Source: Candidatus Eiseniibacteriota bacterium (lineage in GTDB: Bacteria; Joyebacterota; Joyebacteria; Joyebacterales; Joyebacteraceae). From it: DNA of 64,000 bases. The notes below the pieces were generated by a model. It ran no database searches, was not told where the DNA came from, and worked only from the letters and a program-made list of their open reading frames with translations. The position numbers were made by a program, and so were the translations under genes. The DNA lies in contig JAUXGN010000001.1 of the NCBI GenBank assembly GCA_030622115.1, forward strand, positions 1 through 64,000, read 5' to 3'. Every line of letters begins with the position of its first letter. Within the stretch, counting starts at the first letter, position 1. Positions 1 through 64,000 of the stretch are shown here, piece by piece.

Positions 1-401
1 ATCGTATTCTGCCGCTTCTCGATGTAGAACGGGTCGTCGTGCTCCTCCGTGAAGTGCTTCGTGCTCCAATAGACCTTGTCGAACTTCTCGAGCCCGTTAA
101 GATCACAAGCTCGGGGGCCCACGATGATCGTTGCCGGCGCCTCTACGCTCGCCTCGGGATCGCTGCTTGGATACTTCGAGACCACCTCTCGCGCGTAGAA
201 GAGGAATGTCTTGGGGGACTGCACCGGGCACGCCCCGTGGAGTTCAAGCTTGCCGGGAACTTCTTCCTTCACGAGCTCGTAGTCGGGCGTCTCCGGGTTG
301 TTCATGATATCGAACGTGACCGGGACGTAGACCCTCTGGTTCTTGGCCCAGCGCCCGATGAGCTTGAGGAGGTTCTCTCGTCCGATGAAGACTTCTTTCA
401 T
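1..401 (-). CDS. Partial hydrogenase/sulfite reductase-type Fe-S subunit (N-terminal part)
   Basis: The first 133 codons run off the left edge of the window. The ATG at 401 has a GAGAGGG ribosome site nine bases upstream. The visible part resembles the N-terminal domain of the HydB/AsrA family (sulfhydrogenase beta subunit, anaerobic sulfite reductase subunit A): a 'P-x-K-x-F-L-F-x-x-R-E' segment near residue 70, then 'GPRACDLNGLEKFDKVYW' near residue 100, and 'DPFYIEKRQNT' at the edge. In the family this part precedes two 4Fe-4S clusters that pass electrons between a flavin partner and the catalytic subunit; those clusters would lie outside the window. A gene for an electron-transfer subunit of a multi-subunit redox enzyme is likely, but the exact enzyme cannot be told. 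Confidence 0.7.
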   Translation of the reverse strand, partial: MKEVFIGRENLLKLIGRWAKNQRVYVPVTFDIMNNPETPDYELVKEEVPGKLELHGACPVQSPKTFLFYAREVVSKYPSSDPEASVEAPATIIVGPRACDLNGLEKFDKVYWSTKHFTEEHDDPFYIEKRQNT

Positions 402-478
402 CCTTGCAAGCCCTCTCGCTTGGAGTTCCTTAGCTGAATCCGGCCGGCTCCCACGAGCCGTACGACCTTCCTGAGCGT

Positions 479-526
479 AAAGACGCCCCGCATCGCTATT
501 CTCTAGGAAAGCGATCTCGGGGTCTT
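479..526. other. Long interrupted hairpin upstream of the partial Fe-S gene
   Basis: AAAGA, CCCCG and ATCGCT on the left arm pair with AGCGAT, CGGGG and TCTTT on the right arm, with small bulges and a loop of about 12 bases. It lies 78 bases ahead of the start codon at 401, so it would sit in the 5' leader of that gene. No strong U-tract follows on either strand, so a terminator role is doubtful. Confidence 0.35.
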
Positions 527-644
527 TGTGTGCCACAGAGGTGGCTGGAACGCACTAGTCGTTGCCAGCAAGTAACAGTCAGTCCTTTCAACTGATTGTT
601 GCTCGCGGGGCGAAGCCTGTGCGCTCTCCGCCCGCGCCACGGAA

Positions 645-669
645 CAAAAACGGGCTCCCTATAGAGCCC
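645..669 (-). terminator. Rho-independent terminator after the SPFH operon
   Basis: On the minus strand GGGCTC pairs with GAGCCC around a six-base loop and is followed by GTTTTTG. It lies 65 bases beyond the stop codon of the HflK-like gene, as expected for the end of the gyrB-gyrA-SPFH transcription unit. Confidence 0.75.
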
Positions 670-733
670 CCATAACCCAACAGAGTTTAGCCCACCAGGG
701 AGCCAAGCGTCAAGCGCAAAAGGGAACAATCAG

Positions 734-1738
734 CTACGGCTTCATCTCCATGAATCTGAGATCCAATTCACCCCCACCGGCATCGTCGTTCAGGATGTAC
801 TTCTTCACCGTGGATAGCACAGTATCCATCGTCTCAAGCCAGAGCCGGGTACGAATGGTGCTCCGTCCGCTTCGGTACTCGGCAACGAGCGCTCGGAAGC
901 GGTCCGCCTCTCCTTGTGCTCTATTGACGAGTTCCGTGCTGTCACCGCGCGCGGCAATGATCAGCGCGGCACCCTCACCTCGAGCCATTGGCACGACTCG
1001 GTTGGCGTAGCCGTTGGCCTCCTGGATAATGCGGTTCTTGTCCTCGCGGGCGCTGGCCACGTCCCTGAAGGAATCGGCCACATCCCGCGGCGGATTGACC
1101 TCCTGGATATGGGCCGCCACGAGTTCGATCCCTGTGCCGTATGAGTCCAGCAGCTCCTGGGCTCCTGCCTTAACATGGCGCTCGATCTCGAGCTTGGCGG
1201 TGGTCAGAACATCATCGACGCTCATGACCGCCACCTTCTCCGTCAGGACCGCCTCACAGGCCTTTCTTACGAGCCAGTGAGGCTCCTCGGCTCCGAACAG
1301 GAACGCCGCCGGATCCTTGACAACGTACTGAATGAGAAGCTGTCCCTCTATAATATTGGCATCGCCCGTGACGAACTGTGTCTCCCGCGAGGTGGCTGAC
1401 AGCCCCCGGACCCGATCGATGATCTTGTAGCCCACACTCATCCTCTTGATGGACGTCACCTGGGGAGTCGCAACCTTGCCCACGGGCCACGGAATCCGGT
1501 AGTGGATGCCCGGTTCGATGTTGGCGGAGACGAGTCTGCCGAAATGTGTGACGACACCCCGCTCGTCGGGCTCTACAACATATATGCCCGACAGCACATA
1601 CATTGTGAGTAGCCCGATCACGAAGAGCCGCGCAAGCCGCTTGACCCGAGGCAGACCGGCCTTCATATCGGTCCTGACACTCGCATCATCGGCCCATATG
1701 CCGCTGTTCTCGCTACCCGCATCCCGCCCGTGACTCAC
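734..1738 (-). CDS. hflK: HflK-like SPFH/band 7 membrane protein
   Basis: A 334-residue protein with one N-terminal membrane segment (about residues 36-55) followed by an SPFH domain that opens 'VEPDERGVVTHFGRL'. The late part carries the HflK signature 'SFRDVASAREDKNRII' and an alanine/glutamate-rich coiled coil ('ANGYANRVVPMARGEG'). HflK and HflC form a cage around the FtsH protease in the membrane and modulate its access to substrates. The chosen start is a GTG three bases after the stop of the HflC-like gene; an internal ATG at residue 25, preceded by AGGA, is an alternative. It is the last gene of a run of three SPFH genes and is followed by a terminator. The assignment to HflK rather than a generic band 7 protein rests on this motif and the adjacent HflC. 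Confidence 0.85.
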   Translation of the reverse strand: MSHGRDAGSENSGIWADDASVRTDMKAGLPRVKRLARLFVIGLLTMYVLSGIYVVEPDERGVVTHFGRLVSANIEPGIHYRIPWPVGKVATPQVTSIKRMSVGYKIIDRVRGLSATSRETQFVTGDANIIEGQLLIQYVVKDPAAFLFGAEEPHWLVRKACEAVLTEKVAVMSVDDVLTTAKLEIERHVKAGAQELLDSYGTGIELVAAHIQEVNPPRDVADSFRDVASAREDKNRIIQEANGYANRVVPMARGEGAALIIAARGDSTELVNRAQGEADRFRALVAEYRSGRSTIRTRLWLETMDTVLSTVKKYILNDDAGGGELDLRFMEMKP

Positions 1739-1741
1739 CGT

Positions 1742-2620
1742 CTAGTTTCCCTTCCCGTCAAGGAACTTCAAGAGTTCGGAATCTGAGGATAGGACGATCG
1801 TTGTCTGCTCATCCATGAACGTCTTGTACGACTCGAGGGTTCTTAAGAATTCGTAGAACTCCGGGGCGACACTGTGTGCCGAACTGTAGATGCCCATCGC
1901 CGCAGCGTCGCCGCGACCACGGATGCCCTCCGCCTCGCGGTATGCCTCCGCGAGTATCTCCTGTCGCTCCCTGTCGGCCACAGCTCGTATCTTGATTGCC
2001 TCTTCCTCCCCCTCGGAACGATAGCGCTTTGCTGTTCTGTCGCGCTCCGCTCGCATGCGGTCGAAGACGCTCTGCTTGTTCTGCTCGGGGAAAGCGATCC
2101 GCTTCATTCGTACATCGGTCACCTCGATCCCGAAGTTCGCTTCCGCCGTCGCACGGCAGCCGTTGGTCACAACTGCCATGATCTCGTCGATCTTCATCTC
2201 TTCGGGGTTGATGGATATGAGGGCATGAATCGGGTACCGTCCAAGCGCAGCCCCCATCTCCGAGGCAACGATGTCCGCCATCCGCACCTCGGCGCCCGCT
2301 CGATCGTTAACGGTTTCGAGGAATCGTCGCGGGTCGTTGATTCGCCACGCCACAAATGCGTCCGCCACGACGTTCTTCTTGTCGTTCGTCAGGAACTCGG
2401 TCGGCTTCGGATCGTAGACCAGAAGCCGCTTGTCGAAGAAGCGCACAGCCTGCACCGGCTGTGGCAGCTTCCAGTAGAGCCCGGCGCTCTCAATGACGGC
2501 AACAGGCTTCCCGAACTGAGTCACGATGGCGGTGCTCATCTCGTCCACAACAAAGACAGTGGACCGCCCTATCAACAGAAGCAGGATGATGACGGCCAGC
2601 GTGTAGTATCGTCGCTTCAT
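1742..2620 (-). CDS. hflC: HflC-like SPFH/band 7 membrane protein
   Basis: A 292-residue protein starting with a membrane segment (residues 6-24) and then 'VVDEMSTAIVTQFGKPV', the usual HflC opening. The middle has 'ERDRTAKRYRSEGEEEAIKI', matching the HflC coiled-coil region with its AEGE-like pattern, and the end 'AHSVAPEFYEFLRTLESYK' is the conserved HflC tail. The likely partners are the HflK-like proteins encoded on either side, three bases away in each case, so co-translation is likely. In the family the complex regulates FtsH. No ftsH is present in this window, so that partner must be encoded elsewhere. Confidence 0.88.
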   Translation of the reverse strand: MKRRYYTLAVIILLLLIGRSTVFVVDEMSTAIVTQFGKPVAVIESAGLYWKLPQPVQAVRFFDKRLLVYDPKPTEFLTNDKKNVVADAFVAWRINDPRRFLETVNDRAGAEVRMADIVASEMGAALGRYPIHALISINPEEMKIDEIMAVVTNGCRATAEANFGIEVTDVRMKRIAFPEQNKQSVFDRMRAERDRTAKRYRSEGEEEAIKIRAVADRERQEILAEAYREAEGIRGRGDAAAMGIYSSAHSVAPEFYEFLRTLESYKTFMDEQTTIVLSSDSELLKFLDGKGN

Positions 2621-2623
2621 TTC

Positions 2624-4345
2624 CTAGTCCTCCAGCGGAACTCTCGCACTCAGCTTTTGATCGTAGACTCTGATGTCATACCCTTTGAGTTTGAGATCCG
2701 AACTCACAATGTACTTCTCCTTGCCCTGAAGCAGAGTCTCCATCGTCTCGATGTAGAGTCGTGTCTCAGCAACCGCGCCCGCCTTTCTGTGCTCCTTGGC
2801 CAGCGCCACAAATCTCTCCGCGTCGCCTGTGGCTCTACTCTGGAGCGCATGGCTGTACCCACGAGCCTCAAGAATCGACGCCTCCGCCTCCCCGCGGGCG
2901 CGCGGGATGGTCTGATTCGCGTACCCGTACGCTTCGTTCATGATACGGTTCTTGTCTTCGCGAGCGCTGGCGACGTCGCGGAATGCCGGGACTACCTCGA
3001 GTGGCGGGTGTATATCCTGAAGACAAACGCCTATCACCTCGATGCCGACCGACGCCGAGTCAAGGAGCTCCTGGGTTCGCGCTCGCAGCGTCTCCTCGAA
3101 CTCATCGCGCCGCACCGTCAGGATATCATCTATGGCAAGTGACCCGGTCTCCTTCGACATCACCGATTCCAGGATGAAGCGAATGTAGTCGTCCTTCTCG
3201 GCCACGTTGAAAACGTAGTCGTTGACGTCGGATACCGCGTAGAAAACGACTATGTTCATATCGATGATGTTTTCATCACCGGTGAGCCTTAGCGCCTCGT
3301 TGGGTATCTTCTCGTATGTCCCCGCCGCGTGTCGGCTCTCCCACAGCGTCGCGTAGAATTCCTCCGCAACGCGCGTCACAGCTCTGGGCACATCGCGTGT
3401 GCGGAAACCGATCTCGAGGCGATGGAGACGCGAGACCTCAACGCGAACAACACTGTCCACGGGCCACGGCGCCTTCATATGCACGCCCGGACCAAGTGCG
3501 TCCCCGATGGAACTCCCGAAACGCATAACGACACCCTCACGTCCCGGCCCGACGAATACGAGTGAGGTGGAAAGCCAGGCGAGAACGACTGCCCATATGA
3601 CGAGACGAAGCAGGCGTCGCCGGTTGCGGGGTCGCGTCAGCGTGCCCCAACAGTACCGACAACGATCAGACCACCCCATCCGCTCGAAGGCGCCGGCTAG
3701 AACTCGTACCGGAAGCGTGTCGGCCAGCTTCGCGAAGCCGGTTGTGTCGGTCGCAGTGCGCGTCCTGAGCCCGGCGATCGAGGCGGAGAGAATCTCACCG
3801 CCCGAACCGACGATGAAGACACCGACGACCACGGCCGCAATCCTGTCCAGACCGATCCCCATGGTGTGACCCATAAGACCAATGACGACCGCAACGCTCG
3901 TGAGCATGTCCATTCGGGAGTGATAACCGTCGGCGACGAGACTCATGCTGCCGGTCTCTCTCCCGACGTAGAGCTTGTACTGCGCGGCGTAGTATGAGAC
4001 GAGGGCGGCAACCAGGCTACCCACGATCGCTATGGGTAGATTCCGTATGTCGGAGGATGACACCGCCGAGACTTTTCGGAAGATCCCGACAGCGGCCACG
4101 AAGATGAGAGCTGCTATGAGGATGCCGATAACATTCTCAACGACGACGAGGTTGCCTCGCCCTCCACGTCGTGAGATCCTGGCGCCCGTCCAGACCAGGC
4201 CGGAGGCGGCCACGTCGGACCCCGAATGCCACGCATCTGCTACGAGCGCGAGGCTCCCAGAGAGAAACGCCAGTGTCAGTTTGAGTATGACCAGACCGAT
4301 GTTGATTCCTATGGATATCAACGCGGTCCGTTCGACCCTGTCCAA
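2624..4345 (-). CDS. Fusion of CDF cation transporter membrane domain with HflK-like SPFH domain
   Basis: Residues 1-195 form the six-helix membrane domain of a cation diffusion facilitator. Both metal-site motifs are visible: H40-x3-D44 in the second helix and H142-x3-D146 in the fifth, the arrangement seen in zinc-type CDF proteins. The usual C-terminal dimerisation domain is missing. Instead a short linker with a C-x2-C pair (residues 229-232) leads to a seventh membrane segment (about 245-265) and a complete SPFH domain that starts 'GPGREGVVMRFG' and includes 'FRDVASAREDKNRIMNEAYG', as in HflK. The start is a TTG behind GGAGG with six bases between. The frame is open throughout, so this is one gene. 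It lies 63 bases after gyrA and is coupled to hflC. Metal transport and FtsH control in one polypeptide is an inference from the domains. Confidence 0.82.
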   Translation of the reverse strand: MDRVERTALISIGINIGLVILKLTLAFLSGSLALVADAWHSGSDVAASGLVWTGARISRRGGRGNLVVVENVIGILIAALIFVAAVGIFRKVSAVSSSDIRNLPIAIVGSLVAALVSYYAAQYKLYVGRETGSMSLVADGYHSRMDMLTSVAVVIGLMGHTMGIGLDRIAAVVVGVFIVGSGGEILSASIAGLRTRTATDTTGFAKLADTLPVRVLAGAFERMGWSDRCRYCWGTLTRPRNRRRLLRLVIWAVVLAWLSTSLVFVGPGREGVVMRFGSSIGDALGPGVHMKAPWPVDSVVRVEVSRLHRLEIGFRTRDVPRAVTRVAEEFYATLWESRHAAGTYEKIPNEALRLTGDENIIDMNIVVFYAVSDVNDYVFNVAEKDDYIRFILESVMSKETGSLAIDDILTVRRDEFEETLRARTQELLDSASVGIEVIGVCLQDIHPPLEVVPAFRDVASAREDKNRIMNEAYGYANQTIPRARGEAEASILEARGYSHALQSRATGDAERFVALAKEHRKAGAVAETRLYIETMETLLQGKEKYIVSSDLKLKGYDIRVYDQKLSARVPLED

Positions 4346-4408
4346 GCCTCGCCTCCTCGCCCGGCAAACTACCCGCCGGCAAGGACAAAGGTTTAAGGGC
4401 GCCGCATG

Positions 4409-6838
4409 CTAGTCCTCTGTGACCACGCGCGCCACACCCACAACCCTGTCCCCGGAGTTCAGGTTTATTACCTTCACTCCCTGCGTGTTGCGTCCAATCA
4501 GCGAAATCCCGCCGACGGGAAGGCGAATCATGATCCCGTTCGCTGTCATTATCATGACGTGGTCGGTCTCGTTAACAACATGGACCGCAACCACAGGACC
4601 ATTCCGCTTGTTAGCCTTGATCGATATGACCCCTCGACCGCCGCGCTTGATGACACGGTAGTCGGAGATCTTCGTTCTCTTTCCGTAACCGTTCTCAGTG
4701 ATCGAGAGGACGGTCCCATCCTCACCCACGACGACGGCCATGTCAACAACCTCGTCGCCCTTCGCGAGCAGAGTACCACGCACACCACGTGCGGCGCGAC
4801 CCATCTCGCGCACGTCGCTCTCATGGAAGCGAATGGCCTTCCCAAGCCTCTTCGTCAGGAAGATGTCATGGTTGCCGTCGGTTACTGCGGTATCGATGAG
4901 CTCATCGTTCTCGTCGATGTTCATTGCCCGGATGCCGCCTCGCCGCGGATGTGAGAAGGCCGACAGACGAGTCTTCTTTACGACGCCGTTCCGGGACGCC
5001 ATTATGATGAAGTGCTCATTGTCGAACTCTCTGACGGGCACAAAGGCCCGAATGTGCTCGCCCTTACCGAGCGCCAGGATGTTCACGATCGCCTTGCCCC
5101 GAGCCGCGCGACCCACCTGTGGGATCTCGTGTACCCGGAGCCAGTGGCAATGACCGGACTGCGTGAAGAAAAGGATGTAGTCGTGCGTCGAGGCGATGAA
5201 CATGTGCTCAACGAAGTCATCCTCTTTCGTTCCCATGCCGGCGATGCCCTTCCCGCCACGCCGCTGCCTGCGATACGTCCCGACGGGAAGACGTTTGATG
5301 TAGCCGGAGTGCGATATCGAGATGGCCATATCCTCTTCGGCAATCAGGTCTTCTATTGTGAAGTCGGTCGTAGCATCGACTATCTCTGTTCGCCGCTCAT
5401 CACCGTATGCCTCGACGGCCGCATCCAGATCCTCCTGGACGATTCCAAGCACCTTCGTACGGCTCTCGAGAATGCTCTGCAACATCGCGATGAGCTTGAT
5501 GATCTCCTTGTACTCTTCCTCGATCTTCTTCCTCTGAAGCCCGGTGAGCCGCTGAAGACGCATGTCGAGGATGGCCTGCGCCTGGATCTCCGACAACTTG
5601 AACTTCTTCATGAGGCCCGACCGCGCAGTATCCACGTCCTTCGATGCCCTGATGAGCTTGATGATCTCATCAATGTGATCGAGCGCCTTCCTCAACCCCT
5701 CGAGGATATGCGCCCGGGCTTCGGCTTTCGCGAGATCGAACTTCGTGCGGCGGATGATCACGTCTTCGCGGTGCTCAATGAACGCGTCGATCATTTGCCT
5801 GAGTGTCATGACTTTCGGCTCGCCGTTCTTAAGCGCGAGGAGGATCGCGCCGAAGGTCGTCTGCATCTGTGTGTGCTTGTAGAGAAGGTTCAGAACGACG
5901 GCCGCTATCGCATCGCGCTTGAGGTCTATGACAAGCCGGATCCCGTCCCGATCGGACTCGTCCCGGATATCGCGGATGCCGTCGATCTTCCCGCTCCTGA
6001 CGAGGTTCGCCATCGCCTCGATCAGATTTGATTTGTTCACCTGGAACGGGACTTCGGTGACGACGATACACTCCGCGCCGTTCTGATGCGTCTCAATGTT
6101 CGCCCGCGCGCGGACGATTATCCTGCCGCGGCCCGTCGTGTATGCATCGCGTATTCCGGCGCGGCCGAAGATGATCCCCCCTGTCGGGAAATCAGGTCCC
6201 TCCACGATCTTGAAAAGCTCCGTGTCGGGGACGGAAGGGTCTTTCATCACGAGACTGATCGCCTGAGCCAGTTCTGTGAGGTTGTGTGGGGGAATGTTGG
6301 TCGCCATCCCGACGGCGATGCCGGACGCTCCGTTCATGAGAAGGTTCGGGAGGCGAGCCGGAAGCACAACGGGTTCCTCTCGCGTCTCGTCGTAGTTTGG
6401 AATGAAGTCTACGGTGTCCTTCTTGAGATCGGCCAGGAGATCCTCGGCCGTCCGCCGGAGGCGTGCCTCGGTGTACCGCTCAGCCGCCGCTCTGTCTCCA
6501 TCGATCGATCCGAAGTTGCCCTGGCCCTCGACAAGCATGTAACGAAGCGAGAAGTCCTGAGCCATCCGAACCATCGCGTCGTAGACGGCCGTCGTCCCGT
6601 GTGGATGGTAGTTGCCGGTCACGTCGCCGGAGATCTTGGCGGATTTCCTGTAGGGCTTGTTGTGCGCAAGACTCAACTCGTCCATCGCCACGAGGATGCG
6701 TCTCTGAACCGGTTTGAGCCCGTCCCTGACATCGGGCAGGGCGCGTGACACTATGACGCTCATCGCGTAAGCGATGTACGACTTCTTCATCTCGTCTTCT
6801 ATGATGACGGGAAGTATGCGTTCGGTCTGCTGTGCCAT
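4409..6838 (-). CDS. gyrA: DNA gyrase subunit A
   Basis: An 809-residue GyrA. The catalytic tyrosine is Y122 in '[11 protein letters not shown]', and the first 120 residues keep exact register with E. coli numbering. The C-terminal domain carries the GyrA-box 'QRRGGKG', which separates gyrase from topoisomerase IV. It cuts and reseals DNA to introduce negative supercoils together with GyrB. In the quinolone region the sequence reads [10 protein letters not shown], so positions 82 and 83 are both threonine where E. coli has aspartate and serine, while D87 is kept. It lies 16 bases downstream of gyrB on the same strand, and the next gene is only 63 bases further, so one transcript is likely. 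Confidence 0.97.
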
Positions 6839-6854
6839 CCGTCCCTCGTGGAAT

Positions 6855-9341
<2,487 letters not shown>

Positions 9342-9345
<4 letters not shown>

Positions 9346-10460
9346 TCTCTGACAACCTCCCCCGCCTCAACGCCGAAGCAGGTACTTCTCCCAAGGACTC
9401 CTTTCGGCAGGCGCCTCGTCGATGTCATGAGCGCCTGACCGAACTCCTCCGTCAACTCAACCAGCGCCCCTGCCCTCGTCTCATCCAGCTCCGACAGGAT
9501 GTCATCGAGAAGAACAATTACTCCCTGCCCGTTCTGATCAAGAGCTGCGGCCTGTCCCAGTTTGAGCGCGATCGCCGCCGTACGGTGCTGGCCTTGTGAG
9601 CCGAAGGACCGGAGCGCGCGTCCATTGAGTCTGACCTCGAGATCGTCCCGGTGTGGACCCAGCAGAGTGAACCCGCGTCTTCTCTCGTCCTCAGAGATCC
9701 GGCCGAGCGCCTCCCGAAAGGCTTGTTCAACATCGCCCTCCGCGTGGGCTGCCGCTTCCTTGCCTCCTGCCGAAAGAACCGTTCCGCGATATCCGAGCTC
9801 GAGTTCGTCGACTGCCGAGATGCGGGAATGCGTGTGTGATACGCAGCTTGCAAAGTGCGGAAGGAAAGCGAGTCGTGTTGCTATCACTCTGCTTCCGTAC
9901 TTCACCAGCCTCTCCGTCCAGACGTCGACGATCCGGTCGGATTCCTCATCGGGAGACCACGAGAGAAGCGCTTCGTTTCTTTGCCTCAACGTCCGTCGGT
10001 AGTTTGCCAGGGCCGTCAGATATCCGGAGTCGAGCTGGCAGAGCGTCATGTCAAGAAGTCGTCTTCGTTCCGCCGGTCCGCCCTTTGTAATCCACGTGTC
10101 CTCCGGACTGAACCAGGCGACACGCAGCACTCCAACCAGGTCGGACAGCCTTGCCAGCGATTCACCCGCTACCCGGACCTCCTTGCCCTCCGAGCGCGTG
10201 AACCGGAGCACGATTCCGAGTGGTGTCTCGCCACACCTCGCCTCACCACCCACCCCGAAGCCGCGTTCTCCCCACTTGACCACCTCGGTGTCGCTGCTTC
10301 CTCGAAGCGACCGCGCGACCGCAAGGTATGATACGGCCTCGAGGATGCTCGTCTTGCCCGAGCCGTTCGAACCATGGAAAAAGTTGAGCCCTTGGTCGAG
10401 CTCAACCTCGAGCCTGCCGTAGTTCCGAAAACTTTCAAGCCTCAACGTCCGGAGCCACAT
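9342..10460 (-). CDS. recF: RecF recombination/replication repair protein
   Basis: An SMC-like ATPase that helps load RecA at single-strand gaps. Walker A is 'GSNGSGKTS' at residues 30-38, the signature region has 'LGPHRDDLEV', and Walker B is 'VIVLLDDILSELDETR'. The ATG at 10460 gives the standard N-terminus 'MWLRTLRLESFRNYG' and about 372 residues, close to the family norm. A GTG at 10529 with AGGA upstream would add 23 residues without family similarity and overlap dnaN; it cannot be excluded. It lies between dnaN and dciA on the same strand. Confidence 0.95.
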
Positions 10461-10495
10461 CCGCTTGCCGGCGGCCGGCGTGTTCACGCCCGCCG

Positions 10496-11617
10496 CTACG
10501 TCGACAGCCTGAGCGGCATGAGGAGACACAGGTGTTCCTCTCCCTCGACGGGTTCCGCCGTACTCACGATCGCCGCTCCGACAGGACTGCCGAGAACGAA
10601 ATGCGCGTTGTCTCCGTCCAGGTGCTTGAGCACATCGAGAAGGTAGTTCGCGTTGTAACCGACCTCCATCTTCTCGGAGTCGAACTTCGCGGCTATCTCC
10701 TCCTTGGCCTCTCCCACATCGGGAGTTGAGACGGCCAGTTCAACCTTCTTCTTGGAAAGCACGAGCTTCACCTGGTGGGTGAGCGCGTCGGACAGAACGG
10801 CCACCCGTTTGACGGCGCTCGCAAGTTCCGCGCGTCCAACCATAAGGTTCTTCTCATTATCCTTGGGAATCACCTGGTGGTAATTGGGAAACGGCCCCTC
10901 AAGAAGACGCGAGTTGATCGTCGTGTCTCCTGCGAAGAAGACAACGTGGTTCTCCTGCACCGCAACCTTCACCGTCTCATCGCCCTCCGCACCGATAATC
11001 CTTGTCGCATGAGCGAGCGCCTTTGGGGGAACGATGATGTCCTTCCCCTCGAGCTTTGAGAAGTCACCGGCCACCTTGAACGTGGCAAGCCTGTGGCCGT
11101 CGGTCGCCGTCATGCCCATCGACTTCGCCGTGAACTCCCAGAACGCGCCGTTCAGCGACGGTCGCGTCTCGTCCCTGGAGATACAGAAGCTCACCTTGTC
11201 GACCATGCGAACGAGAAGCTCCGCGTCCACATCGAAAGCCGCCGAGAGATCGCTCTCGGGGAGTTTCGGGAACTCCTCCGCGGGGAGACCCACGATTCTG
11301 AACTTGCCCTTGCCTGACTTAATGGATATTTCCTCACCGTCAACACTGACGGTCACGTCGGCATCGGCAAGGGCTCTCACGATCTCCGAGAAGCGCTTGG
11401 CCGGCAGAGTGATCCCTCCCCCAGCATCCACACCCGCCACAATCTTCGTGGTCACCGTCATGTCGAGATCGGTCGCCGTGATCGAAACGGTCTTTGTTTT
11501 CTGGTCGGCCTCGAGAAGGAAGTTCGCGAGGATCGGAAGGGTCGTCTTCGGCGAGACGACGGCCAACACTCTCTGGATCGCCTTCTCCAAATCCTGCCTG
11601 GCGATGGAGAACCTCAT
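10496..11617 (-). CDS. dnaN: DNA polymerase III sliding clamp (beta subunit)
   Basis: A 373-residue beta clamp. The N-terminus 'MRFSIARQDLEKAIQRVLAV' followed by 'KTTLPILANFLLEA' is diagnostic, and the end 'EEHLCLLMPLRLS' matches the conserved C-terminal clamp edge. It tethers the replicative polymerase to DNA. GGAGG lies seven bases before the ATG. A good promoter (11724-11752) lies about 110 bases upstream, which fits because the gene is separated from dnaA by a glycosidase gene and must drive dnaN-recF-dciA-gyrB-gyrA itself. Confidence 0.97.
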   Translation of the reverse strand: MRFSIARQDLEKAIQRVLAVVSPKTTLPILANFLLEADQKTKTVSITATDLDMTVTTKIVAGVDAGGGITLPAKRFSEIVRALADADVTVSVDGEEISIKSGKGKFRIVGLPAEEFPKLPESDLSAAFDVDAELLVRMVDKVSFCISRDETRPSLNGAFWEFTAKSMGMTATDGHRLATFKVAGDFSKLEGKDIIVPPKALAHATRIIGAEGDETVKVAVQENHVVFFAGDTTINSRLLEGPFPNYHQVIPKDNEKNLMVGRAELASAVKRVAVLSDALTHQVKLVLSKKKVELAVSTPDVGEAKEEIAAKFDSEKMEVGYNANYLLDVLKHLDGDNAHFVLGSPVGAAIVSTAEPVEGEEHLCLLMPLRLST

Positions 11618-11723
11618 GAGCTACCTCCAAAAAAGAGAAAGGCAAACAGTTGAGGAAGAATCGTGGTTCGTGTGTTCAGAAGACCCATCATGCCGACGCA
11701 AAGACGCCTTTGTCTTCGACGCC

Positions 11724-11752
11724 ATTATAGGGACGCAAAGAGCGCCCCGCAA
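11724..11752 (-). promoter_or_regulatory. Sigma70-type promoter for dnaN
   Basis: Minus-strand TTGCGG, 17 bases, then a perfect TATAAT. It lies 107 bases upstream of the dnaN start and downstream of the glycosidase stop codon. Confidence 0.6.
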
Positions 11753-11812
11753 GGCAAATCGACTGTTCGGAGACGTCTCTAACTCGCGTCCGCGCGGATG
11801 GCAACGCGGGTG

Positions 11813-13807
11813 CTACGGCGACTCCGGAACGAAGCAAACAGCCTCTCCCCCTCCGGCGGCAAGACGGACCTCGAGCTTCTCCGTTGCGTCGACAGTCACC
11901 GTTCGTATCTCATAGCTCTGCGGGTTCGTCAACCAATCGGCGTCACTCCCGTCGGCGTAGATGGTCGCAACGTATGTGACTCCAGCTTCCAGAAAGTCAA
12001 GCGCGAGCACGAACGTCCGCGGCTCCTCATCTGTGATGCTTCCGAGGAACCACTCTCGACCGCGTCTTCTGACAATGGTTACGTGGTCGCCGATCGCGGC
12101 ATCGAGTACGCGGGTCTCATCCCAGTCACAGGGAACTGCCTCTATGAACGCGAAGGCGGGATGGTCCTCATAGTTCTCGATGAGGTCTGCCGCCATCTGA
12201 AGCGGACTCACCAGCACGACATAGAGCGCGAGCTGTTTCGCCAGTGTCGTGTGAACTCTGTTGTTCGGCTTGTACTGGTCGAATGTAAGGTCGAAGATCC
12301 CGGGTGTGTAGTCCAATGGCCCGGCGAGCATTCTGGTGAATGGGAGAACAGTCGTGTGCTCCGGAGGATTGCCGTCGCTCCATGCGTTGTATTCCATCCC
12401 CCTCACTCCCTCGCGCGTCATCATGTTCGGCCATGTGCGACGGAGCCCGGTCGGCTTGATCGGCTCGTGAACATCCAGCATGATGTGATGCTCTGCAGCT
12501 GTTCGAACAATGCTCCTGTAGTGGCGCACCATCCATTGCCCGTGATGATGCTGTCCGCGGGGGAATATTCCACCTGCGTAGCCCGTCTTGACCGCGCGTA
12601 TTCCCAGTCGTTCGTAGAGGGCGAACGCTTCGTCGACCCGATCTTCGTACGTGGGGATGTCCCCTCCAGTCTCGTGGTGCCCGATGAGCGCCACTCCCCT
12701 CTCCCCGGCATACGCGGCCAGGTCCTCTAGATCGAAATCCGTGTACGGCGTCGTGTAGTCAAACGCACCCGCACTTCCCCATCTCTCCCAGCCGGTGTTC
12801 CACCCTTCTACAAGGACGCCCTCAATACCGTGCTCGGCCGCGAAATCTATCATCTCCCTCGTGTTCGCGGACGTTGCACCATGGGTCTCCCCTTGGCGCC
12901 ACGTGTCCTTGCCTATGTGCATGCCCCACCAGATTCCAACGTATCTCATCGGCTGGATCCACGAGCAATCCACTATGGCACACGGCTCATTCAGGTTCTC
13001 CATGATGTGGGACTCAACGAGGCCGCCGGGTGTGTCCGCGATCTGAATGGTTCTCCAGGGCGTAACGAGCGGAGCATCTCCTCTGACTTTGATGCCGTCC
13101 GGCCACGGCACGAGGTCGCACGTCAGAGTAAATCCGACGGGCGCCTTCCGGAGCGTCATCCCCGCGTAGTCGGTGAGGTTCGCCTCATGGATGCTCAGAT
13201 AGAGATCGTCCGCAGTGCGCATCGTAACCGGCGTCGCCACGGCCTCCACGTCCGCGAGACGTGTCTGTCTGTAGGTATGCTCGTAGCTGTCGAAGTCGGA
13301 CGGGATCCACCATGTGGTGTGGTCGCCTGTGAGCCTGAACTCCGTTTCCTCGGAGACCAGCTCAAACGACCTGAACCCTTCCTGATCGGGAACGTAGCAC
13401 TTGAGCGCAACACCGTCATCGTACGCGCGGAGGATCACATCCATCGTGAGACCACTCCCCTTCACAAGCGTCATCGTCACCTCGTGACAGCGATTCAGAA
13501 CGAGCGAATCCGTTCCCCACACCGGTTCCCACACCTCGTCTATCTGTTGCTCCTTCACACTGAGAACGGTGAATCCTCTGTTAAGAGGTTCACACTCCTG
13601 GAAGAGGAAGCCTAGTTTTGAATCGTCAACGAGGGTTTGCCCGTCTCGCGCCACGGAGTAGTAGACCCGCCCACTGAGCACTCCCAAGCGTATCGCAGTT
13701 CTTCCGTCAGGGGACAAAGCAGTGACGGTTTCGCTCCCCACCACGGGCCGGGCAACGAAGCACAAAGCAAGCGCTACGAAGAGCGTTGACAGAACACGTA
13801 CGCGCAT
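11813..13807 (-). CDS. Glycoside hydrolase family 97 (secreted alpha-glucosidase-like)
   Basis: A 664-residue secreted enzyme with a signal peptide ('RVLSTLFVALALCFVARPVVG'). It has the GH97 layout: an N-terminal beta-sandwich, a (beta/alpha)8 barrel and a C-terminal sandwich. Barrel motifs include 'GIEGVLVEGWNTGWERW', 'GHHETGG', 'MLDVHEPIKPTGLRRTWPNM' and 'GMEYNAWSDG'. The three glutamates in HHE, HEP and MEYNAW occupy the places of the catalytic and calcium-binding acids of inverting GH97 alpha-glucosidases such as SusB, so alpha-glucan breakdown in the periplasm is likely. The ATG at 13807 has GGAG ten bases upstream. It sits between dnaA and dnaN, where no gene is expected, and immediately downstream of an origin-like element. 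Confidence 0.88.
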   Translation of the reverse strand: MRVRVLSTLFVALALCFVARPVVGSETVTALSPDGRTAIRLGVLSGRVYYSVARDGQTLVDDSKLGFLFQECEPLNRGFTVLSVKEQQIDEVWEPVWGTDSLVLNRCHEVTMTLVKGSGLTMDVILRAYDDGVALKCYVPDQEGFRSFELVSEETEFRLTGDHTTWWIPSDFDSYEHTYRQTRLADVEAVATPVTMRTADDLYLSIHEANLTDYAGMTLRKAPVGFTLTCDLVPWPDGIKVRGDAPLVTPWRTIQIADTPGGLVESHIMENLNEPCAIVDCSWIQPMRYVGIWWGMHIGKDTWRQGETHGATSANTREMIDFAAEHGIEGVLVEGWNTGWERWGSAGAFDYTTPYTDFDLEDLAAYAGERGVALIGHHETGGDIPTYEDRVDEAFALYERLGIRAVKTGYAGGIFPRGQHHHGQWMVRHYRSIVRTAAEHHIMLDVHEPIKPTGLRRTWPNMMTREGVRGMEYNAWSDGNPPEHTTVLPFTRMLAGPLDYTPGIFDLTFDQYKPNNRVHTTLAKQLALYVVLVSPLQMAADLIENYEDHPAFAFIEAVPCDWDETRVLDAAIGDHVTIVRRRGREWFLGSITDEEPRTFVLALDFLEAGVTYVATIYADGSDADWLTNPQSYEIRTVTVDATEKLEVRLAAGGGEAVCFVPESP

Positions 13808-13842
13808 AGGGATGTCTCCTTCTTTCTGGACGGTCGAACGAG

Positions 13843-14100
13843 TTTTCCACACAGGTACTTCTCTACTCCTTCATAATATAGAAGAATAGCACTAGTAGTA
13901 GAAGCAGTGGATATGTTGACAGCTCGTCTGATTCACACTGGCGACAACGTGCAATGCCCACAGCTCAACCATCACACATCGAAACAGGCCTTCCCTTTGT
14001 TGTGGATGCCTCTCTGGATAACAGCTTGATCTTTCAACAGCTGTTACCACGAGCCCTCCCCTGTGGACGTTCGTCCACACATCACCACTCCTTATCCACA
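13843..14100. other. oriC: Origin region downstream of dnaA: DnaA boxes, trio-like element, AT-rich stretch
   Basis: Between dnaA and the glycosidase gene lie a perfect DnaA box TTATCCACA (14092-14100), near-perfect TCTGGATAA (14013-14021) and TTTTCCACA (13843-13851), and weaker boxes at 14001-14009, 14071-14079 and 13906-13914. The box at 13906-13914 is followed towards lower coordinates by TAG-TAG-TAG-AAG (13893-13904) and an AT-rich stretch (13870-13890). This order of box, trio and unwinding element matches the Bacillus-type basal unwinding system between dnaA and dnaN. An exact inverted repeat TGTGGACG-TT-CGTCCACA lies at 14062-14079. The origin role is inferred from these elements and from the gene order. 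Confidence 0.65.
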
Positions 14101-14220
14101 GTCGGACAGACGCCAATGTGGAAGCAACTCTCTCTGGGCGAGGCACGGCATGGCGCGGCCTCGAGGGGAGCAAGGCCTGCGGACTTTCACACACGAAGCA
14201 TCCTTAGGGGGTCGTCGGGG

Positions 14221-15570
14221 CTACGCCTTGAGCATGCGCTTGAGATTCTCGACGTCTCGCTGAACCTGTCCGCTTTTCTCAACCTCTCCGGTGATCTTGC
14301 GGTGCGCGTGCAACACTGTAGTGTGATCGCGACCACCGAACTGCTCACCGACCTGTGCGAGCGACATGTGGGTTAGCTCGCGCGCAAGGAACATCGCAAC
14401 CTGACGGGCCAGGGCGATCTGGCTTGCTCTGCCGCGGGCCTTCATCTTTTCAACGGGGACGCCGTAGGTCTCAGCGACCGCCTGCTGAATCCGCGCGACC
14501 GAAACGGGACCGCGAGGCTTCCCAAGGAACTCCGACAGCACCTCCTTGGCCAGCTCGACGGTTATCTCACTTCCGGTCAGACTCGAGAACGCCAGCAGCC
14601 GTACGAGTGAGCCCTCAAGTTCCCTGATGTTGGTCGTGACGCTGTTCGCTATGAGGTGAATCACCTCGTTCGGAATCGAAATGCCGTCGAGCTCAGCTTT
14701 TCGGTTGAGGATGGCGATACGCGTTTCAAGATCGGGGGACTGGATATCGGTCACAAGCCCGGACTCGAACCGCGAGACCAGCCGCTCCTCAAGTGTGGCA
14801 ATCTGCTTAGGGGGGCGATCACTCGTCAGGACTATCTGTTTGTGAGCGAGGTAGAGCGCATTGAAGGTATGGAAGAATTCCTCCTGTGTGCTCTCCTTGC
14901 CCGCGAGGAACTGAATGTCATCGATGAGGAGAAGGTCCTTGCTGCGGTACTTGTCGCGGAACTCGAGGGTTGTGTTTCTCTGGATTGAGACAATGAGTTC
15001 ATTCATGAAGGTCTCTGACGAGACATACTCGAGGGACATCTCAGGCCGGTGCTCCTGCACGTAGTGTCCGATCGCATGCATCAGATGAGTCTTGCCGAGC
15101 CCGACCCCTCCATATATAAACAACGGGTTATACGTCTTCCCGGGCGCTTCTGCGACAGCCATGGACGCTGCCTGCGCAAAGCGGTTGCCACCGCCTACAA
15201 CGAACGTTGAGAAGGTATAGCGTGGATTCAGCAGGCACCGCTCGGGTGCTGCTGCGGTCAATGGCGGAGGCGCCGCTCTTCGGGTAGACACAGGTTCGTA
15301 TTCGTCCGGACGTCTGTGGGCCACGTGAAACTCGGCCTTAAGTGGCGAACCGGCTTGGTGTTCGACGGCCCTCAGGATGAGAGCCATGTAGTGCTCCTCA
15401 AGCCAGTCGGCGAAGAACCGGTTGGGAACCTCGACCCTGATCGTGTCTGCAGTGAGTTCTATGCCGCGTGTGGGCTCGAACCAGGTGCGGAAACTCTGGT
15501 TCTCGGTCTCCCCGCGGATCGTTTCGAGGCAATGTGCCCACAGGTCGGAGGCTGATAGAGTTGTTCGCAT
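14221..15570 (-). CDS. dnaA: Chromosomal replication initiator DnaA
   Basis: A 449-residue DnaA. Domain I starts 'LWAHCLETIRGETENQSFRTWF'; a proline/alanine linker (about residues 88-112) forms domain II. The AAA+ domain has Walker A 'GGVGLGKTH' at residues 154-162 and Walker B 'LLLIDDIQFLAGK'. Domain IV ends with the DNA-binding signature 'GGRDHTTVLHAHRKI'. DnaA binds DnaA boxes and melts the origin. The ATG at 15570 gives the normal family N-terminus; a longer frame from 15642 would run through a perfect DnaA box and has no family similarity. It is transcribed away from rpmH. Confidence 0.97.
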   Translation of the reverse strand: MRTTLSASDLWAHCLETIRGETENQSFRTWFEPTRGIELTADTIRVEVPNRFFADWLEEHYMALILRAVEHQAGSPLKAEFHVAHRRPDEYEPVSTRRAAPPPLTAAAPERCLLNPRYTFSTFVVGGGNRFAQAASMAVAEAPGKTYNPLFIYGGVGLGKTHLMHAIGHYVQEHRPEMSLEYVSSETFMNELIVSIQRNTTLEFRDKYRSKDLLLIDDIQFLAGKESTQEEFFHTFNALYLAHKQIVLTSDRPPKQIATLEERLVSRFESGLVTDIQSPDLETRIAILNRKAELDGISIPNEVIHLIANSVTTNIRELEGSLVRLLAFSSLTGSEITVELAKEVLSEFLGKPRGPVSVARIQQAVAETYGVPVEKMKARGRASQIALARQVAMFLARELTHMSLAQVGEQFGGRDHTTVLHAHRKITGEVEKSGQVQRDVENLKRMLKA

Positions 15571-15571
15571 G

Positions 15572-15929
15572 TTGTCCACCAGCTGTTGGCAACTTATCCA
15601 CAGACACCGAGAAACAGAGATTGGCAGCGTACGAGGGAGCATACTGTCGGAATACGAAGCAAATAGAGTAGAGCCTTATTGACAGTACAACACCCAACTG
15701 TGGATAACGCCGTAAGAGCTGTTCTGTTAAGTGGTTAGCGCGTTGCTAGTTTCACTCGGACCTCGGGCTCTTGAGAAGATTTTCCAGAGGCTCCAAGGAT
15801 CAGTGAGTGCCGTGTCTTGAGCCACGCCCAGATGGAGAGTTATCAACGGGGTGTGTGACGACGCGGATGCTAGCACGGAGGGAAAACCAGCGCAAGGACT
15901 TTCTTGGTGGAGGAGGGACTTTTTCCACA
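15572..15929. other. oriC: DnaA-box cluster upstream of dnaA
   Basis: Two perfect DnaA boxes, TTATCCACA at 15594-15602 and its complement TGTGGATAA at 15699-15707, plus near matches TTGTCCACC (15572-15580), TTATCAACG (about 15840) and TTTTCCACA (15921-15929). They lie in the dnaA leader and could serve in initiation and in autoregulation of dnaA. With the cluster downstream of dnaA this suggests a bipartite origin. Confidence 0.65.
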
Positions 15930-15947
15930 AGGAGACGTAAGGTGGTG

Positions 15948-16199
15948 TGAGGGAGCATGTTGGGGGTTCGAGGCGTGAGAGAAGAGGGGAGAGACGGAGA
16001 GAGGGGGGTGATTGTCCCGGCGTGAGGGAGGAGGACGGGTTGGGAGGAGGAGCGTGAGGTAAAGGGGCATAGGTTGGGGGGACGGGTGGAGATGGGCGGG
16101 GAGATCAGGCGCCGAGGCAGGGGGATGGATGGTGGCAGGAGGAGGGGCGAATCGGGTGCGGGGGGGTGGGTGTGGGAGGGAGCGGGTTTGGGGGTCACG
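15948..16199 (+). repeat. Purine-rich (G/A) low-complexity tract
   Basis: About 250 bases of plus strand made almost wholly of G and A with very few C or T, including many runs of three to seven G. It lies between the dnaA leader and the rpmH promoter. It is not coding: the open frames on the opposite strand are proline/serine-rich artefacts. Such sequence can form G-quadruplexes on the plus strand or triplex DNA. Confidence 0.8.
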
Positions 16200-16237
16200 A
16201 TGTACCCATGCTTTGCCTGGCAGGGGCGAGAATCGGC

Positions 16238-16266
16238 TTGACAGTGGCCGGAGACAACTGTAATAT
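16238..16266 (+). promoter_or_regulatory. Promoter of the rpmH-rnpA operon
   Basis: Perfect TTGACA, 17 bases, then TAATAT, ending 54 bases before the rpmH start. It is the only good promoter seen between the purine tract and rpmH. Confidence 0.6.
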
Positions 16267-16320
16267 GTACCGTTTGGACGCAGTCGGACAATAGACCAAC
16301 ACGAAAGCATAGAGGGTATC

Positions 16321-16458
16321 ATGAAGCGAACCTACCAGCCGAAGAAACGTAGGGGCAAGAGGAAGCACGGGTTTTTCTCTCGCAGTTCCACCCCGGGAGG
16401 GCGGCGCGTGCTGGCGCGTCGTCGCGCGAAGGGCCGGAAGAAGTTAACGACCCGGTAG
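16321..16458 (+). CDS. rpmH: 50S ribosomal protein L34
   Basis: A 45-residue, very basic protein reading '[18 protein letters not shown]' at the start, followed by '[16 protein letters not shown]', the standard L34 sequence. It is a structural protein of the large ribosomal subunit. It heads the conserved rpmH-rnpA-yidD-yidC-jag-mnmEG operon, with rnpA starting seven bases after its stop codon. The gene lies on the plus strand, divergent from dnaA, as in most bacteria. Confidence 0.97.
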
Positions 16459-16465
16459 GTGCGCT

Positions 16466-16816
16466 TTGTCGTCCAACAAGCTGCCCAGAAGTCGGATCAT
16501 CAGGGAGCGCCGGCTTCTGTCGTTGGCTATGCGGACGGGAAGCGTTGTGCGAACACCCTACTTCAGAATGCACTACGTAAGAGGTGTGGGGCCGCCGGGG
16601 GTGGCATTCCTGGCGGGTAGACGAGCCGGAGGGGCGGTCAAGAGAAACCGCGCCAGAAGGGTTCTTAGGGAGACATTCAGAACAAGCAACGTAGATCTCT
16701 CTCGACTGAGGACCCTCGTCTTCGTGGCTACCGAGAAGACAGGCAGAGCGCCGCACAGCGACATCATCGACGTGCTCACAGCTGCGCTTGAACGCGCCTC
16801 CGACCAGACAGGCTGA
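16466..16816 (+). CDS. rnpA: Ribonuclease P protein component
   Basis: A 116-residue basic protein. It has the RNR motif in '[16 protein letters not shown]' and, before it, the central segment '[17 protein letters not shown]'. It binds the catalytic RNase P RNA and helps cut 5' leaders off tRNA precursors. The start is a TTG directly after rpmH; the early residues '[17 protein letters not shown]' match the family substrate-binding face. It is co-transcribed with rpmH and yidD. Confidence 0.93.
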
Positions 16817-16862
16817 AGCGGGAAAGCAAAGGCCGCAACTGCGGCCATGGGTTATCGGTTCC

Positions 16863-17147
16863 ATGCGGATTGTCGAGTCTTCGAGTGGAAGACCCCTGGT
16901 TATCACCAGAGTTCTGGTGATAGTTGTACGTGTGTACCAGCGCCTCATATCACCCTTGTTCCCCGCGAACTGTCGATACATCCCCACGTGTTCGGAATAC
17001 GCCGTAGAAGCACTAGTGTCACATGGACTTCTGCGCGGCACATGGCTTGCGGTTCGGCGCGTGCTGCGATGCCACCCATGGGCAGAGGGAGGAGTTGATC
17101 CCGTGCCGGGTGGAGTGGAGCAGTCCGTGCAAAGCTCATGTTCATAA
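16863..17147 (+). CDS. yidD: Membrane protein insertion efficiency factor YidD
   Basis: A small protein with the YidD core: '[20 protein letters not shown]' then 'SEYAVEAL', '[20 protein letters not shown]' and 'GGVDPVPG'. The cysteines in '[12 protein letters not shown]' are conserved. An N-terminal amphipathic/hydrophobic segment attaches it to the inner face of the membrane, where it assists YidC. The ATG at 16863 was chosen as a family-like start; a TTG at 16788 that overlaps rnpA would give a longer form, and neither has a strong ribosome site. It lies between rnpA and yidC, the usual place. Confidence 0.92.
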
Positions 17148-17171
17148 CGGAACCTGATACAGGAGGAGTGA

Positions 17172-18959
17172 ATGGATCAGAAGCGCGCCCTCTTGGCGGT
17201 CGTCCTTATCTTCGTGGTGCTCTTTGGATACAACTTCTGGATGAGCCAGAAGGCGAAGGACGTCGCAATAGAGACAGGGGAGCTGCCGGCGGTTGAGAGC
17301 TTGGCCGGCGAGACCGGCCAGGTAGGGAGTGAACCGACAGGGACCGACAACATCTCAAGCGAGTCGGAGACCGTGGTGGATATGGTCGCGGGAACCGACA
17401 CACAGGAGAGGGTGATCTCGGTGGAGTCGGGGCTCTGGCGGGCGACCCTGTCAACGCGCGGCGCAGCGCTTCTTTCGTGGGAGCTCCTGGAGCACACGGG
17501 AATCGATGACAGGTTCATCGATCTTGTCCCGGATGGATCCTTGGGGTTGGACGTGAGCGTCACCCACGGCGCAACGACTGTCGATGTGAGCGAGTGGACG
17601 TTCGAGTACGGTGGTCCAATGGACATCGTTCTGTCAGACGGTCGCAGTGCAACGCTCGTATTCGAGGCGACGAACGCCGCTGGTATGCGCATCACCAGGG
17701 AGTACGTGTTTCACTCAGACAGTTATTTGTTTACGGCGGGCGTCTCGGTGGAAGGGCCGAGCGGACCAGCCGCGCAGCGCGACATCAGAATCGGGTGGCC
17801 CGGGATCATGCCGACCGAGCAAAAGGAGGAGGACAAGTCTCTCTCTTCGGTCGCGATGATCGATGGGGGCGTGGATCGGGAGAACCTCGGGGCGCTCAAG
17901 AAGGAGAGCAAGAAGAAGTCGGGCGAGATAGCGTGGGCGACCGCGACGTCTCGCTATTTCATGGTTGGAGTGGTGCCGGTCGATGGCGCGTTTCGCGAGA
18001 TCGAGATGTTTGGGGACGGCGACGCGCGGACGGCCGGTTTCGAGGCGACCATGGATCTGGGTTCCGGAACGGCGACGCGCACGTTCACCATCTACGCCGG
18101 ACCCCAGGACTACCTCGCTGTATTGGAGCTGGGACTTGGGTTGGAAGCCGCCGTCGATCTTGGATGGAAGCTCACACGGCCGCTGTCGGTCATCACACTC
18201 CGCGCACTTGTGTGGACGCACGGTCTCATCCCCAACTACGGTCTTGTGATTATCCTGTTCTCGATTCTGACGAAACTCATCTTCTACCGGCTCACACACA
18301 AGAGCTTCTCGGAGATGAAGCGGATGCAGGATCTCCAGCCTAAGCTCAAGGCCCTTCAGGAGAAGCACAAGGACGACAAGGAGGCACTGGCGAAGGTTCA
18401 GATGGAGCTCTATAAGAAAGAGCACGTGAACCCGCTGGGGAGCTGTCTTCCAATGCTCCTGCAGATGCCTGTGTTCATCGCCCTCTTCCAGGTGCTTCGC
18501 ACCACGATCGAGCTCCGGGGCGCACCATTCGCCCTGTGGATCACAGACCTTTCACAGCCCGACACGATCGCTCACATCGCGGGATTCCCGATCCACATCC
18601 TTCCTCTTCTGATGGGACTGGGAATGCTCGTGCAGCAACGCTTCACGTCCAAGGATCCACAGCAGGCGATGATGGGCAAGATGATGCCCATCATTTTCAC
18701 GGCGCTCTTCTACAACTTCGCGTCCGGCCTCGTGATCTACTGGTTCGTCAACACAGTTCTCAGCATTGTGCAGCAGTACTACATCCACCGCAGCCCAGAT
18801 ACGGCGACCGAGTCGCCGATCGAGGGCGAGCCCACATCGCAGCCGACAGTCTCATCAACGTCAGTGCCCAGGTTCTCCGGAAAACAAGGAGCGACGAGCA
18901 CGCCAACCACACCAGGTGGAAACGGCGGGGTCAAGGGCAAGGGAAAGAAGAAGAGGTAG
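17172..18959 (+). CDS. yidC: Membrane protein insertase YidC
   Basis: A 595-residue Gram-negative-type YidC. An N-terminal membrane segment ('LLAVVLIFVVLFGYNFWM') is followed by a large periplasmic domain (about residues 60-340). The conserved insertase core then has 'GLVIILFSILTKLIFYRLTH', 'EMKRMQDLQPKLKALQEKHK', 'PLGSCLPMLLQMPVFIALFQ' and 'FASGLVIYWFVNTVLSIVQQ'. It inserts and folds inner-membrane proteins with or without SecYEG. The tail is basic (GKGKKKR), as is common for ribosome contact. The ATG follows an AGGAGG site. Confidence 0.96.
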   Translation: MDQKRALLAVVLIFVVLFGYNFWMSQKAKDVAIETGELPAVESLAGETGQVGSEPTGTDNISSESETVVDMVAGTDTQERVISVESGLWRATLSTRGAALLSWELLEHTGIDDRFIDLVPDGSLGLDVSVTHGATTVDVSEWTFEYGGPMDIVLSDGRSATLVFEATNAAGMRITREYVFHSDSYLFTAGVSVEGPSGPAAQRDIRIGWPGIMPTEQKEEDKSLSSVAMIDGGVDRENLGALKKESKKKSGEIAWATATSRYFMVGVVPVDGAFREIEMFGDGDARTAGFEATMDLGSGTATRTFTIYAGPQDYLAVLELGLGLEAAVDLGWKLTRPLSVITLRALVWTHGLIPNYGLVIILFSILTKLIFYRLTHKSFSEMKRMQDLQPKLKALQEKHKDDKEALAKVQMELYKKEHVNPLGSCLPMLLQMPVFIALFQVLRTTIELRGAPFALWITDLSQPDTIAHIAGFPIHILPLLMGLGMLVQQRFTSKDPQQAMMGKMMPIIFTALFYNFASGLVIYWFVNTVLSIVQQYYIHRSPDTATESPIEGEPTSQPTVSSTSVPRFSGKQGATSTPTTPGGNGGVKGKGKKKR

Positions 18960-18997
18960 GTCGGCTGAGACGACGTATCAGGGGAGGACTGCTAGGA

Positions 18998-19663
18998 ATG
19001 GCTCGTGCAGTCGAGACTGAGGGAAAGACCGTCGCAGAAGCGACGATGACGGCACTGAGGGACCTCGGCATACCGAGAGAGGATGCCGACATCAGGATCA
19101 TCTCAGAAGGACGCCGCGGTTTCTTTGGCATCCTCAAAGGTGCGCCCGCGAGGGTCCAGGTCACACAGAGAATCTCGTCCCGCGACCGCGCGGAAGAGAT
19201 CGTGAAAGATCTTCTGAACCGGATGCACTTCAGCTGCCAGCTTCACATCACAGAGGAGAAGAGCGCGCTCGTCTTCGATATAGAGACGGCCGGTGCTGAT
19301 GGGCTTCTGATCGGGAAGTCCGGAAACACGCTGACTGCGCTCGAGTATGTGGCGAATAGAATGCTCCAGAGAGAGAGCATGCAGTCGAAGAAGATCGTGC
19401 TCGATGTCAGTGGATACAAGCGCCGCCGCGACGACTTCCTCAAATCGAAGGCGCTTTCACTCGCCGAGCAGGTCAAGTCGGCGCAGCAGCACGTGACGAT
19501 GGAGCCGCTTGGCGCAGACGACCGCAAGATAGTCCACGCCGCTCTTCGGGATGACCCGGCCGTCACGACACAGAGCGTCGGACATGGTCGCGACAAGAGC
19601 ATTGTTGTAGCTCCCGCGAACGGCAAGCCGAAAAGCCGCTCGCGCAGGAGAAGAAAGAGGTAG
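18998..19663 (+). CDS. jag: Jag/KhpB RNA-binding protein
   Basis: A 221-residue protein with three parts: Jag-N ('GKTVAEATMTALRDLGI' and 'EGRRGFFGILKGAPARVQV'), a KH domain ('GADGLLIGKSGNTLTALEYV'), and an R3H domain ('DRKIVHAALRDDPAVTTQSV'). It binds RNA and in several bacteria affects cell division and envelope growth. The start is the ATG at 18998 with AGGAGG and AGGA sites before it; a longer frame that begins inside yidC is not real. The C-terminus is highly basic. It follows yidC by 38 bases. Confidence 0.94.
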   Translation: MARAVETEGKTVAEATMTALRDLGIPREDADIRIISEGRRGFFGILKGAPARVQVTQRISSRDRAEEIVKDLLNRMHFSCQLHITEEKSALVFDIETAGADGLLIGKSGNTLTALEYVANRMLQRESMQSKKIVLDVSGYKRRRDDFLKSKALSLAEQVKSAQQHVTMEPLGADDRKIVHAALRDDPAVTTQSVGHGRDKSIVVAPANGKPKSRSRRRRKR

Positions 19664-19706
19664 CCTGGACGATGTCTCGGGTCTGCGCTCTCGGGCGGAG
19701 CCGGTT

Positions 19707-21146
19707 ATGAGAGCTGCGCCCCGGGATACAATTGCCGCCGTCGCCACCGCGATCGGGCCGGGCGGGATCGCCATCGTGCGGATAGCAGGTGCCGACGCCG
19801 TTCGGATAACAGATACGATCTTCAGGGGAACCAAGCGTCTCAGTGACGCCTCCTCCCACACGGTGCACCACGGTCACATAGTTGATGCAGCCGGTCGCGA
19901 GGTCGATGAAGTCCTCGCGACCGTCATGCTATCTCCGAACACCTACACGACCGATGATGTTGTTGAACTCGGGTGTCACGGCGGAGCGATGCCGGCGAGA
20001 CGGGTTCTTGAGGTGTGTCTCGACGCCGGGGCGCGAATCGCCCGTAGAGGCGAGTTCACCGAACGAGCGCTGCTTGGCGGCCGCCTCGATCTCGTTCAGG
20101 CGGAGGCCGTCGCTGACATCGTCGCCGCGAAAACGCCGCGGGGGCTCGAGTTCGCCCTCGGTCAGCTCGAGGGGGGACTGTCTCACCGACTGGCGGCCCT
20201 CAGAGATAAGCTGCTTGCGTTCCGAGCCGAAGTCGAGTCGATGATTGACTTCTCTGACGAGGACATTGGAAGCTCAACTGTTTCGGCAATAGCAGATCTC
20301 GGCCGCGCATGTTGTCGCGCCGTCGATGATCTCCTTGCGGACAGCGCCGTCGGCGCGGCCGTGCGAGACGGGATCTCCGTTGCCATAGTTGGTCGTCCGA
20401 ATGTGGGCAAGTCGAGTCTTCTGAACGCACTTCTGAGAAGAGAGAGAGCAATAGTGACAGCGCTTCCCGGGACGACGCGCGACGCGATCGAGGAGACCGT
20501 CGACCTGGACGGCATCCCAGTCCGTCTCATAGATACGGCCGGGTGGCGAAGCTCAAGGGATCCGGCAGAGGCAGAAGGCGTAGAGCGCGCGAAGGCTGCC
20601 GCGGCCGGGGCCGATCTCGTGCTGCTGGTGATTGACTCAAGCACGGGAGTGGGGGCTGAGGACAGGGCGGTTGCAGAGCATCTTGATCAATCAAGGACGC
20701 TTGTCGTTCTCAACAAGATGGATCTGGCAAGTGGCATGAGAGGAGAGGTCGGACGCGAGTTGGCGTTCGCCGGTGGTGGCGGCTCTGACTCGTCATCGAG
20801 CGGGTTGGACTCAGCGGCGACAGTCAGTGACGTGTCGTCTGTGAGGGTGTCTGCGCTTAGGCGAGACGGCATCTCCGAACTCCAGCGCGCCATCTCCTCA
20901 ATGGTCCTTGACGGCAGAGCGCTCACTGCGGACCCGGCTGTTACCAACCTGCGCCACATGGACGCGCTCAGGCGGGTGAAGGCAGGCGTGAGTCGCGCTA
21001 TCGCACTCCTGGCGAAAGAGGCGCCTCCGGAACTGGCGGCGATCGATGCGGCCGAGGCGAGCAGTGCGCTGGGCGAGATCACGGGTGAGACAACACCCGA
21101 TGACGTTCTGCGACATATATTTGCACGTTTCTGCGTTGGGAAGTAG
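19707..21146 (+). CDS. mnmE: tRNA modification GTPase MnmE
   Basis: A 479-residue MnmE. The N-terminal folate-binding domain has '[20 protein letters not shown]'. The GTPase has G1 'GRPNVGKSS', G3 'DTAG' and G4 'NKMD'. The last four residues are CVGK, matching the C-[IVL]-G-K end that carries the catalytic cysteine. With MnmG it installs the 5-carboxymethylaminomethyl group on wobble uridine of some tRNAs. A glycine/serine-rich low-complexity insert (about residues 352-370) lies in the GTPase domain. The next gene, mnmG, starts ten bases later. Confidence 0.96.
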
Positions 21147-21156
21147 GTCCAGGCCA

Positions 21157-23049
21157 GTGAATGATCAGGGTTTCGACATAGTCGTTGTTGGAGCAGGCCA
21201 CGCGGCCTGTGAGGCGGCGCTGGCAGCCGCCCGGCTTGGCAGGCGCGTCCTTGTCGTCACCATCTCAAGGAGGCATGTCGGCGAAATGCCATGCAACCCA
21301 GCCATCGGCGGTCTTGCTAAAGGACAGCTGGCTCGCGAGATAGACGCCTTGGGGGGTGAAATGGGACTGGCCGCCGATGCCACGGGGCTTCAGTTCCGGA
21401 TGCTGAATACCGGCAAGGGGCCGGCTGTGCGTTCGCCGCGCGCTCAGTGCGACAAGGAAGAATACCGCAAATACATGCTGAGAGCGCTCAGCGGCCATGA
21501 GTTGATAACGCTCATTGAGGACCGTGTTGAGGGCCTTCTGGTCAGCGGGGAGACGGTCAAGGGTGTGACGTTGACACACGGGCAAGAAGTAGCAGCGCCG
21601 GCTGTGATCTTGACAACTGGCACGTTCCTGTGCGGGAGTCTTTACGTGGGTGCCAGGATGTGGCGTGGCGGGAGAACGGGCGAGCCGCCTGCAATGGGGC
21701 TCTCTGAGAGTCTGCGAGAGCTGGGGCTCAGCATGGGGCGCCTGAAAACGGGCACGCCGGCACGCATCGCGGCAGAGAGCGTGGACTGGGAGCGGCTCGA
21801 GCGACAGGACGGAGACCGGGATCCGGTTGGGTTCTCATTCAGGACGGAGCAGCTGGTTGTGGAGCAGGTGCCATGCTACGTGACGCATACGAATGAGCGG
21901 AGTCACGATCTTCTGCGGGGCGCGCTGGAGAGGTCACCGTTGTTCAGTGGTCAGATCACAGGAATCGGTCCTCGATACTGTCCGTCGATCGAGGACAAGG
22001 TGGTGAGATTCGCTGATCGGACGAGTCACAGGGTTCTTCTTGAGCCGGAGACGAGGCGCGGCGATGTGATCTACCTGAACGGGTTGTCGTCGAGCATGCC
22101 GGTTGAGGTTCAGCTGGCTGTGATCCGGAGCATGGAAGGCATGTCAGGCGCAGAGATGCTAAGACCCGGGTATGCGGTCGAGTACGACTACGTCGACCCA
22201 CGGGCACTCAAGCCGACATTGGAGACGAAGCACATCAAGGGGCTGTATCTCGCGGGGCAGGTGAATGGCACATCGGGGTACGAAGAAGCGGCGGCTCAGG
22301 GGCTCATGGCTGGGATGAATGCGGCGCGCACAGCGTGCGATCTGGAACCGGTGGTTCTCAGACGCTCGGATGCCTACATCGGCGTGCTGATCGATGATCT
22401 AGTGACGAAGGGCGCTGACGAGCCGTATCGCATGTTCACGAGCAGGGCGGAACACAGGCTGGTGCTGAGGCACGACAATGCAGACGTGCGGCTGATGCCG
22501 ATTGGGCAAAGGGTTGGTCTTATCAGTGAGGACGTGGCGGTTCGGGCAGAGGAGAAGCGGGAACAGGCAGCTGCTGAGATCGCCAGGTTGAAGAGAAGCG
22601 TGGTGTCACCCGACGCGGCCAACAGCGTGTTGCGTGCTAGGGGAAGCAGGGAGATCTGCGAGTCACAGAGCGCGGCGAAACTGCTTGCTCGTCCCGAGCT
22701 ATCAGTGGACGACATCCACGAGATCTCGCCGCCGCCGAGAGATGTGGGGCCGGCTGTGGCGAGCGAGGTGGGAATCCAGGTGAAGTACAGTGGGTATGTG
22801 AAGCGAGCGGAGCAACAGATAGAGAGGCAGCGAGCACTGGAGATGAGGGAGCTGCCGGAGGATATCGACTACGATGCAGTACGTGGGTTGTCGACGGAGG
22901 CTAGCCAGAAGCTGGCGCACGTGATGCCCGGGACGATCGGACAGGCATCGCGGGTGCCTGGAGTGAGTCCCGCTGACATAGGAGTGCTGATGATACATCT
23001 GAAAGTGCGTGGGAGAGTTGGGCGGGAGGTGCGCGAGAATGGGTGTTGA
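21157..23049 (+). CDS. mnmG: tRNA uridine-5-carboxymethylaminomethyl modification enzyme MnmG
   Basis: A 630-residue FAD enzyme. The dinucleotide fold '[20 protein letters not shown]' opens the protein, followed by '[20 protein letters not shown]' and the late '[20 protein letters not shown]'. It works as a heterotetramer with MnmE. The start is the GTG at 21157 directly after the mnmE stop with an AGG ahead; a longer frame beginning inside mnmE lacks family similarity. The 3' end overlaps rsmG by 11 bases. Confidence 0.96.
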
Positions 23050-23707
23050 ATTGCCGAGGACAGAGATCGAGCAGGTTGCAGGCCCAATGACAGATGACCA
23101 GCTGAGGCAGTTGTGCGTATATGTGCAAAAGCTGGCAGCTGACGCGGAGAAGATGAGCCTGATATCGCGTAATGAGCTGCCGAACCTGGGGCGGCACGTC
23201 CTGGATTCGGCTGCGATTCTGGCGTTTCGCGATCTGCCGGAGAGCGGGGTAGCGGATCTGGGCACTGGAGGAGGACTGCCGGGGGTTGTGCTGTCGATCC
23301 TGAGGCCAAAGGTCAAGGTGACCCTTATCGACTCGCGAAGGAGCAAGATTGTTTTTCTGAAGAGCGTGCAGCGATTGGTAGGACTCGAGAACATGGAGAT
23401 CGTGCACGCGCGGCTGGAGGACCTGGCGGGCGCGAGAAGGTTCCCGCTGGCGGTGGCTAGAGCGCTGGGACGGTTGGACAGAGTCCTTGAGACAAGCCTA
23501 GCGGTGGTGGAAGGCGGCGGGAGTCTGGTTTTGTACAAGGGGCCCAGATGGCGTGCGGAAGCAGAGCAGGCGGCTGTGATAGCAGGGCGCTGTGGGGCTG
23601 TGATAGAGCGAGTCGAGGGAGTAGAGCTTCCCGGAACCGATCGGACAACGACGTTTGTCGAGTTTAGGGCGGGGGCTGTTTCACGTGAAACAGCTTCGCA
23701 AGGGTAG
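23039..23707 (+). CDS. rsmG: 16S rRNA (guanine527-N7)-methyltransferase RsmG
   Basis: A 222-residue Rossmann-fold methyltransferase. The SAM site is '[20 protein letters not shown]', followed by '[17 protein letters not shown]' and '[12 protein letters not shown]'. It methylates G527 of 16S rRNA, the change linked to low-level streptomycin sensitivity. The ATG at 23039 has GGAGGT eight bases upstream and overlaps the mnmG end. The last codons run through a perfect parS site, so the C-terminal residues VSRETA are partly fixed by that DNA signal. Confidence 0.95.
23677..23692. promoter_or_regulatory. parS: parS centromere site 1
   Basis: A perfect copy of the 16-bp palindrome TGTTTCACGTGAAACA bound by ParB. 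It lies inside the 3' end of rsmG, 229 bases before parA. Confidence 0.95.
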
Positions 23708-23735
23708 GTAGAGAGCTGTCGCCACTGACGGCTAC

Positions 23736-23751
23736 TGTTTCACGTGAAACA
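23736..23751. promoter_or_regulatory. parS: parS centromere site 2
   Basis: A second perfect TGTTTCACGTGAAACA palindrome, 43 bases after the first, in the rsmG-parA gap. Two close sites near parAB would seed ParB spreading by the origin. Confidence 0.95.
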
Positions 23752-23821
23752 CTCATCACCACATCCACCACGCTTGCACACAGAAACCTGTGGACAACTC
23801 GAGATGTTCCCACCTTTCCTC

Positions 23822-23850
23822 TTGACATGATTCCACGCGTCTGGTTGATT
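23822..23850 (+). promoter_or_regulatory. Possible parA promoter
   Basis: Perfect TTGACA followed after 17 bases by a poor -10 (TTGATT). It lies 71 bases before the parA start, in the only gap of the region wide enough for a promoter. Confidence 0.35.
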
Positions 23851-23920
23851 CAAGCAACTTACCGTCCTGCGCGCGACAGCACGCGTGGATGGGACGCTGC
23901 TATCCACATTCGGGAGGCAT

Positions 23921-24721
23921 ATGAGCCGCGTCATCGCGATCGCGAACCAGAAGGGCGGCGTCGGTAAGACCACCACCGCCGTCAATGTCTCCGCCTGCCT
24001 CGCTGTGGCAGAGCGAAAGACCCTCCTTATAGATATCGACCCCCAGGCAAACGCCACAAGCGGCCTGGGAATAGAGAAAAGCAAGATCACATCCACCATC
24101 TACGAGGTGCTCATCGGTGACGAGTCCATCAGTAGCGCCGTTGTCCCTGCGCCTGATCTCCCCTTTCTTCATGTCGTCCCCTCAAATCAGCGCCTCATAG
24201 GGGCTGAGGTGGAGCTGGTCAATGTGATGGCGAGGGAGACGCGCCTCCAACGGGCGATCGCCGAGGCTGCCGCCGACTATGAGTACATCTTCATAGACTG
24301 TCCACCATCGCTTGGCCTCTTGACCGTCAACACATTAACGGCGGCTGATACGGTTATCGTTCCCATTCAGTGCGAGTACTACGCGCTCGAGGGACTTGGC
24401 CAGCTACTCAACACGATCCGTCTGGTTCAGCGCAATCTCAATACACGGCTTCGAATTGAGGGCATTCTGCTCACCATGTACGATGGGCGGCTGAACCTCG
24501 CCCGTCAGGTGGCGGAGGAGGCACGTCGCTACTTCGGCGACCGTGTGTATGAAGCGATGATTCCCAGGAATGTGCGGCTCGGTGAGGCGCCGAGCTTTGG
24601 TCAACCGATAATCCTTTACGACATACTCTCAGCAGGGGCACGTGCGTACATCGCCCTGACCAAGGAGATCATGGACTCGGCCAAAACAGCTGAGCCGGTT
24701 CCCGTCGGGAGCCAAGGGTAG
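23921..24721 (+). CDS. parA: Chromosome partitioning ATPase ParA/Soj
   Basis: A 266-residue Walker-type ATPase. The deviant Walker A is 'KGGVGKTTTAVN', followed by 'LLIDIDPQANATSGLG' and 'YIFIDCPPSLGLLTVNTLTA'. It forms ATP-dependent gradients on the nucleoid that move ParB-parS complexes apart. The ATG at 23921 gives the family start 'MSRVIAIANQKGG' with a GGGAGG site close by; a longer frame from 23885 adds 12 unrelated residues. parB follows after 44 bases. Confidence 0.96.
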   Translation: MSRVIAIANQKGGVGKTTTAVNVSACLAVAERKTLLIDIDPQANATSGLGIEKSKITSTIYEVLIGDESISSAVVPAPDLPFLHVVPSNQRLIGAEVELVNVMARETRLQRAIAEAAADYEYIFIDCPPSLGLLTVNTLTAADTVIVPIQCEYYALEGLGQLLNTIRLVQRNLNTRLRIEGILLTMYDGRLNLARQVAEEARRYFGDRVYEAMIPRNVRLGEAPSFGQPIILYDILSAGARAYIALTKEIMDSAKTAEPVPVGSQG

Positions 24722-24765
24722 GTCGTTCTGGCGCAGAGTGCGAGTGCATGGAGGAGGCCTGCAGG

Positions 24766-25620
24766 ATGACGAACAGAACCGCCCTGGGCAAGGGAATCGA
24801 GGCGCTCATCCCGGATGTTCCACTGACGGCGGAGAGCGGCGGAGAACTCCCGGTGGATCTCATTGATGCGAATCCGGAGCAGCCGCGGACGCGATTTGAC
24901 GAGGCGGCGCTGGCTGAGTTGTCGGCGTCTCTCAGTCGTCACGGGGTGCTGCAGCCGGTCCTGGTGCGGGCAATGTCCGACGGGCGATACCGTCTGGTGG
25001 CAGGCGAGCGCCGCTTGCGGGCGGCACGGCTGGCGGGGATCGAGACGATTCCCGCTGTCGTTCGCGAGGTGGATGAGAACGGCGGACTCGAGCTTGCCCT
25101 TGTTGAGAACCTCCAGAGAGAGGATCTGGACCCGATCGACGAGGCGCGGGCGTTTGAAGCGTTGATGGAGGTGGGCAGTCTGGCGCAGGCGGATGTGGCG
25201 GAGCGTGTTGGTAAGGACAGAAGCACAGTGGCGAACGCGATGCGGTTGCTTGATCTTCCGTTCGAGGTGCAGGAGATGATATCGGAGGGAGCGGTCAGCG
25301 CGGGACACGGGCGTGCGATTCTGACGCTTTCGACAGCGGAGGAGCGATGCGCGCTGGCGGCACGCGTGGTGAAACGTGGGTTGTCTGTGCGGGAGACGGA
25401 GGTGTTGGCGAGGGGTCCCGGGGCCAGGCGCAGAACGGTGCGCGCGCGGAAGACTGTGGACCCGGTGCTCAAGGACTACGAAGCGCGCCTGGAGCGAGCG
25501 CTCGGAACTAACGTGCGGGTGGAGCGGATTGGGCACGAGGGAAGCATCAGGATCGAGTACTATTCGAGCGAGGAACTCGAGAGGCTCATTGAGCTTCTGC
25601 TCGCACTCGAGCGGAGCTGA
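24766..25620 (+). CDS. parB: Chromosome partitioning protein ParB/Spo0J
   Basis: A 284-residue ParB. It begins 'MTNRTALGKGIEALIP', the typical Spo0J start. The CTPase/N-terminal domain shows 'NPEQPRTRFDEAALAELSAS', 'GVLQPVLVR', 'LVAGERRLRAARLAG' and 'ALVENLQREDLDPIDEARAF'. The helix-turn-helix is 'QADVAERVGKDRSTVANAMR'. It loads on parS sites and slides as a clamp. The ATG at 24766 has GGAGG eight bases upstream; an earlier ATG at 24748 has none. Two matching parS sites lie about 1 kb upstream. Confidence 0.96.
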   Translation: MTNRTALGKGIEALIPDVPLTAESGGELPVDLIDANPEQPRTRFDEAALAELSASLSRHGVLQPVLVRAMSDGRYRLVAGERRLRAARLAGIETIPAVVREVDENGGLELALVENLQREDLDPIDEARAFEALMEVGSLAQADVAERVGKDRSTVANAMRLLDLPFEVQEMISEGAVSAGHGRAILTLSTAEERCALAARVVKRGLSVRETEVLARGPGARRRTVRARKTVDPVLKDYEARLERALGTNVRVERIGHEGSIRIEYYSSEELERLIELLLALERS

Positions 25621-25776
25621 TAGGCCGAGGCGGAATGTGGTGCGAAGAGACGGGCGAGTGCCTGTTAGTTGTTGACTGGCGGATGGGTGTTTGTTAGCGT
25701 ATTTTCTTCGCGTAGCATCTGAAGTGAATGGAGGTCCGACGCGGGCGGCCTCGGACCGATGCGCGGGAGGTTCTGG

Positions 25777-26211
25777 ATGTTCACTAAGGAAGGTGAAAAG
25801 AGCGTGGACATGGTGAACACGACCATAGGAGCAGGAACGATCCTCACGGGTGACGTGAAGGTTGAAGGCAGTATGCAAGTGGACGGGGATTTCGAGGGTA
25901 GGGTTGAAGCCACGGACACCCTGATCGTGGGTGAGACAGGCAAGGTGGAAGGAAACGCGACCGTCGCGAATGCGATCATCGGCGGGCGGATGTTCGGCAA
26001 CGTGTTTGCTTCCGGGAAGATCGAGCTGAAGCGAGGCTCACAGCTTCTTGGCGATATCGAGACACGCGGTCTTGTAATAGAAGATGGCGTCGTGTTCCAG
26101 GGCAATTGCCACATGGGCGAGATCGCTGACGGTGCGGGCCGGCGTCGGAACGAGAGCGAGAGCGAGTTCGATATCGTGGAGGACTTCGACGAGGGCGACG
26201 CCACGTTGTAG
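25777..26211 (+). CDS. Bactofilin
   Basis: A 144-residue bactofilin (DUF583): a short charged N-terminal tail, a central beta-helix made of repeats such as 'TTIGAGTILTGDVKVEG', 'GRVEATDTLIVGETGKVEG' and 'GGRMFGNVFASGKIELKRG', and an acidic C-terminal tail. Bactofilins polymerise without nucleotide and position cell-wall or chromosome-segregation machinery. In Myxococcus a bactofilin scaffolds ParABS, and here the gene follows parB by 156 bases, which points to a similar link (inference). The ATG at 25777 has GGAGG six bases upstream. Confidence 0.92.
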   Translation: MFTKEGEKSVDMVNTTIGAGTILTGDVKVEGSMQVDGDFEGRVEATDTLIVGETGKVEGNATVANAIIGGRMFGNVFASGKIELKRGSQLLGDIETRGLVIEDGVVFQGNCHMGEIADGAGRRRNESESEFDIVEDFDEGDATL

Positions 26212-26515
26212 AGGGGCGCGCGAGGAGAGGGGCCGCGTGCGGCGGTACTGCGGTGCGGGAACGGGCCGGCCGCTGAGCGCGCTGCCGGGGAGCTCGTGTG
26301 GACAACTGTGAACAACACACCAATCAAGACGTATCTCCTGATGAGAGAACAACTTAGCAAGGAGCTCCGCTGACGCCGCGGACCGGTTATCCACCGGAAT
26401 CGAAGGCTGTCAATAGGAGTTCAGCCGTGCAAGTGCGCGTGGCTGAGGGACTTCCGGTGAATTGTCACGGAGCGGAAGCGCACAAGCGGCAGTGGTACGT
26501 ACTAAGGAGGGCGAG
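26212..26515. other. Gap between bactofilin and V-ATPase operon
   Basis: No gene seen. The left part is GC-rich. A small hairpin CCGGT-TATCC-ACCGG lies near 26380-26395 and contains a chance DnaA-box-like TTATCCACC. The promoter of the ATPase operon should lie here, but no clear -35/-10 pair was found. Confidence 0.4.
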
Positions 26516-26830
26516 TTGATTTCTGACGCGATCGAGAGGATCAAGGAGAAGGAGACGGAAGCCGACGAGCTGATCCGCCGCGCGCGCGCTGACAACAAGA
26601 AGCGGGTTGCCGAGGCGCACGAGAAGGCCGTGGCCTTGGTCGACGAGATGCGTGCAGGAATGAGAGCGGACGAGAAGACGCTGGTGGCCCAGGCACAGAG
26701 TGAGGCCGAGGCAATTGCAGAGAAGATAGCAGGAGAGAGTGCGGCGAGCGTCCGGACCACGCGTGAGGGCGCGGAGTCGAAGATCGGTGAAGGAGTGTCG
26801 AAGGTCCTTGGATCCTTGATCTCTGGCTAG
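26516..26830 (+). CDS. V-type ATP synthase subunit G/H (peripheral stalk)
   Basis: A 104-residue, highly charged helical protein ('EADELIRRARADNKKRVAEA', 'AQSEAEAIAEKIAG'), as expected for the AhaH/NtpF stalk subunit that pairs with subunit E. The TTG at 26516 has a perfect AAGGAGG five bases upstream; a TTG at 26462 would add 18 residues but lacks a site. It is the first gene of the ATPase operon and ends 27 bases before subunit I. The assignment rests on coiled-coil character and position. Confidence 0.75.
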   Translation: MISDAIERIKEKETEADELIRRARADNKKRVAEAHEKAVALVDEMRAGMRADEKTLVAQAQSEAEAIAEKIAGESAASVRTTREGAESKIGEGVSKVLGSLISG

Positions 26831-26857
26831 AGCTTCCATCTCAAGGAACAGCACCGC

Positions 26858-28861
26858 ATGGCAGTGAGTCGGATGAAGAGAATCCAGATCCTGTCGCACG
26901 ACAGCATCAGGTACGATGTCGTGGCCGCCCTCCGTGATGAGGGCGTGCTTCACGTCACGTCTCCTTCCATCGAACTCGCGACGGTTGGCGACAGCGAGAC
27001 CCGCAGGACACGGGAACGAGAGATCACAGGGGAGCTCGGAAAGCTCGAGTACATCCGCAACTTTCTGAAGCCCTACTACGTGCCGTCGAAGAAGGGACTC
27101 GAGAAGATGTTCAACCCGAAGCTCCTCCTTGATGAGGAGGAACTCCGGGCGACCGTTGACTCGTTCAGTACCGAGAAGAGATACCAGATCTGCGTTGCTC
27201 TTGAGGGGCGGATGCGCAGCGCTGAGGCGGAGATCGTGCGGAAGACCGCGCTGGCAACCGAGGTCGCACACTGGTCGGACGCCGGAGTGGATGTCGACGA
27301 GATCATCGACACCCGATTGACACGTATTGCACCGCTGACAGTTGAGGCGGCGGAGTTCGAGAAGCTTCGCTCCTCTCTCGATGGATCCGTTGCGGACTCA
27401 GAGCTCGTGGAGGTTTCAAGAAGCGGGGCGACCGTCTATCTTGTCATCATCTACTTGAAGGAGAGAGAGTCGGACGTAGCGCTGATCCTGAAGCGGCACA
27501 GCGCAAGATGGGCTGATCTCGCAGGTGCGTCGGGAGCGCCGCAGGCGGCAGCGGCACACCTTCTCGATCAAGCAAGAGAACTCTCACACGACATAGAGGG
27601 CATGAAGGAAAAGGCGGCGGAGCAGGCGTTGGACTATGAGACGGTCCTCCTCGTTCTCGACGAGGTGTCGGAGCGGCTCGCAAAGGAGTCGGTTCAGGAG
27701 AAGTTCGGCTCGACGGAGGCGACGTTCGTCATAGAGGGCTGGATGCGGACGCGCGATGAAAAGCGCATACGTGAGCGACTCGATGCCATCACGACCATCA
27801 CCGGCGACTCAAAGGATTTCCCGGATGCATCACCCATCCACATGGAGACGCGGGAGCCGGAGCTGGGGGAGGACATTCCGGTCGATTTCGAGAACTCAAG
27901 CGTGATCTCGCCGTTCGAATTCGTGACCACACTCTACTCGCGCCCAGTCTACTGGGAGAACGACCCAACGCCACTGCTGGCGCCGTTCTTTATCATCTTC
28001 TTCGGTCTTTGTGTGAGTGACGGAGGATACGGCATCACTCTCGCTCTCCTGGCCTTGTGGCTCATGAGGAAGATGCCGGCAGGTGGCGGGCGACAGCTGA
28101 TGAAGCTGCTGCTGATGGGTGGAGTATCGACAGCCGTGGTGGGGCTCATTACCGGTGGATGGTTTGGGATAGATCCGAACGTGATGCCGGCGTTCATACA
28201 GAACGCGATCGTCCTGAACCCGCTTGCGGAACCAATGAAGATGCTGAACGTGGTCTTCATTATCGGGATAGTGCAGATATTCACAGGCCTCGCGATCAAG
28301 ATGGTCGTGGACTTCAAGGCGAAGCGTTGGCTTGACGGCATTCTCGATCAGCTCCTCTGGATCGTCTTCCTTACCTTCCTGGTACCGCTCGGCTATGATT
28401 TCATCCTCGGCGGGAATGTCTCGCCGGCGATCGCGGCGATCGCTGGGCGGGGAGCGCAGATATGCGGCGTGCTTGTCATTCTCACAGGGGCGCGGAAGAA
28501 TGCGAACCCGGTGATGAAGCTGCTGGGCGGCGTGCTTAAGCTCTACGATATCGTTGGCTACTTCGGCGACGTTCTCTCATACGCACGGCTCTTGGCGCTC
28601 GGCCTGGCGACGGGTGCGATTGCCATGGCGATAAACGGCGTCGCCGAAATGGCGATGGAGATACCCGTGGCCGGTCCTGTGGCCGCCGTTCTTATTCTCA
28701 TTGGTGGCCACCTTTTCAATCTTGCCGTGAACTGTCTCGGGGGTTTTGTTCACTCCGCGAGACTTCAGTACCTCGAGTACTTCGCGAAGTTTTTCACCGG
28801 TGGCGGGCATCCGTTTCAACCGTTCGCTTCGGCGAGAAGATACTCCGAGGTCAGGAGATAA
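26858..28861 (+). CDS. V-type ATP synthase subunit I
   Basis: A 667-residue subunit a/I. The N-terminal half is cytoplasmic with long helices. The C-terminal half (from about residue 365) has seven or eight membrane segments, including 'PFFIIFFGLCVSDGGYGITL' and 'YFGDVLSYARLLALGLATGA', where the arginine in 'SYARL' is the conserved ion-channel residue. It forms the ion half-channels next to the K ring. The start 'MAVSRMKRIQILSHDS' is the typical family N-terminus. Confidence 0.94.
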   Translation: MAVSRMKRIQILSHDSIRYDVVAALRDEGVLHVTSPSIELATVGDSETRRTREREITGELGKLEYIRNFLKPYYVPSKKGLEKMFNPKLLLDEEELRATVDSFSTEKRYQICVALEGRMRSAEAEIVRKTALATEVAHWSDAGVDVDEIIDTRLTRIAPLTVEAAEFEKLRSSLDGSVADSELVEVSRSGATVYLVIIYLKERESDVALILKRHSARWADLAGASGAPQAAAAHLLDQARELSHDIEGMKEKAAEQALDYETVLLVLDEVSERLAKESVQEKFGSTEATFVIEGWMRTRDEKRIRERLDAITTITGDSKDFPDASPIHMETREPELGEDIPVDFENSSVISPFEFVTTLYSRPVYWENDPTPLLAPFFIIFFGLCVSDGGYGITLALLALWLMRKMPAGGGRQLMKLLLMGGVSTAVVGLITGGWFGIDPNVMPAFIQNAIVLNPLAEPMKMLNVVFIIGIVQIFTGLAIKMVVDFKAKRWLDGILDQLLWIVFLTFLVPLGYDFILGGNVSPAIAAIAGRGAQICGVLVILTGARKNANPVMKLLGGVLKLYDIVGYFGDVLSYARLLALGLATGAIAMAINGVAEMAMEIPVAGPVAAVLILIGGHLFNLAVNCLGGFVHSARLQYLEYFAKFFTGGGHPFQPFASARRYSEVRR

Positions 28862-28911
28862 GAAGACTAGTCTAGGAGAGGTGCACGAAACCTCGCGGGA
28901 AGGAGTCTGGG

Positions 28912-29373
28912 ATGGAAGGACTGATGTTGGGAATGGCAGGCGCGGCACTTGCGGCGGCGCTCGCCGGCACCGGTTCTGCTATCGGGACCGGCATCGCCGG
29001 GCAGGCGGGATCGGGAGTCGTAGCGGAGGATCCCGAGAAGTTTGGAAGACTGCTCCTGCTCCAGGCGCTGCCGGGAACGCAGGGGATCTACGGCATCGTC
29101 GGTCTGTTCCTTGCCATCAACAAGCTGACAGCTCTTGGTATGGGCGCGATGACTGTCGGGCAGGGCTGGCAGATCCTCTTCGCGTGCGTTCCGCTCGCGA
29201 TAACCGGGCTGACTTCCGGCATAGCGCAGGGCAAAGTGGCCGGCGCAGCTTGTGGACTCGTGGCCAAGCGGCCTGACGAAATGGGCAAGGGAATGATCTT
29301 CGCGATCGTTGTCGAGACGTACGCTGTTCTTGGACTTCTTGGTACGATTCTCCTTCTCGGTAACGTCACATAG
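28912..29373 (+). CDS. V-type ATP synthase subunit K (rotor ring, Na+-type residues)
   Basis: A 153-residue proteolipid with four membrane helices, i.e. two fused hairpins. The first hairpin ends with 'LQALPGTQGIYGIVG', the second has 'GLTSGIAQGKVAGAA' and 'FAIVVETYAVLGLLG'. These match Enterococcus hirae NtpK, whose Na+ ligands are L61, T64, Q65, Q110 and E139; threonine and glutamine in PGTQG, glutamine in GIAQG and glutamate in VETYA are all present. Sodium rather than proton coupling is therefore likely. Only one carboxylate per four helices is present, as in other V-type rings. Confidence 0.94.
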   Translation: MEGLMLGMAGAALAAALAGTGSAIGTGIAGQAGSGVVAEDPEKFGRLLLLQALPGTQGIYGIVGLFLAINKLTALGMGAMTVGQGWQILFACVPLAITGLTSGIAQGKVAGAACGLVAKRPDEMGKGMIFAIVVETYAVLGLLGTILLLGNVT

Positions 29374-29475
29374 CACCTGACGGTCGGTCGCTGCGTTCGG
29401 CGGCCGACGCATCGCGAGTGTCCGGGTCCTTGCCGGGCGATTAATCGGTGAACGGACGATAAGGCTGGTTAAGAG

Positions 29476-30069
29476 ATGGCAGTAGACGACATCCTGAAGA
29501 AGATCATGTCCGACGCGGAGATGGCTGCTCAGGAGATCCTCGCCGAAGGCAAACGTGATGGCGAGGAGATTCTCGAGAGGGCGAGAACGGACGCAGCTGC
29601 GCTCAAGGGCCGGCTGAAGGCCAAAGCGGACCAGCGTGCGGACGAGGAGAGAAACCGCATCGTAACGCTGGCGCGTCTTTCGGCACGTCGCGATCTCCTG
29701 AGTGAGAAGCAGCTCCTCATAGGTAAGGTTTTCAAGGAGACAAGAGAACGCATTCTCGCCATGGGGCGTGACGACTATCACGATTTCATCAAGGGCTTCC
29801 TCCTCGACGCGATTGAATCAGGAAGAGAAGAGGTCGTTATCGGCGAGCGCGAGAACAGGATCGATCAGGCGTTTCTCGACGCGGTCGCGGCGGAGTCGGG
29901 GAAGGATCATGGACTCAGGCTCTCGTCTGAGAGAGGCTCGATGGACGGCGGCTTCATCCTGCGCGAGGGCAGTACGGCGACGAACTGCACGCTCGATACG
30001 ATCCTCCGCAGTGCGCGGGAAGACCTTGAGACGGAGGTTGCAACGATCCTGTTTGGAGCGGGCGAGTAG
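29476..30069 (+). CDS. V-type ATP synthase subunit E (peripheral stalk)
   Basis: A 197-residue subunit E. The first 100 residues form a charged helix ('MAAQEILAEGKRDGEEILER'), and the C-terminal globular part ends with 'GGFILREGSTATNCTLDTIL', the conserved D-N-S/C-hydrophobic strand of the family. With subunit G/H it forms the stator stalk that holds the A3B3 head. It sits between K and C as in other bacterial V-type operons. Confidence 0.88.
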   Translation: MAVDDILKKIMSDAEMAAQEILAEGKRDGEEILERARTDAAALKGRLKAKADQRADEERNRIVTLARLSARRDLLSEKQLLIGKVFKETRERILAMGRDDYHDFIKGFLLDAIESGREEVVIGERENRIDQAFLDAVAAESGKDHGLRLSSERGSMDGGFILREGSTATNCTLDTILRSAREDLETEVATILFGAGE

Positions 30070-30134
30070 CGCGCCAACGCGCCGGCTGACCAATAGGGCG
30101 CGCCAACGCAAGGCCGGGAATCACCGGGACGAGT

Positions 30135-31136
30135 ATGGCTGACGACACTAGATACGCATACGCAGTAGCGCGGGTCCGGGGCATGGAGACACGTCTTCTG
30201 GACCGGCAGTGGATCGAGAGGCTTCTCTCCGAGTCGGCAGAGGGCGCTCTCAAGGCGCTGGCCGATTCCGCATATCAGGACGCAGTTGCGGACGTGGATA
30301 GCCCCGAGGCTATCGAGGCGGGACTTGAGAAGGCCATGTCTGAGATGCTGACGACGATCGCGGCGATAGCGCCGGATCCGGAGCTGATCGATCTCTTCCG
30401 CATTCGCTGGGACTACGCCAATCTGAAGTCACTCCTGAAAGCCTCGCTTCTCAAGATAGAGAGCAGTGAGATAGGAGTTGTCGATGGGCCGGGGACGATG
30501 CCGGCGGCGACTCTTGAGGCGGCGGTGCGGGACAAGGACTACACGATGCTGCCAGGCTTTCTTGCCGACGCCGCGCGCGGCGCTGAGGAAGCATATCGCG
30601 ATCAGGGGGAACTCTCCATCGTTGATCACACCCTCGACTCTTCGCTCTGGGAGTACACGCTGAGGATTGCGGAGGGAAGCTCAAACGAGTTCCTTGTCGT
30701 CTACTTCCGGACAGAGATAGATCTCATCAACATCAAGACCTTCATGCGTATGAAGGCAATGAACAGAGACCAGAGCGATCTCGCCCGTGTGTTTGTGCCG
30801 GGCGGAACGCTCGACCTCTCGTTCTTTCGCTCAGCGCTCGGGGAATCGGTCGACGCTTTCGCAAGGAGCATCGAGTACGGAAGATATGGCGCCCTCAGCG
30901 AGGCGTTGGTCGAGTCGTCGCCCGAGAAGCGGTACACCCTCGAACTCGCGTGCGACAATGTTCTGATTCAACTCGTCGACAGAGCGAAGACGTCGGCGTA
31001 CGGAATCGAGCCCCTCATCGCCTTCATCCTCCACAGGACGATCGAGATGAAGCTGGTGAGAACCGCGATGATCGCGAAGCTCGACGGCGTCGAGCGCAGC
31101 GATGTTGAGGAACACTTAAGGATGATACATGTCTAA
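30135..31136 (+). CDS. V-type ATP synthase subunit C (rotor funnel)
   Basis: A 333-residue helical subunit C/d that couples the central shaft to the K ring. It opens 'TRYAYAVARVRGMETRLLDR', the family start, and carries 'IDLFRIRWDYANLKSLLKA' and 'DLINIKTFMRMKAMNRD', the repeated N-L-K/I-K motifs of its three-fold fold. The stop codon overlaps the start of subunit F by eight bases, so the two are probably translationally coupled. Confidence 0.92.
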   Translation: MADDTRYAYAVARVRGMETRLLDRQWIERLLSESAEGALKALADSAYQDAVADVDSPEAIEAGLEKAMSEMLTTIAAIAPDPELIDLFRIRWDYANLKSLLKASLLKIESSEIGVVDGPGTMPAATLEAAVRDKDYTMLPGFLADAARGAEEAYRDQGELSIVDHTLDSSLWEYTLRIAEGSSNEFLVVYFRTEIDLINIKTFMRMKAMNRDQSDLARVFVPGGTLDLSFFRSALGESVDAFARSIEYGRYGALSEALVESSPEKRYTLELACDNVLIQLVDRAKTSAYGIEPLIAFILHRTIEMKLVRTAMIAKLDGVERSDVEEHLRMIHV

Positions 31137-31455
31137 GATCGCGTTCATCGGCGACCGGGATTCTGTCTGGGGTTTTAAGGCCTTCGGGATCGCGGCGTTC
31201 CCGGCAGCTGGAGTCGAGGAGGCGCGCGACGCCTTCACCGTTGCCGTCAGACAGGGCCACGCGATCATCTTTGTGACCGAGGATGTCTACGAGGCCTGCT
31301 CTGAACAGATCGCGGAGTACAGGGATCAGGCACTCCCGACAGTCACCGTACTCCCGAGCGTAAGAGGTTCGCGCGGAGTGGCCACGGCCGAGATACACAA
31401 GGCTGTTTCCGCAGCTGTCGGCGCCGATATCCTGTCGGTCTCCGAGGACAACTGA
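31129..31455 (+). CDS. V-type ATP synthase subunit F (central shaft)
   Basis: A 108-residue subunit F. It has the family start '[19 protein letters not shown]' and '[13 protein letters not shown]', then '[17 protein letters not shown]'. It is part of the central rotor shaft with subunit D. The ATG overlaps the end of subunit C. The next gene, subunit A, starts 86 bases later. Confidence 0.93.
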
Positions 31456-31541
31456 GTTCCGGAGAATTCGGCAGAGACGAACGTTCGATGGTGATGCGAG
31501 CCTACGTGCCGGTGCGGACGCAAGCTGACAGGAGAAGAAGA

Positions 31542-33334
<1,793 letters not shown>

Positions 33335-33335
<1 letters not shown>

Positions 33336-34723
33336 TGGTTAAGGAATACAAGACCGTCCAGGAGGTTGCCGGACCGCTGCTCCTGGTGGGCGGCGTCTCC
33401 GGAGTGAAGTACGAAGAGCTGGTTGAGGTCGAACTGCCCGGTGGTGACGTGAGACGCGGCAAGGTCCTCGAGGTGAATGAGGACACGGCTCTCGTGCAGT
33501 TGTTCGAAGGTGCGACGGGTGTCAGCGTCGAAAGCGCACGGGTACGCTTTCTCGGCAAAGGTCTCGAACTCGGACTGTCGCGTGACATGCTGGGCCGCGT
33601 CTTCGACGGGCTAGGCGGTCCGAAGGACGGCGGTCCTCAGATCATCCCCGAGGTGAAGCGCGACGTGGCCGGGGCGCCGATCAACCCGTGGGCGCGAGAC
33701 TATCCGAATGAGTTCATCCAGACCGGGGTCTCCGCGATCGATGGTTTGAACACGCTTGTCAGAGGCCAGAAACTTCCCATCTTTTCGGGTTTTGGTCTTC
33801 CGCACGCGGAGCTGGTGGCGCAGATCGCGCGTCAGGCGACGGTGCGCGGGACGGAAGAGGAGTTCGCGGTCGTCTTTGCTGCGATGGGCATCACATTCGA
33901 AGAGGCCGAGTACTTCATTGCCGATTTTCGGAGAACGGGCGCCATTGATCGCGCCGTGCTCTTCGTGAATCTGGCAAGTGACCCGGCGATCGAACGCATC
34001 GCGACCCCACGTATGGCACTGACCGCGGCTGAGTACCTGGCATTCGATCTCGAGATGCACGTTCTCGTCATCCTCACGGATCTCACGAACTACTGTGAAG
34101 CGCTCCGCGAGATCTCTGCTGCGCGAAAGGAAGTGCCGGGACGGCGTGGCTATCCGGGTTACCTCTATACGGATCTCTCGACGATCTACGAACGGGCCGG
34201 ACGGATCAAAGGCAAGAAGGGTTCGATCACGCAGATCCCAGTGGTCTCCATGCCCGACGATGACAAGACACATCCAATCCCTGACCTGACCGGGTACATC
34301 ACCGAAGGTCAGATAATTCTCGACCGTGCCCTGCACAGGAAGGGTATCTACCCTCCAATCAACGTGCTTCCGTCGCTCTCTCGTTTGAGGGACAAGGGGA
34401 TCGGCGAGGGCAAGACACGCGAGGATCACGCGAACCTGGCCAACCAGCTCTTTGCAGGGTATGCACGCGGCAAGGAGGCGCAGGAGCTGGCCGTCATCCT
34501 TGGCGAAGGGGCGCTCTCTCCGGAGGACAAGGCTTTCTTCAAGTTCGCTGAGGTCTTCGAGAATCGTTACGTCCGCCAGGGGCAGGACGAAAACCGGACC
34601 ATCGACGAGACGCTCGCCTTGGGATGGGAACTCCTTGAGATCCTTCCGAAGTCGGAGCTCAAGCGAGTGAAGCCGGAGCAGATCGAGCGGTACATGAAGA
34701 AGACGGTGGCTGCCGGCGAGTAG
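33335..34723 (+). CDS. V-type ATP synthase non-catalytic subunit B
   Basis: A 462-residue subunit B. It opens '[20 protein letters not shown]' and lacks a true P-loop: the equivalent stretch reads '[17 protein letters not shown]', as in other B subunits. '[19 protein letters not shown]' and '[17 protein letters not shown]' are typical. It forms the alternating regulatory sites of the A3B3 head. The start overlaps the stop of subunit A (TAATG). Confidence 0.96.
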
Positions 34724-34792
34724 ATCCGGATTGACGAATACGGGGGCTTTCTTGGCAGAGAGCTGAGGTGAGTCCCGACGTGAGGGAGATAG

Positions 34793-35416
34793 ATGCGGCT
34801 ACGCGCGAATCCCAATCGAATGCAGCTCCTGAGGCTCAAGCGACGCCTCCAGCTTGCCAAGCGGGGCCACAAGCTCCTCAAGGACAAACAGGAAGAGCTG
34901 ATGCGCCGGTTCCTCGGGGTCGTGCACAGGGCCAGGGATCTCCGGCACGAGGTCGAGGGAGAGCTGGCTGTTGCCCACAAGGCCTTCGTCTCAGCTCGAT
35001 TCGAGATGAGCGGAGGCGCCATGGAAGCCGCGCTCGCATTTTCACAGAGGATCGTCAAGCTACAGCCTTCGCGCGAGCAGATCATGAACCTCAGAGTTCC
35101 AAGCTTCGCGGTCGAATTTCCCAAGGACGCTGAATTCGGATACGGCTTCTCCGACACAACAGCAGAGCTTGACAACGCGCTCGAGCTCTACGCCAGGGTC
35201 ATTCCTCGGCTTATGCGACTGGCGGAGATGGAAAAGTCTGTGCAGCTGATCGCTGCCGAGCTTGAGAAGACGCGCCGACGGGTCAACGCGCTCGAACACA
35301 TCCTCGTGCCGAATCTGGAGGAGACGATCCGCTTCATCGGTGACCGATTGGCGGAGATGGAGCGAGAGACTTCAACACGGCTCATGAAGATCAAGGACAT
35401 GGTGCGCGAGCACTGA
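34793..35416 (+). CDS. V-type ATP synthase subunit D (central shaft)
   Basis: A 207-residue coiled-coil shaft protein. It opens 'NPNRMQLLRLKRRLQLAKRG' and 'HKLLKDKQEELMRRF', diagnostic of subunit D, and closes with a second long helix 'TRRRVNALEHILVPNLEETI'. It turns inside the A3B3 head. It is the last gene of the ATPase operon and is followed by a strong terminator. Confidence 0.95.
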   Translation: MRLRANPNRMQLLRLKRRLQLAKRGHKLLKDKQEELMRRFLGVVHRARDLRHEVEGELAVAHKAFVSARFEMSGGAMEAALAFSQRIVKLQPSREQIMNLRVPSFAVEFPKDAEFGYGFSDTTAELDNALELYARVIPRLMRLAEMEKSVQLIAAELEKTRRRVNALEHILVPNLEETIRFIGDRLAEMERETSTRLMKIKDMVREH

Positions 35417-35448
35417 TTTGGGATGACGAACTTCTGCAGAAACGAACC

Positions 35449-35482
35449 GCGGGGCGCCGTTATCAGGCGCCCCGCTTCTTGT
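35449..35482 (+). terminator. Terminator of the V-ATPase operon
   Basis: A perfect ten-base stem GCGGGGCGCC / GGCGCCCCGC with a seven-base loop, followed by TTCTTGT. It lies 33 bases after the subunit D stop. Confidence 0.85.
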
Positions 35483-35656
35483 ACTGCTTGTTCCGGTAGC
35501 ACGGTCAGTGGCCTGGATTGACCGCGCTCCGAAGGCCCAGAGCCACATCCGTCGAGCGGCCGTCACGAGACGTCTCCCGCAGAGGAGGACTTGGCCGCCT
35601 CCAACGCAGAACCATACACAAGAAGGATTTGCCATCAAAGGGAAAAGGGACAAAGG

Positions 35657-35685
35657 AAAAGGGGCGCCCCTTGGGGGCGCCCCCT
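35657..35685 (-). terminator. Terminator of the barrel protein gene
   Basis: On the minus strand GGGGCGCC pairs with GGCGCCCC and is followed by TTTTCCTTT. It lies about 35 bases beyond the stop of the gene that ends at 35720. Confidence 0.75.
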
Positions 35686-35719
35686 GTTCCCTGAGATGCG
35701 GAATGAGTGTCTACCTCTA

Positions 35720-36340
35720 CTAGAAGTAGAAATCCATCCTGAGCGAGTATTCAAGAGACAGAGTTGTCGTGCTGGCGTCGCCGAACATGTCGTCCGTAAC
35801 GTCGTCGCCGGCAACCTCGGCGGACGGGCTCATTGTATTGTATTTCGCATAGATCTCAGGACCGATGGCCCATGAGCCATCGGCCATGAACCAACGCCCA
35901 CGCAGTACGGGTCCGAACGCCAAGCCTGACACACTGACGGACATGTCGTCATCGCCGCGTGCCAGCTCGATGTCGGGGACGGTTGTGCTGAAACCGAACG
36001 AGTTGTACTGAACCCGGCCACCGAGATCAAGACCGTAGTTCTCGTCGCCCGCGATCTGGAAGAACACGGCGGCGCCCAACGTCATAATGGAGATGTCCGG
36101 ATCGATCGTCTCATCGGAAAAGAGTTCGATGTCTCCGAGAAACCCGAGATCGAGATTGTTGAGCGTGGTCTTGCTGTAACCGACTGCGACTTCGGCACCG
36201 ATCTTGTCACTCTGCATACCGATGGCGAATTCCTTCAAGTTGAACGTGCCCGCATAGCGCAGACTTGTGTAGAGCTCAGCCGACGCCACGCTGGCGACCA
36301 GCATCATGACAACGACTAGAGCAATCGTAGAACGCCTCAT
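35720..36340 (-). CDS. Small outer-membrane beta-barrel protein, function unknown
   Basis: A 206-residue exported protein. The signal peptide 'RRSTIALVVVMMLVASVASA' is clear. The mature part alternates polar and hydrophobic residues in short glycine-broken strands and ends 'LEYSLRMDFYF', the C-terminal phenylalanine typical of outer-membrane barrels, so an eight- to ten-strand barrel is likely. No catalytic motif is seen. The ATG at 36340 has GGAGG ahead; a GTG at 36373 would put 11 residues before the signal. It stands alone between a cupin gene and the ATPase operon. Confidence 0.7.
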   Translation of the reverse strand: MRRSTIALVVVMMLVASVASAELYTSLRYAGTFNLKEFAIGMQSDKIGAEVAVGYSKTTLNNLDLGFLGDIELFSDETIDPDISIMTLGAAVFFQIAGDENYGLDLGGRVQYNSFGFSTTVPDIELARGDDDMSVSVSGLAFGPVLRGRWFMADGSWAIGPEIYAKYNTMSPSAEVAGDDVTDDMFGDASTTTLSLEYSLRMDFYF

Positions 36341-36469
36341 AGCTTCCTCCCTCCGAGCCCAAGTATTACCCACGTGCGGAGGCTAGAATCAGGGAGATAG
36401 TCATCGCAGTCAAGGGAAATCAGACACAGATGCCAATTATGATGGTCTCCCTATCAGTATCCAATTCCC

Positions 36470-36823
36470 CTATGATTCCTGATCCTCGCTCCAAGGGGGG
36501 TCTACAATGCAGAGGAAGGCCAGCGCTTCGGTCCCGGTGTTCTCTATCCATTGTACCGAGTTCGGCGGAATATGGATGGCTTGCCCTGCCTGGATGTGCT
36601 GAGACTCGTCGCCGACGCGCACCTTGCCGGAGCCGGACAGTACGTAGTAAACCTCCGATGATGAGAGACGATGCGGTAGGGAGGCCTCACCAACCGGAAC
36701 GACGGCATGGGCGAGGCTATACGAAACAGAGACAGCATCTCTCCTGGGATGCAGGATCTCCCGGAGCTCCGCGTGATCGGCTGCGTGGATCCTCTCGATG
36801 AGCCTGATGTCCTTGACTAGCAC
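36470..36823 (-). CDS. Cupin-domain protein
   Basis: A 117-residue single cupin barrel: 'HRLSSSEVYYVLSGSGKVRV' and 'AGQAIHIPPNSVQWIENTG' correspond to cupin motifs 1 and 2. In motif 1 the usual H-x-H is reduced to one histidine, so metal binding may be altered. The GTG start has AAGGAG six bases upstream. Small cupins bind sugars or metals or act as regulators; nothing here decides between these. It is divergent from the OmpA gene at 37036. Confidence 0.8.
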   Translation of the reverse strand: MLVKDIRLIERIHAADHAELREILHPRRDAVSVSYSLAHAVVPVGEASLPHRLSSSEVYYVLSGSGKVRVGDESQHIQAGQAIHIPPNSVQWIENTGTEALAFLCIVDPPWSEDQES

Positions 36824-37035
36824 AGGTATCTCCTTGAGCGTTCGTGGTCAGAGTGGAGCTTCTTGACAGAAAGCCCTCGGGCATGATTCGTTTGACAGGG
36901 CAGCATGGATGATGTAGGAGATGGGCTGAATGGGCTGCCGGCTCGCTTCTGTGGACGATACCACATTCGTGTGCGGAGAGGAAAACAACTGCAGCGGCCG
37001 CAGTGGTCCTGGCGTGGTCGCACAAGGGGGGATCT

Positions 37036-38478
37036 ATGTTGAGAATGCTCGTATCCGTGCTCGCCGTGCTCATGATTCTGAGCGTGGGTGCCCTGGCGGA
37101 CGTGGCCTGCGATGACCTTGCCGTCGGTATCAACTTCGGCATGCTTCAGCCTACCGGTGGAGAGGAGTCGTACGAGGAGAGTGGTATGCTCCTTGGGCTC
37201 ATGGCCAAGAAGCCCCTCACGGACCGTATATGGATGGCCTTCGAGTACTCACACGGTGTCAGCGCAAACAGCGAGGCAGTGCCCGCCGGCAGGCTTCAGG
37301 GATTCGGCGGCGCGGATGAGTTCCTTACCGTATGGAACAAGGCTCAGGTCTTGGGTGTATACAATCTAATTCCCGAGGGGCGGGTCATTCCGTTCCTGAG
37401 CGCCGGACTCGGCATGACCTTCTGGGAGGTTCAGGACTGGCGGGAGGACGCGGCTGAAGAAGGAGAGATCGCCGACGGTTATAACGATGACGGCAAGAAG
37501 AAGACGCTACGCTCCACCGATTTCACGGCCGTAGTCGGAGCCGGGGCAGACATCTTCGTTACGGACGCTATCGCCCTTACAGTTGGAGGACGCTACAGCT
37601 TTCTCCTGGGCAACGACATAGACAACGTGGGTCTGAGTTCCGTCGCTGGAGCGGACTGGGTCGACGCGAACAACGCGATCCTTGAGGCGTATGCCGGCCT
37701 TACCTTCTACTTCGGCCCCGGTGATTGCGATGGGGACGGCATCATCGGCAAGCAGGATGAGTGCTGGGACGTTGCTGAGGACTTCGACGGTTTCGAGGAC
37801 GAGGATGGATGTCCCGAGGCTGACAACGACATGGACGGCATCCTCGATGAGGACGATGCGTGTCCCGACGATCCCGAGGACTTCGATGGCGACGCCGACG
37901 AGGATGGATGTCCCGACATCGATATCGATGGCGATGGCATCCTCGACGAGAATGATGCGTGCCCGGAGGACCCGGAGGACTTCGACGGCTTTGAGGATGA
38001 GGACGGGTGTCCGGAGTTTGACAACGACGGCGACGGCGTACTCGATCCGATCGACATGTGCCCCGACACGCCGCTTGGTGTCGTGGTCGATGCCCACGGT
38101 TGTGAGGTCATTCTTCCGGCCACTGCCGCAGCGGACATCTACCCGGTCGGCGTGAGATTCCAGCTGAACAGTGCCGTCATCCAGTCGGAGGGGCGGACGG
38201 AGCTTGAGAAGATGGTGGTCATCCTGACGGACTACCCCGAGCTTGTGGCCGAGATCGATGGCTTCACGTGCGACCTCGGAGAGGCCGACTACAACATGGC
38301 TCTCTCTAAGAAGCGCGCCACAGCGGTCATTGCGTATCTTGTAGAGCGCGGAATGGCGGTCGAGCGCTTCAACGAGCAGGCTTTTGGTGAGGATCGTCCG
38401 GCATTCCCGAACATTGATGAGAAAAGCCGCAGCAGGAACCGGCGGGCGGTGATCACGCCGAAGCGCGTCGACGAGTAG
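37036..38478 (+). CDS. OmpA-family outer-membrane protein with TSP3 calcium repeats
   Basis: A 480-residue protein with a signal peptide ('MLVSVLAVLMILSVGALA'), an N-terminal beta-barrel (to about residue 230), a run of four or five thrombospondin type 3 repeats ('DGDGIIGKQDECWD', 'DEDGCPEADNDMDGILDEDD', 'DNDGDGVLDPIDMCPDTP') and a C-terminal OmpA domain ('FQLNSAVIQSEGRTELEKM', 'NMALSKKRATAVIAYLVERG', 'EKSRSRNRRAV'). The OmpA domain holds peptidoglycan, the TSP3 part binds calcium and acts as a stiff periplasmic linker. The ATG at 37036 has AAGGGGGG upstream. A terminator follows. Confidence 0.9.
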   Translation: MLRMLVSVLAVLMILSVGALADVACDDLAVGINFGMLQPTGGEESYEESGMLLGLMAKKPLTDRIWMAFEYSHGVSANSEAVPAGRLQGFGGADEFLTVWNKAQVLGVYNLIPEGRVIPFLSAGLGMTFWEVQDWREDAAEEGEIADGYNDDGKKKTLRSTDFTAVVGAGADIFVTDAIALTVGGRYSFLLGNDIDNVGLSSVAGADWVDANNAILEAYAGLTFYFGPGDCDGDGIIGKQDECWDVAEDFDGFEDEDGCPEADNDMDGILDEDDACPDDPEDFDGDADEDGCPDIDIDGDGILDENDACPEDPEDFDGFEDEDGCPEFDNDGDGVLDPIDMCPDTPLGVVVDAHGCEVILPATAAADIYPVGVRFQLNSAVIQSEGRTELEKMVVILTDYPELVAEIDGFTCDLGEADYNMALSKKRATAVIAYLVERGMAVERFNEQAFGEDRPAFPNIDEKSRSRNRRAVITPKRVDE

Positions 38479-38526
38479 TGGGAGGGCAGTCGGAGCAGCA
38501 CTGGAATCAGAGAGAAACAGCCGAAA

Positions 38527-38562
38527 AGGGGGAGGGGTCGTGAGACCACTCCCCCTCTATTT
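38527..38562 (+). terminator. Terminator of the OmpA-like gene
   Basis: A 13-base stem (AGGGGGAGGGGTC with GACCACTCCCCCT, one mismatch) with a four-base loop, followed by CTATTT. It starts 48 bases after the stop codon. Confidence 0.75.
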
Positions 38563-38744
38563 GCGTGGCACATACCTTGCTATTGATCAGGAAGGCGGTC
38601 TGATGCGCACGGTCTCCCCGCGCTTGATCCGGGCGGGACCGGTGGAGTAGATGCAAAATGCCGGAGCGTGGGTGCATTCTGCTCTGTCGGCGCAAATTAG
38701 ACCAGCTTACATTTGGCCACTGGAACTCTCACGGAGGAATCGGC

Positions 38745-40058
38745 ATGGGACGCCGCATCGAGGAGACACATCGAAGACTGTTCGTAGCCGCCTTCAAGGG
38801 ACGGGACCGGAAGGCAGTGCTCGATCGTCTTCGGAGTGCCGGTTACGATGTGATCGAGGGAGAAGAACCCAACAGCATTGTCTCCGAGGTCAACGCGGCA
38901 GCGCCGGATCTGATCGTCCTGGACCACACTGAGAAAGACATTCAGGCGGCCAATTGCGAGGAGAAGCTGGCGTCCGACCAACACACACGGAAGATACCGG
39001 TTCTTGTTATCTGTGGTCCTGATGAGAAGAGACGTGTTGAGACCGAGCCGACCGGTATCGACCATCTGTACCGACCATTCAGTTCCAGCGAACTTCTTCG
39101 GCGGATCAAGGCCGACATTCGTGTGGCATATGACGAGGCTGAGGGAGGGAAAAGGCCGAAGCGCGACGGCGTGACAAAGCTCTACAATCGCTTCTACTTC
39201 GATGAGAGAATGGAGAAGGAGATAGAACGCGCACGGCGCTACAGCCGCGAGCTATCGCTGGTCTTCCTCGACATCGATGGGCTGGACAACATCAACAAAT
39301 CCTTTGGTCACGAGACCGGTGATCTGGCTCTCAGATCTCTCGCCGACATCCTGCTGGCAGGGACTCGACTCTCCGACATCACGTGCAGATTCGGTGGTGA
39401 TGAGTTCGCTCTGATTCTCCCCGAAACAACAGGCGCGGATGCAGGGATCCTCGCGGAGAGGCTGAGGCTACTCTTCTCCGGCCAAGTGCTGAAGTCCCGT
39501 GCCGGGGACGTGGTAGTGACAGCATCGTGCGGCGTGGCTGAATACCCGGATCACGGAGGTGACGCTGTAACGATCGTACGCATGGCGGATTCGGCCATGT
39601 GCAGAGCGCGCAAGGAGGGAAGGAATCGGACGGTCGTGGCTTTTTCAGACGCGGGCGAGCCGTCCTGGGGTGGGGCCGCCGCCGGACCAACGATTCTTCT
39701 CGTGGAGGGCAATGCATACAACAGAAGCGTTGCGTCCGTCGTTCTGAGAGCAAACGGCTATGAGGTGATAGAAGCCGGAGATGGGACGACAGCGCTGGCC
39801 CTGGCCAAGTCCTCTCACCCGGATCTTGTCATCATGGATCTCGGTTTGAGCGGCCTGAGCGGCCTGAGCGGCCTGGATGCGACGCGACAGCTCTATGCGA
39901 TGGAGGAGACAAAAGATATCCCAGTGGTTGCACTCACGAGCAGCGAGACACCACTGGACATAGAGGAGCTTGTGAAGGCCGGGTGCCGAGGCTACATAAC
40001 AAAGCCGATCGACACGAACAGCCTTGCTTCGCAGATAGAACCGTACATCGAACACTGA
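38745..40058 (+). CDS. Diguanylate cyclase flanked by two receiver-like domains
   Basis: A 437-residue protein. Residues 1-125 are a degenerate receiver domain: the phospho-aspartate is present in 'DLIVLDHTEKD', but the usual lysine is an arginine (YRP). Residues about 135-300 form a GGDEF domain with the intact active site 'RFGGDEFALI' and, five residues before it, an RxxD inhibitory site (RLSD). Residues about 310-437 are a second receiver with 'VIMDLGL' and 'ITKPID'. It would make cyclic di-GMP with product inhibition. A three-residue G-L-S repeat lengthens the loop after the second phospho-aspartate. The ATG at 38745 has GGAGG seven bases upstream. Confidence 0.9.
   Translation: MGRRIEETHRRLFVAAFKGRDRKAVLDRLRSAGYDVIEGEEPNSIVSEVNAAAPDLIVLDHTEKDIQAANCEEKLASDQHTRKIPVLVICGPDEKRRVETEPTGIDHLYRPFSSSELLRRIKADIRVAYDEAEGGKRPKRDGVTKLYNRFYFDERMEKEIERARRYSRELSLVFLDIDGLDNINKSFGHETGDLALRSLADILLAGTRLSDITCRFGGDEFALILPETTGADAGILAERLRLLFSGQVLKSRAGDVVVTASCGVAEYPDHGGDAVTIVRMADSAMCRARKEGRNRTVVAFSDAGEPSWGGAAAGPTILLVEGNAYNRSVASVVLRANGYEVIEAGDGTTALALAKSSHPDLVIMDLGLSGLSGLSGLDATRQLYAMEETKDIPVVALTSSETPLDIEELVKAGCRGYITKPIDTNSLASQIEPYIEH
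39843..39869 (+). repeat. 9-bp tandem repeat encoding G-L-S
   Basis: Three near-identical nine-base units encode G-L-S three times in the second receiver domain. Compared with ordinary receivers this loop is three residues longer, consistent with gain of one unit. Confidence 0.75.
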
Positions 40059-40087
40059 CCCAAGAGAGAACTAAGAACGCAGTATGA

Positions 40088-40115
40088 CGCGGGCGGCGAT
40101 TACTCGTCGGCCGCG
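40088..40115 (+). terminator. Probable terminator after the diguanylate cyclase
   Basis: A stem of CGCGG and CGGCGA against TCGTCG and CCGCG (one G-G mismatch, one G-U pair), loop TTAC, followed by TTCTGTTGCG. The U-tract is imperfect. Confidence 0.5.
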
Positions 40116-40154
40116 TTCTGTTGCGTCTCCTTTCCCGATGCCGCGCTTCCTGTT

Positions 40155-42392
40155 ATGCTAAAGGACAAACGCGCCTGCTGCCAATGGCTTGTACGGGAAC
40201 GCACGTTCATGCCCTACCACCCGAAACATCATACACCAGGCGGCATGCTCCAAGGCACTGTGTGGCAAGTCATCCAGGGCACGGCTCTGACAGTGTTGCT
40301 GTTGGCGGTCGTCGCAGGTGGCGCAAGCGGTGGCATGACCCTTCATCACACCCCACAACAGGCGGTCCCGGCCGGAACGTGCGTCTGCGTTGAGTGGACC
40401 GTCCCGGGTGGGCTGCCTCATGATGAGATAGCGACGGCCGACGTGGTCATCGTATCACTGTCGGTGAACGGGAGCCGTAGCGAGAGGACCATACCACTTG
40501 TGCCGGGGCGGGATGTCCTGCGGGGCGAGATCCCAGCTGAAGCCGTGCGGAGTCCGGCGGTCGAGTACTTCTTGAGGATAGTCGACATGGATGGGACGGA
40601 GAGCGTCTTGCCGCCCGGCGCCCCCGAGGCTGGACTCTACAGGACTACAGTCTTCGACCTCTCCTTGAGGAGTGACCGGCTTCCTGCGGATGGCAGCATA
40701 GACACAACCGTGGAACTCCTGTCGCCGCTTGCGGGAGAGGTTGTTCATACGGCGACGCCGGAGATCGCCGGGCTAATCGATCCCCCGCTCGAAGATCCCT
40801 GGGAAGCGCTGTTCATCCTGGACGGGGAGGATCTGACCCAGTCTCTGGAAGTGGCGAGGGATCTGTTTGTTGTCACCCTCCACGATAGCTTGGATCGAGG
40901 CGGTCACGCGGCTACTCTCGTGGTGTTTACCCCCAGCCGAACGGTTGAGGCATCATGGGTATTCTTCGTTCACGAGCGGGGCGACGCCGCGCCGACGGAG
41001 GAGCTGGGTGTCGAGTTCGGAGACCTGCTCGAAGCGGGCCCTCTTGACCTTCATGGAATGGTGGAAGTTGGGTGGGCAGTCGTCCTGGCCGAGACAACAG
41101 CAGTCGAGTCACTCGACGTCTATCTGCCATACGAAGAGACAAGCGCTCCCAGTTTCAATCTATACGCTGCGGGCGGCGTTGGTGGAGCGTCCATCCTCGT
41201 GACGGTGCAGTCTGACCCCGTGTACGATGAGGACATTCACTGGCTCGTTTCAGCTGAAGGGCAGCGATACAGACTTGAGGCCGGTGAGGTCTTCCCGGAG
41301 TTCACGAGCACGACGCTCGAGTGGGCTTCGGGCGTGGGCGTTCAGGGAGAGCTCAAGCACGGAAGAGGGCTCACACGCGCCGTGGCAATGAGGATGAGCG
41401 AGGCAGATACAATTGGCGGGCTTGGCATCTACTCCAGATTCGCGCTTGGCGTGCTGGAACGCGTCGAGTGGAGTGAGCGCACGTCCGTCACGTTGAGCTA
41501 TCTTCACACTTTCGATAGAGAAGGATCGATCAAGGAAGAACAGCGTCTTGTGGAGCCGCTTGTGAATCATGTACTGGCGTCAGAGGCGCGTGTGGAGTTC
41601 GGTGGCGGAGGTTCGGTAGAGATCGAGATTGGGCGCTCCGGAACAAGCGGGTATGTTTCACCCAGTGATGATTCCTTCAGCGGAACTGCCGTTCGCGCCG
41701 AACTGGGGTGGGTGCGCGACCACGGCAATCGCGCTCTGCTCAGGTATGTCCAGTCCGACAGTGACTTCTGCTCGGCCGGAAGCTTGAGATATGATCCCGG
41801 CGAACGCGGTCTGGAACTGGAATACGCTTGGAGTGTTATGGGAGTGAAGCTGTCCGGAAGCAGCGGCATGTTTCGCGCCGGCGATCCGGATGGGGGGATA
41901 GCGCTCGATCGCAGTGAGATGAAATTCTACGGCAGAGCAGACATTGTCCGGGAGATCGGAGATGGATCGATCAGGGGTTATGGCGTCGCCAGACACGATG
42001 TTATCCCGTACGATGCGTACAGTTACAGATACACCTACGCGGCGGGCGGAGCAACGTACAGGGTCAGCCGCGTGAGCGCGACATTGAGTCTGTCGTGGTC
42101 GCGAACCGATTCCGATGGGCGTTCACACACCATAAGCGCTGGAGGTGACGTTCGCCTTGCAGTGATGCCGGGCAGACTGTCCGTGCGTGGGAGCGCGAGG
42201 TGGACCATCGGAGAGAGCGACGACGGCGATACCAACTACGAACGGGCGAGCTACGCGCTCGTCACGAAACTAACGGGCGGCGAGCAGGACATACGCGTGG
42301 AGTACCGCTATCTGGAGAAGGAAGATATTGCCACCCCTGCGCAATCCTATGGCGAACATGTGCTGAAGATAGGAGTAGGGGCGTCTTTCTAG
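40155..42392 (+). CDS. Outer-membrane barrel protein with N-terminal periplasmic Ig-like domains
   Basis: A 745-residue exported protein of unknown function. A hydrophobic signal segment lies at about residues 40-60. Residues 60-265 form beta domains; the last (about 185-265) reads 'LIDPPLEDPWEALFILDG' and 'ASWVFFVHERG' and aligns with the periplasmic domain of the anti-sigma-like protein encoded at 43017. The rest (about 280-745) is a series of amphipathic strands ending 'HVLKIGVGASF', a barrel-type terminal phenylalanine. The start is uncertain: ATGs at 40155, 40209 and 40245 are in frame and none has a strong ribosome site. It lies 93 bases before the ECF sigma gene on the same strand. Confidence 0.65.
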   Translation: MLKDKRACCQWLVRERTFMPYHPKHHTPGGMLQGTVWQVIQGTALTVLLLAVVAGGASGGMTLHHTPQQAVPAGTCVCVEWTVPGGLPHDEIATADVVIVSLSVNGSRSERTIPLVPGRDVLRGEIPAEAVRSPAVEYFLRIVDMDGTESVLPPGAPEAGLYRTTVFDLSLRSDRLPADGSIDTTVELLSPLAGEVVHTATPEIAGLIDPPLEDPWEALFILDGEDLTQSLEVARDLFVVTLHDSLDRGGHAATLVVFTPSRTVEASWVFFVHERGDAAPTEELGVEFGDLLEAGPLDLHGMVEVGWAVVLAETTAVESLDVYLPYEETSAPSFNLYAAGGVGGASILVTVQSDPVYDEDIHWLVSAEGQRYRLEAGEVFPEFTSTTLEWASGVGVQGELKHGRGLTRAVAMRMSEADTIGGLGIYSRFALGVLERVEWSERTSVTLSYLHTFDREGSIKEEQRLVEPLVNHVLASEARVEFGGGGSVEIEIGRSGTSGYVSPSDDSFSGTAVRAELGWVRDHGNRALLRYVQSDSDFCSAGSLRYDPGERGLELEYAWSVMGVKLSGSSGMFRAGDPDGGIALDRSEMKFYGRADIVREIGDGSIRGYGVARHDVIPYDAYSYRYTYAAGGATYRVSRVSATLSLSWSRTDSDGRSHTISAGGDVRLAVMPGRLSVRGSARWTIGESDDGDTNYERASYALVTKLTGGEQDIRVEYRYLEKEDIATPAQSYGEHVLKIGVGASF

Positions 42393-42485
42393 CTCAATCA
42401 TGATGTGCGGTTTCGGCACACGGTCCGGAGGGAACATCCCGGCGGCGTGGCGGCTCTAATACATGACGGGGATCGGAGGTCACGG

Positions 42486-42995
42486 ATGGCGAACCCGAAG
42501 TTTGAGGAACTCGTCATGCTGTATGATAAGCGACTCTTCAACGCCATGTACGCCTACATAGGGGACTATCACCTCGCGATGGACGTTACGGAAGAGGCTT
42601 TCATCCGAGCCTGCCGTGCCTACGGCCGCTTCCGTGGTGATTCCGATCCGTTCACCTGGCTCTACAGGATAGCCGTCAATGTCTTCAAGAAGCGCTATCG
42701 AAAAGAAAGGCGTCGGGCAGAGCTTCTCGCGCAACACCACGAGGCGGAGCCGCCCGAGACCGTTGAGCACAGCACTCCCGAGACGCAGGTTCTCGCAGCG
42801 GAACGCGCGGGACTTGTGAGGAAGGCGATCAGCTCGCTGCCGGAGACCAGCAGAGATGTGATAACGCTTCGCTACATCGACGGTATGACATACGAGGAGA
42901 TCGCAACGGCGACATCTGCATCGATCGGAACCGTGAAGTCGAGGATATCGCGGGCGAAGAGGATGCTCGCAGAGCTGATCGGCGACGACATCTGA
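42486..42995 (+). CDS. ECF-type RNA polymerase sigma factor
   Basis: A 169-residue sigma factor with only regions 2 and 4. Region 2 reads 'AMDVTEEAFIRACRAYGRF' and 'DPFTWLYRIAVNVFKKRYRK'. Region 4 has 'LPETSRDVITLRYIDGMTYE' and the helix-turn-helix 'TSASIGTVKSRISRAKRML'. It redirects RNA polymerase to a small set of promoters. The ATG at 42486 has GGAGG six bases upstream. The gene 21 bases downstream encodes a membrane protein laid out like an anti-sigma factor. Its targets cannot be told; the adjacent surface genes are candidates. Confidence 0.93.
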   Translation: MANPKFEELVMLYDKRLFNAMYAYIGDYHLAMDVTEEAFIRACRAYGRFRGDSDPFTWLYRIAVNVFKKRYRKERRRAELLAQHHEAEPPETVEHSTPETQVLAAERAGLVRKAISSLPETSRDVITLRYIDGMTYEEIATATSASIGTVKSRISRAKRMLAELIGDDI

Positions 42996-43016
42996 GAGAA
43001 TGGCGAGGGCCGCAAG

Positions 43017-43625
43017 ATGAACACAAAGAACGAACGAACACGGGACATCAAGAACGGGAACGGAGACGGCGAACGGATCGAGCGCCTGCTTGTCGAGCTT
43101 CCGCCGGTCGAGCTTCCGCCGTTCTTCAGAAGCCGATTGCTGGCTCGGATCCGGAGAGAGGAAGATCGCCCGTCCTGGGTTGCGGCAATCACCGGGCGGA
43201 ATGCAGGCTGGGGCGTTGCTGGAGCCTGTGCGGTGGCGCTTCTTCTCGTTGTCGTTCACTTCAGCAAGGTACCGGAGCCCACAGGGGTCGACCCTTTCCT
43301 TGCCGGGTCGAGCACCGTCGCAATCAGTCCGCTCATGCCGGTGGACAGCTCCTACGTCGGAGCCTGCGACGTGCAGATTCTGGCATCGATCGATCCGCCC
43401 ATCAAGGGCGGGCTTGTGAGGCTGTTCGTTGACGACAGGGACGTGACAGGATTGGCTGAGGTGACGGGAAGCTACGTCATGTACTCACCCGCTGAGAAAC
43501 TGGACGAAGGTGAGCACATTGTCAGCATTCAGATACGTGATGCATCGGGCACCGTTCTGAGAGACGTGTCCTGGCTGTTCAATGCGGTGAACGGGAGCGG
43601 GACGAGACCCGACGAGCGCGTGTAG
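43017..43625 (+). CDS. Membrane anti-sigma-like protein with periplasmic sensor domain
   Basis: A 202-residue single-pass protein. The cytoplasmic part (1-60) contains 'LPPVELPPFFRSRLLARIRR', like the sigma-binding end of many anti-sigma proteins, but no zinc-type HxxxCxxC motif. The membrane segment is at about 65-82. The periplasmic part (105-195) is a beta domain: 'IDPPIKGGLVRLFVDDRDVT', 'LDEGEHIVSIQIRDASG', 'VSWLFN'. This domain is shared with the outer-membrane protein encoded upstream. Control of the adjacent ECF sigma factor is inferred from gene order and topology. Confidence 0.7.
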   Translation: MNTKNERTRDIKNGNGDGERIERLLVELPPVELPPFFRSRLLARIRREEDRPSWVAAITGRNAGWGVAGACAVALLLVVVHFSKVPEPTGVDPFLAGSSTVAISPLMPVDSSYVGACDVQILASIDPPIKGGLVRLFVDDRDVTGLAEVTGSYVMYSPAEKLDEGEHIVSIQIRDASGTVLRDVSWLFNAVNGSGTRPDERV

Positions 43626-43698
43626 CAGGGGCCCGCATACCGCGTCGCCACGAGACCCATGAGAGGGTCAACCCAGGGCCGAACGAGGAGGAGACATC

Positions 43699-45813
43699 AT
43701 GAAATGGAGACACAGCTTGTCCGGAGCGCGGAGGGGACATGCGCCACCATGCATCGTTCCGGTAGTTGCGGTCATGATGCTCTGCCTCACGGTAGCGCCA
43801 CTGTTGGCCGACGAGGGGTTGAGCGTTCTCGTCTCACCAAACAGGGCGCATACGGTTTTGGACGGCTCTGTGCGATTCACGGCGACGGCGCTTGACGGCT
43901 ACGGTGGCGAGATTGCTGCGGAGCTTGCCTGGAGCGTTATTCCTCCACGCCTTGGCCGGATCACACCGGACGGTCTCTTCACATCCGCAGGGATAGCTGG
44001 GAGAGGTGTTGTCAGAGTGGTCGCCACGCGCGGGCGGGAAATGGGAGCCGGGCACGCGGTTGTAGAAGTGGGGGGTGAACCATCACTTCGGCTCTCCGTT
44101 GTAGTCCGTCCTCCAGCGGCTGCTTTCGCACAGGGGGAGACAGGCGAGTTCGACGCCATTGTCACTGATCCGTCGACGGGCGCTGTCCTGCCGGCCGACC
44201 TCACTTGGATGGTTGTTCCCGATCATCTGGGGTCGCTCGATGCGACGGGTCTCTTTACGGCGTCTGGAGAAGCAGGCGCTGGTCGGATCGTCGTCCGGGC
44301 ACTTCATGAAGACCGAGAAGGTTTGGGAGATGCCGGCGTCGTGATCGGTGACGCGAGCGGACCAGACATCAAGGTCCGTGTGATTCCCCGCCACGCCCTC
44401 CTGCGCCCCGGCGAGGAGAGTCGATTTGGGGTTCGCGTGACGGATTCGTCGGGTGACCCGCTTGACGTGGAGGTTGACTGGTCGATCATTCCCGCGCGAC
44501 TCGGTGTCATAGACTACGATGGTCTCTTCACCGCGGGCCGCGAGGATGGAGTTGGACGCGTGATCGCGACCGTTGTGACTGAAGCCGGTCCCGTTCGGGA
44601 CATGGCGCTCGTCGAGGTGAAGCGGCCGGGGCCCGGAGGAGTCAGGATCGCTCTCGCACCGGGGCAGGTGGCTCTGGCTCCCGAGGGCGATGTTCAGTTT
44701 GAAGCGACCGTCATTGGTCCCGAGGGAGATGAGCTTGAGATCCCCGTCGACTGGAGGGTCCGTCCGGACTGGCTTGGGAGCATCACTGCCGACGGATTCT
44801 TCACTGCATCAGCCGAGTATCCTGAGCCATCCGCGAATGGCGGGTGGATGGGAGGTGTCGTCGCCTCGATTGAGACCGGTGATGGCGCAGTGGCGGAAGT
44901 GGCGCGCGTGTTCATCCGAGAGAGTGGCCCACCACTGAGGCTTGACATCAGGCCTCAGCAGCCGCGCATTGCTCCGGGCGACGATGTTCAATTCGAGACC
45001 GAGGTGGTGGGTGCCGATGATTCAATTGACTGGACCAACGAGTGGGCCGTCTTCCCTGAGAATCTCGGCGCCATCACCCCGGAAGGTCTCTTCATCGCCA
45101 ACCCGGCCTTCGGCGATCCCAACTCTGGTGAGTTCGGGTCGCACGAGGGCGTGGTCGCAGCGCGCGCGACCTTGTCCGACGGGTCGATCCTGACGGATCT
45201 CGCTCACGTGAGGGTCCGGCTTCCCGGTCAGCCCGTCAGGATCCGTGTGACACCGGTGTATTCTGTGGTTCCGGTCGGCGAATCCAGGGAGTTCGTGGCG
45301 ACCGTCATCGGTACCGGCGGAGATGTGCTGGAGGCGCCGGTCACCTGGAGGGTGGTGCCCGAACGACTTGGGATCATCTCACCGGATGGCATCTTCACGG
45401 CCGCCGATTTGCCGATAGATCCCGGAGAATGGCAGAGACCTCACGGCAGCATCATCGCTGAGGTGAGAGCCCCCGGTGGACAGGTTTTCCGAGGCATCGC
45501 CATCATCGTGCTCGATCTGCCGGATCCGGAGATACGCATCCACGTGACGCCGCGGTCGGCGACAGTGGAGCCGGCTGAGTCGGTCGGATTCAGCGCGGAA
45601 GTGTCCGACATCGAGGGCAACCCTGTCGAGCTGCCAGTCGTGTGGCACGTTGTTGATGAGGTTGTGGGGACCATCGGGCCGGACGGGGTCTTCACGGCCT
45701 CGGGCTCGGTTCCCGGAGGAGGCACGCATTCGACACGCATCGCGGCTGGTGTGGTCTTCGCTGGGCGCACGTACTGGGATTTCGCGAAGGTTCGCGTCTC
45801 GGCACATCCGTAG
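43699..45813 (+). CDS. Secreted protein of seven bacterial Ig-like repeats
   Basis: A 704-residue exported protein with a signal peptide (about residues 15-38) and seven tandem repeats of about 90 residues. Each repeat opens with a beta strand such as 'VRIRVTPVYSVVPVGESREF' and contains the core pattern W-x-V-x-P-x-x-L-G-x-I-x-x-D-G-L-F-T-A, as in 'VIPPRLGRITPDGLFTSAG' and 'VVPERLGIISPDGIFTAAD'. This resembles the BIG-2 class of bacterial Ig folds found in adhesins and surface layers. No membrane anchor or sorting tail is seen at the C-terminus. It lies between the anti-sigma-like gene and a lipoprotein gene, all on the same strand with short gaps. Confidence 0.8.
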   Translation: MKWRHSLSGARRGHAPPCIVPVVAVMMLCLTVAPLLADEGLSVLVSPNRAHTVLDGSVRFTATALDGYGGEIAAELAWSVIPPRLGRITPDGLFTSAGIAGRGVVRVVATRGREMGAGHAVVEVGGEPSLRLSVVVRPPAAAFAQGETGEFDAIVTDPSTGAVLPADLTWMVVPDHLGSLDATGLFTASGEAGAGRIVVRALHEDREGLGDAGVVIGDASGPDIKVRVIPRHALLRPGEESRFGVRVTDSSGDPLDVEVDWSIIPARLGVIDYDGLFTAGREDGVGRVIATVVTEAGPVRDMALVEVKRPGPGGVRIALAPGQVALAPEGDVQFEATVIGPEGDELEIPVDWRVRPDWLGSITADGFFTASAEYPEPSANGGWMGGVVASIETGDGAVAEVARVFIRESGPPLRLDIRPQQPRIAPGDDVQFETEVVGADDSIDWTNEWAVFPENLGAITPEGLFIANPAFGDPNSGEFGSHEGVVAARATLSDGSILTDLAHVRVRLPGQPVRIRVTPVYSVVPVGESREFVATVIGTGGDVLEAPVTWRVVPERLGIISPDGIFTAADLPIDPGEWQRPHGSIIAEVRAPGGQVFRGIAIIVLDLPDPEIRIHVTPRSATVEPAESVGFSAEVSDIEGNPVELPVVWHVVDEVVGTIGPDGVFTASGSVPGGGTHSTRIAAGVVFAGRTYWDFAKVRVSAHP

Positions 45814-45887
45814 CGGAAACAATCGGGATAGACGGCACCCAGCAGGCGGGGGATAGAGAGATTTTCCGACAAGAGAGGGGTCTCCAG

Positions 45888-47333
45888 TTGACGAGGCGCT
45901 TGATTGCAGCGCTCGCCCTCGTGACGGCGACGGCCGTTGCTATGGCGGGGTGCAGCACGAGTCGGCCAAGCGGGAAGGATATCGAACAGCTTCCCCCTGA
46001 GCCGGTGTGCACTGTGGTGAAGGGGCAGGCTGCGAGATTCTGGGCCGAAGCGCGGGACGGTTGGTGGCAGGAGGGGGGAAGCATGCTCATGGTAGGCCGA
46101 TCCGAGGGAGAGTCGGATTCTCCCGGGGCGCTCGCTGCTGCCTGTCGTGACGCAGCTCCTTCGATTCTGGATCTCCTTGCTCAGCGCGGAATCAGCTACT
46201 CCTATGAGCGAAGGGGCGAGATCGAAGAAGAGCTCGGCCGGTCGCTGGCATCCACGGGCCAAGCCGTGTTTCCTCGCGCCAGGATAAACAGAGAGATCAT
46301 CGAACACTGCGTCCGGGAGCCAGGCTCCTCTGGACACTGGCGGAGCAGGATCCTCATAGAGTATCCGATAGCCTATCTTCGAGGCGACGTCAGCAACGTG
46401 GAGTGGGAGAGGGACAAGCTGGCACGGGAGGCCGCGACACTGGTCAAATCGGCGGAGGTGTTTCTTGAGGAAGGCCTTTGGCTCAGAGGGCAGAGTGAGT
46501 TGTCGCGGGCCAAGCGCACGCATGATGCAATGGGGCTTCCCGAGATCGGCGTGCATCCCGGTGTCGTGACACAGGGGGCCGTCGACCGTATCGCAGAAGA
46601 CGCCGCTCGGAGCCTCATGCTTGAACCGAACGTTGCGACCACGCCACTTATCGTCCGTGCGGGTGAGATGACGGAGATACGATTCCGGTTGAGTTTTGAG
46701 CAGGGCGGGGGCCGCGTATCCGCGATCGGTGTGCCTGTGGCGTTTGAGAATCCCGAGTGGGGTGTGATCGTGCGGGCCGAGCGAGTGAGTGGGTCCGGGG
46801 GCATCGTCTCTGTCACCGTACGAGCGGCGGAGAAGAGAGACCGGGGAGATGTTCGCGCTCGCATCGACCGGAGTGCTCTGGCGTCCACGCCAGCCAATCG
46901 ATTCACGCGCTTCATCACAGATGATTCATCCAGAGCGGCGGTCCAGGTTCAGGTCATTCCGGAGCGCGGAGTGAGTGTCTGCCTCGATCTGAATGGTGTT
47001 GATGCTGTCGCCGTGGGGCGGCTGACGGATGCGTTCGAACGGGCTTTGGGTCAGTACGGTTGCACACTGGAACAATGCGGGCCGGAGACCGACATAGTTG
47101 TGAGAGGAAACCTCAGTACGAGCGCAGTGACGTTAGGCCACGGGGGAGAGCAGCTCCTGGCCGTGCTCAGTATGGAGGCATTCGATCAAAGGACGGCCCT
47201 GGAGATAGCGAGGACCACCATACGCGTCGAAAGGCCGTCACGAGAGAACAAGGAGGAAGCGGAGGCGCTTGCGTTTCGAGAGGCAGGGAGACTGCTGGCG
47301 GTCTATCTGGAATCGCGGATCATGCCGGACTAG
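45888..47333 (+). CDS. LPP20-like lipoprotein
   Basis: A 481-residue lipoprotein. The signal 'IAALALVTATAVAMAGCS' ends in a lipobox with the cysteine at about residue 22. The next 150 residues resemble the LPP20 family: 'ARFWAEARDGWWQEGG' then 'LMVGRSEGESDSPGALAAAC'. The second half has a beta domain (about 250-340) and a mixed domain. The function is unknown. The start is a TTG with GAGAGG upstream. It is the last gene of the same-strand block that starts at 40155 and meets a minus-strand lipoprotein gene 49 bases further. Confidence 0.65.
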   Translation: MTRRLIAALALVTATAVAMAGCSTSRPSGKDIEQLPPEPVCTVVKGQAARFWAEARDGWWQEGGSMLMVGRSEGESDSPGALAAACRDAAPSILDLLAQRGISYSYERRGEIEEELGRSLASTGQAVFPRARINREIIEHCVREPGSSGHWRSRILIEYPIAYLRGDVSNVEWERDKLAREAATLVKSAEVFLEEGLWLRGQSELSRAKRTHDAMGLPEIGVHPGVVTQGAVDRIAEDAARSLMLEPNVATTPLIVRAGEMTEIRFRLSFEQGGGRVSAIGVPVAFENPEWGVIVRAERVSGSGGIVSVTVRAAEKRDRGDVRARIDRSALASTPANRFTRFITDDSSRAAVQVQVIPERGVSVCLDLNGVDAVAVGRLTDAFERALGQYGCTLEQCGPETDIVVRGNLSTSAVTLGHGGEQLLAVLSMEAFDQRTALEIARTTIRVERPSRENKEEAEALAFREAGRLLAVYLESRIMPD

Positions 47334-47382
47334 AGCTGACCGGCCCGGCGAGCGCCGAGAGGGGCGGTTGTCGCAGTGCGGC

Positions 47383-48126
47383 CTAGCGCCGGCGTGCGAT
47401 GCCGGCAGTGTCAGCCACTGTGAGTTCGAACAGGCTGAGCGTATCGTAGTATGAAACCGTGAAGTACCCCCACCCGCCGCCCGTGACGTTCCCGTCGCTT
47501 CCGCTGCCGGGGTACGGTCCTGCCACTGCCGTGATCCTACCTTCAAGCTCACCGGCGAGAGTGATATCAGCAGGTACAAACACCGCGGTCGTGTCGGTCG
47601 TCGCCTGCGACAGAACGAGGGAATCGCCGCGCGCTCCCCTGATCACGCACTCCACTTTGTAGTAGTCCGCGTCCGCCGCCGTTGCCCATTCCACGAACAG
47701 AGTATCTCCCAGAGACACACCGTCCGGCGGGACAACGCTGAACGGTCCCGGAACCGGCTCAATAGCCTTAGCGAATCCCCACTCGGTTGTCACCTTGAGT
47801 GAACAGGCCTGGCTATTCTGCCAGATGATCGCATCCTCTTCGAGTGTCGCCACAAGTCCGAGAGGTTCACCGACGGTGATCTCCGAGATGGAGCGGTCAC
47901 TCACAGACACCACGAAGATCGCTGGAAGCGGATCTGAGGTGCAGAACACCATGACCGACGCGTGGGCGCCTTGGACGAGTCGGGTCTCAAGAACGCTCGC
48001 GCCGATGAACGGATCACTTTCGTTCTCATTGATGGGACAGACGATATCGTTGCTGCACCCGGCGAGAAGGATCGCCACAAGTACTGCACCGGCGTACACT
48101 GCCTTGGACCACGGAGAACAGATCAC
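47383..48126 (-). CDS. Lipoprotein of unknown function with fibronectin-like domain
   Basis: A 247-residue lipoprotein: the signal 'AVYAGAVLVAILLAGCSND' has the lipobox LAGC. The rest is beta-rich; the second half reads 'GVSLGDTLFVEWATAADADY' and 'YKVECVIRG', like a fibronectin type III strand pattern. The GTG start lies three bases after the stop of the decarboxylase gene, with GGAG six bases upstream, so the two form an operon. No enzyme motif is seen. Confidence 0.65.
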   Translation of the reverse strand: MICSPWSKAVYAGAVLVAILLAGCSNDIVCPINENESDPFIGASVLETRLVQGAHASVMVFCTSDPLPAIFVVSVSDRSISEITVGEPLGLVATLEEDAIIWQNSQACSLKVTTEWGFAKAIEPVPGPFSVVPPDGVSLGDTLFVEWATAADADYYKVECVIRGARGDSLVLSQATTDTTAVFVPADITLAGELEGRITAVAGPYPGSGSDGNVTGGGWGYFTVSYYDTLSLFELTVADTAGIARRR

Positions 48127-48129
48127 TGC

Positions 48130-49428
48130 CTACTCCAATCCGGAGAACGGCTTCTGGCGAAGCATGACGTCTGCGTGCTCTCCACGCTCTCTGATGAGAG
48201 ACGCCTTTCCATTCAGAACAAGGATCTCGGCTGCGGTCGGATGTGAGAGAAATCTCAAGGGACTCATCGACAAGCCGTAGGCCCCTGCATTGAAGATGCC
48301 GATGAGATCATCTATCGCGATGTCGTCAGGCGTCTTGATCTCCTGACTTGTTACATCGATAGGCGTGCAGAGCGGCCCGGTGACCTTGGCACTTGCCGTC
48401 CCGGGCTGCCCGAGCCTGTTCACGACGGCGGCTTCGTGGCGCACCTTCATGAGCATCGGTCGGACGAATTGGTTGATGCCGCCGTCGGTGATAACGAAGC
48501 GCTCTCCCCTTGACTCCTTGAGTTCGAGCACGCGGGTCAGATACACGCCGCACTCGGACACGAGGATTCTGCCCAACTCCAGAATGAGACGGAATCCATC
48601 GCGTTCGGAATAGGGGGAGAATACGTTCTCGACCTTCGCACCGAGCGCCGGCAGGTCGAGCTGTTCTTCCTTGTCGTAATGAGGCACGCCGAAGCCGCCG
48701 CCAAAATCTATCGCTTCGAGCTTGCCGCCGATCAGATCCTCCACGCGTCGCGCGGTTGCTACCGTACGTTCGGCATTCGCCACTATCTCATCGGCATGAA
48801 GAATCTGGCTTGCCGTGTAGACATGCACGCCGACGATGTCGATCGTCTTTCTGTCCCAGTGGTCAGCAAGTTCGTCGAGCTTCTCTGCATCGATTCCGAA
48901 CTTGCTCGGGCCGCCGGCCATATGCTCGTGGAGCGGGCCGGTCGAGCCACCGCCCGCCTTTTTGAGACCGTCGGACGTGTTGATTCTCAACGCCACACGC
49001 GCCGGGACACGGAGCAGTCGCGATATGTGCGATATCCGATCGAGCTCCCTCAATGACTCGACATTGATGGCGAAGATCCTGGCCAGAATGGCGTCCTCCA
49101 GCTCGCGGTCGGTCTTGCCGGGGCCGGCGAACACGATGTCGAGCGGGTCGTATCCGATTTCCCTTGCGACGAACAGCTCTCCGCCGGATGCCAGTTCTAC
49201 CCCCGCCCCGAGCTCCATCAGGAGCCCGACGAGAGCAAGAGACGGATTCGCCTTCATCGAGTAGAAGAGTTCAAATGACGGGAAGGCGTCTCTGAGGGCG
49301 CGGAAACGCTCGCGTATTCTGTCGCCGTCGTAGATATACGTCGGGGTCCCGAACTCCCCTGCGAGGTGTGTCACAGGAATTCCGCAGATCTCAAGCACGC
49401 CGTCCCGATGTGTGAAGTTCCTGAGCAG
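48130..49428 (-). CDS. Type III PLP-dependent decarboxylase, diaminopimelate decarboxylase-like
   Basis: An alanine-racemase-fold decarboxylase of about 433 residues. The PLP lysine is in 'LFYSMKANPS', and the phosphate-binding glycines are in 'DFGGGFGVPHY'. Where LysA has C-E-S-x-D this protein has 'GPLCTPID', as in BtrK-like and exosortase-associated decarboxylases, and E-P-G-R is E-L-G-R. The substrate may thus not be diaminopimelate. The likely start is a CTG at 49428 with a perfect AAGGAGG five bases upstream; the ten added residues end F-x-x-R-D-G, matching the family N-terminus. A GTG at 49398 has no good ribosome site. A promoter lies at 49543-49571. Confidence 0.8.
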   Translation of the reverse strand: MLRNFTHRDGVLEICGIPVTHLAGEFGTPTYIYDGDRIRERFRALRDAFPSFELFYSMKANPSLALVGLLMELGAGVELASGGELFVAREIGYDPLDIVFAGPGKTDRELEDAILARIFAINVESLRELDRISHISRLLRVPARVALRINTSDGLKKAGGGSTGPLHEHMAGGPSKFGIDAEKLDELADHWDRKTIDIVGVHVYTASQILHADEIVANAERTVATARRVEDLIGGKLEAIDFGGGFGVPHYDKEEQLDLPALGAKVENVFSPYSERDGFRLILELGRILVSECGVYLTRVLELKESRGERFVITDGGINQFVRPMLMKVRHEAAVVNRLGQPGTASAKVTGPLCTPIDVTSQEIKTPDDIAIDDLIGIFNAGAYGLSMSPLRFLSHPTAAEILVLNGKASLIRERGEHADVMLRQKPFSGLE

Positions 49429-49542
49429 TTGGTCCTCCTTGCTGCTACTTCCTTCTATAGATGTTCCCGATCACGCCGACACTGACGACGCGTCCAGACA
49501 GTGAGGTAGGAGACGCAGCTGCCTCTGTTGGTCGTGATGGAG

Positions 49543-49571
49543 AATATAGCACGCGACTGACGGGGGGTCAA
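49543..49571 (-). promoter_or_regulatory. Sigma70-type promoter for the decarboxylase-lipoprotein operon
   Basis: Minus-strand TTGACC, 17 bases, TATATT. It would start transcription near 49536 and give a leader of about 100 bases. Confidence 0.6.
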
Positions 49572-49577
49572 TTGAGA

Positions 49578-49606
49578 CGGGCGCCCGCTGCAATGCCGGC
49601 GCCCGC
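49578..49606 (-). terminator. Strong GC hairpin, probable terminator of the beta-propeller gene
   Basis: An eight-base stem CGGGCGCC / GGCGCCCG with a 12-base loop. It lies 77 bases beyond the stop at 49683 and just before the decarboxylase promoter. The following T-run is weak (GTCTCAATT). Confidence 0.5.
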
Positions 49607-49682
49607 TCTGTGTCACCGAAGCACAGCAAGACAGGGGCCGCTTCACGTCACCAAAGCGTGACCGGACAAACGTCGCTCAGCA

Positions 49683-51122
49683 CTACCGCAGGATGAGGAT
49701 CTTGCGCTCCAGCTTGGTCCCCCCGATCTGCACGCGGACGAAATAGACGGCGCTCGCGACGGCGCTCCCCAGCTTGTCGCAACCGTCCCATACGAGCGAC
49801 GCGTCTCCGGCAGGGAAGGACCGGTCGGCAAGCACGCGCACAAGTTGGCCTCTCACGTCGTACACGGCCGCGCGCACGCGATTCGCCACTGGAAGTCGGA
49901 AGGCCAGAGCACAATCCCCACTCGAGGGATTCGGGTGCGCCGAGAGACAGAGAGATGCCACGTCGTCAGCCGGCTCGACTGCTGTGACCGCGTCTCCTAC
50001 CACAAGGAGGTCGTGCGGAGGCAGCGAGGCCATGATGGGGCCTGTTGTGAGTTGGTACCCGTCGCTGACGTCGAAGACGCGGATACCGGGCGACGCGTAC
50101 GTCCTGTCCGCGAGAAACAGCTGCCCGCTTCCCTCGTGCACCTCCACGTCCATCACATTGTAGCCGCCGGGCTTCCATACGTTGCTGATCTTCTCGCCGG
50201 TTGACCAGTCAAACGCAACACAGAACTGTTCCCAGGACGGAGATGATGTTGAGATAACCGCGTGTGCGCGGCCGGACACGGGAAGGGTGAAGTCATAAAG
50301 ATCACCGCCGAGCTGTGCCTCGGTCGACACGAATCGGACGGCCTCGAGCGCGACCGGGTCTACCTCAACGATGCCGCCGTCGAGGGAACCCCAATTCCCA
50401 CTGCACGCCACGTAGAGAAGACCGGTGTCTTCATCGACCAGGATATTCCTGTAGGGATTGGTGGCGAGGAGTTCGATGCCCTGAATACCGGGCGATACGG
50501 GGTCAATGTCTACCAGTTCGTTCGTCGCCGTGTCAACGACGGCAAGATAGGATGGCGGCACGGGAATCCAGTAGTAATCCCGGTCCAGGCGCTGCACCGC
50601 CACGAAGAGGAGCTCGCCGCGAAGAGCCATGCCCGACATCTCAGGCAGACCGTCGGCGTCTGCCAAGGCCGACAAGTCAATGGAGTCGGTCACGGCGCCG
50701 GTGGTCGGGTCGACCTCATAGAGAAACACACTCTCGTTCCTGGAGACGTACGCGCGGCTCTCCGATACGAACGCAATATCGTGCGGGTTGCTTCCAGGAC
50801 CGACCGAGAACTGCAGGATGGTCGCGAAGTCCTGCGATGGATCGAGAACCTGGATGTTGTCTCCGTAGAGATGGTTGATCACGTAGACCAGCCCGTCGTG
50901 GTACCGGGCGTCCGCGTCACTGTGAATGTTCGCCACGGGGTCGTCCACACTCCACGGCGGTATGACGTCTACAACCGACACGCGGCCGCTGACATAGTAG
51001 TCCGAGTTCACGGAGACAACATAGTCCCAGGGAGGCCCCGCGCCCTCTCCGGACAACGGCACCAGAACAGCTGTGGTGAGGATGACAAGGAACATGAAAC
51101 AGCGTCGTCTTGTGTGGTCCAT
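49683..51122 (-). CDS. Secreted YncE-like beta-propeller with C-terminal sorting domain
   Basis: A 479-residue secreted protein. After a signal peptide ('FMFLVILTTAVLVPLSGEGA') comes a YncE/SMP-30-like beta-propeller ('DARYHDGLVYVINHLYGDNI', 'GPGSNPHDIAFVSESRAYVS', 'TGLLYVACSGNWG'). The last 75 residues form a FlgD-like/type A sorting domain: 'LSAHPNPSSGDCALAFRLP', 'VYDVRGQLVRVLADRSFPAG' and the terminal 'LERKILILR'. The M28 peptidase at 53596 ends alike. The ATG at 51122 has GGAGGAG seven bases upstream. It follows btuB by 24 bases, so it may be under the same cobalamin control. A surface role in binding or metal/corrinoid handling is possible but unproven. Confidence 0.78.
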   Translation of the reverse strand: MDHTRRRCFMFLVILTTAVLVPLSGEGAGPPWDYVVSVNSDYYVSGRVSVVDVIPPWSVDDPVANIHSDADARYHDGLVYVINHLYGDNIQVLDPSQDFATILQFSVGPGSNPHDIAFVSESRAYVSRNESVFLYEVDPTTGAVTDSIDLSALADADGLPEMSGMALRGELLFVAVQRLDRDYYWIPVPPSYLAVVDTATNELVDIDPVSPGIQGIELLATNPYRNILVDEDTGLLYVACSGNWGSLDGGIVEVDPVALEAVRFVSTEAQLGGDLYDFTLPVSGRAHAVISTSSPSWEQFCVAFDWSTGEKISNVWKPGGYNVMDVEVHEGSGQLFLADRTYASPGIRVFDVSDGYQLTTGPIMASLPPHDLLVVGDAVTAVEPADDVASLCLSAHPNPSSGDCALAFRLPVANRVRAAVYDVRGQLVRVLADRSFPAGDASLVWDGCDKLGSAVASAVYFVRVQIGGTKLERKILILR

Positions 51123-51146
51123 GCGAACTCCTCCGTCCTTCAACGA

Positions 51147-53243
51147 TTAACGTGCTTCCACAAGCAGTGTCACATAGAACGTTCTTCCTGGAAGCGGGTA
51201 GCCCTCAACGTCAACGATGTGCTCGTCGGTCAGATTCTGGATTTCAAGGGACAACGACAGCGCGTTCGGAATCAGGTAGATGCTTCCTCCCGCGTTGTGA
51301 ATGTATGACGGGGGAGCCAGGTTCTCCTCAAGGTTCGCCTGGTCGCGGTAGGCTTCTCCCTGATGGTGGTACTCGTGCCAGACTGACCACCCCGCGCGCC
51401 CTCTCCATTCCGTTCGCACGAAGAGGTCGTGCCTGGGCTCGTATGGGAGTCTCTTCCCGCTGTATGTCGGGGAAGGACCCGTGTTCCTCGCGTCCTGGAA
51501 TGTGTAAGAGGCCGCCAGGTTCAGGCCCGCCTCCCACGAACAGCGCGCAGTGAGTTCGATCCCCTCGACGCTTGCCGATTCCAGGTTGAACGCCTTGACC
51601 GTGCGCTGGGAATTCTGAAGGAACACGATCAGGTCGTCCCGCTCGGCCCGGAAGAGGACCGCCTCGAGAAAGGCGTTCCTGGAAGAAGAAGGCTCAGACC
51701 GGAGCACGATCCCGACGTCCGTGGTCGTTCCCTCCTCCGGTGACAGGTCGGTGTTTCCCTCGACGAAGCCGCTCGCCCCGAAGAGTTCGATCATCGACGG
51801 GAACCGAGCGAAATGCGTCCGGTTGACCTTGAGCGCAACACGGGGATGCAGGCGCATCCGCGCGCCGAAGCAGGGACCGTGGAAGTCCGCGCGATGAGCT
51901 TCCGCAAGCGGCTCAGGAGGTCCGCCGATGGGAACGGGCCCCGCGTAGTTGTCGGCCGACTCTTGATACCTGTACCCGGCCACGAGTTTGAGTCTGCCGC
52001 CCAGGAGAAAGAGCTTGTCCTCCGCAGCCAGAGAGTAGCCGGTGCGTTTCCTTGTGAAGCCCACGCCGATGGCGGGGTGTGAACTCTCGGGTATGAAACG
52101 CTCGCGCCTGACCTCGGCAAACAGACTCAGCGATTGGCGGGCGGCGTGCCAATCGAAGCGCGAAAGCAGATTGGCGCCGTAGCTCCAGCTCCTGTCGTCC
52201 GAGTCGGATCTGTCGAATCCGACCTCGTCGTCCGGGTTGTAGAAGCGGTCCCGCCGGGTGATATGGAAGCCCGAGATCCTGCACGAAAGCGCGCCTTCTG
52301 CGACGGGCGGCGGCTCAACAGAGAAGCGGGCAGTGTTCCGGAAGATCCTGTAGTGCACGCTCTTGATATGTACGTTCTCGATCCCGGGAACACCGCTCCG
52401 TTTCCAGAAGATCTCGTTCGACGCTTCGGTCTTCCACCCGTTCCAGGGACCGGTGTCCAACCTCAGGAGAAAGTCGCTCTGCCTGAAGCTGTTGTTCTCC
52501 CTCACAACAACCTCATCATCGTCCGTGTTCTCCGGCGTTCCGTGGCGGTCGAGGTACTCGAAGTCGCCCTCGCTCTGGAGATGGTGGAAGACCACGGTGT
52601 AGTCCAGCGCAGCTTCGCGGTTGCCGTCGCCTGCGGTGCGGTCTCCCGTGCAGAGACCGACGCTCCCGGAGCGCAAGAGGTCGATTCTGAGCGTCTCATA
52701 GCTGCCGGCGGATAGTGCGGCGGTCGCGCGGTCCGCGCCCGGCAAGCGCGTGATGAGATTTACAATGCCGCCTATTCCCGGACTTCCGAACTCCACGGGC
52801 GCTCCCCCCCTGTAGACCTCTATGCGCTCAAGGCTCGCGAGCGGGAGGTCCGCAAGGTTGGTTGCTCCGTAGCTGATGGAATTCATTGGGACGCCGTCGA
52901 GGTAGATCTGGACCTGTCCAGGCGAACTCGCTCGAATGGAGGCCGTGCTGTGTGCTCCGAGTCCACCGTATCGCCTCACGTGGACACCGGCGCCTTTCTC
53001 AATGACATCCGTCACGGTCAAGACGCGGCCGAGTTCGTCCGCGACCTCATGAACGGTCGCGAACGTGGGCAGGACCTCGAGCCGCTCCGGGCGGTCGGAG
53101 ACGACCTCGAGCGTATCAACGATACCAGTGAGCGGGGCCGGCTGGACCCGATCATCCGAGACAGCGGGAGAGACCGGAAGAAGGACGGCGGAAATGGATG
53201 TGAAGCCTGCCACGGCGAGAATATATATGAAGCGACGCCCCAT
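51147..53243 (-). CDS. btuB: TonB-dependent receptor, BtuB-type (cobalamin uptake)
   Basis: A 698-residue outer-membrane receptor. A signal peptide is followed by a TonB box, 'DTLEVVS' at residues 43-49, close to the E. coli BtuB box. The plug domain has 'GAGVHVRRYGGLGAHSTASI', 'QVQIYLDGVPMNS', 'LERIEVYRGGAPVEFG' and 'GIGGIVNLITR'. The barrel follows, with 'MIELFGASGFVEGNTDLSPE' and late strands. The cobalamin riboswitch just upstream fixes the substrate as B12 or a corrinoid. The ATG at 53243 has GGGAGGAA at 53248-53255; a longer frame into the riboswitch is not coding. The C-terminus lacks the usual terminal aromatic residue. Confidence 0.92.
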   Translation of the reverse strand: MGRRFIYILAVAGFTSISAVLLPVSPAVSDDRVQPAPLTGIVDTLEVVSDRPERLEVLPTFATVHEVADELGRVLTVTDVIEKGAGVHVRRYGGLGAHSTASIRASSPGQVQIYLDGVPMNSISYGATNLADLPLASLERIEVYRGGAPVEFGSPGIGGIVNLITRLPGADRATAALSAGSYETLRIDLLRSGSVGLCTGDRTAGDGNREAALDYTVVFHHLQSEGDFEYLDRHGTPENTDDDEVVVRENNSFRQSDFLLRLDTGPWNGWKTEASNEIFWKRSGVPGIENVHIKSVHYRIFRNTARFSVEPPPVAEGALSCRISGFHITRRDRFYNPDDEVGFDRSDSDDRSWSYGANLLSRFDWHAARQSLSLFAEVRRERFIPESSHPAIGVGFTRKRTGYSLAAEDKLFLLGGRLKLVAGYRYQESADNYAGPVPIGGPPEPLAEAHRADFHGPCFGARMRLHPRVALKVNRTHFARFPSMIELFGASGFVEGNTDLSPEEGTTTDVGIVLRSEPSSSRNAFLEAVLFRAERDDLIVFLQNSQRTVKAFNLESASVEGIELTARCSWEAGLNLAASYTFQDARNTGPSPTYSGKRLPYEPRHDLFVRTEWRGRAGWSVWHEYHHQGEAYRDQANLEENLAPPSYIHNAGGSIYLIPNALSLSLEIQNLTDEHIVDVEGYPLPGRTFYVTLLVEAR

Positions 53244-53247
53244 GGGT

Positions 53248-53277
53248 TTCCTCCCAAAGACAGACCGATGGGAGGAA
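53248..53277 (-). promoter_or_regulatory. Ribosome-site-sequestering hairpin of btuB
   Basis: TTCCTCCC (53270-53277 side, read on the minus strand) pairs perfectly over eight bases with GGGAGGAA, the Shine-Dalgarno site of btuB, around a 14-base loop. This is what a translational expression platform for the upstream riboswitch should look like. Confidence 0.7.
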
Positions 53278-53379
53278 TCCCCGCGGGGCGCCGCCATATG
53301 TGCCTGGTGGAGCAAGCGCTCGGGCAGTAGATTCGCACGCCCGTCTCTCGGTCTGTCCACGGACCGACGAGCACTCCCA

Positions 53380-53530
53380 CCGGCAGGTATTCTGGCTCTC
53401 GGATCGTCCTACTGCCCAGAAGACCGCGCTATCCGAGCGCGGCCTCGAAGGGTTCGTCCCCGACTACAGTTGCGGGACAGCACCGGCTTTCAACCGGTTT
53501 CCCCTGAACGGCCTTTCGGCGCCCGGTGAG
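53380..53530 (-). promoter_or_regulatory. Cobalamin (AdoCbl) riboswitch
   Basis: On the minus strand the B12 box AGCCAGAATACCTGCC lies at 53382-53397. Before it are the other conserved parts: GGGAAACCGG, TGAAAGCCGGTGCTG, and TCCCGCAACTGTA near 53470-53510. This is a standard class I cobalamin aptamer. It lies about 135 bases ahead of the btuB start and would shut off btuB, and perhaps the propeller gene, when B12 is plentiful. Confidence 0.95.
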
Positions 53531-53595
53531 ATCAATGTCAATCAGAGTCTACGATTTTCGGAGCCCACGGTCAACAAGGAAGAGCCCTCGCCACA

Positions 53596-56500
53596 CTACC
53601 GAAGCACGACGATCTTCCGTTCGAGTTCAGACGCCCCGATGCGTGCCCTCACAAAGTAGACGCCGGCGGCGACCCTTCTGCCATCGCTGCCTCTTCCGTT
53701 CCAGTGGGTCGTGTAGCCTCCGGCCTCGCGCGCGCCTTCGAAGAGGGATCTGACAAGGCGCCCGTCGAGAGAGAAGATGTCGACGGAAGTCCACCTGTGG
53801 TCCGCCTCGACGACATATCGGATCACAGTTTCGCCGGTCGTTGGGTTTGGAAAGGGCGGAAGAAGCCTGGGAACGGATGTGTCGAGGGGGGTCGCGATCT
53901 CCCATGGGCCATGGATGGTAGTGCTCCCGCAACGCTCAAGGACGCGCAGACGATAGCTGTAGCTCGTCCACCCCTCGGAAGATGCGTCAGTGTAATGATA
54001 CCATCCCACGGCGTCCGGTGAGAGGGGCGACGGAGTGAGGGACGCGTAGTCGTCGTCCGAGCCAATGATCCGGCGCTCGATGTAGCAGCCAAGCGGGCCG
54101 TCCGAAGGTGAGAGATACCAGGTGAAGCTCGTAGAGTCTGGCGTCTCCTCCCAGCTGAAACTCACGAGCTCGGCCGGTTCCTGCCAGTCGGTCATGCTTT
54201 CCAGAAGCGCCAGAACCACGCTCTTGGCGGCATCCGTTTCTATATAGTATAAAGGGAATCCGAGAACGGCGACGGAACCGGTGCCGTCCTCGGGAAGCCT
54301 GAGTGTCGCGCACGGTTTCTCATCAAGGTCCACGTTGAGATAGGCATCGAACAGGTGAAGTCTAGTCGTGGCCGACGAGGGCCTGTAGACCTCGCAGAAA
54401 GGTAGGCCACCGTATATGTCGTGGCCTTCCTCCCACTTCACAAGCGTGTCCACCGGGAGATGCGCGTAGCTCCATGGAGCGATCGAGATTCCCCCAAGGA
54501 ACGCGTAGCCATAGGAGGCTGGGTTCACGGGGTTGGACAGCGAACGCGTGTTGTACATGCTGTCGATCCCCGCGTGGTCATGAACAAACTCCCCTGCGTC
54601 GAACGTCCGCTCTTGCACGTACTGACTGTTTGCCGCGAGCGCCTCGATGACGGAGTATCCCTCGATTATGAGATTGCCTCCGGCCCGGACGAAGCCCTCG
54701 ATGGCGTGATACCCGACTTCGGACTGCGCAGGATGAAGCAACGTCGCGCTGGCGCCGACGCTCCAGAGAACTGTCCGGTAGTTCGCGAGGTCCTGTATCG
54801 ACGGGAGCTGGGGGTATATGCCGGAGAAATGCTCGTAAGGATCCCAGGTGTCGTGCTCCAACCCGGAGAGAATCGAGTCGTAGAACGCGTCATGTATCTC
54901 CTCGGGCGCCGACTGCGCGAACCAGTCATCCACATGCAGAAGGGGCGAATCCATCCCGGCGTGAGCGGCAGCGATCGCGATCTTCCCCATGGTCCGGGAA
55001 CCGTTCTCGTCTTCAGTCAGGAAATAGATGGCGGTGTCTCCAAGTCCCGGCACGATGACGAAGTCGTGCGGCACGCTCTCCCAGTCCGACCAGTCGACCG
55101 TGTCACCGATGGCTGCGGCCACGGCGTCCGCGGTCCCGCAGTAGTCGTCCGCAGACGCATCAAGTCCGAAATGAAGACGTTCTCCCTCGAAGACCTGGAT
55201 TCTCGGGATGCTCCCCGGCAACCAGTGACCGGAGAACTCCACCGTCTCTTGGGTGAAGTTAATCTCAACACTCAGGGTTGGGTGAAGCGCGCCGGTTGCC
55301 GTGAACGTATGTGATGCCGGCGTGGGGTCCGCGACCCCGCTATCGTCGACGCCGCGGATTTCAAATCTGTAGTCACCTTCCGTGAGACCGGGCGGCACGA
55401 TGGACGTCTGACTTGCCGGTAGCGTCGTCCACTCACGCTCGACACGCGCTTCGCCCGCGTACCAGTCAAGCTCCGCCCACTCACGCTCAGTGCGGATCGG
55501 AGCCGCGTGCGCTGTGAGCGGGACGACGCGGTACTCGTGGAAGGCGATCTCTCCGTCAAAGTCGACGGACCTCCATTCGAAGAGCGGCAGGAGCGTGAGA
55601 AGCGAATGCGTCGCGGCGCAGTTCTCGGCAAGAACCGTCTCAGGTGGGAGGTTGGGATCCTCACCAACAACTCCCGCGACGGCGGCGCAGGTGGCCACGT
55701 TGACGGCGGCGAGTGTGCGGGCCATCGTCAGATCTACATTGTCGATGACGTCGTTTGGCGTGTGATGGTACGGAGACCACCCTGCGCCGGCACTCGTATC
55801 GAGCACATTGTAGCCCGCCTCCCAGAAACTGTTCTGGTCGCTCGCGCCTATCGGCCGCACGGTCGTGATGCAATCGTAGTCGGTGTTGTCCGTGATGAGA
55901 TTGCACACGAGGGCGGCCACTGCGAGGGACAACGAGTCCGAGTAGATGATTGCAGTCGGGTCCGGCTCGTCCGGGTATCCGAGGCAGTCCATGTTGAGAT
56001 AGATGACGATGTTGAGCCCGGAAGCGACGGCGTCGTTCACCCAGGCACGACTTCCAATCAGTCCAACCTCTTCACCCGACCAGCAGGCGAAGATGACGCT
56101 GCGCTCGAACTCCATGCCGGCCAGGAGCCGAGCGGCCTCGAGAACCCCCGCTATCCCGGTACCGTTGTCATCAGCTCCGGGCGCAGGTGCATTGGGATCG
56201 GTGAAGTTGTCCGTGGTGACTGAGTCGTAGTGGCCTCCGATGACGACGTATTCGTCAGGGCGCGAAGAGCCTTCCTTCCAGGCGAGGACGTTCATGGCGT
56301 CGACTGTGTCCTGGAAAGTCCAGCATCTGAATGTATCGAGTTCGACCTCGCTGAGCCCGTACTCGATGAACCGGTCGCGGATCCAATAGCCCGCCGCCCA
56401 GCACGAGTCGACGGCGACGTATCTAGTCCCGTAGTCCTGTAAGTGCTGAATCGTAGAGGTCACGTTGTCGAGACTGGTCGAGTCCATGAGAGCGACAAGG

Positions 56501-56628
56501 AGACTGTCGGGTGGCAGGCGGAGGAAGATGTCCCCGGGCGCGTGAGCGCGAACGAGCGCCGGTGGGGCGGCAGCGGTGAGCATGGCTGCGAGCAATACAC
56601 TGAGCCATATGAATGAACGCGGGTTCAT
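53596..56628 (-). CDS. Secreted M28-family zinc aminopeptidase with C-terminal sorting domain
   Basis: A 1010-residue secreted peptidase. After the signal peptide (1-29) an M28 catalytic domain shows all zinc ligands: H133 in 'VVIGGHYDS', D153 in 'GADDNGTG', the E186/E187 pair in 'SGEEVGLIGS', D214 in 'NMDCLGY' and H288/H289 in 'PYHHTPND'. Residues about 340-460 are Ig-like. A middle domain (about 540-780) has no recognised motif. The end carries 'LLPPFPNPTTGETVIRYVV' and 'GVYFVRARIGASELERKIVV', a FlgD-like/type A sorting tail. GGAG lies five bases before the ATG. The B12 riboswitch lies downstream, so this gene is not part of that regulon by leader control. Confidence 0.9.
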   Translation of the reverse strand: MNPRSFIWLSVLLAAMLTAAAPPALVRAHAPGDIFLRLPPDSLLVALMDSTSLDNVTSTIQHLQDYGTRYVAVDSCWAAGYWIRDRFIEYGLSEVELDTFRCWTFQDTVDAMNVLAWKEGSSRPDEYVVIGGHYDSVTTDNFTDPNAPAPGADDNGTGIAGVLEAARLLAGMEFERSVIFACWSGEEVGLIGSRAWVNDAVASGLNIVIYLNMDCLGYPDEPDPTAIIYSDSLSLAVAALVCNLITDNTDYDCITTVRPIGASDQNSFWEAGYNVLDTSAGAGWSPYHHTPNDVIDNVDLTMARTLAAVNVATCAAVAGVVGEDPNLPPETVLAENCAATHSLLTLLPLFEWRSVDFDGEIAFHEYRVVPLTAHAAPIRTEREWAELDWYAGEARVEREWTTLPASQTSIVPPGLTEGDYRFEIRGVDDSGVADPTPASHTFTATGALHPTLSVEINFTQETVEFSGHWLPGSIPRIQVFEGERLHFGLDASADDYCGTADAVAAAIGDTVDWSDWESVPHDFVIVPGLGDTAIYFLTEDENGSRTMGKIAIAAAHAGMDSPLLHVDDWFAQSAPEEIHDAFYDSILSGLEHDTWDPYEHFSGIYPQLPSIQDLANYRTVLWSVGASATLLHPAQSEVGYHAIEGFVRAGGNLIIEGYSVIEALAANSQYVQERTFDAGEFVHDHAGIDSMYNTRSLSNPVNPASYGYAFLGGISIAPWSYAHLPVDTLVKWEEGHDIYGGLPFCEVYRPSSATTRLHLFDAYLNVDLDEKPCATLRLPEDGTGSVAVLGFPLYYIETDAAKSVVLALLESMTDWQEPAELVSFSWEETPDSTSFTWYLSPSDGPLGCYIERRIIGSDDDYASLTPSPLSPDAVGWYHYTDASSEGWTSYSYRLRVLERCGSTTIHGPWEIATPLDTSVPRLLPPFPNPTTGETVIRYVVEADHRWTSVDIFSLDGRLVRSLFEGAREAGGYTTHWNGRGSDGRRVAAGVYFVRARIGASELERKIVVLR

Positions 56629-56910
56629 TTAGTCTCCATTGAAGGGGGACTGACTCCGTCTCCATATGGTGGCCTTCTATCAGTTTCAGTATACACCCGG
56701 AAGGGTGGAAGAACGAGTGGGCACGGAGTCCCGGACACGGCCGGTGCTGTCTGCGCGCCCTGCGCTGTCCGCTGAGCGCGACGGATGAACACAAGCTCAT
56801 CTCCGTGAGAATGGTACTGCGGAACCTTGGCCTCTGTGCTACGGTGAAAGTGCTGCTCACGTGAGCGTATGCCGTGCCACACCGGGCATGGCTGGAAAAA
56901 GGAGGTTGGC

Positions 56911-57378
56911 ATGCGATATGTGGATATCATCATCGTGCTTGCCATCGCTCTTCTTGCCGTAGGGTCCGCACAGGCCCAGATCTGCGATGAGCAAGTAGTC
57001 TTCGATACCGATCCGGGCACGATCATCTGCAACCACATACAGGCCGAGTTCAATTGCTGCGCCTGGATAGATTTCGCCGTGGACGTCGAGGGGCTCTCCA
57101 TCTCGATCGTCGAGGCGGAAGCCTACGAGGACGGTCCCTGCTATTGCAACTGCTGCTTCGACAACGAGATCGTGATCGGTGGCCTTGAGCCTGGTCTCTA
57201 TGCGGTGAGCATCTGGAAGATCCGCTTGGAGGGGCCGGAGTTTGTCGGGACCTGGGAGGTGCAGGTCGATGGGCAATGCGCGCCCTTCGTCGAGACAACG
57301 TACGAGCCGTGCGTGGAGACGACCGTCGACGACGAATCCATCTGGAGCTGGGGCACCATGAAGGCGCTGTATAGATGA
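56911..57378 (+). CDS. Small secreted cysteine-rich protein, function unknown
   Basis: A 155-residue exported protein. The ATG at 56911 has a perfect AAAGGAGG five bases upstream and is followed by a clear signal peptide ('IIIVLAIALLAVGSAQA'). The mature part of about 135 residues is acidic and has ten cysteines, including a pair in 'FNCCAWIDF' and a tight cluster 'CYCNCCFDNE'. The alternating pattern suggests one beta-sandwich domain held by disulfides. No known family was recognised. It lies divergent from the M28 peptidase gene, and a hairpin follows its stop codon. Confidence 0.7.
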   Translation: MRYVDIIIVLAIALLAVGSAQAQICDEQVVFDTDPGTIICNHIQAEFNCCAWIDFAVDVEGLSISIVEAEAYEDGPCYCNCCFDNEIVIGGLEPGLYAVSIWKIRLEGPEFVGTWEVQVDGQCAPFVETTYEPCVETTVDDESIWSWGTMKALYR

Positions 57379-57763
57379 TACGGAACAACCGGAGTTAGGC
57401 TGGTTCTTCAGAGCTCCGTGGGTTACCACGGGGCCCCGTTGTATTCTGGGAAATAGGCTTCTTGGACGGTAACTCAGGCTGATATCCGCGGGTTGGCTAC
57501 CGCACACACAGAGACCCGTCCGGAGCTGCTTGGGTAACAGGTCCGAACTGAGACACCACCGGCGCTTCATCCCTGACGCGGAGTAACGGAGTTCGCAGGA
57601 TGGAATCGTACAGATGTGTGTTCCTCACTGCTGGAGGCGATGCATCCCCGTGGTGAGATCGTCCGAAAGCAGCAGCCAGCCCACACGACCGGACCCGACA
57701 CAGTTTGTTGCAGCTGGTCCTGCTGGCTGGTGGTTCCCCGGATCGGGGACAGCTACCCCGTGA
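57379..57763. other. 385-bp non-coding interval between convergent genes
   Basis: No gene recognised. A perfect hairpin CCGTGG-GTTA-CCACGG lies at 57416-57431, 37 bases after the cysteine-rich gene, and could be its terminator although the U-tract is poor. Another stem TCCCCG-GAT-CGGGGA lies near 57735-57750 just beyond the stop of the glycosyltransferase gene. The rest shows no clear structure or open frame. Confidence 0.45.
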
Positions 57764-59365
57764 TCATTCCGTGAGCCGCCAGATGATGAACGCGGCGGTT
57801 CTCGACCCGAGGGAGAACGGGGGAGAGCGATACACCTCGTTACTCTTCCTCAGGACGATGCCGTCGCTCTCCACCCCATACTGATGACTGCGGTATTTGA
57901 AGCTGAACGAATCGTAGTTTCCCTCTGCGACTCCGCGCAGCGTCGAGATAGGCTGCACCAGATAGCGCACGCCGAGCGATCTCAGATAGACGGCCAGCTG
58001 CTTGTCACGAAGCACTTCCTGGAACCGGGAGCCGTTGACAAGGCCGTCAAGATTGATGACGTCGCGCTCACTGAAGAAGCCAAACGTTCCAGCATCCTTC
58101 ATCGCGAGTAAATCATCGTTCGTTGTCTCCCTCTGGGCCCACTGGGCCGCCTCGTACGCGACCGCATGCCACCCGTGATCGAGAGGCAGCGAGCGACGTC
58201 TGTGAGCGTTCGCGGCCCCGAGGCCGATAGCAATAACAATCACTGCCCAGTAGATGGCGTTCCTCATTCTTGGCCGACGCGGCCAGAGTTGCACGTGTAG
58301 CGCGTGGCTACCCACGGCGAGTGATACGAAAAGCATCGATGGTATGAAGTGCCAGTAGAACACGGCCCATTTCATGAACAGAAGCACGTAGCAGAAGTGC
58401 AGGACCACCCCTGCGGCCAGGATTGCTATGGCGGCGTCGTGCGGGTGGACGTGCGGTCTTCGCATGAGCCGGCCCTTCCACGCAAACCAAGCGATGTAGC
58501 AGATCGAGATCGAGACGCAGACGAGCACCACGACTGCCACTGGGTGACCGAGTCCCCTGATGGCATCGAACGAGATGGAGGGACTGGGAAAGCTCGACTT
58601 CAGGACACCACTGATGGGCATCATGCGGCCGAACTCAAGCTGGTTGAACACAAGGTACGGTGACACAACTATGGTCGCTCCGAGCACTATCGCTCCCGAT
58701 CCAACGAGCGCGCGCCCTCGGATTTCCGGACGCCGGATCGCTGTCAGAAGGGCGAAGCTGATGGCCGCCGCCCCTACAAACACCGTGTCCAGACGCGACA
58801 GCATCACAAGTCCCATGAGGAGGCCGAAGATGAGCGACTGTCTGAAGGCGAACTCGCTGAGGACCTGCGTTCTTGACCCGTGCTTCAGCAGAGCGGCGAG
58901 CGTGAGAACCAGCAGTGCGGACTCCATGCCATTGGTGGCGCGCTCGACCACGAGGAACACGAAGATGACGGCAGTGGCCCACGTGAAGCTGCTCGGGCGC
59001 CCCTGGGGGCCAAGCGTCAGCACCATGCACGAGGCACAGGCGAGCATGGCGACCTGAAGCAAGAGGCACAGACGGAACATGGTTTCGGGTGAGCTGTCGC
59101 AGACCGAGAACAAGCCGGTCAGGACATAGAGCCATAGGGGTTGGAATCCGTTGGTCAGTGTGATGCCGTCGAAGGTGAGTCCCCTGTGGGCCGTGAGGTT
59201 CTCTGCGATGTTGAGGTAGTAGAATGCGTCGTCCGGTACGATGTTGATCAGACTCCTGATGTCCGCACGCAGGACGAACAGAGCTAGGTAGCAGAACGCG
59301 GTGGCTACCAGGCCATAGAGTATCCACGTCGCTGGCGATCTGTCAGGTTTGGAACAAGGAACCAC
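57764..59365 (-). CDS. GT-C-type membrane glycosyltransferase-like protein
   Basis: A 533-residue protein with about ten membrane segments. The first outer loop reads 'IVPDDAFYYLNIAENL', the acidic pair typical of GT-C enzymes that use polyprenyl-phosphate sugars (PMT/ArnT type). The last 130 residues are a soluble domain. Such proteins add sugars to lipids or proteins at the outer face of the inner membrane; the acceptor cannot be told. The GTG start has AAGGAGG six bases upstream. A seven-base stem (59488-59507, CACACCA with TGGTGTG) lies in its leader. Confidence 0.7.
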   Translation of the reverse strand: MVPCSKPDRSPATWILYGLVATAFCYLALFVLRADIRSLINIVPDDAFYYLNIAENLTAHRGLTFDGITLTNGFQPLWLYVLTGLFSVCDSSPETMFRLCLLLQVAMLACASCMVLTLGPQGRPSSFTWATAVIFVFLVVERATNGMESALLVLTLAALLKHGSRTQVLSEFAFRQSLIFGLLMGLVMLSRLDTVFVGAAAISFALLTAIRRPEIRGRALVGSGAIVLGATIVVSPYLVFNQLEFGRMMPISGVLKSSFPSPSISFDAIRGLGHPVAVVVLVCVSISICYIAWFAWKGRLMRRPHVHPHDAAIAILAAGVVLHFCYVLLFMKWAVFYWHFIPSMLFVSLAVGSHALHVQLWPRRPRMRNAIYWAVIVIAIGLGAANAHRRRSLPLDHGWHAVAYEAAQWAQRETTNDDLLAMKDAGTFGFFSERDVINLDGLVNGSRFQEVLRDKQLAVYLRSLGVRYLVQPISTLRGVAEGNYDSFSFKYRSHQYGVESDGIVLRKSNEVYRSPPFSLGSRTAAFIIWRLTE

Positions 59366-59669
59366 GAGTTTCCTCCTTACGTCTCCGCGCAGACGCGGCT
59401 ACCTCGGCACGGGCTGGCGAGGAGAGTTCTTCGATTACAGTAGGCTAGCACCGTGCTCCAGACAAGCCCTTTCTACACACGAATCAACACACCACCAGGT
59501 TGGTGTGAAGGTTGCCGGATCCCGCTTGGGCTGCTAAACTCTTTGTCTAGGCTCGTGTCACAATGTAGGTGTGACCGGGCAACATTGACTACTCATACCG
59601 CGGCGCGGGTCCCTACGGGCGACCGGCGCGGCGGCTCATTGCGTTTCATGCATAGCCGTGAGGAAGACT
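59366..59669. other. Divergent promoter region between glycosyltransferase and moxR genes
   Basis: No gene seen. It must hold promoters for both directions, but no clear -35/-10 pair was found. It contains a perfect hairpin CACACCA-CCAGGT-TGGTGTG at 59488-59507. Confidence 0.45.
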
Positions 59670-60674
59670 ATGAACCCTGAGATGAGATCCTTTGAGGGCG
59701 GCGACCTGGAAGCCGCAAGGGCGCTCACGAATGCGAAAGAGAAAATACTCGGAGAGATAAGAAAAGTGATCGTGGGGCAGGACCAGGTCATCGAGGATCT
59801 ACTGATGGCCATTCTGGCCGACGGGCACTGCCTTCTGATCGGTGTTCCAGGACTTGCCAAGACCCTGATGGTCAGCACGCTCGCCGGCGTCCTGGATCTC
59901 TCGTTCAAGCGGATCCAGTTCACGCCCGACCTTATGCCGTCCGACATTACCGGCACCGACATCATTGAAGAGAATCCCGTAACACACGCGAGGGATTTCA
60001 AATTCATCCGGGGTCCGGTCTTCGCGAACATCGTTCTGGCGGACGAGATCAACAGAACGCCTCCGAAGACGCAGGCGGCCCTCCTCCAGGCGATGCAGGA
60101 GAAAGAAGTGTCGGCGGGCGGCAATACCCACGCTTTGGCACTTCCCTTCTTCGTGCTCGCGACCCAGAACCCAATTGAGCTAGAAGGAACCTATCCTCTT
60201 CCCGAAGCACAGCTCGATCGTTTCATGTTCAGCATCTACGTAGACTATCCGAGCGAGGCGGAGGAGAAGGAGATCGTGGAATCGACGACCAGCGCCTATG
60301 TCCCTGAGCTTGAGAAGGTGCTGAACGGAGATGACATCCAGCGACTGCAGAAGCTCATCCGCCGAGTACCGGTTCCCGATCACACCCTCGACTTCGCGGT
60401 GAAGCTGGCTCGCAGCACGCGTCCGACCGAAGACTCACCTGACTATGTCCGGAACTGGGTAAGCTGGGGTGCGGGGCCAAGAGCTTCACAGTATCTCATC
60501 CTGGGCGCCAAGACGCACGCGGTGCTGAATGGGAAGTACGCGCCCGAGACGGAGGACGTGAGGGCAGTCGCGGGACTCGTTCTCAGGCACCGCATCGTGA
60601 CGAACTTCAATGCGGAAGCGGACGGTGTATCAGCCGCGGATATCGTCACCCGTCTGGTGGCGGATGCGGCCTAG
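59670..60674 (+). CDS. MoxR-family AAA+ ATPase
   Basis: A 334-residue MoxR ATPase. Walker A is 'LLIGVPGLAKTLMVSTLA', Walker B 'NIVLADEINRTPPKTQAALL', sensor 1 'FFVLATQNPIELEGTYPLPE', then 'AQLDRFMF'. MoxR proteins act as chaperones that mature metal-dependent or VWA-domain partners; the DUF58 and VWA genes that follow are the usual partners. The ATG at 59670 has GAGG six bases upstream; a GTG at 59658 is an alternative. It starts a three-gene operon. Confidence 0.94.
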   Translation: MNPEMRSFEGGDLEAARALTNAKEKILGEIRKVIVGQDQVIEDLLMAILADGHCLLIGVPGLAKTLMVSTLAGVLDLSFKRIQFTPDLMPSDITGTDIIEENPVTHARDFKFIRGPVFANIVLADEINRTPPKTQAALLQAMQEKEVSAGGNTHALALPFFVLATQNPIELEGTYPLPEAQLDRFMFSIYVDYPSEAEEKEIVESTTSAYVPELEKVLNGDDIQRLQKLIRRVPVPDHTLDFAVKLARSTRPTEDSPDYVRNWVSWGAGPRASQYLILGAKTHAVLNGKYAPETEDVRAVAGLVLRHRIVTNFNAEADGVSAADIVTRLVADAA

Positions 60675-60701
60675 CGGTAGATGACCGGCAGGAGACCAGC
60701 G

Positions 60702-61601
60702 ATGTCCGAGAACTCATACAGACGCTTCCTTGATCCGGCCGTTGTCTCGAAGCTTGCTACCATGGAGCTGAGAGCCAGGCTTGTCGTGGAGGGCTTCGTC
60801 ACGGGTCTCCACCGGAGTCCCTACAAGGGATTCAGCGTGGAGTTCGCGGAGCACAGGCAGTACATGCCGGGTGACCCTCTCAAACACATCGATTGGAAGG
60901 TCTTCGGCAAGACCGACCGTTTCTACATCAAGGAGTATGAGGAGGAGACGAATCTCCGAGGCTATATCCTGCTCGATGCGAGCGCATCAATGGGATACGG
61001 GGAGGATCGGATCACAAAGCTCGAGTACGGGAGCTACCTGGCCGCTGCGCTCACCTATCTCATGCTGAAACAGCAGGACTCCGCCGGTCTCCTGGTATTC
61101 GACAAGAGCATCAGGGAGTTCGTGCCGCCTCGCTCCAATCCCCGGCAGCTCCACCTGCTTCTTTCGGAGCTCGACAGGACGGAGGCATCCTCGACGACAG
61201 GGATCGGCGAGGTGCTCCACGAGCTGGCCAAGCGGATGAAGAGACGCGGCCTGGTCATTCTCATCTCTGATCTTCTCGACGACCCGGACAAGGTCATTCC
61301 CGGTCTCAAGCATTTCCGGCATATGAAGCACGAAGTCATCGTCTTCCACGTGCTGGACCCTCGCGAGGCGGAGTTCACGTTCGAAACGGACGCGACGTTC
61401 CGCGATATGGAGACCGGCGAGACGATGACGACGGAACCTTTGGCTATCCGACGCGACTATCTCGAGGCGGTCGGGGAGTGGACTGCGCGGCTGCGGCGCG
61501 AGTGCGCGGAGAGCCGGATCGACTACGTACAAGTGCTGACATCGACACCATACGACCGGGCGCTCTTCTCCTATCTGGAGAAGCGGAAACGACTAGGGTA
61601 G
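60702..61601 (+). CDS. DUF58 protein of the MoxR operon
   Basis: A 299-residue protein with the DUF58 core 'RQYMPGDPLKHIDWKVFGKT' and 'DRFYIKEYEEETNLRGYILL', followed by a VWA-like fold with 'LLDASASMGYG' (the D-x-S-x-S metal site). It usually pairs with MoxR and membrane VWA proteins. It starts 27 bases after moxR with GGAG ahead of the ATG at 60702; an ATG at 60681 would add seven residues. The function is not known in detail. Confidence 0.92.
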   Translation: MSENSYRRFLDPAVVSKLATMELRARLVVEGFVTGLHRSPYKGFSVEFAEHRQYMPGDPLKHIDWKVFGKTDRFYIKEYEEETNLRGYILLDASASMGYGEDRITKLEYGSYLAAALTYLMLKQQDSAGLLVFDKSIREFVPPRSNPRQLHLLLSELDRTEASSTTGIGEVLHELAKRMKRRGLVILISDLLDDPDKVIPGLKHFRHMKHEVIVFHVLDPREAEFTFETDATFRDMETGETMTTEPLAIRRDYLEAVGEWTARLRRECAESRIDYVQVLTSTPYDRALFSYLEKRKRLG

Positions 61602-61655
61602 AAGAGCCGACCGATCGCTCAAGGTTCGGCGACGGGGCGGCCGACGGAGACACAC

Positions 61656-63815
61656 GTGGGATTCATGTTTCTCAACACAGCGTTTCTATTCACCGCATTC
61701 GCGGCCCTGCTTCCGCTGATCATTCACATGATCAGCAGGCGCCGCGTGGACTCGATCGATTTCAGCTCGATCCGATTTCTCAAGCAACTTGAGAGAAAGA
61801 AAATACGCCGGGTGCGCATCCGGCAGATCCTGCTTCTCATCATACGGAGCCTTATCCTGCTCTTCGTTGCACTCGCGATTGCGAGGCCGACTCTGCAAGG
61901 GGTGTTTGAGGGCGGCGTATCGAGTCACGCAAGGACATCCGTCGCGATCGTGATAGATGACAGCGCGAGCATGTCGCGGCGATCGGACGGCGGCATCCTC
62001 TACGCTGAGGCGGTGGCAAGGGTCAGTGCGATCACGCGGCTTCTGTCCAGCGGAGATGAGGCGTTCCTTCTGACTGCGTCCTCGCCCACAGAGGTTGTGA
62101 TCGGGGACGGCACGTTCAGCCCGGACGTGCTCCACGCTGAACTCTCCGCTCTCGAACCGACTGACGCCGGCACCGACTACCCGCGCGCGGTGAGTGCGGC
62201 GCTCGCGTATCTTGCGGAGTCGCGGAACCTGAATCGCGAGCTGTACGTAGTCGGCGACATGCAGCGAACAGGGTGGGAGAGTGAGATCGGAGCATCAGTT
62301 GAGGCGAGCGCTGAGACTGGATTGCCTGTCGAGGCGGTCGGGGAAGGGGTGCGCGGATACGTCATCCCGGTTGTGGGGCCGACCGGCAACTGTGCCGTCA
62401 CGGCCGTTCGGGTGGAGAGACGCTACGGCGGTACTCCCGGCATGTACGCTGTTGTTGCAGAGGCGCGGAACTTCGGTGCAAGACCATGTGATATCCCAGT
62501 TCGCCTCTTCGTCGATGGTATCCAGGTGGGGCAAACCGGAGTGGCAATCGACGCGGGCGCCACAGCGAGCGCCGCGTTTTCGACGGCCGTGGATGTGAGC
62601 GAGTGGCACTCGGGGTGGGTTGAGATTGCGACGGATGTTCTGGATGCCGACAACCGGCGATACTTCGTCATCCGTCCTGAGGAACGCATCGAAGTGCTGG
62701 TCGTGCGAGGCGACGGCGTGCCCGATGGTGGTGGGCACGTTGGCGCGTCCGAGGGTGGTGGGCACGACGGCGCGCCCGACGACTGGTACTACATAGCGCG
62801 CGCGCTCGATCCGACCCGCGGCGGCGAACGGTTCCATCCGGTGGTCTTGATGGTCGGGGCGCTGGCGCATCAGGAGGAAGGTCGCTTCCCTGTGGTCGTG
62901 CTGGCGGACATCGACAGGCTTGATGACGCCGGTGAACGTTGGATCGAGCGACATCTCTCTGATGGAGGAGGTGTCCTGGCGGTTCTTGGTGACGGGACGG
63001 ATATCCGATACTGGAACGCCGAGTTGCTTCCCCTTCTCGCCGGAGGCTCCATAGTCGCACCGGTAGAAAGGCGTGGAGGCGTGAGGTTGGCGCCCGTGTC
63101 GGCGGGGCATCCACTTCTTGCCGGGTTCGTGTTTGGGGACCGGCTGATCGATGACGTGGCTGTCAGAAAGGCGTTCCGAGTAGTGATCGGGGGGGCGGAC
63201 GAGATCATGGAACTGCCGGGCGTGGGTCCGGCAATGGTAGCGACGACACCACCGGTTGGAGGTGCAGCGGCTCTCCTGTACACAGGCATTGACCCGGCGT
63301 GGAGTGATATCTCCCGAAGCGGGCTGCTGGTGCCGCTGCTTCACAGGATCACGGGGCGGCTCGCGGAACCGTCCGTCCGTCAACTCGACAGTGAGGTAGG
63401 TGGCGATCTTACGGTCCCCTATGATCCCTCACACTCAGGCACTCCGATCGTCTTCCTTCCTGACGGTGGTGAGGAATCAGCCGTCAGGATATCCGGTCCC
63501 CGCGGCGGCGCCGCCATCCGCCGTGTCCGTCAGACTGGGATCTACGAGTTCACGGAGAACGGAGAACTCCGCGCGCTGGGAGCCGTCAATCTGCCTGAGC
63601 AGGAATCAAACCTGGGAGCAGTAGACGAAGCAGGTCTGGCTGAGCTGCTTGATCCACTTGAGATCAGGGTGATCGAGTCCGGAGCCGGGCTCGAAGAGGA
63701 AATCCTCGTGGCCAGACACGGGCGAGAGCTCTGGCGCGCGTTCGTCTACGTTGCACTCATGCTTCTGGCCGCCGAGATGTACGTCGCGCGCCCCAGGTTT
63801 GCGCCGGAACGATAG
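61656..63815 (+). CDS. BatA-type membrane VWA protein
   Basis: A 719-residue membrane protein. The N-terminal BatA segment reads 'MFLNTAFLFTAFAALLPLII' and 'HMISRRRVDSIDFSSIRFLK', then a second membrane helix ('QILLLIIRSLILLFVALAIA'). A VWA domain follows with the metal site 'VIDDSASMS'. Residues about 340-520 are a glutamine-amidotransferase-like fold without its catalytic triad (inferred). A glycine/histidine-rich low-complexity linker (about residues 352-374) is made of two similar nine-residue units. A last membrane helix lies at about 695-712. Such proteins, with MoxR and DUF58, belong to the aerotolerance-type operon. The GTG at 61656 has GGAG six bases upstream. Confidence 0.85.
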   Translation: MGFMFLNTAFLFTAFAALLPLIIHMISRRRVDSIDFSSIRFLKQLERKKIRRVRIRQILLLIIRSLILLFVALAIARPTLQGVFEGGVSSHARTSVAIVIDDSASMSRRSDGGILYAEAVARVSAITRLLSSGDEAFLLTASSPTEVVIGDGTFSPDVLHAELSALEPTDAGTDYPRAVSAALAYLAESRNLNRELYVVGDMQRTGWESEIGASVEASAETGLPVEAVGEGVRGYVIPVVGPTGNCAVTAVRVERRYGGTPGMYAVVAEARNFGARPCDIPVRLFVDGIQVGQTGVAIDAGATASAAFSTAVDVSEWHSGWVEIATDVLDADNRRYFVIRPEERIEVLVVRGDGVPDGGGHVGASEGGGHDGAPDDWYYIARALDPTRGGERFHPVVLMVGALAHQEEGRFPVVVLADIDRLDDAGERWIERHLSDGGGVLAVLGDGTDIRYWNAELLPLLAGGSIVAPVERRGGVRLAPVSAGHPLLAGFVFGDRLIDDVAVRKAFRVVIGGADEIMELPGVGPAMVATTPPVGGAAALLYTGIDPAWSDISRSGLLVPLLHRITGRLAEPSVRQLDSEVGGDLTVPYDPSHSGTPIVFLPDGGEESAVRISGPRGGAAIRRVRQTGIYEFTENGELRALGAVNLPEQESNLGAVDEAGLAELLDPLEIRVIESGAGLEEEILVARHGRELWRAFVYVALMLLAAEMYVARPRFAPER
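62724..62778 (+). repeat. Imperfect 27-bp tandem repeat in the BatA-like gene
   Basis: Two adjacent units, both containing GGTGGTGGGCACG, encode the G-G-G-H-x-G-A linker. It looks like a small in-frame duplication. Confidence 0.6.
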
Positions 63816-63888
63816 CTTCATCACCGCCGTCCCGATCGTTGGAACAGACGCGGCCGCCATGGTACACGGAAGGCCGAAAGAGGAATCG

Positions 63889-64000
63889 ATGCCGGGCAGA
63901 AGGATAGTCGAGTTGGCGAGCGAGGCCGAGCCGTTCGAACGGATCGTCCGGAGGATCGCCAGGGGGAAAAACCGGTTCTGGGTAGGCGGCCTCATGGGGT
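63889..64000 (+). CDS. mfd: Partial transcription-repair coupling factor-like gene (N-terminus)
   Basis: Only 37 codons are in the window. They read 'AEPFERIVRRIARGKNRFWV' and then 'GGLMG', which resembles the start of Mfd, where a short helix precedes a conserved G-L-x-G-S-A segment. Mfd removes stalled RNA polymerase and recruits UvrA. The ATG at 63889 has AGAGGA four bases upstream; an in-frame ATG at 63859 is also possible. The call rests on a short stretch. Confidence 0.5.
   Translation, partial: MPGRRIVELASEAEPFERIVRRIARGKNRFWVGGLMG

Follow-up and report, generated by a model that had tools for sequence, protein, structure and literature searches.

The window, a stretch of 64,000 nucleotides from a genome of Candidatus Eisenbacteria, carried five consecutive genes on the forward strand between positions 40155 and 47333. 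Their open reading frames were found where the preliminary description had placed them, separated by gaps of less than 100 bases. The first gene (40155..42392, + strand), supported by the ORF call and by orthologues, encoded a barrel protein of 745 amino acids as called; judged by the orthologues, the true start is probably 40212 or later. The protein comprised a signal peptide, two N-terminal domains and a predicted C-terminal beta-barrel. An Ig-like domain shared with the product of the third gene spanned residues 185–275 (40707..40979, + strand) and directly preceded the barrel. The second gene encoded an RpoE-like ECF sigma factor (42486..42995, + strand). Its start is most likely ATG 42486, giving 169 amino acids, and not GTG 42405, because a conserved promoter occupies 42430–42459. 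The third gene (43017..43625, + strand) encoded a putative membrane anti-sigma factor with a cytoplasmic part, one transmembrane segment at about residues 65–82 and the extracytoplasmic copy of the shared Ig-like domain at residues 103–190 (43323..43586, + strand). The last gene of the sigma operon (43699..45813, + strand) encoded an exported protein of Big_2-like Ig repeats. It was followed by a gene for a lipoprotein without a significant Pfam family (45888–47333). Defence-system models gave no matches.

A C-terminal phenylalanine was present in 14 of 14 barrel proteins, and alternating hydrophobicity was seen as a lag-2 signal. Both features suggest a location in the outer membrane. One barrel orthologue matched Porin_4 with a best E-value of 0.0016. 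The barrel of the window had no match to any Pfam family up to an E-value of 1, and no TonB receptor, plug or STN family was found among its orthologues either. The AlphaFold model of the barrel was unusable, with a pLDDT of 28 obtained from a shallow alignment of five genus sequences, and searches with barrel and domain profiles against solved structures returned nothing useful. A hairpin with a folding energy of −23.2 kcal/mol (z −2.7) was located at 40086–40117, between a GGDEF gene and the barrel gene, and was largely kept in the genus. Termination of the GGDEF transcript, or its separation from that of the barrel, is a possible role.

The sigma factor contained sigma70 regions 2 and 4 only, with PF04542 and PF08281 in Pfam and TIGR02937 all above cut-off. 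The solved structures closest to it were RNA polymerase sigma-H, of the sigma-H/AlgU type, and sigma-E. Against the RpoE equivalog TIGR02939 it scored 126 bits, below the cut-off of 236. Residues 19–82 of the anti-sigma matched an NCBIfam anti-sigma model with an E-value of 2e-5, which was below the cut-off of that model. In Pfam, the protein showed a weak Big_13 match and no significant family, and searches up to an E-value of 1 revealed no FecR, STN or RseA/RseB family. The zinc motif H-x3-C-x2-C of the ZAS type was absent from the window protein and its orthologues in the same family. It was present, N-terminal of the transmembrane segment, in the orthologues read from family f130 of a second phylum, which supports naming the window protein an anti-sigma factor, though the motif was lost there. 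The protein would restrain the sigma factor. The Ig-repeat protein had a sub-threshold Big_2 match in Pfam, and its profile matched LigA of Leptospira.

The anti-sigma was found in 15 of the 20 genomes available for Candidatus Eisenbacteria, all of which belong to one family, f1. Named relatives of the Ig gene likewise came mostly from metagenome-assembled genomes of Candidatus Eisenbacteria. Many of the compared genomes are fragmented or incomplete assemblies. Barring genes cut by contig ends, the order barrel, sigma, anti-sigma and Ig gene held in the 15 module-bearing genomes. The Ig gene was invariably located 3′ of the anti-sigma wherever the contig extended far enough and the gene was callable. 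One Ig-repeat match, G008:C5:25667–27499, contained two in-frame TAG codons; either the gene is broken or the assembly is wrong there. The conserved unit is four genes, encoding the barrel, the ECF sigma factor, the anti-sigma and the Ig-repeat protein.

The preliminary description had proposed a system of five genes that included the lipoprotein at 45888–47333. This gene lies on the same strand behind a gap of 74 bases and is adjacent to the module in all five genus members, but outside the genus it was not found beside the module. Two genomes without the module, G006 and G009, retained OmpA, GGDEF, lipoprotein, SRP and lysA genes in the same order as around the window, so the four-gene module looks inserted between GGDEF and the lipoprotein. 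The module of G005 sits between GGDEF and lysA, with no lipoprotein there. From the three neighbourhoods it follows that the lipoprotein belongs to older surroundings, and its membership in the system is largely refuted and very improbable. Of the five-gene proposal, the linkage of four genes beyond the genus stood and the inclusion of the lipoprotein did not. In the window, the OmpA, GGDEF, lipoprotein, SRP and lysA-like genes, which predate the module as a neighbourhood, occupy 37003–40058 and 45888–49398.

A search with the barrel profile covered 386 genomes and found relatives in other families. Family f130 comprised ten genomes of a separate phylum, as assigned by the collection itself. 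The anti-sigma with its C-terminal domain was present in all ten. Most of the f130 loci that were inspected showed the four genes in the order of the window, and some carried a FecR-domain gene inserted between barrel and sigma. Two loci were truncated by contig ends, and L129 and L130 were only partly callable with the crude ORF calling used. The five-gene order that the preliminary description had proposed to look for in relatives recurred as a four-gene order in 15 of 20 f1 genomes and in most f130 loci inspected, the lipoprotein being found adjacent only within the genus. Identities of the f130 proteins to those of the window were low, at 39% for sigma, 25% for the anti-sigma, 24% over 282 residues for the barrel and 34% for the Ig protein. 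The f130 barrel kept the shared domain; its first N-terminal domain was not found by profile. In family f99 (L096:6335–10144 and L097:7330–11000), the barrel adjoins an Ig gene without sigma and anti-sigma genes, and a DsbD gene is close by.

As had been proposed from the letters alone, the two copies aligned over their full length, namely the anti-sigma domain and, in the barrel protein, the second of the two N-terminal domains. BLASTP gave 28% identity over 105 residues with an E-value of 9e-9. The profile–profile comparison of 15 anti-sigma and 13 barrel orthologue domains gave a probability of 98.0% and an E-value of 1.5e-13. A significant profile match and linkage of the genes in relatives, on which the preliminary description had made its proposal depend, were hence both found. 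Domain pairs from the same genome, scored singly in 14 genomes, lay about 9 to 18 standard deviations above shuffled sequence. The AlphaFold model of the anti-sigma, likewise from a shallow alignment, was weak (pLDDT 52), with moderate confidence in about residues 120–190 only. Ig/FnIII-like sandwiches were many of the better-ranked structure matches for the domain model, and the shared domain probably adopts this fold, the fold matches being a hint only.

When 55 copies of the domain were placed in a tree, those from the anti-sigma proteins of the two phyla fell into one clade (support 99/96). A second clade (97/89) contained the copies from the barrels of f1, f130 and f99 and was separate from the domains of other barrels. 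The tree was calculated from 95 columns, has long branches and was rooted at the midpoint. As moderate evidence, it is consistent with a single split of the domain that would predate the divergence of the lineages.

Related domains were also detected in other long ORFs of many families and phyla, many of them of the size of barrel proteins, where they precede barrels. The domain may therefore do a general job. It could be a generic spacer, with the anti-sigma sensing something else; one example would be the protease-mediated detection of misfolded envelope proteins known from RpoE/RseA. The RpoE-like character of the sigma factor would suit such a role, as would its targets, which are exported proteins like those of an envelope-stress response. 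The anti-sigma domain is strongly conserved, however, with a mean column identity of 77%, and it was kept on the anti-sigma in two phyla. Furthermore, genome-wide searches of the relatives with the anti-sigma protein or the domain profile gave, within each module-bearing genome, no other match than the barrel gene of that genome. A spacer role is therefore judged improbable.

The sigma promoter, GGGAACATCCCGGCGGCGTGGCGGCTCTAA at 42430..42459 on the + strand, has the consensus GGGAAC-N18-CTC(T/C)AA and ends 26 bases 5′ of ATG 42486. It has a GGAAC −35 and a TCTNA-like −10 element. The pattern GGGAACA-N(14–20)-CTCTAA matched exactly once in the 2.63 Mb genome of the window, at this position. The promoter was located just 5′ of sigma in 15 of 15 module-bearing genomes, and three f1 genomes without the module had no match. 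A reversed control pattern gave two matches across all 18 genomes. Seven loci of the f130 genera g137 and g249 showed the element before sigma with identical 18-base spacing, the g137 copies having one mismatch at the first base. The element was not seen before sigma in L129 and L133, two more distant f130 loci that were inspected. Among 17 selected sites, nearly full information was found at −35 and −10 and little across most of the spacer; these sites were picked with the motif in mind, and the profile is descriptive and no test. A scan allowing one mismatch was near the control level in most genomes, and only sites that matched exactly or recurred in several genomes were relied on.

A promoter shared by the regions upstream of 40155 and 43699, for which the preliminary description had proposed a search, was not found; the promoter lies at 42430, before sigma. 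The upstream alignment revealed a conserved block before the barrel in other genera, and its opposite strand reads as an ECF promoter. In several f1 genera, this conserved element faces away from the barrel, towards a lipoprotein gene. It forms a second site there, from which a lipoprotein of some 300 residues is expressed, encoded near the barrel and divergent from it. In the genus of the window, the same lipoprotein is encoded on a different contig (G000 contig 35, 6515–7363), and its promoter, GGGAAC-N18-CTCCAA, was kept in all five genus members. This promoter-bearing lipoprotein is of a different family from the one at 45888. In f130, lipoproteins of about 305 residues follow the element, which in G148 has one mismatch; they show homology to the f1 lipoproteins with a score of 40 bits. 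Other f130 sites, some conserved across genomes, were located before small exported proteins and, in G285, before a FecR-domain gene. At L178, L179, L180 and L188, all of the second phylum, a promoter of the sigma type precedes genes for small exported proteins, which have a length of about 170 residues and contain charged repeats (KNEIKTKNQGEETQLR...).

None of the loci examined had the barrel gene behind the sigma promoter element, and co-regulation hence gives no tie of the barrel to the module. This placement of the promoter suggests that the barrel, expressed independently, is a likely input, with Ig protein and lipoprotein as outputs.

The same targets would also suit a reading in which the anti-sigma copies the docking domain of the barrel, both proteins binding one third partner. 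The likeliest partners are the Ig-repeat protein and the regulon lipoprotein, which are targets of the sigma promoter. The Ig protein is the first candidate because barrel and Ig gene adjoin in f99 without sigma and anti-sigma genes and may be the older pair. The sigma factor would then answer to how much of the partner is free, which would amount to feedback or a checkpoint on assembly, and contact between barrel and anti-sigma would be unnecessary. Anti-sigma factors with extracellular sensory modules have been published for clostridia, where they are the RsgI proteins (PMC6056542). Against this reading, G005 has the module, but the regulon lipoprotein was not found in it. Binding of a common third partner is considered rather unlikely, although less so than a mere spacer.

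The favoured reading is a four-gene trans-envelope ECF signalling module in which the state of the barrel controls the anti-sigma through the homologous periplasmic Ig-like domains. It is put forward tentatively, at slightly less than an even chance, and builds on the gene order in two phyla, the homology of the domains and the promoter with its targets. The barrel protein would be an outer-membrane protein whose N-terminal Ig-like domain faces the periplasm. The anti-sigma would cross the inner membrane, hold the sigma factor inside and display the homologous domain outside. The two domains would meet in the periplasm, most likely directly, and the state of the barrel would decide whether the anti-sigma stays or is removed, presumably by proteolytic release. 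The freed sigma factor would transcribe its own operon of sigma, anti-sigma and Ig-repeat protein, as well as the unlinked lipoprotein.

The best reading by analogy is that the module works like FecA/FecR/FecI signalling with unrelated parts. As in FecA/FecR/FecI, PupB/PupR and FoxA/FoxR, a barrel is combined with an inner-membrane anti-sigma and an ECF sigma factor. The anti-sigma PupR ends in an STN subdomain that is structurally homologous to the signalling domain of its transducer PupB, and the two proteins bind (PMC7186176); there too, the N-terminal domain of the barrel and the end of the anti-sigma have a common fold. In FoxA/FoxR, the transducer shields the anti-sigma from proteolysis (PMC11637429). 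In contrast to these systems, domains of the TonB receptor, plug, STN and FecR types are missing from the window proteins, an Ig-like domain is the one that is shared, and the promoter precedes sigma and not the barrel. Membership in TonB-dependent signalling was rejected, since the window has neither a TonB-receptor, plug or STN barrel nor a FecR or STN anti-sigma.

RpoE/RseA and AlgU/MucA share with the module an RpoE-like sigma factor, a GGAAC −35 and TCTNA-like −10 element and envelope proteins as targets. They differ in that the window anti-sigma has an Ig-like domain in common with a linked barrel; compared with RpoE/RseA, the window sigma is also under the RpoE equivalog cut-off and RseA/RseB are not matched. 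SigI/RsgI of cellulolytic clostridia likewise combine an anti-sigma carrying extracytoplasmic sensory modules with an autoregulated sigma operon (PMC6056542), whereas these systems are Gram-positive, their modules are carbohydrate-binding and an outer-membrane partner is missing.

The preliminary description knew of no system with this layout, and no description was found in the open-access library searched either, for the module or for an arrangement of FecR, barrel and CHASE2 genes described below. It is possible, though held with less than even confidence, that signalling from the outer membrane to the cytoplasm by domain sharing was invented independently here. This joint proposition takes in a non-TonB barrel and an anti-sigma with homologous Ig-like domains, a sigma promoter that two phyla have kept nearly unchanged, and the coupling of related barrels to adenylate cyclases elsewhere. 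If the domains act together, cell-surface signalling by barrel and anti-sigma arose more than once and needs neither TonB nor siderophores. Such regulators are little studied in uncultured phyla, for which the module offers concrete parts: a matched domain pair, a promoter whose spacing is fixed, and a set of candidate targets. The module suggests an unstudied route of signalling from the outer membrane to genes and lends itself to reconstruction and testing in a laboratory strain.

In several other lineages, a barrel gene is flanked by genes for a FecR-domain protein on one side and a CHASE2 adenylate cyclase on the other. These barrels carry related N-terminal Ig-like domains and, like the barrel of the window, lie beside membrane signalling genes. 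The output differs, being a predicted cyclase and not a sigma factor, and the barrel similarity is mostly confined to the N-terminal domains. Possibly, the same kind of barrel input is used with the cyclase as output. Such neighbours were present at L041:5121–10502, L101:1995–7514, L105:1752–7318 and L107, and L040 showed barrel and cyclase only.
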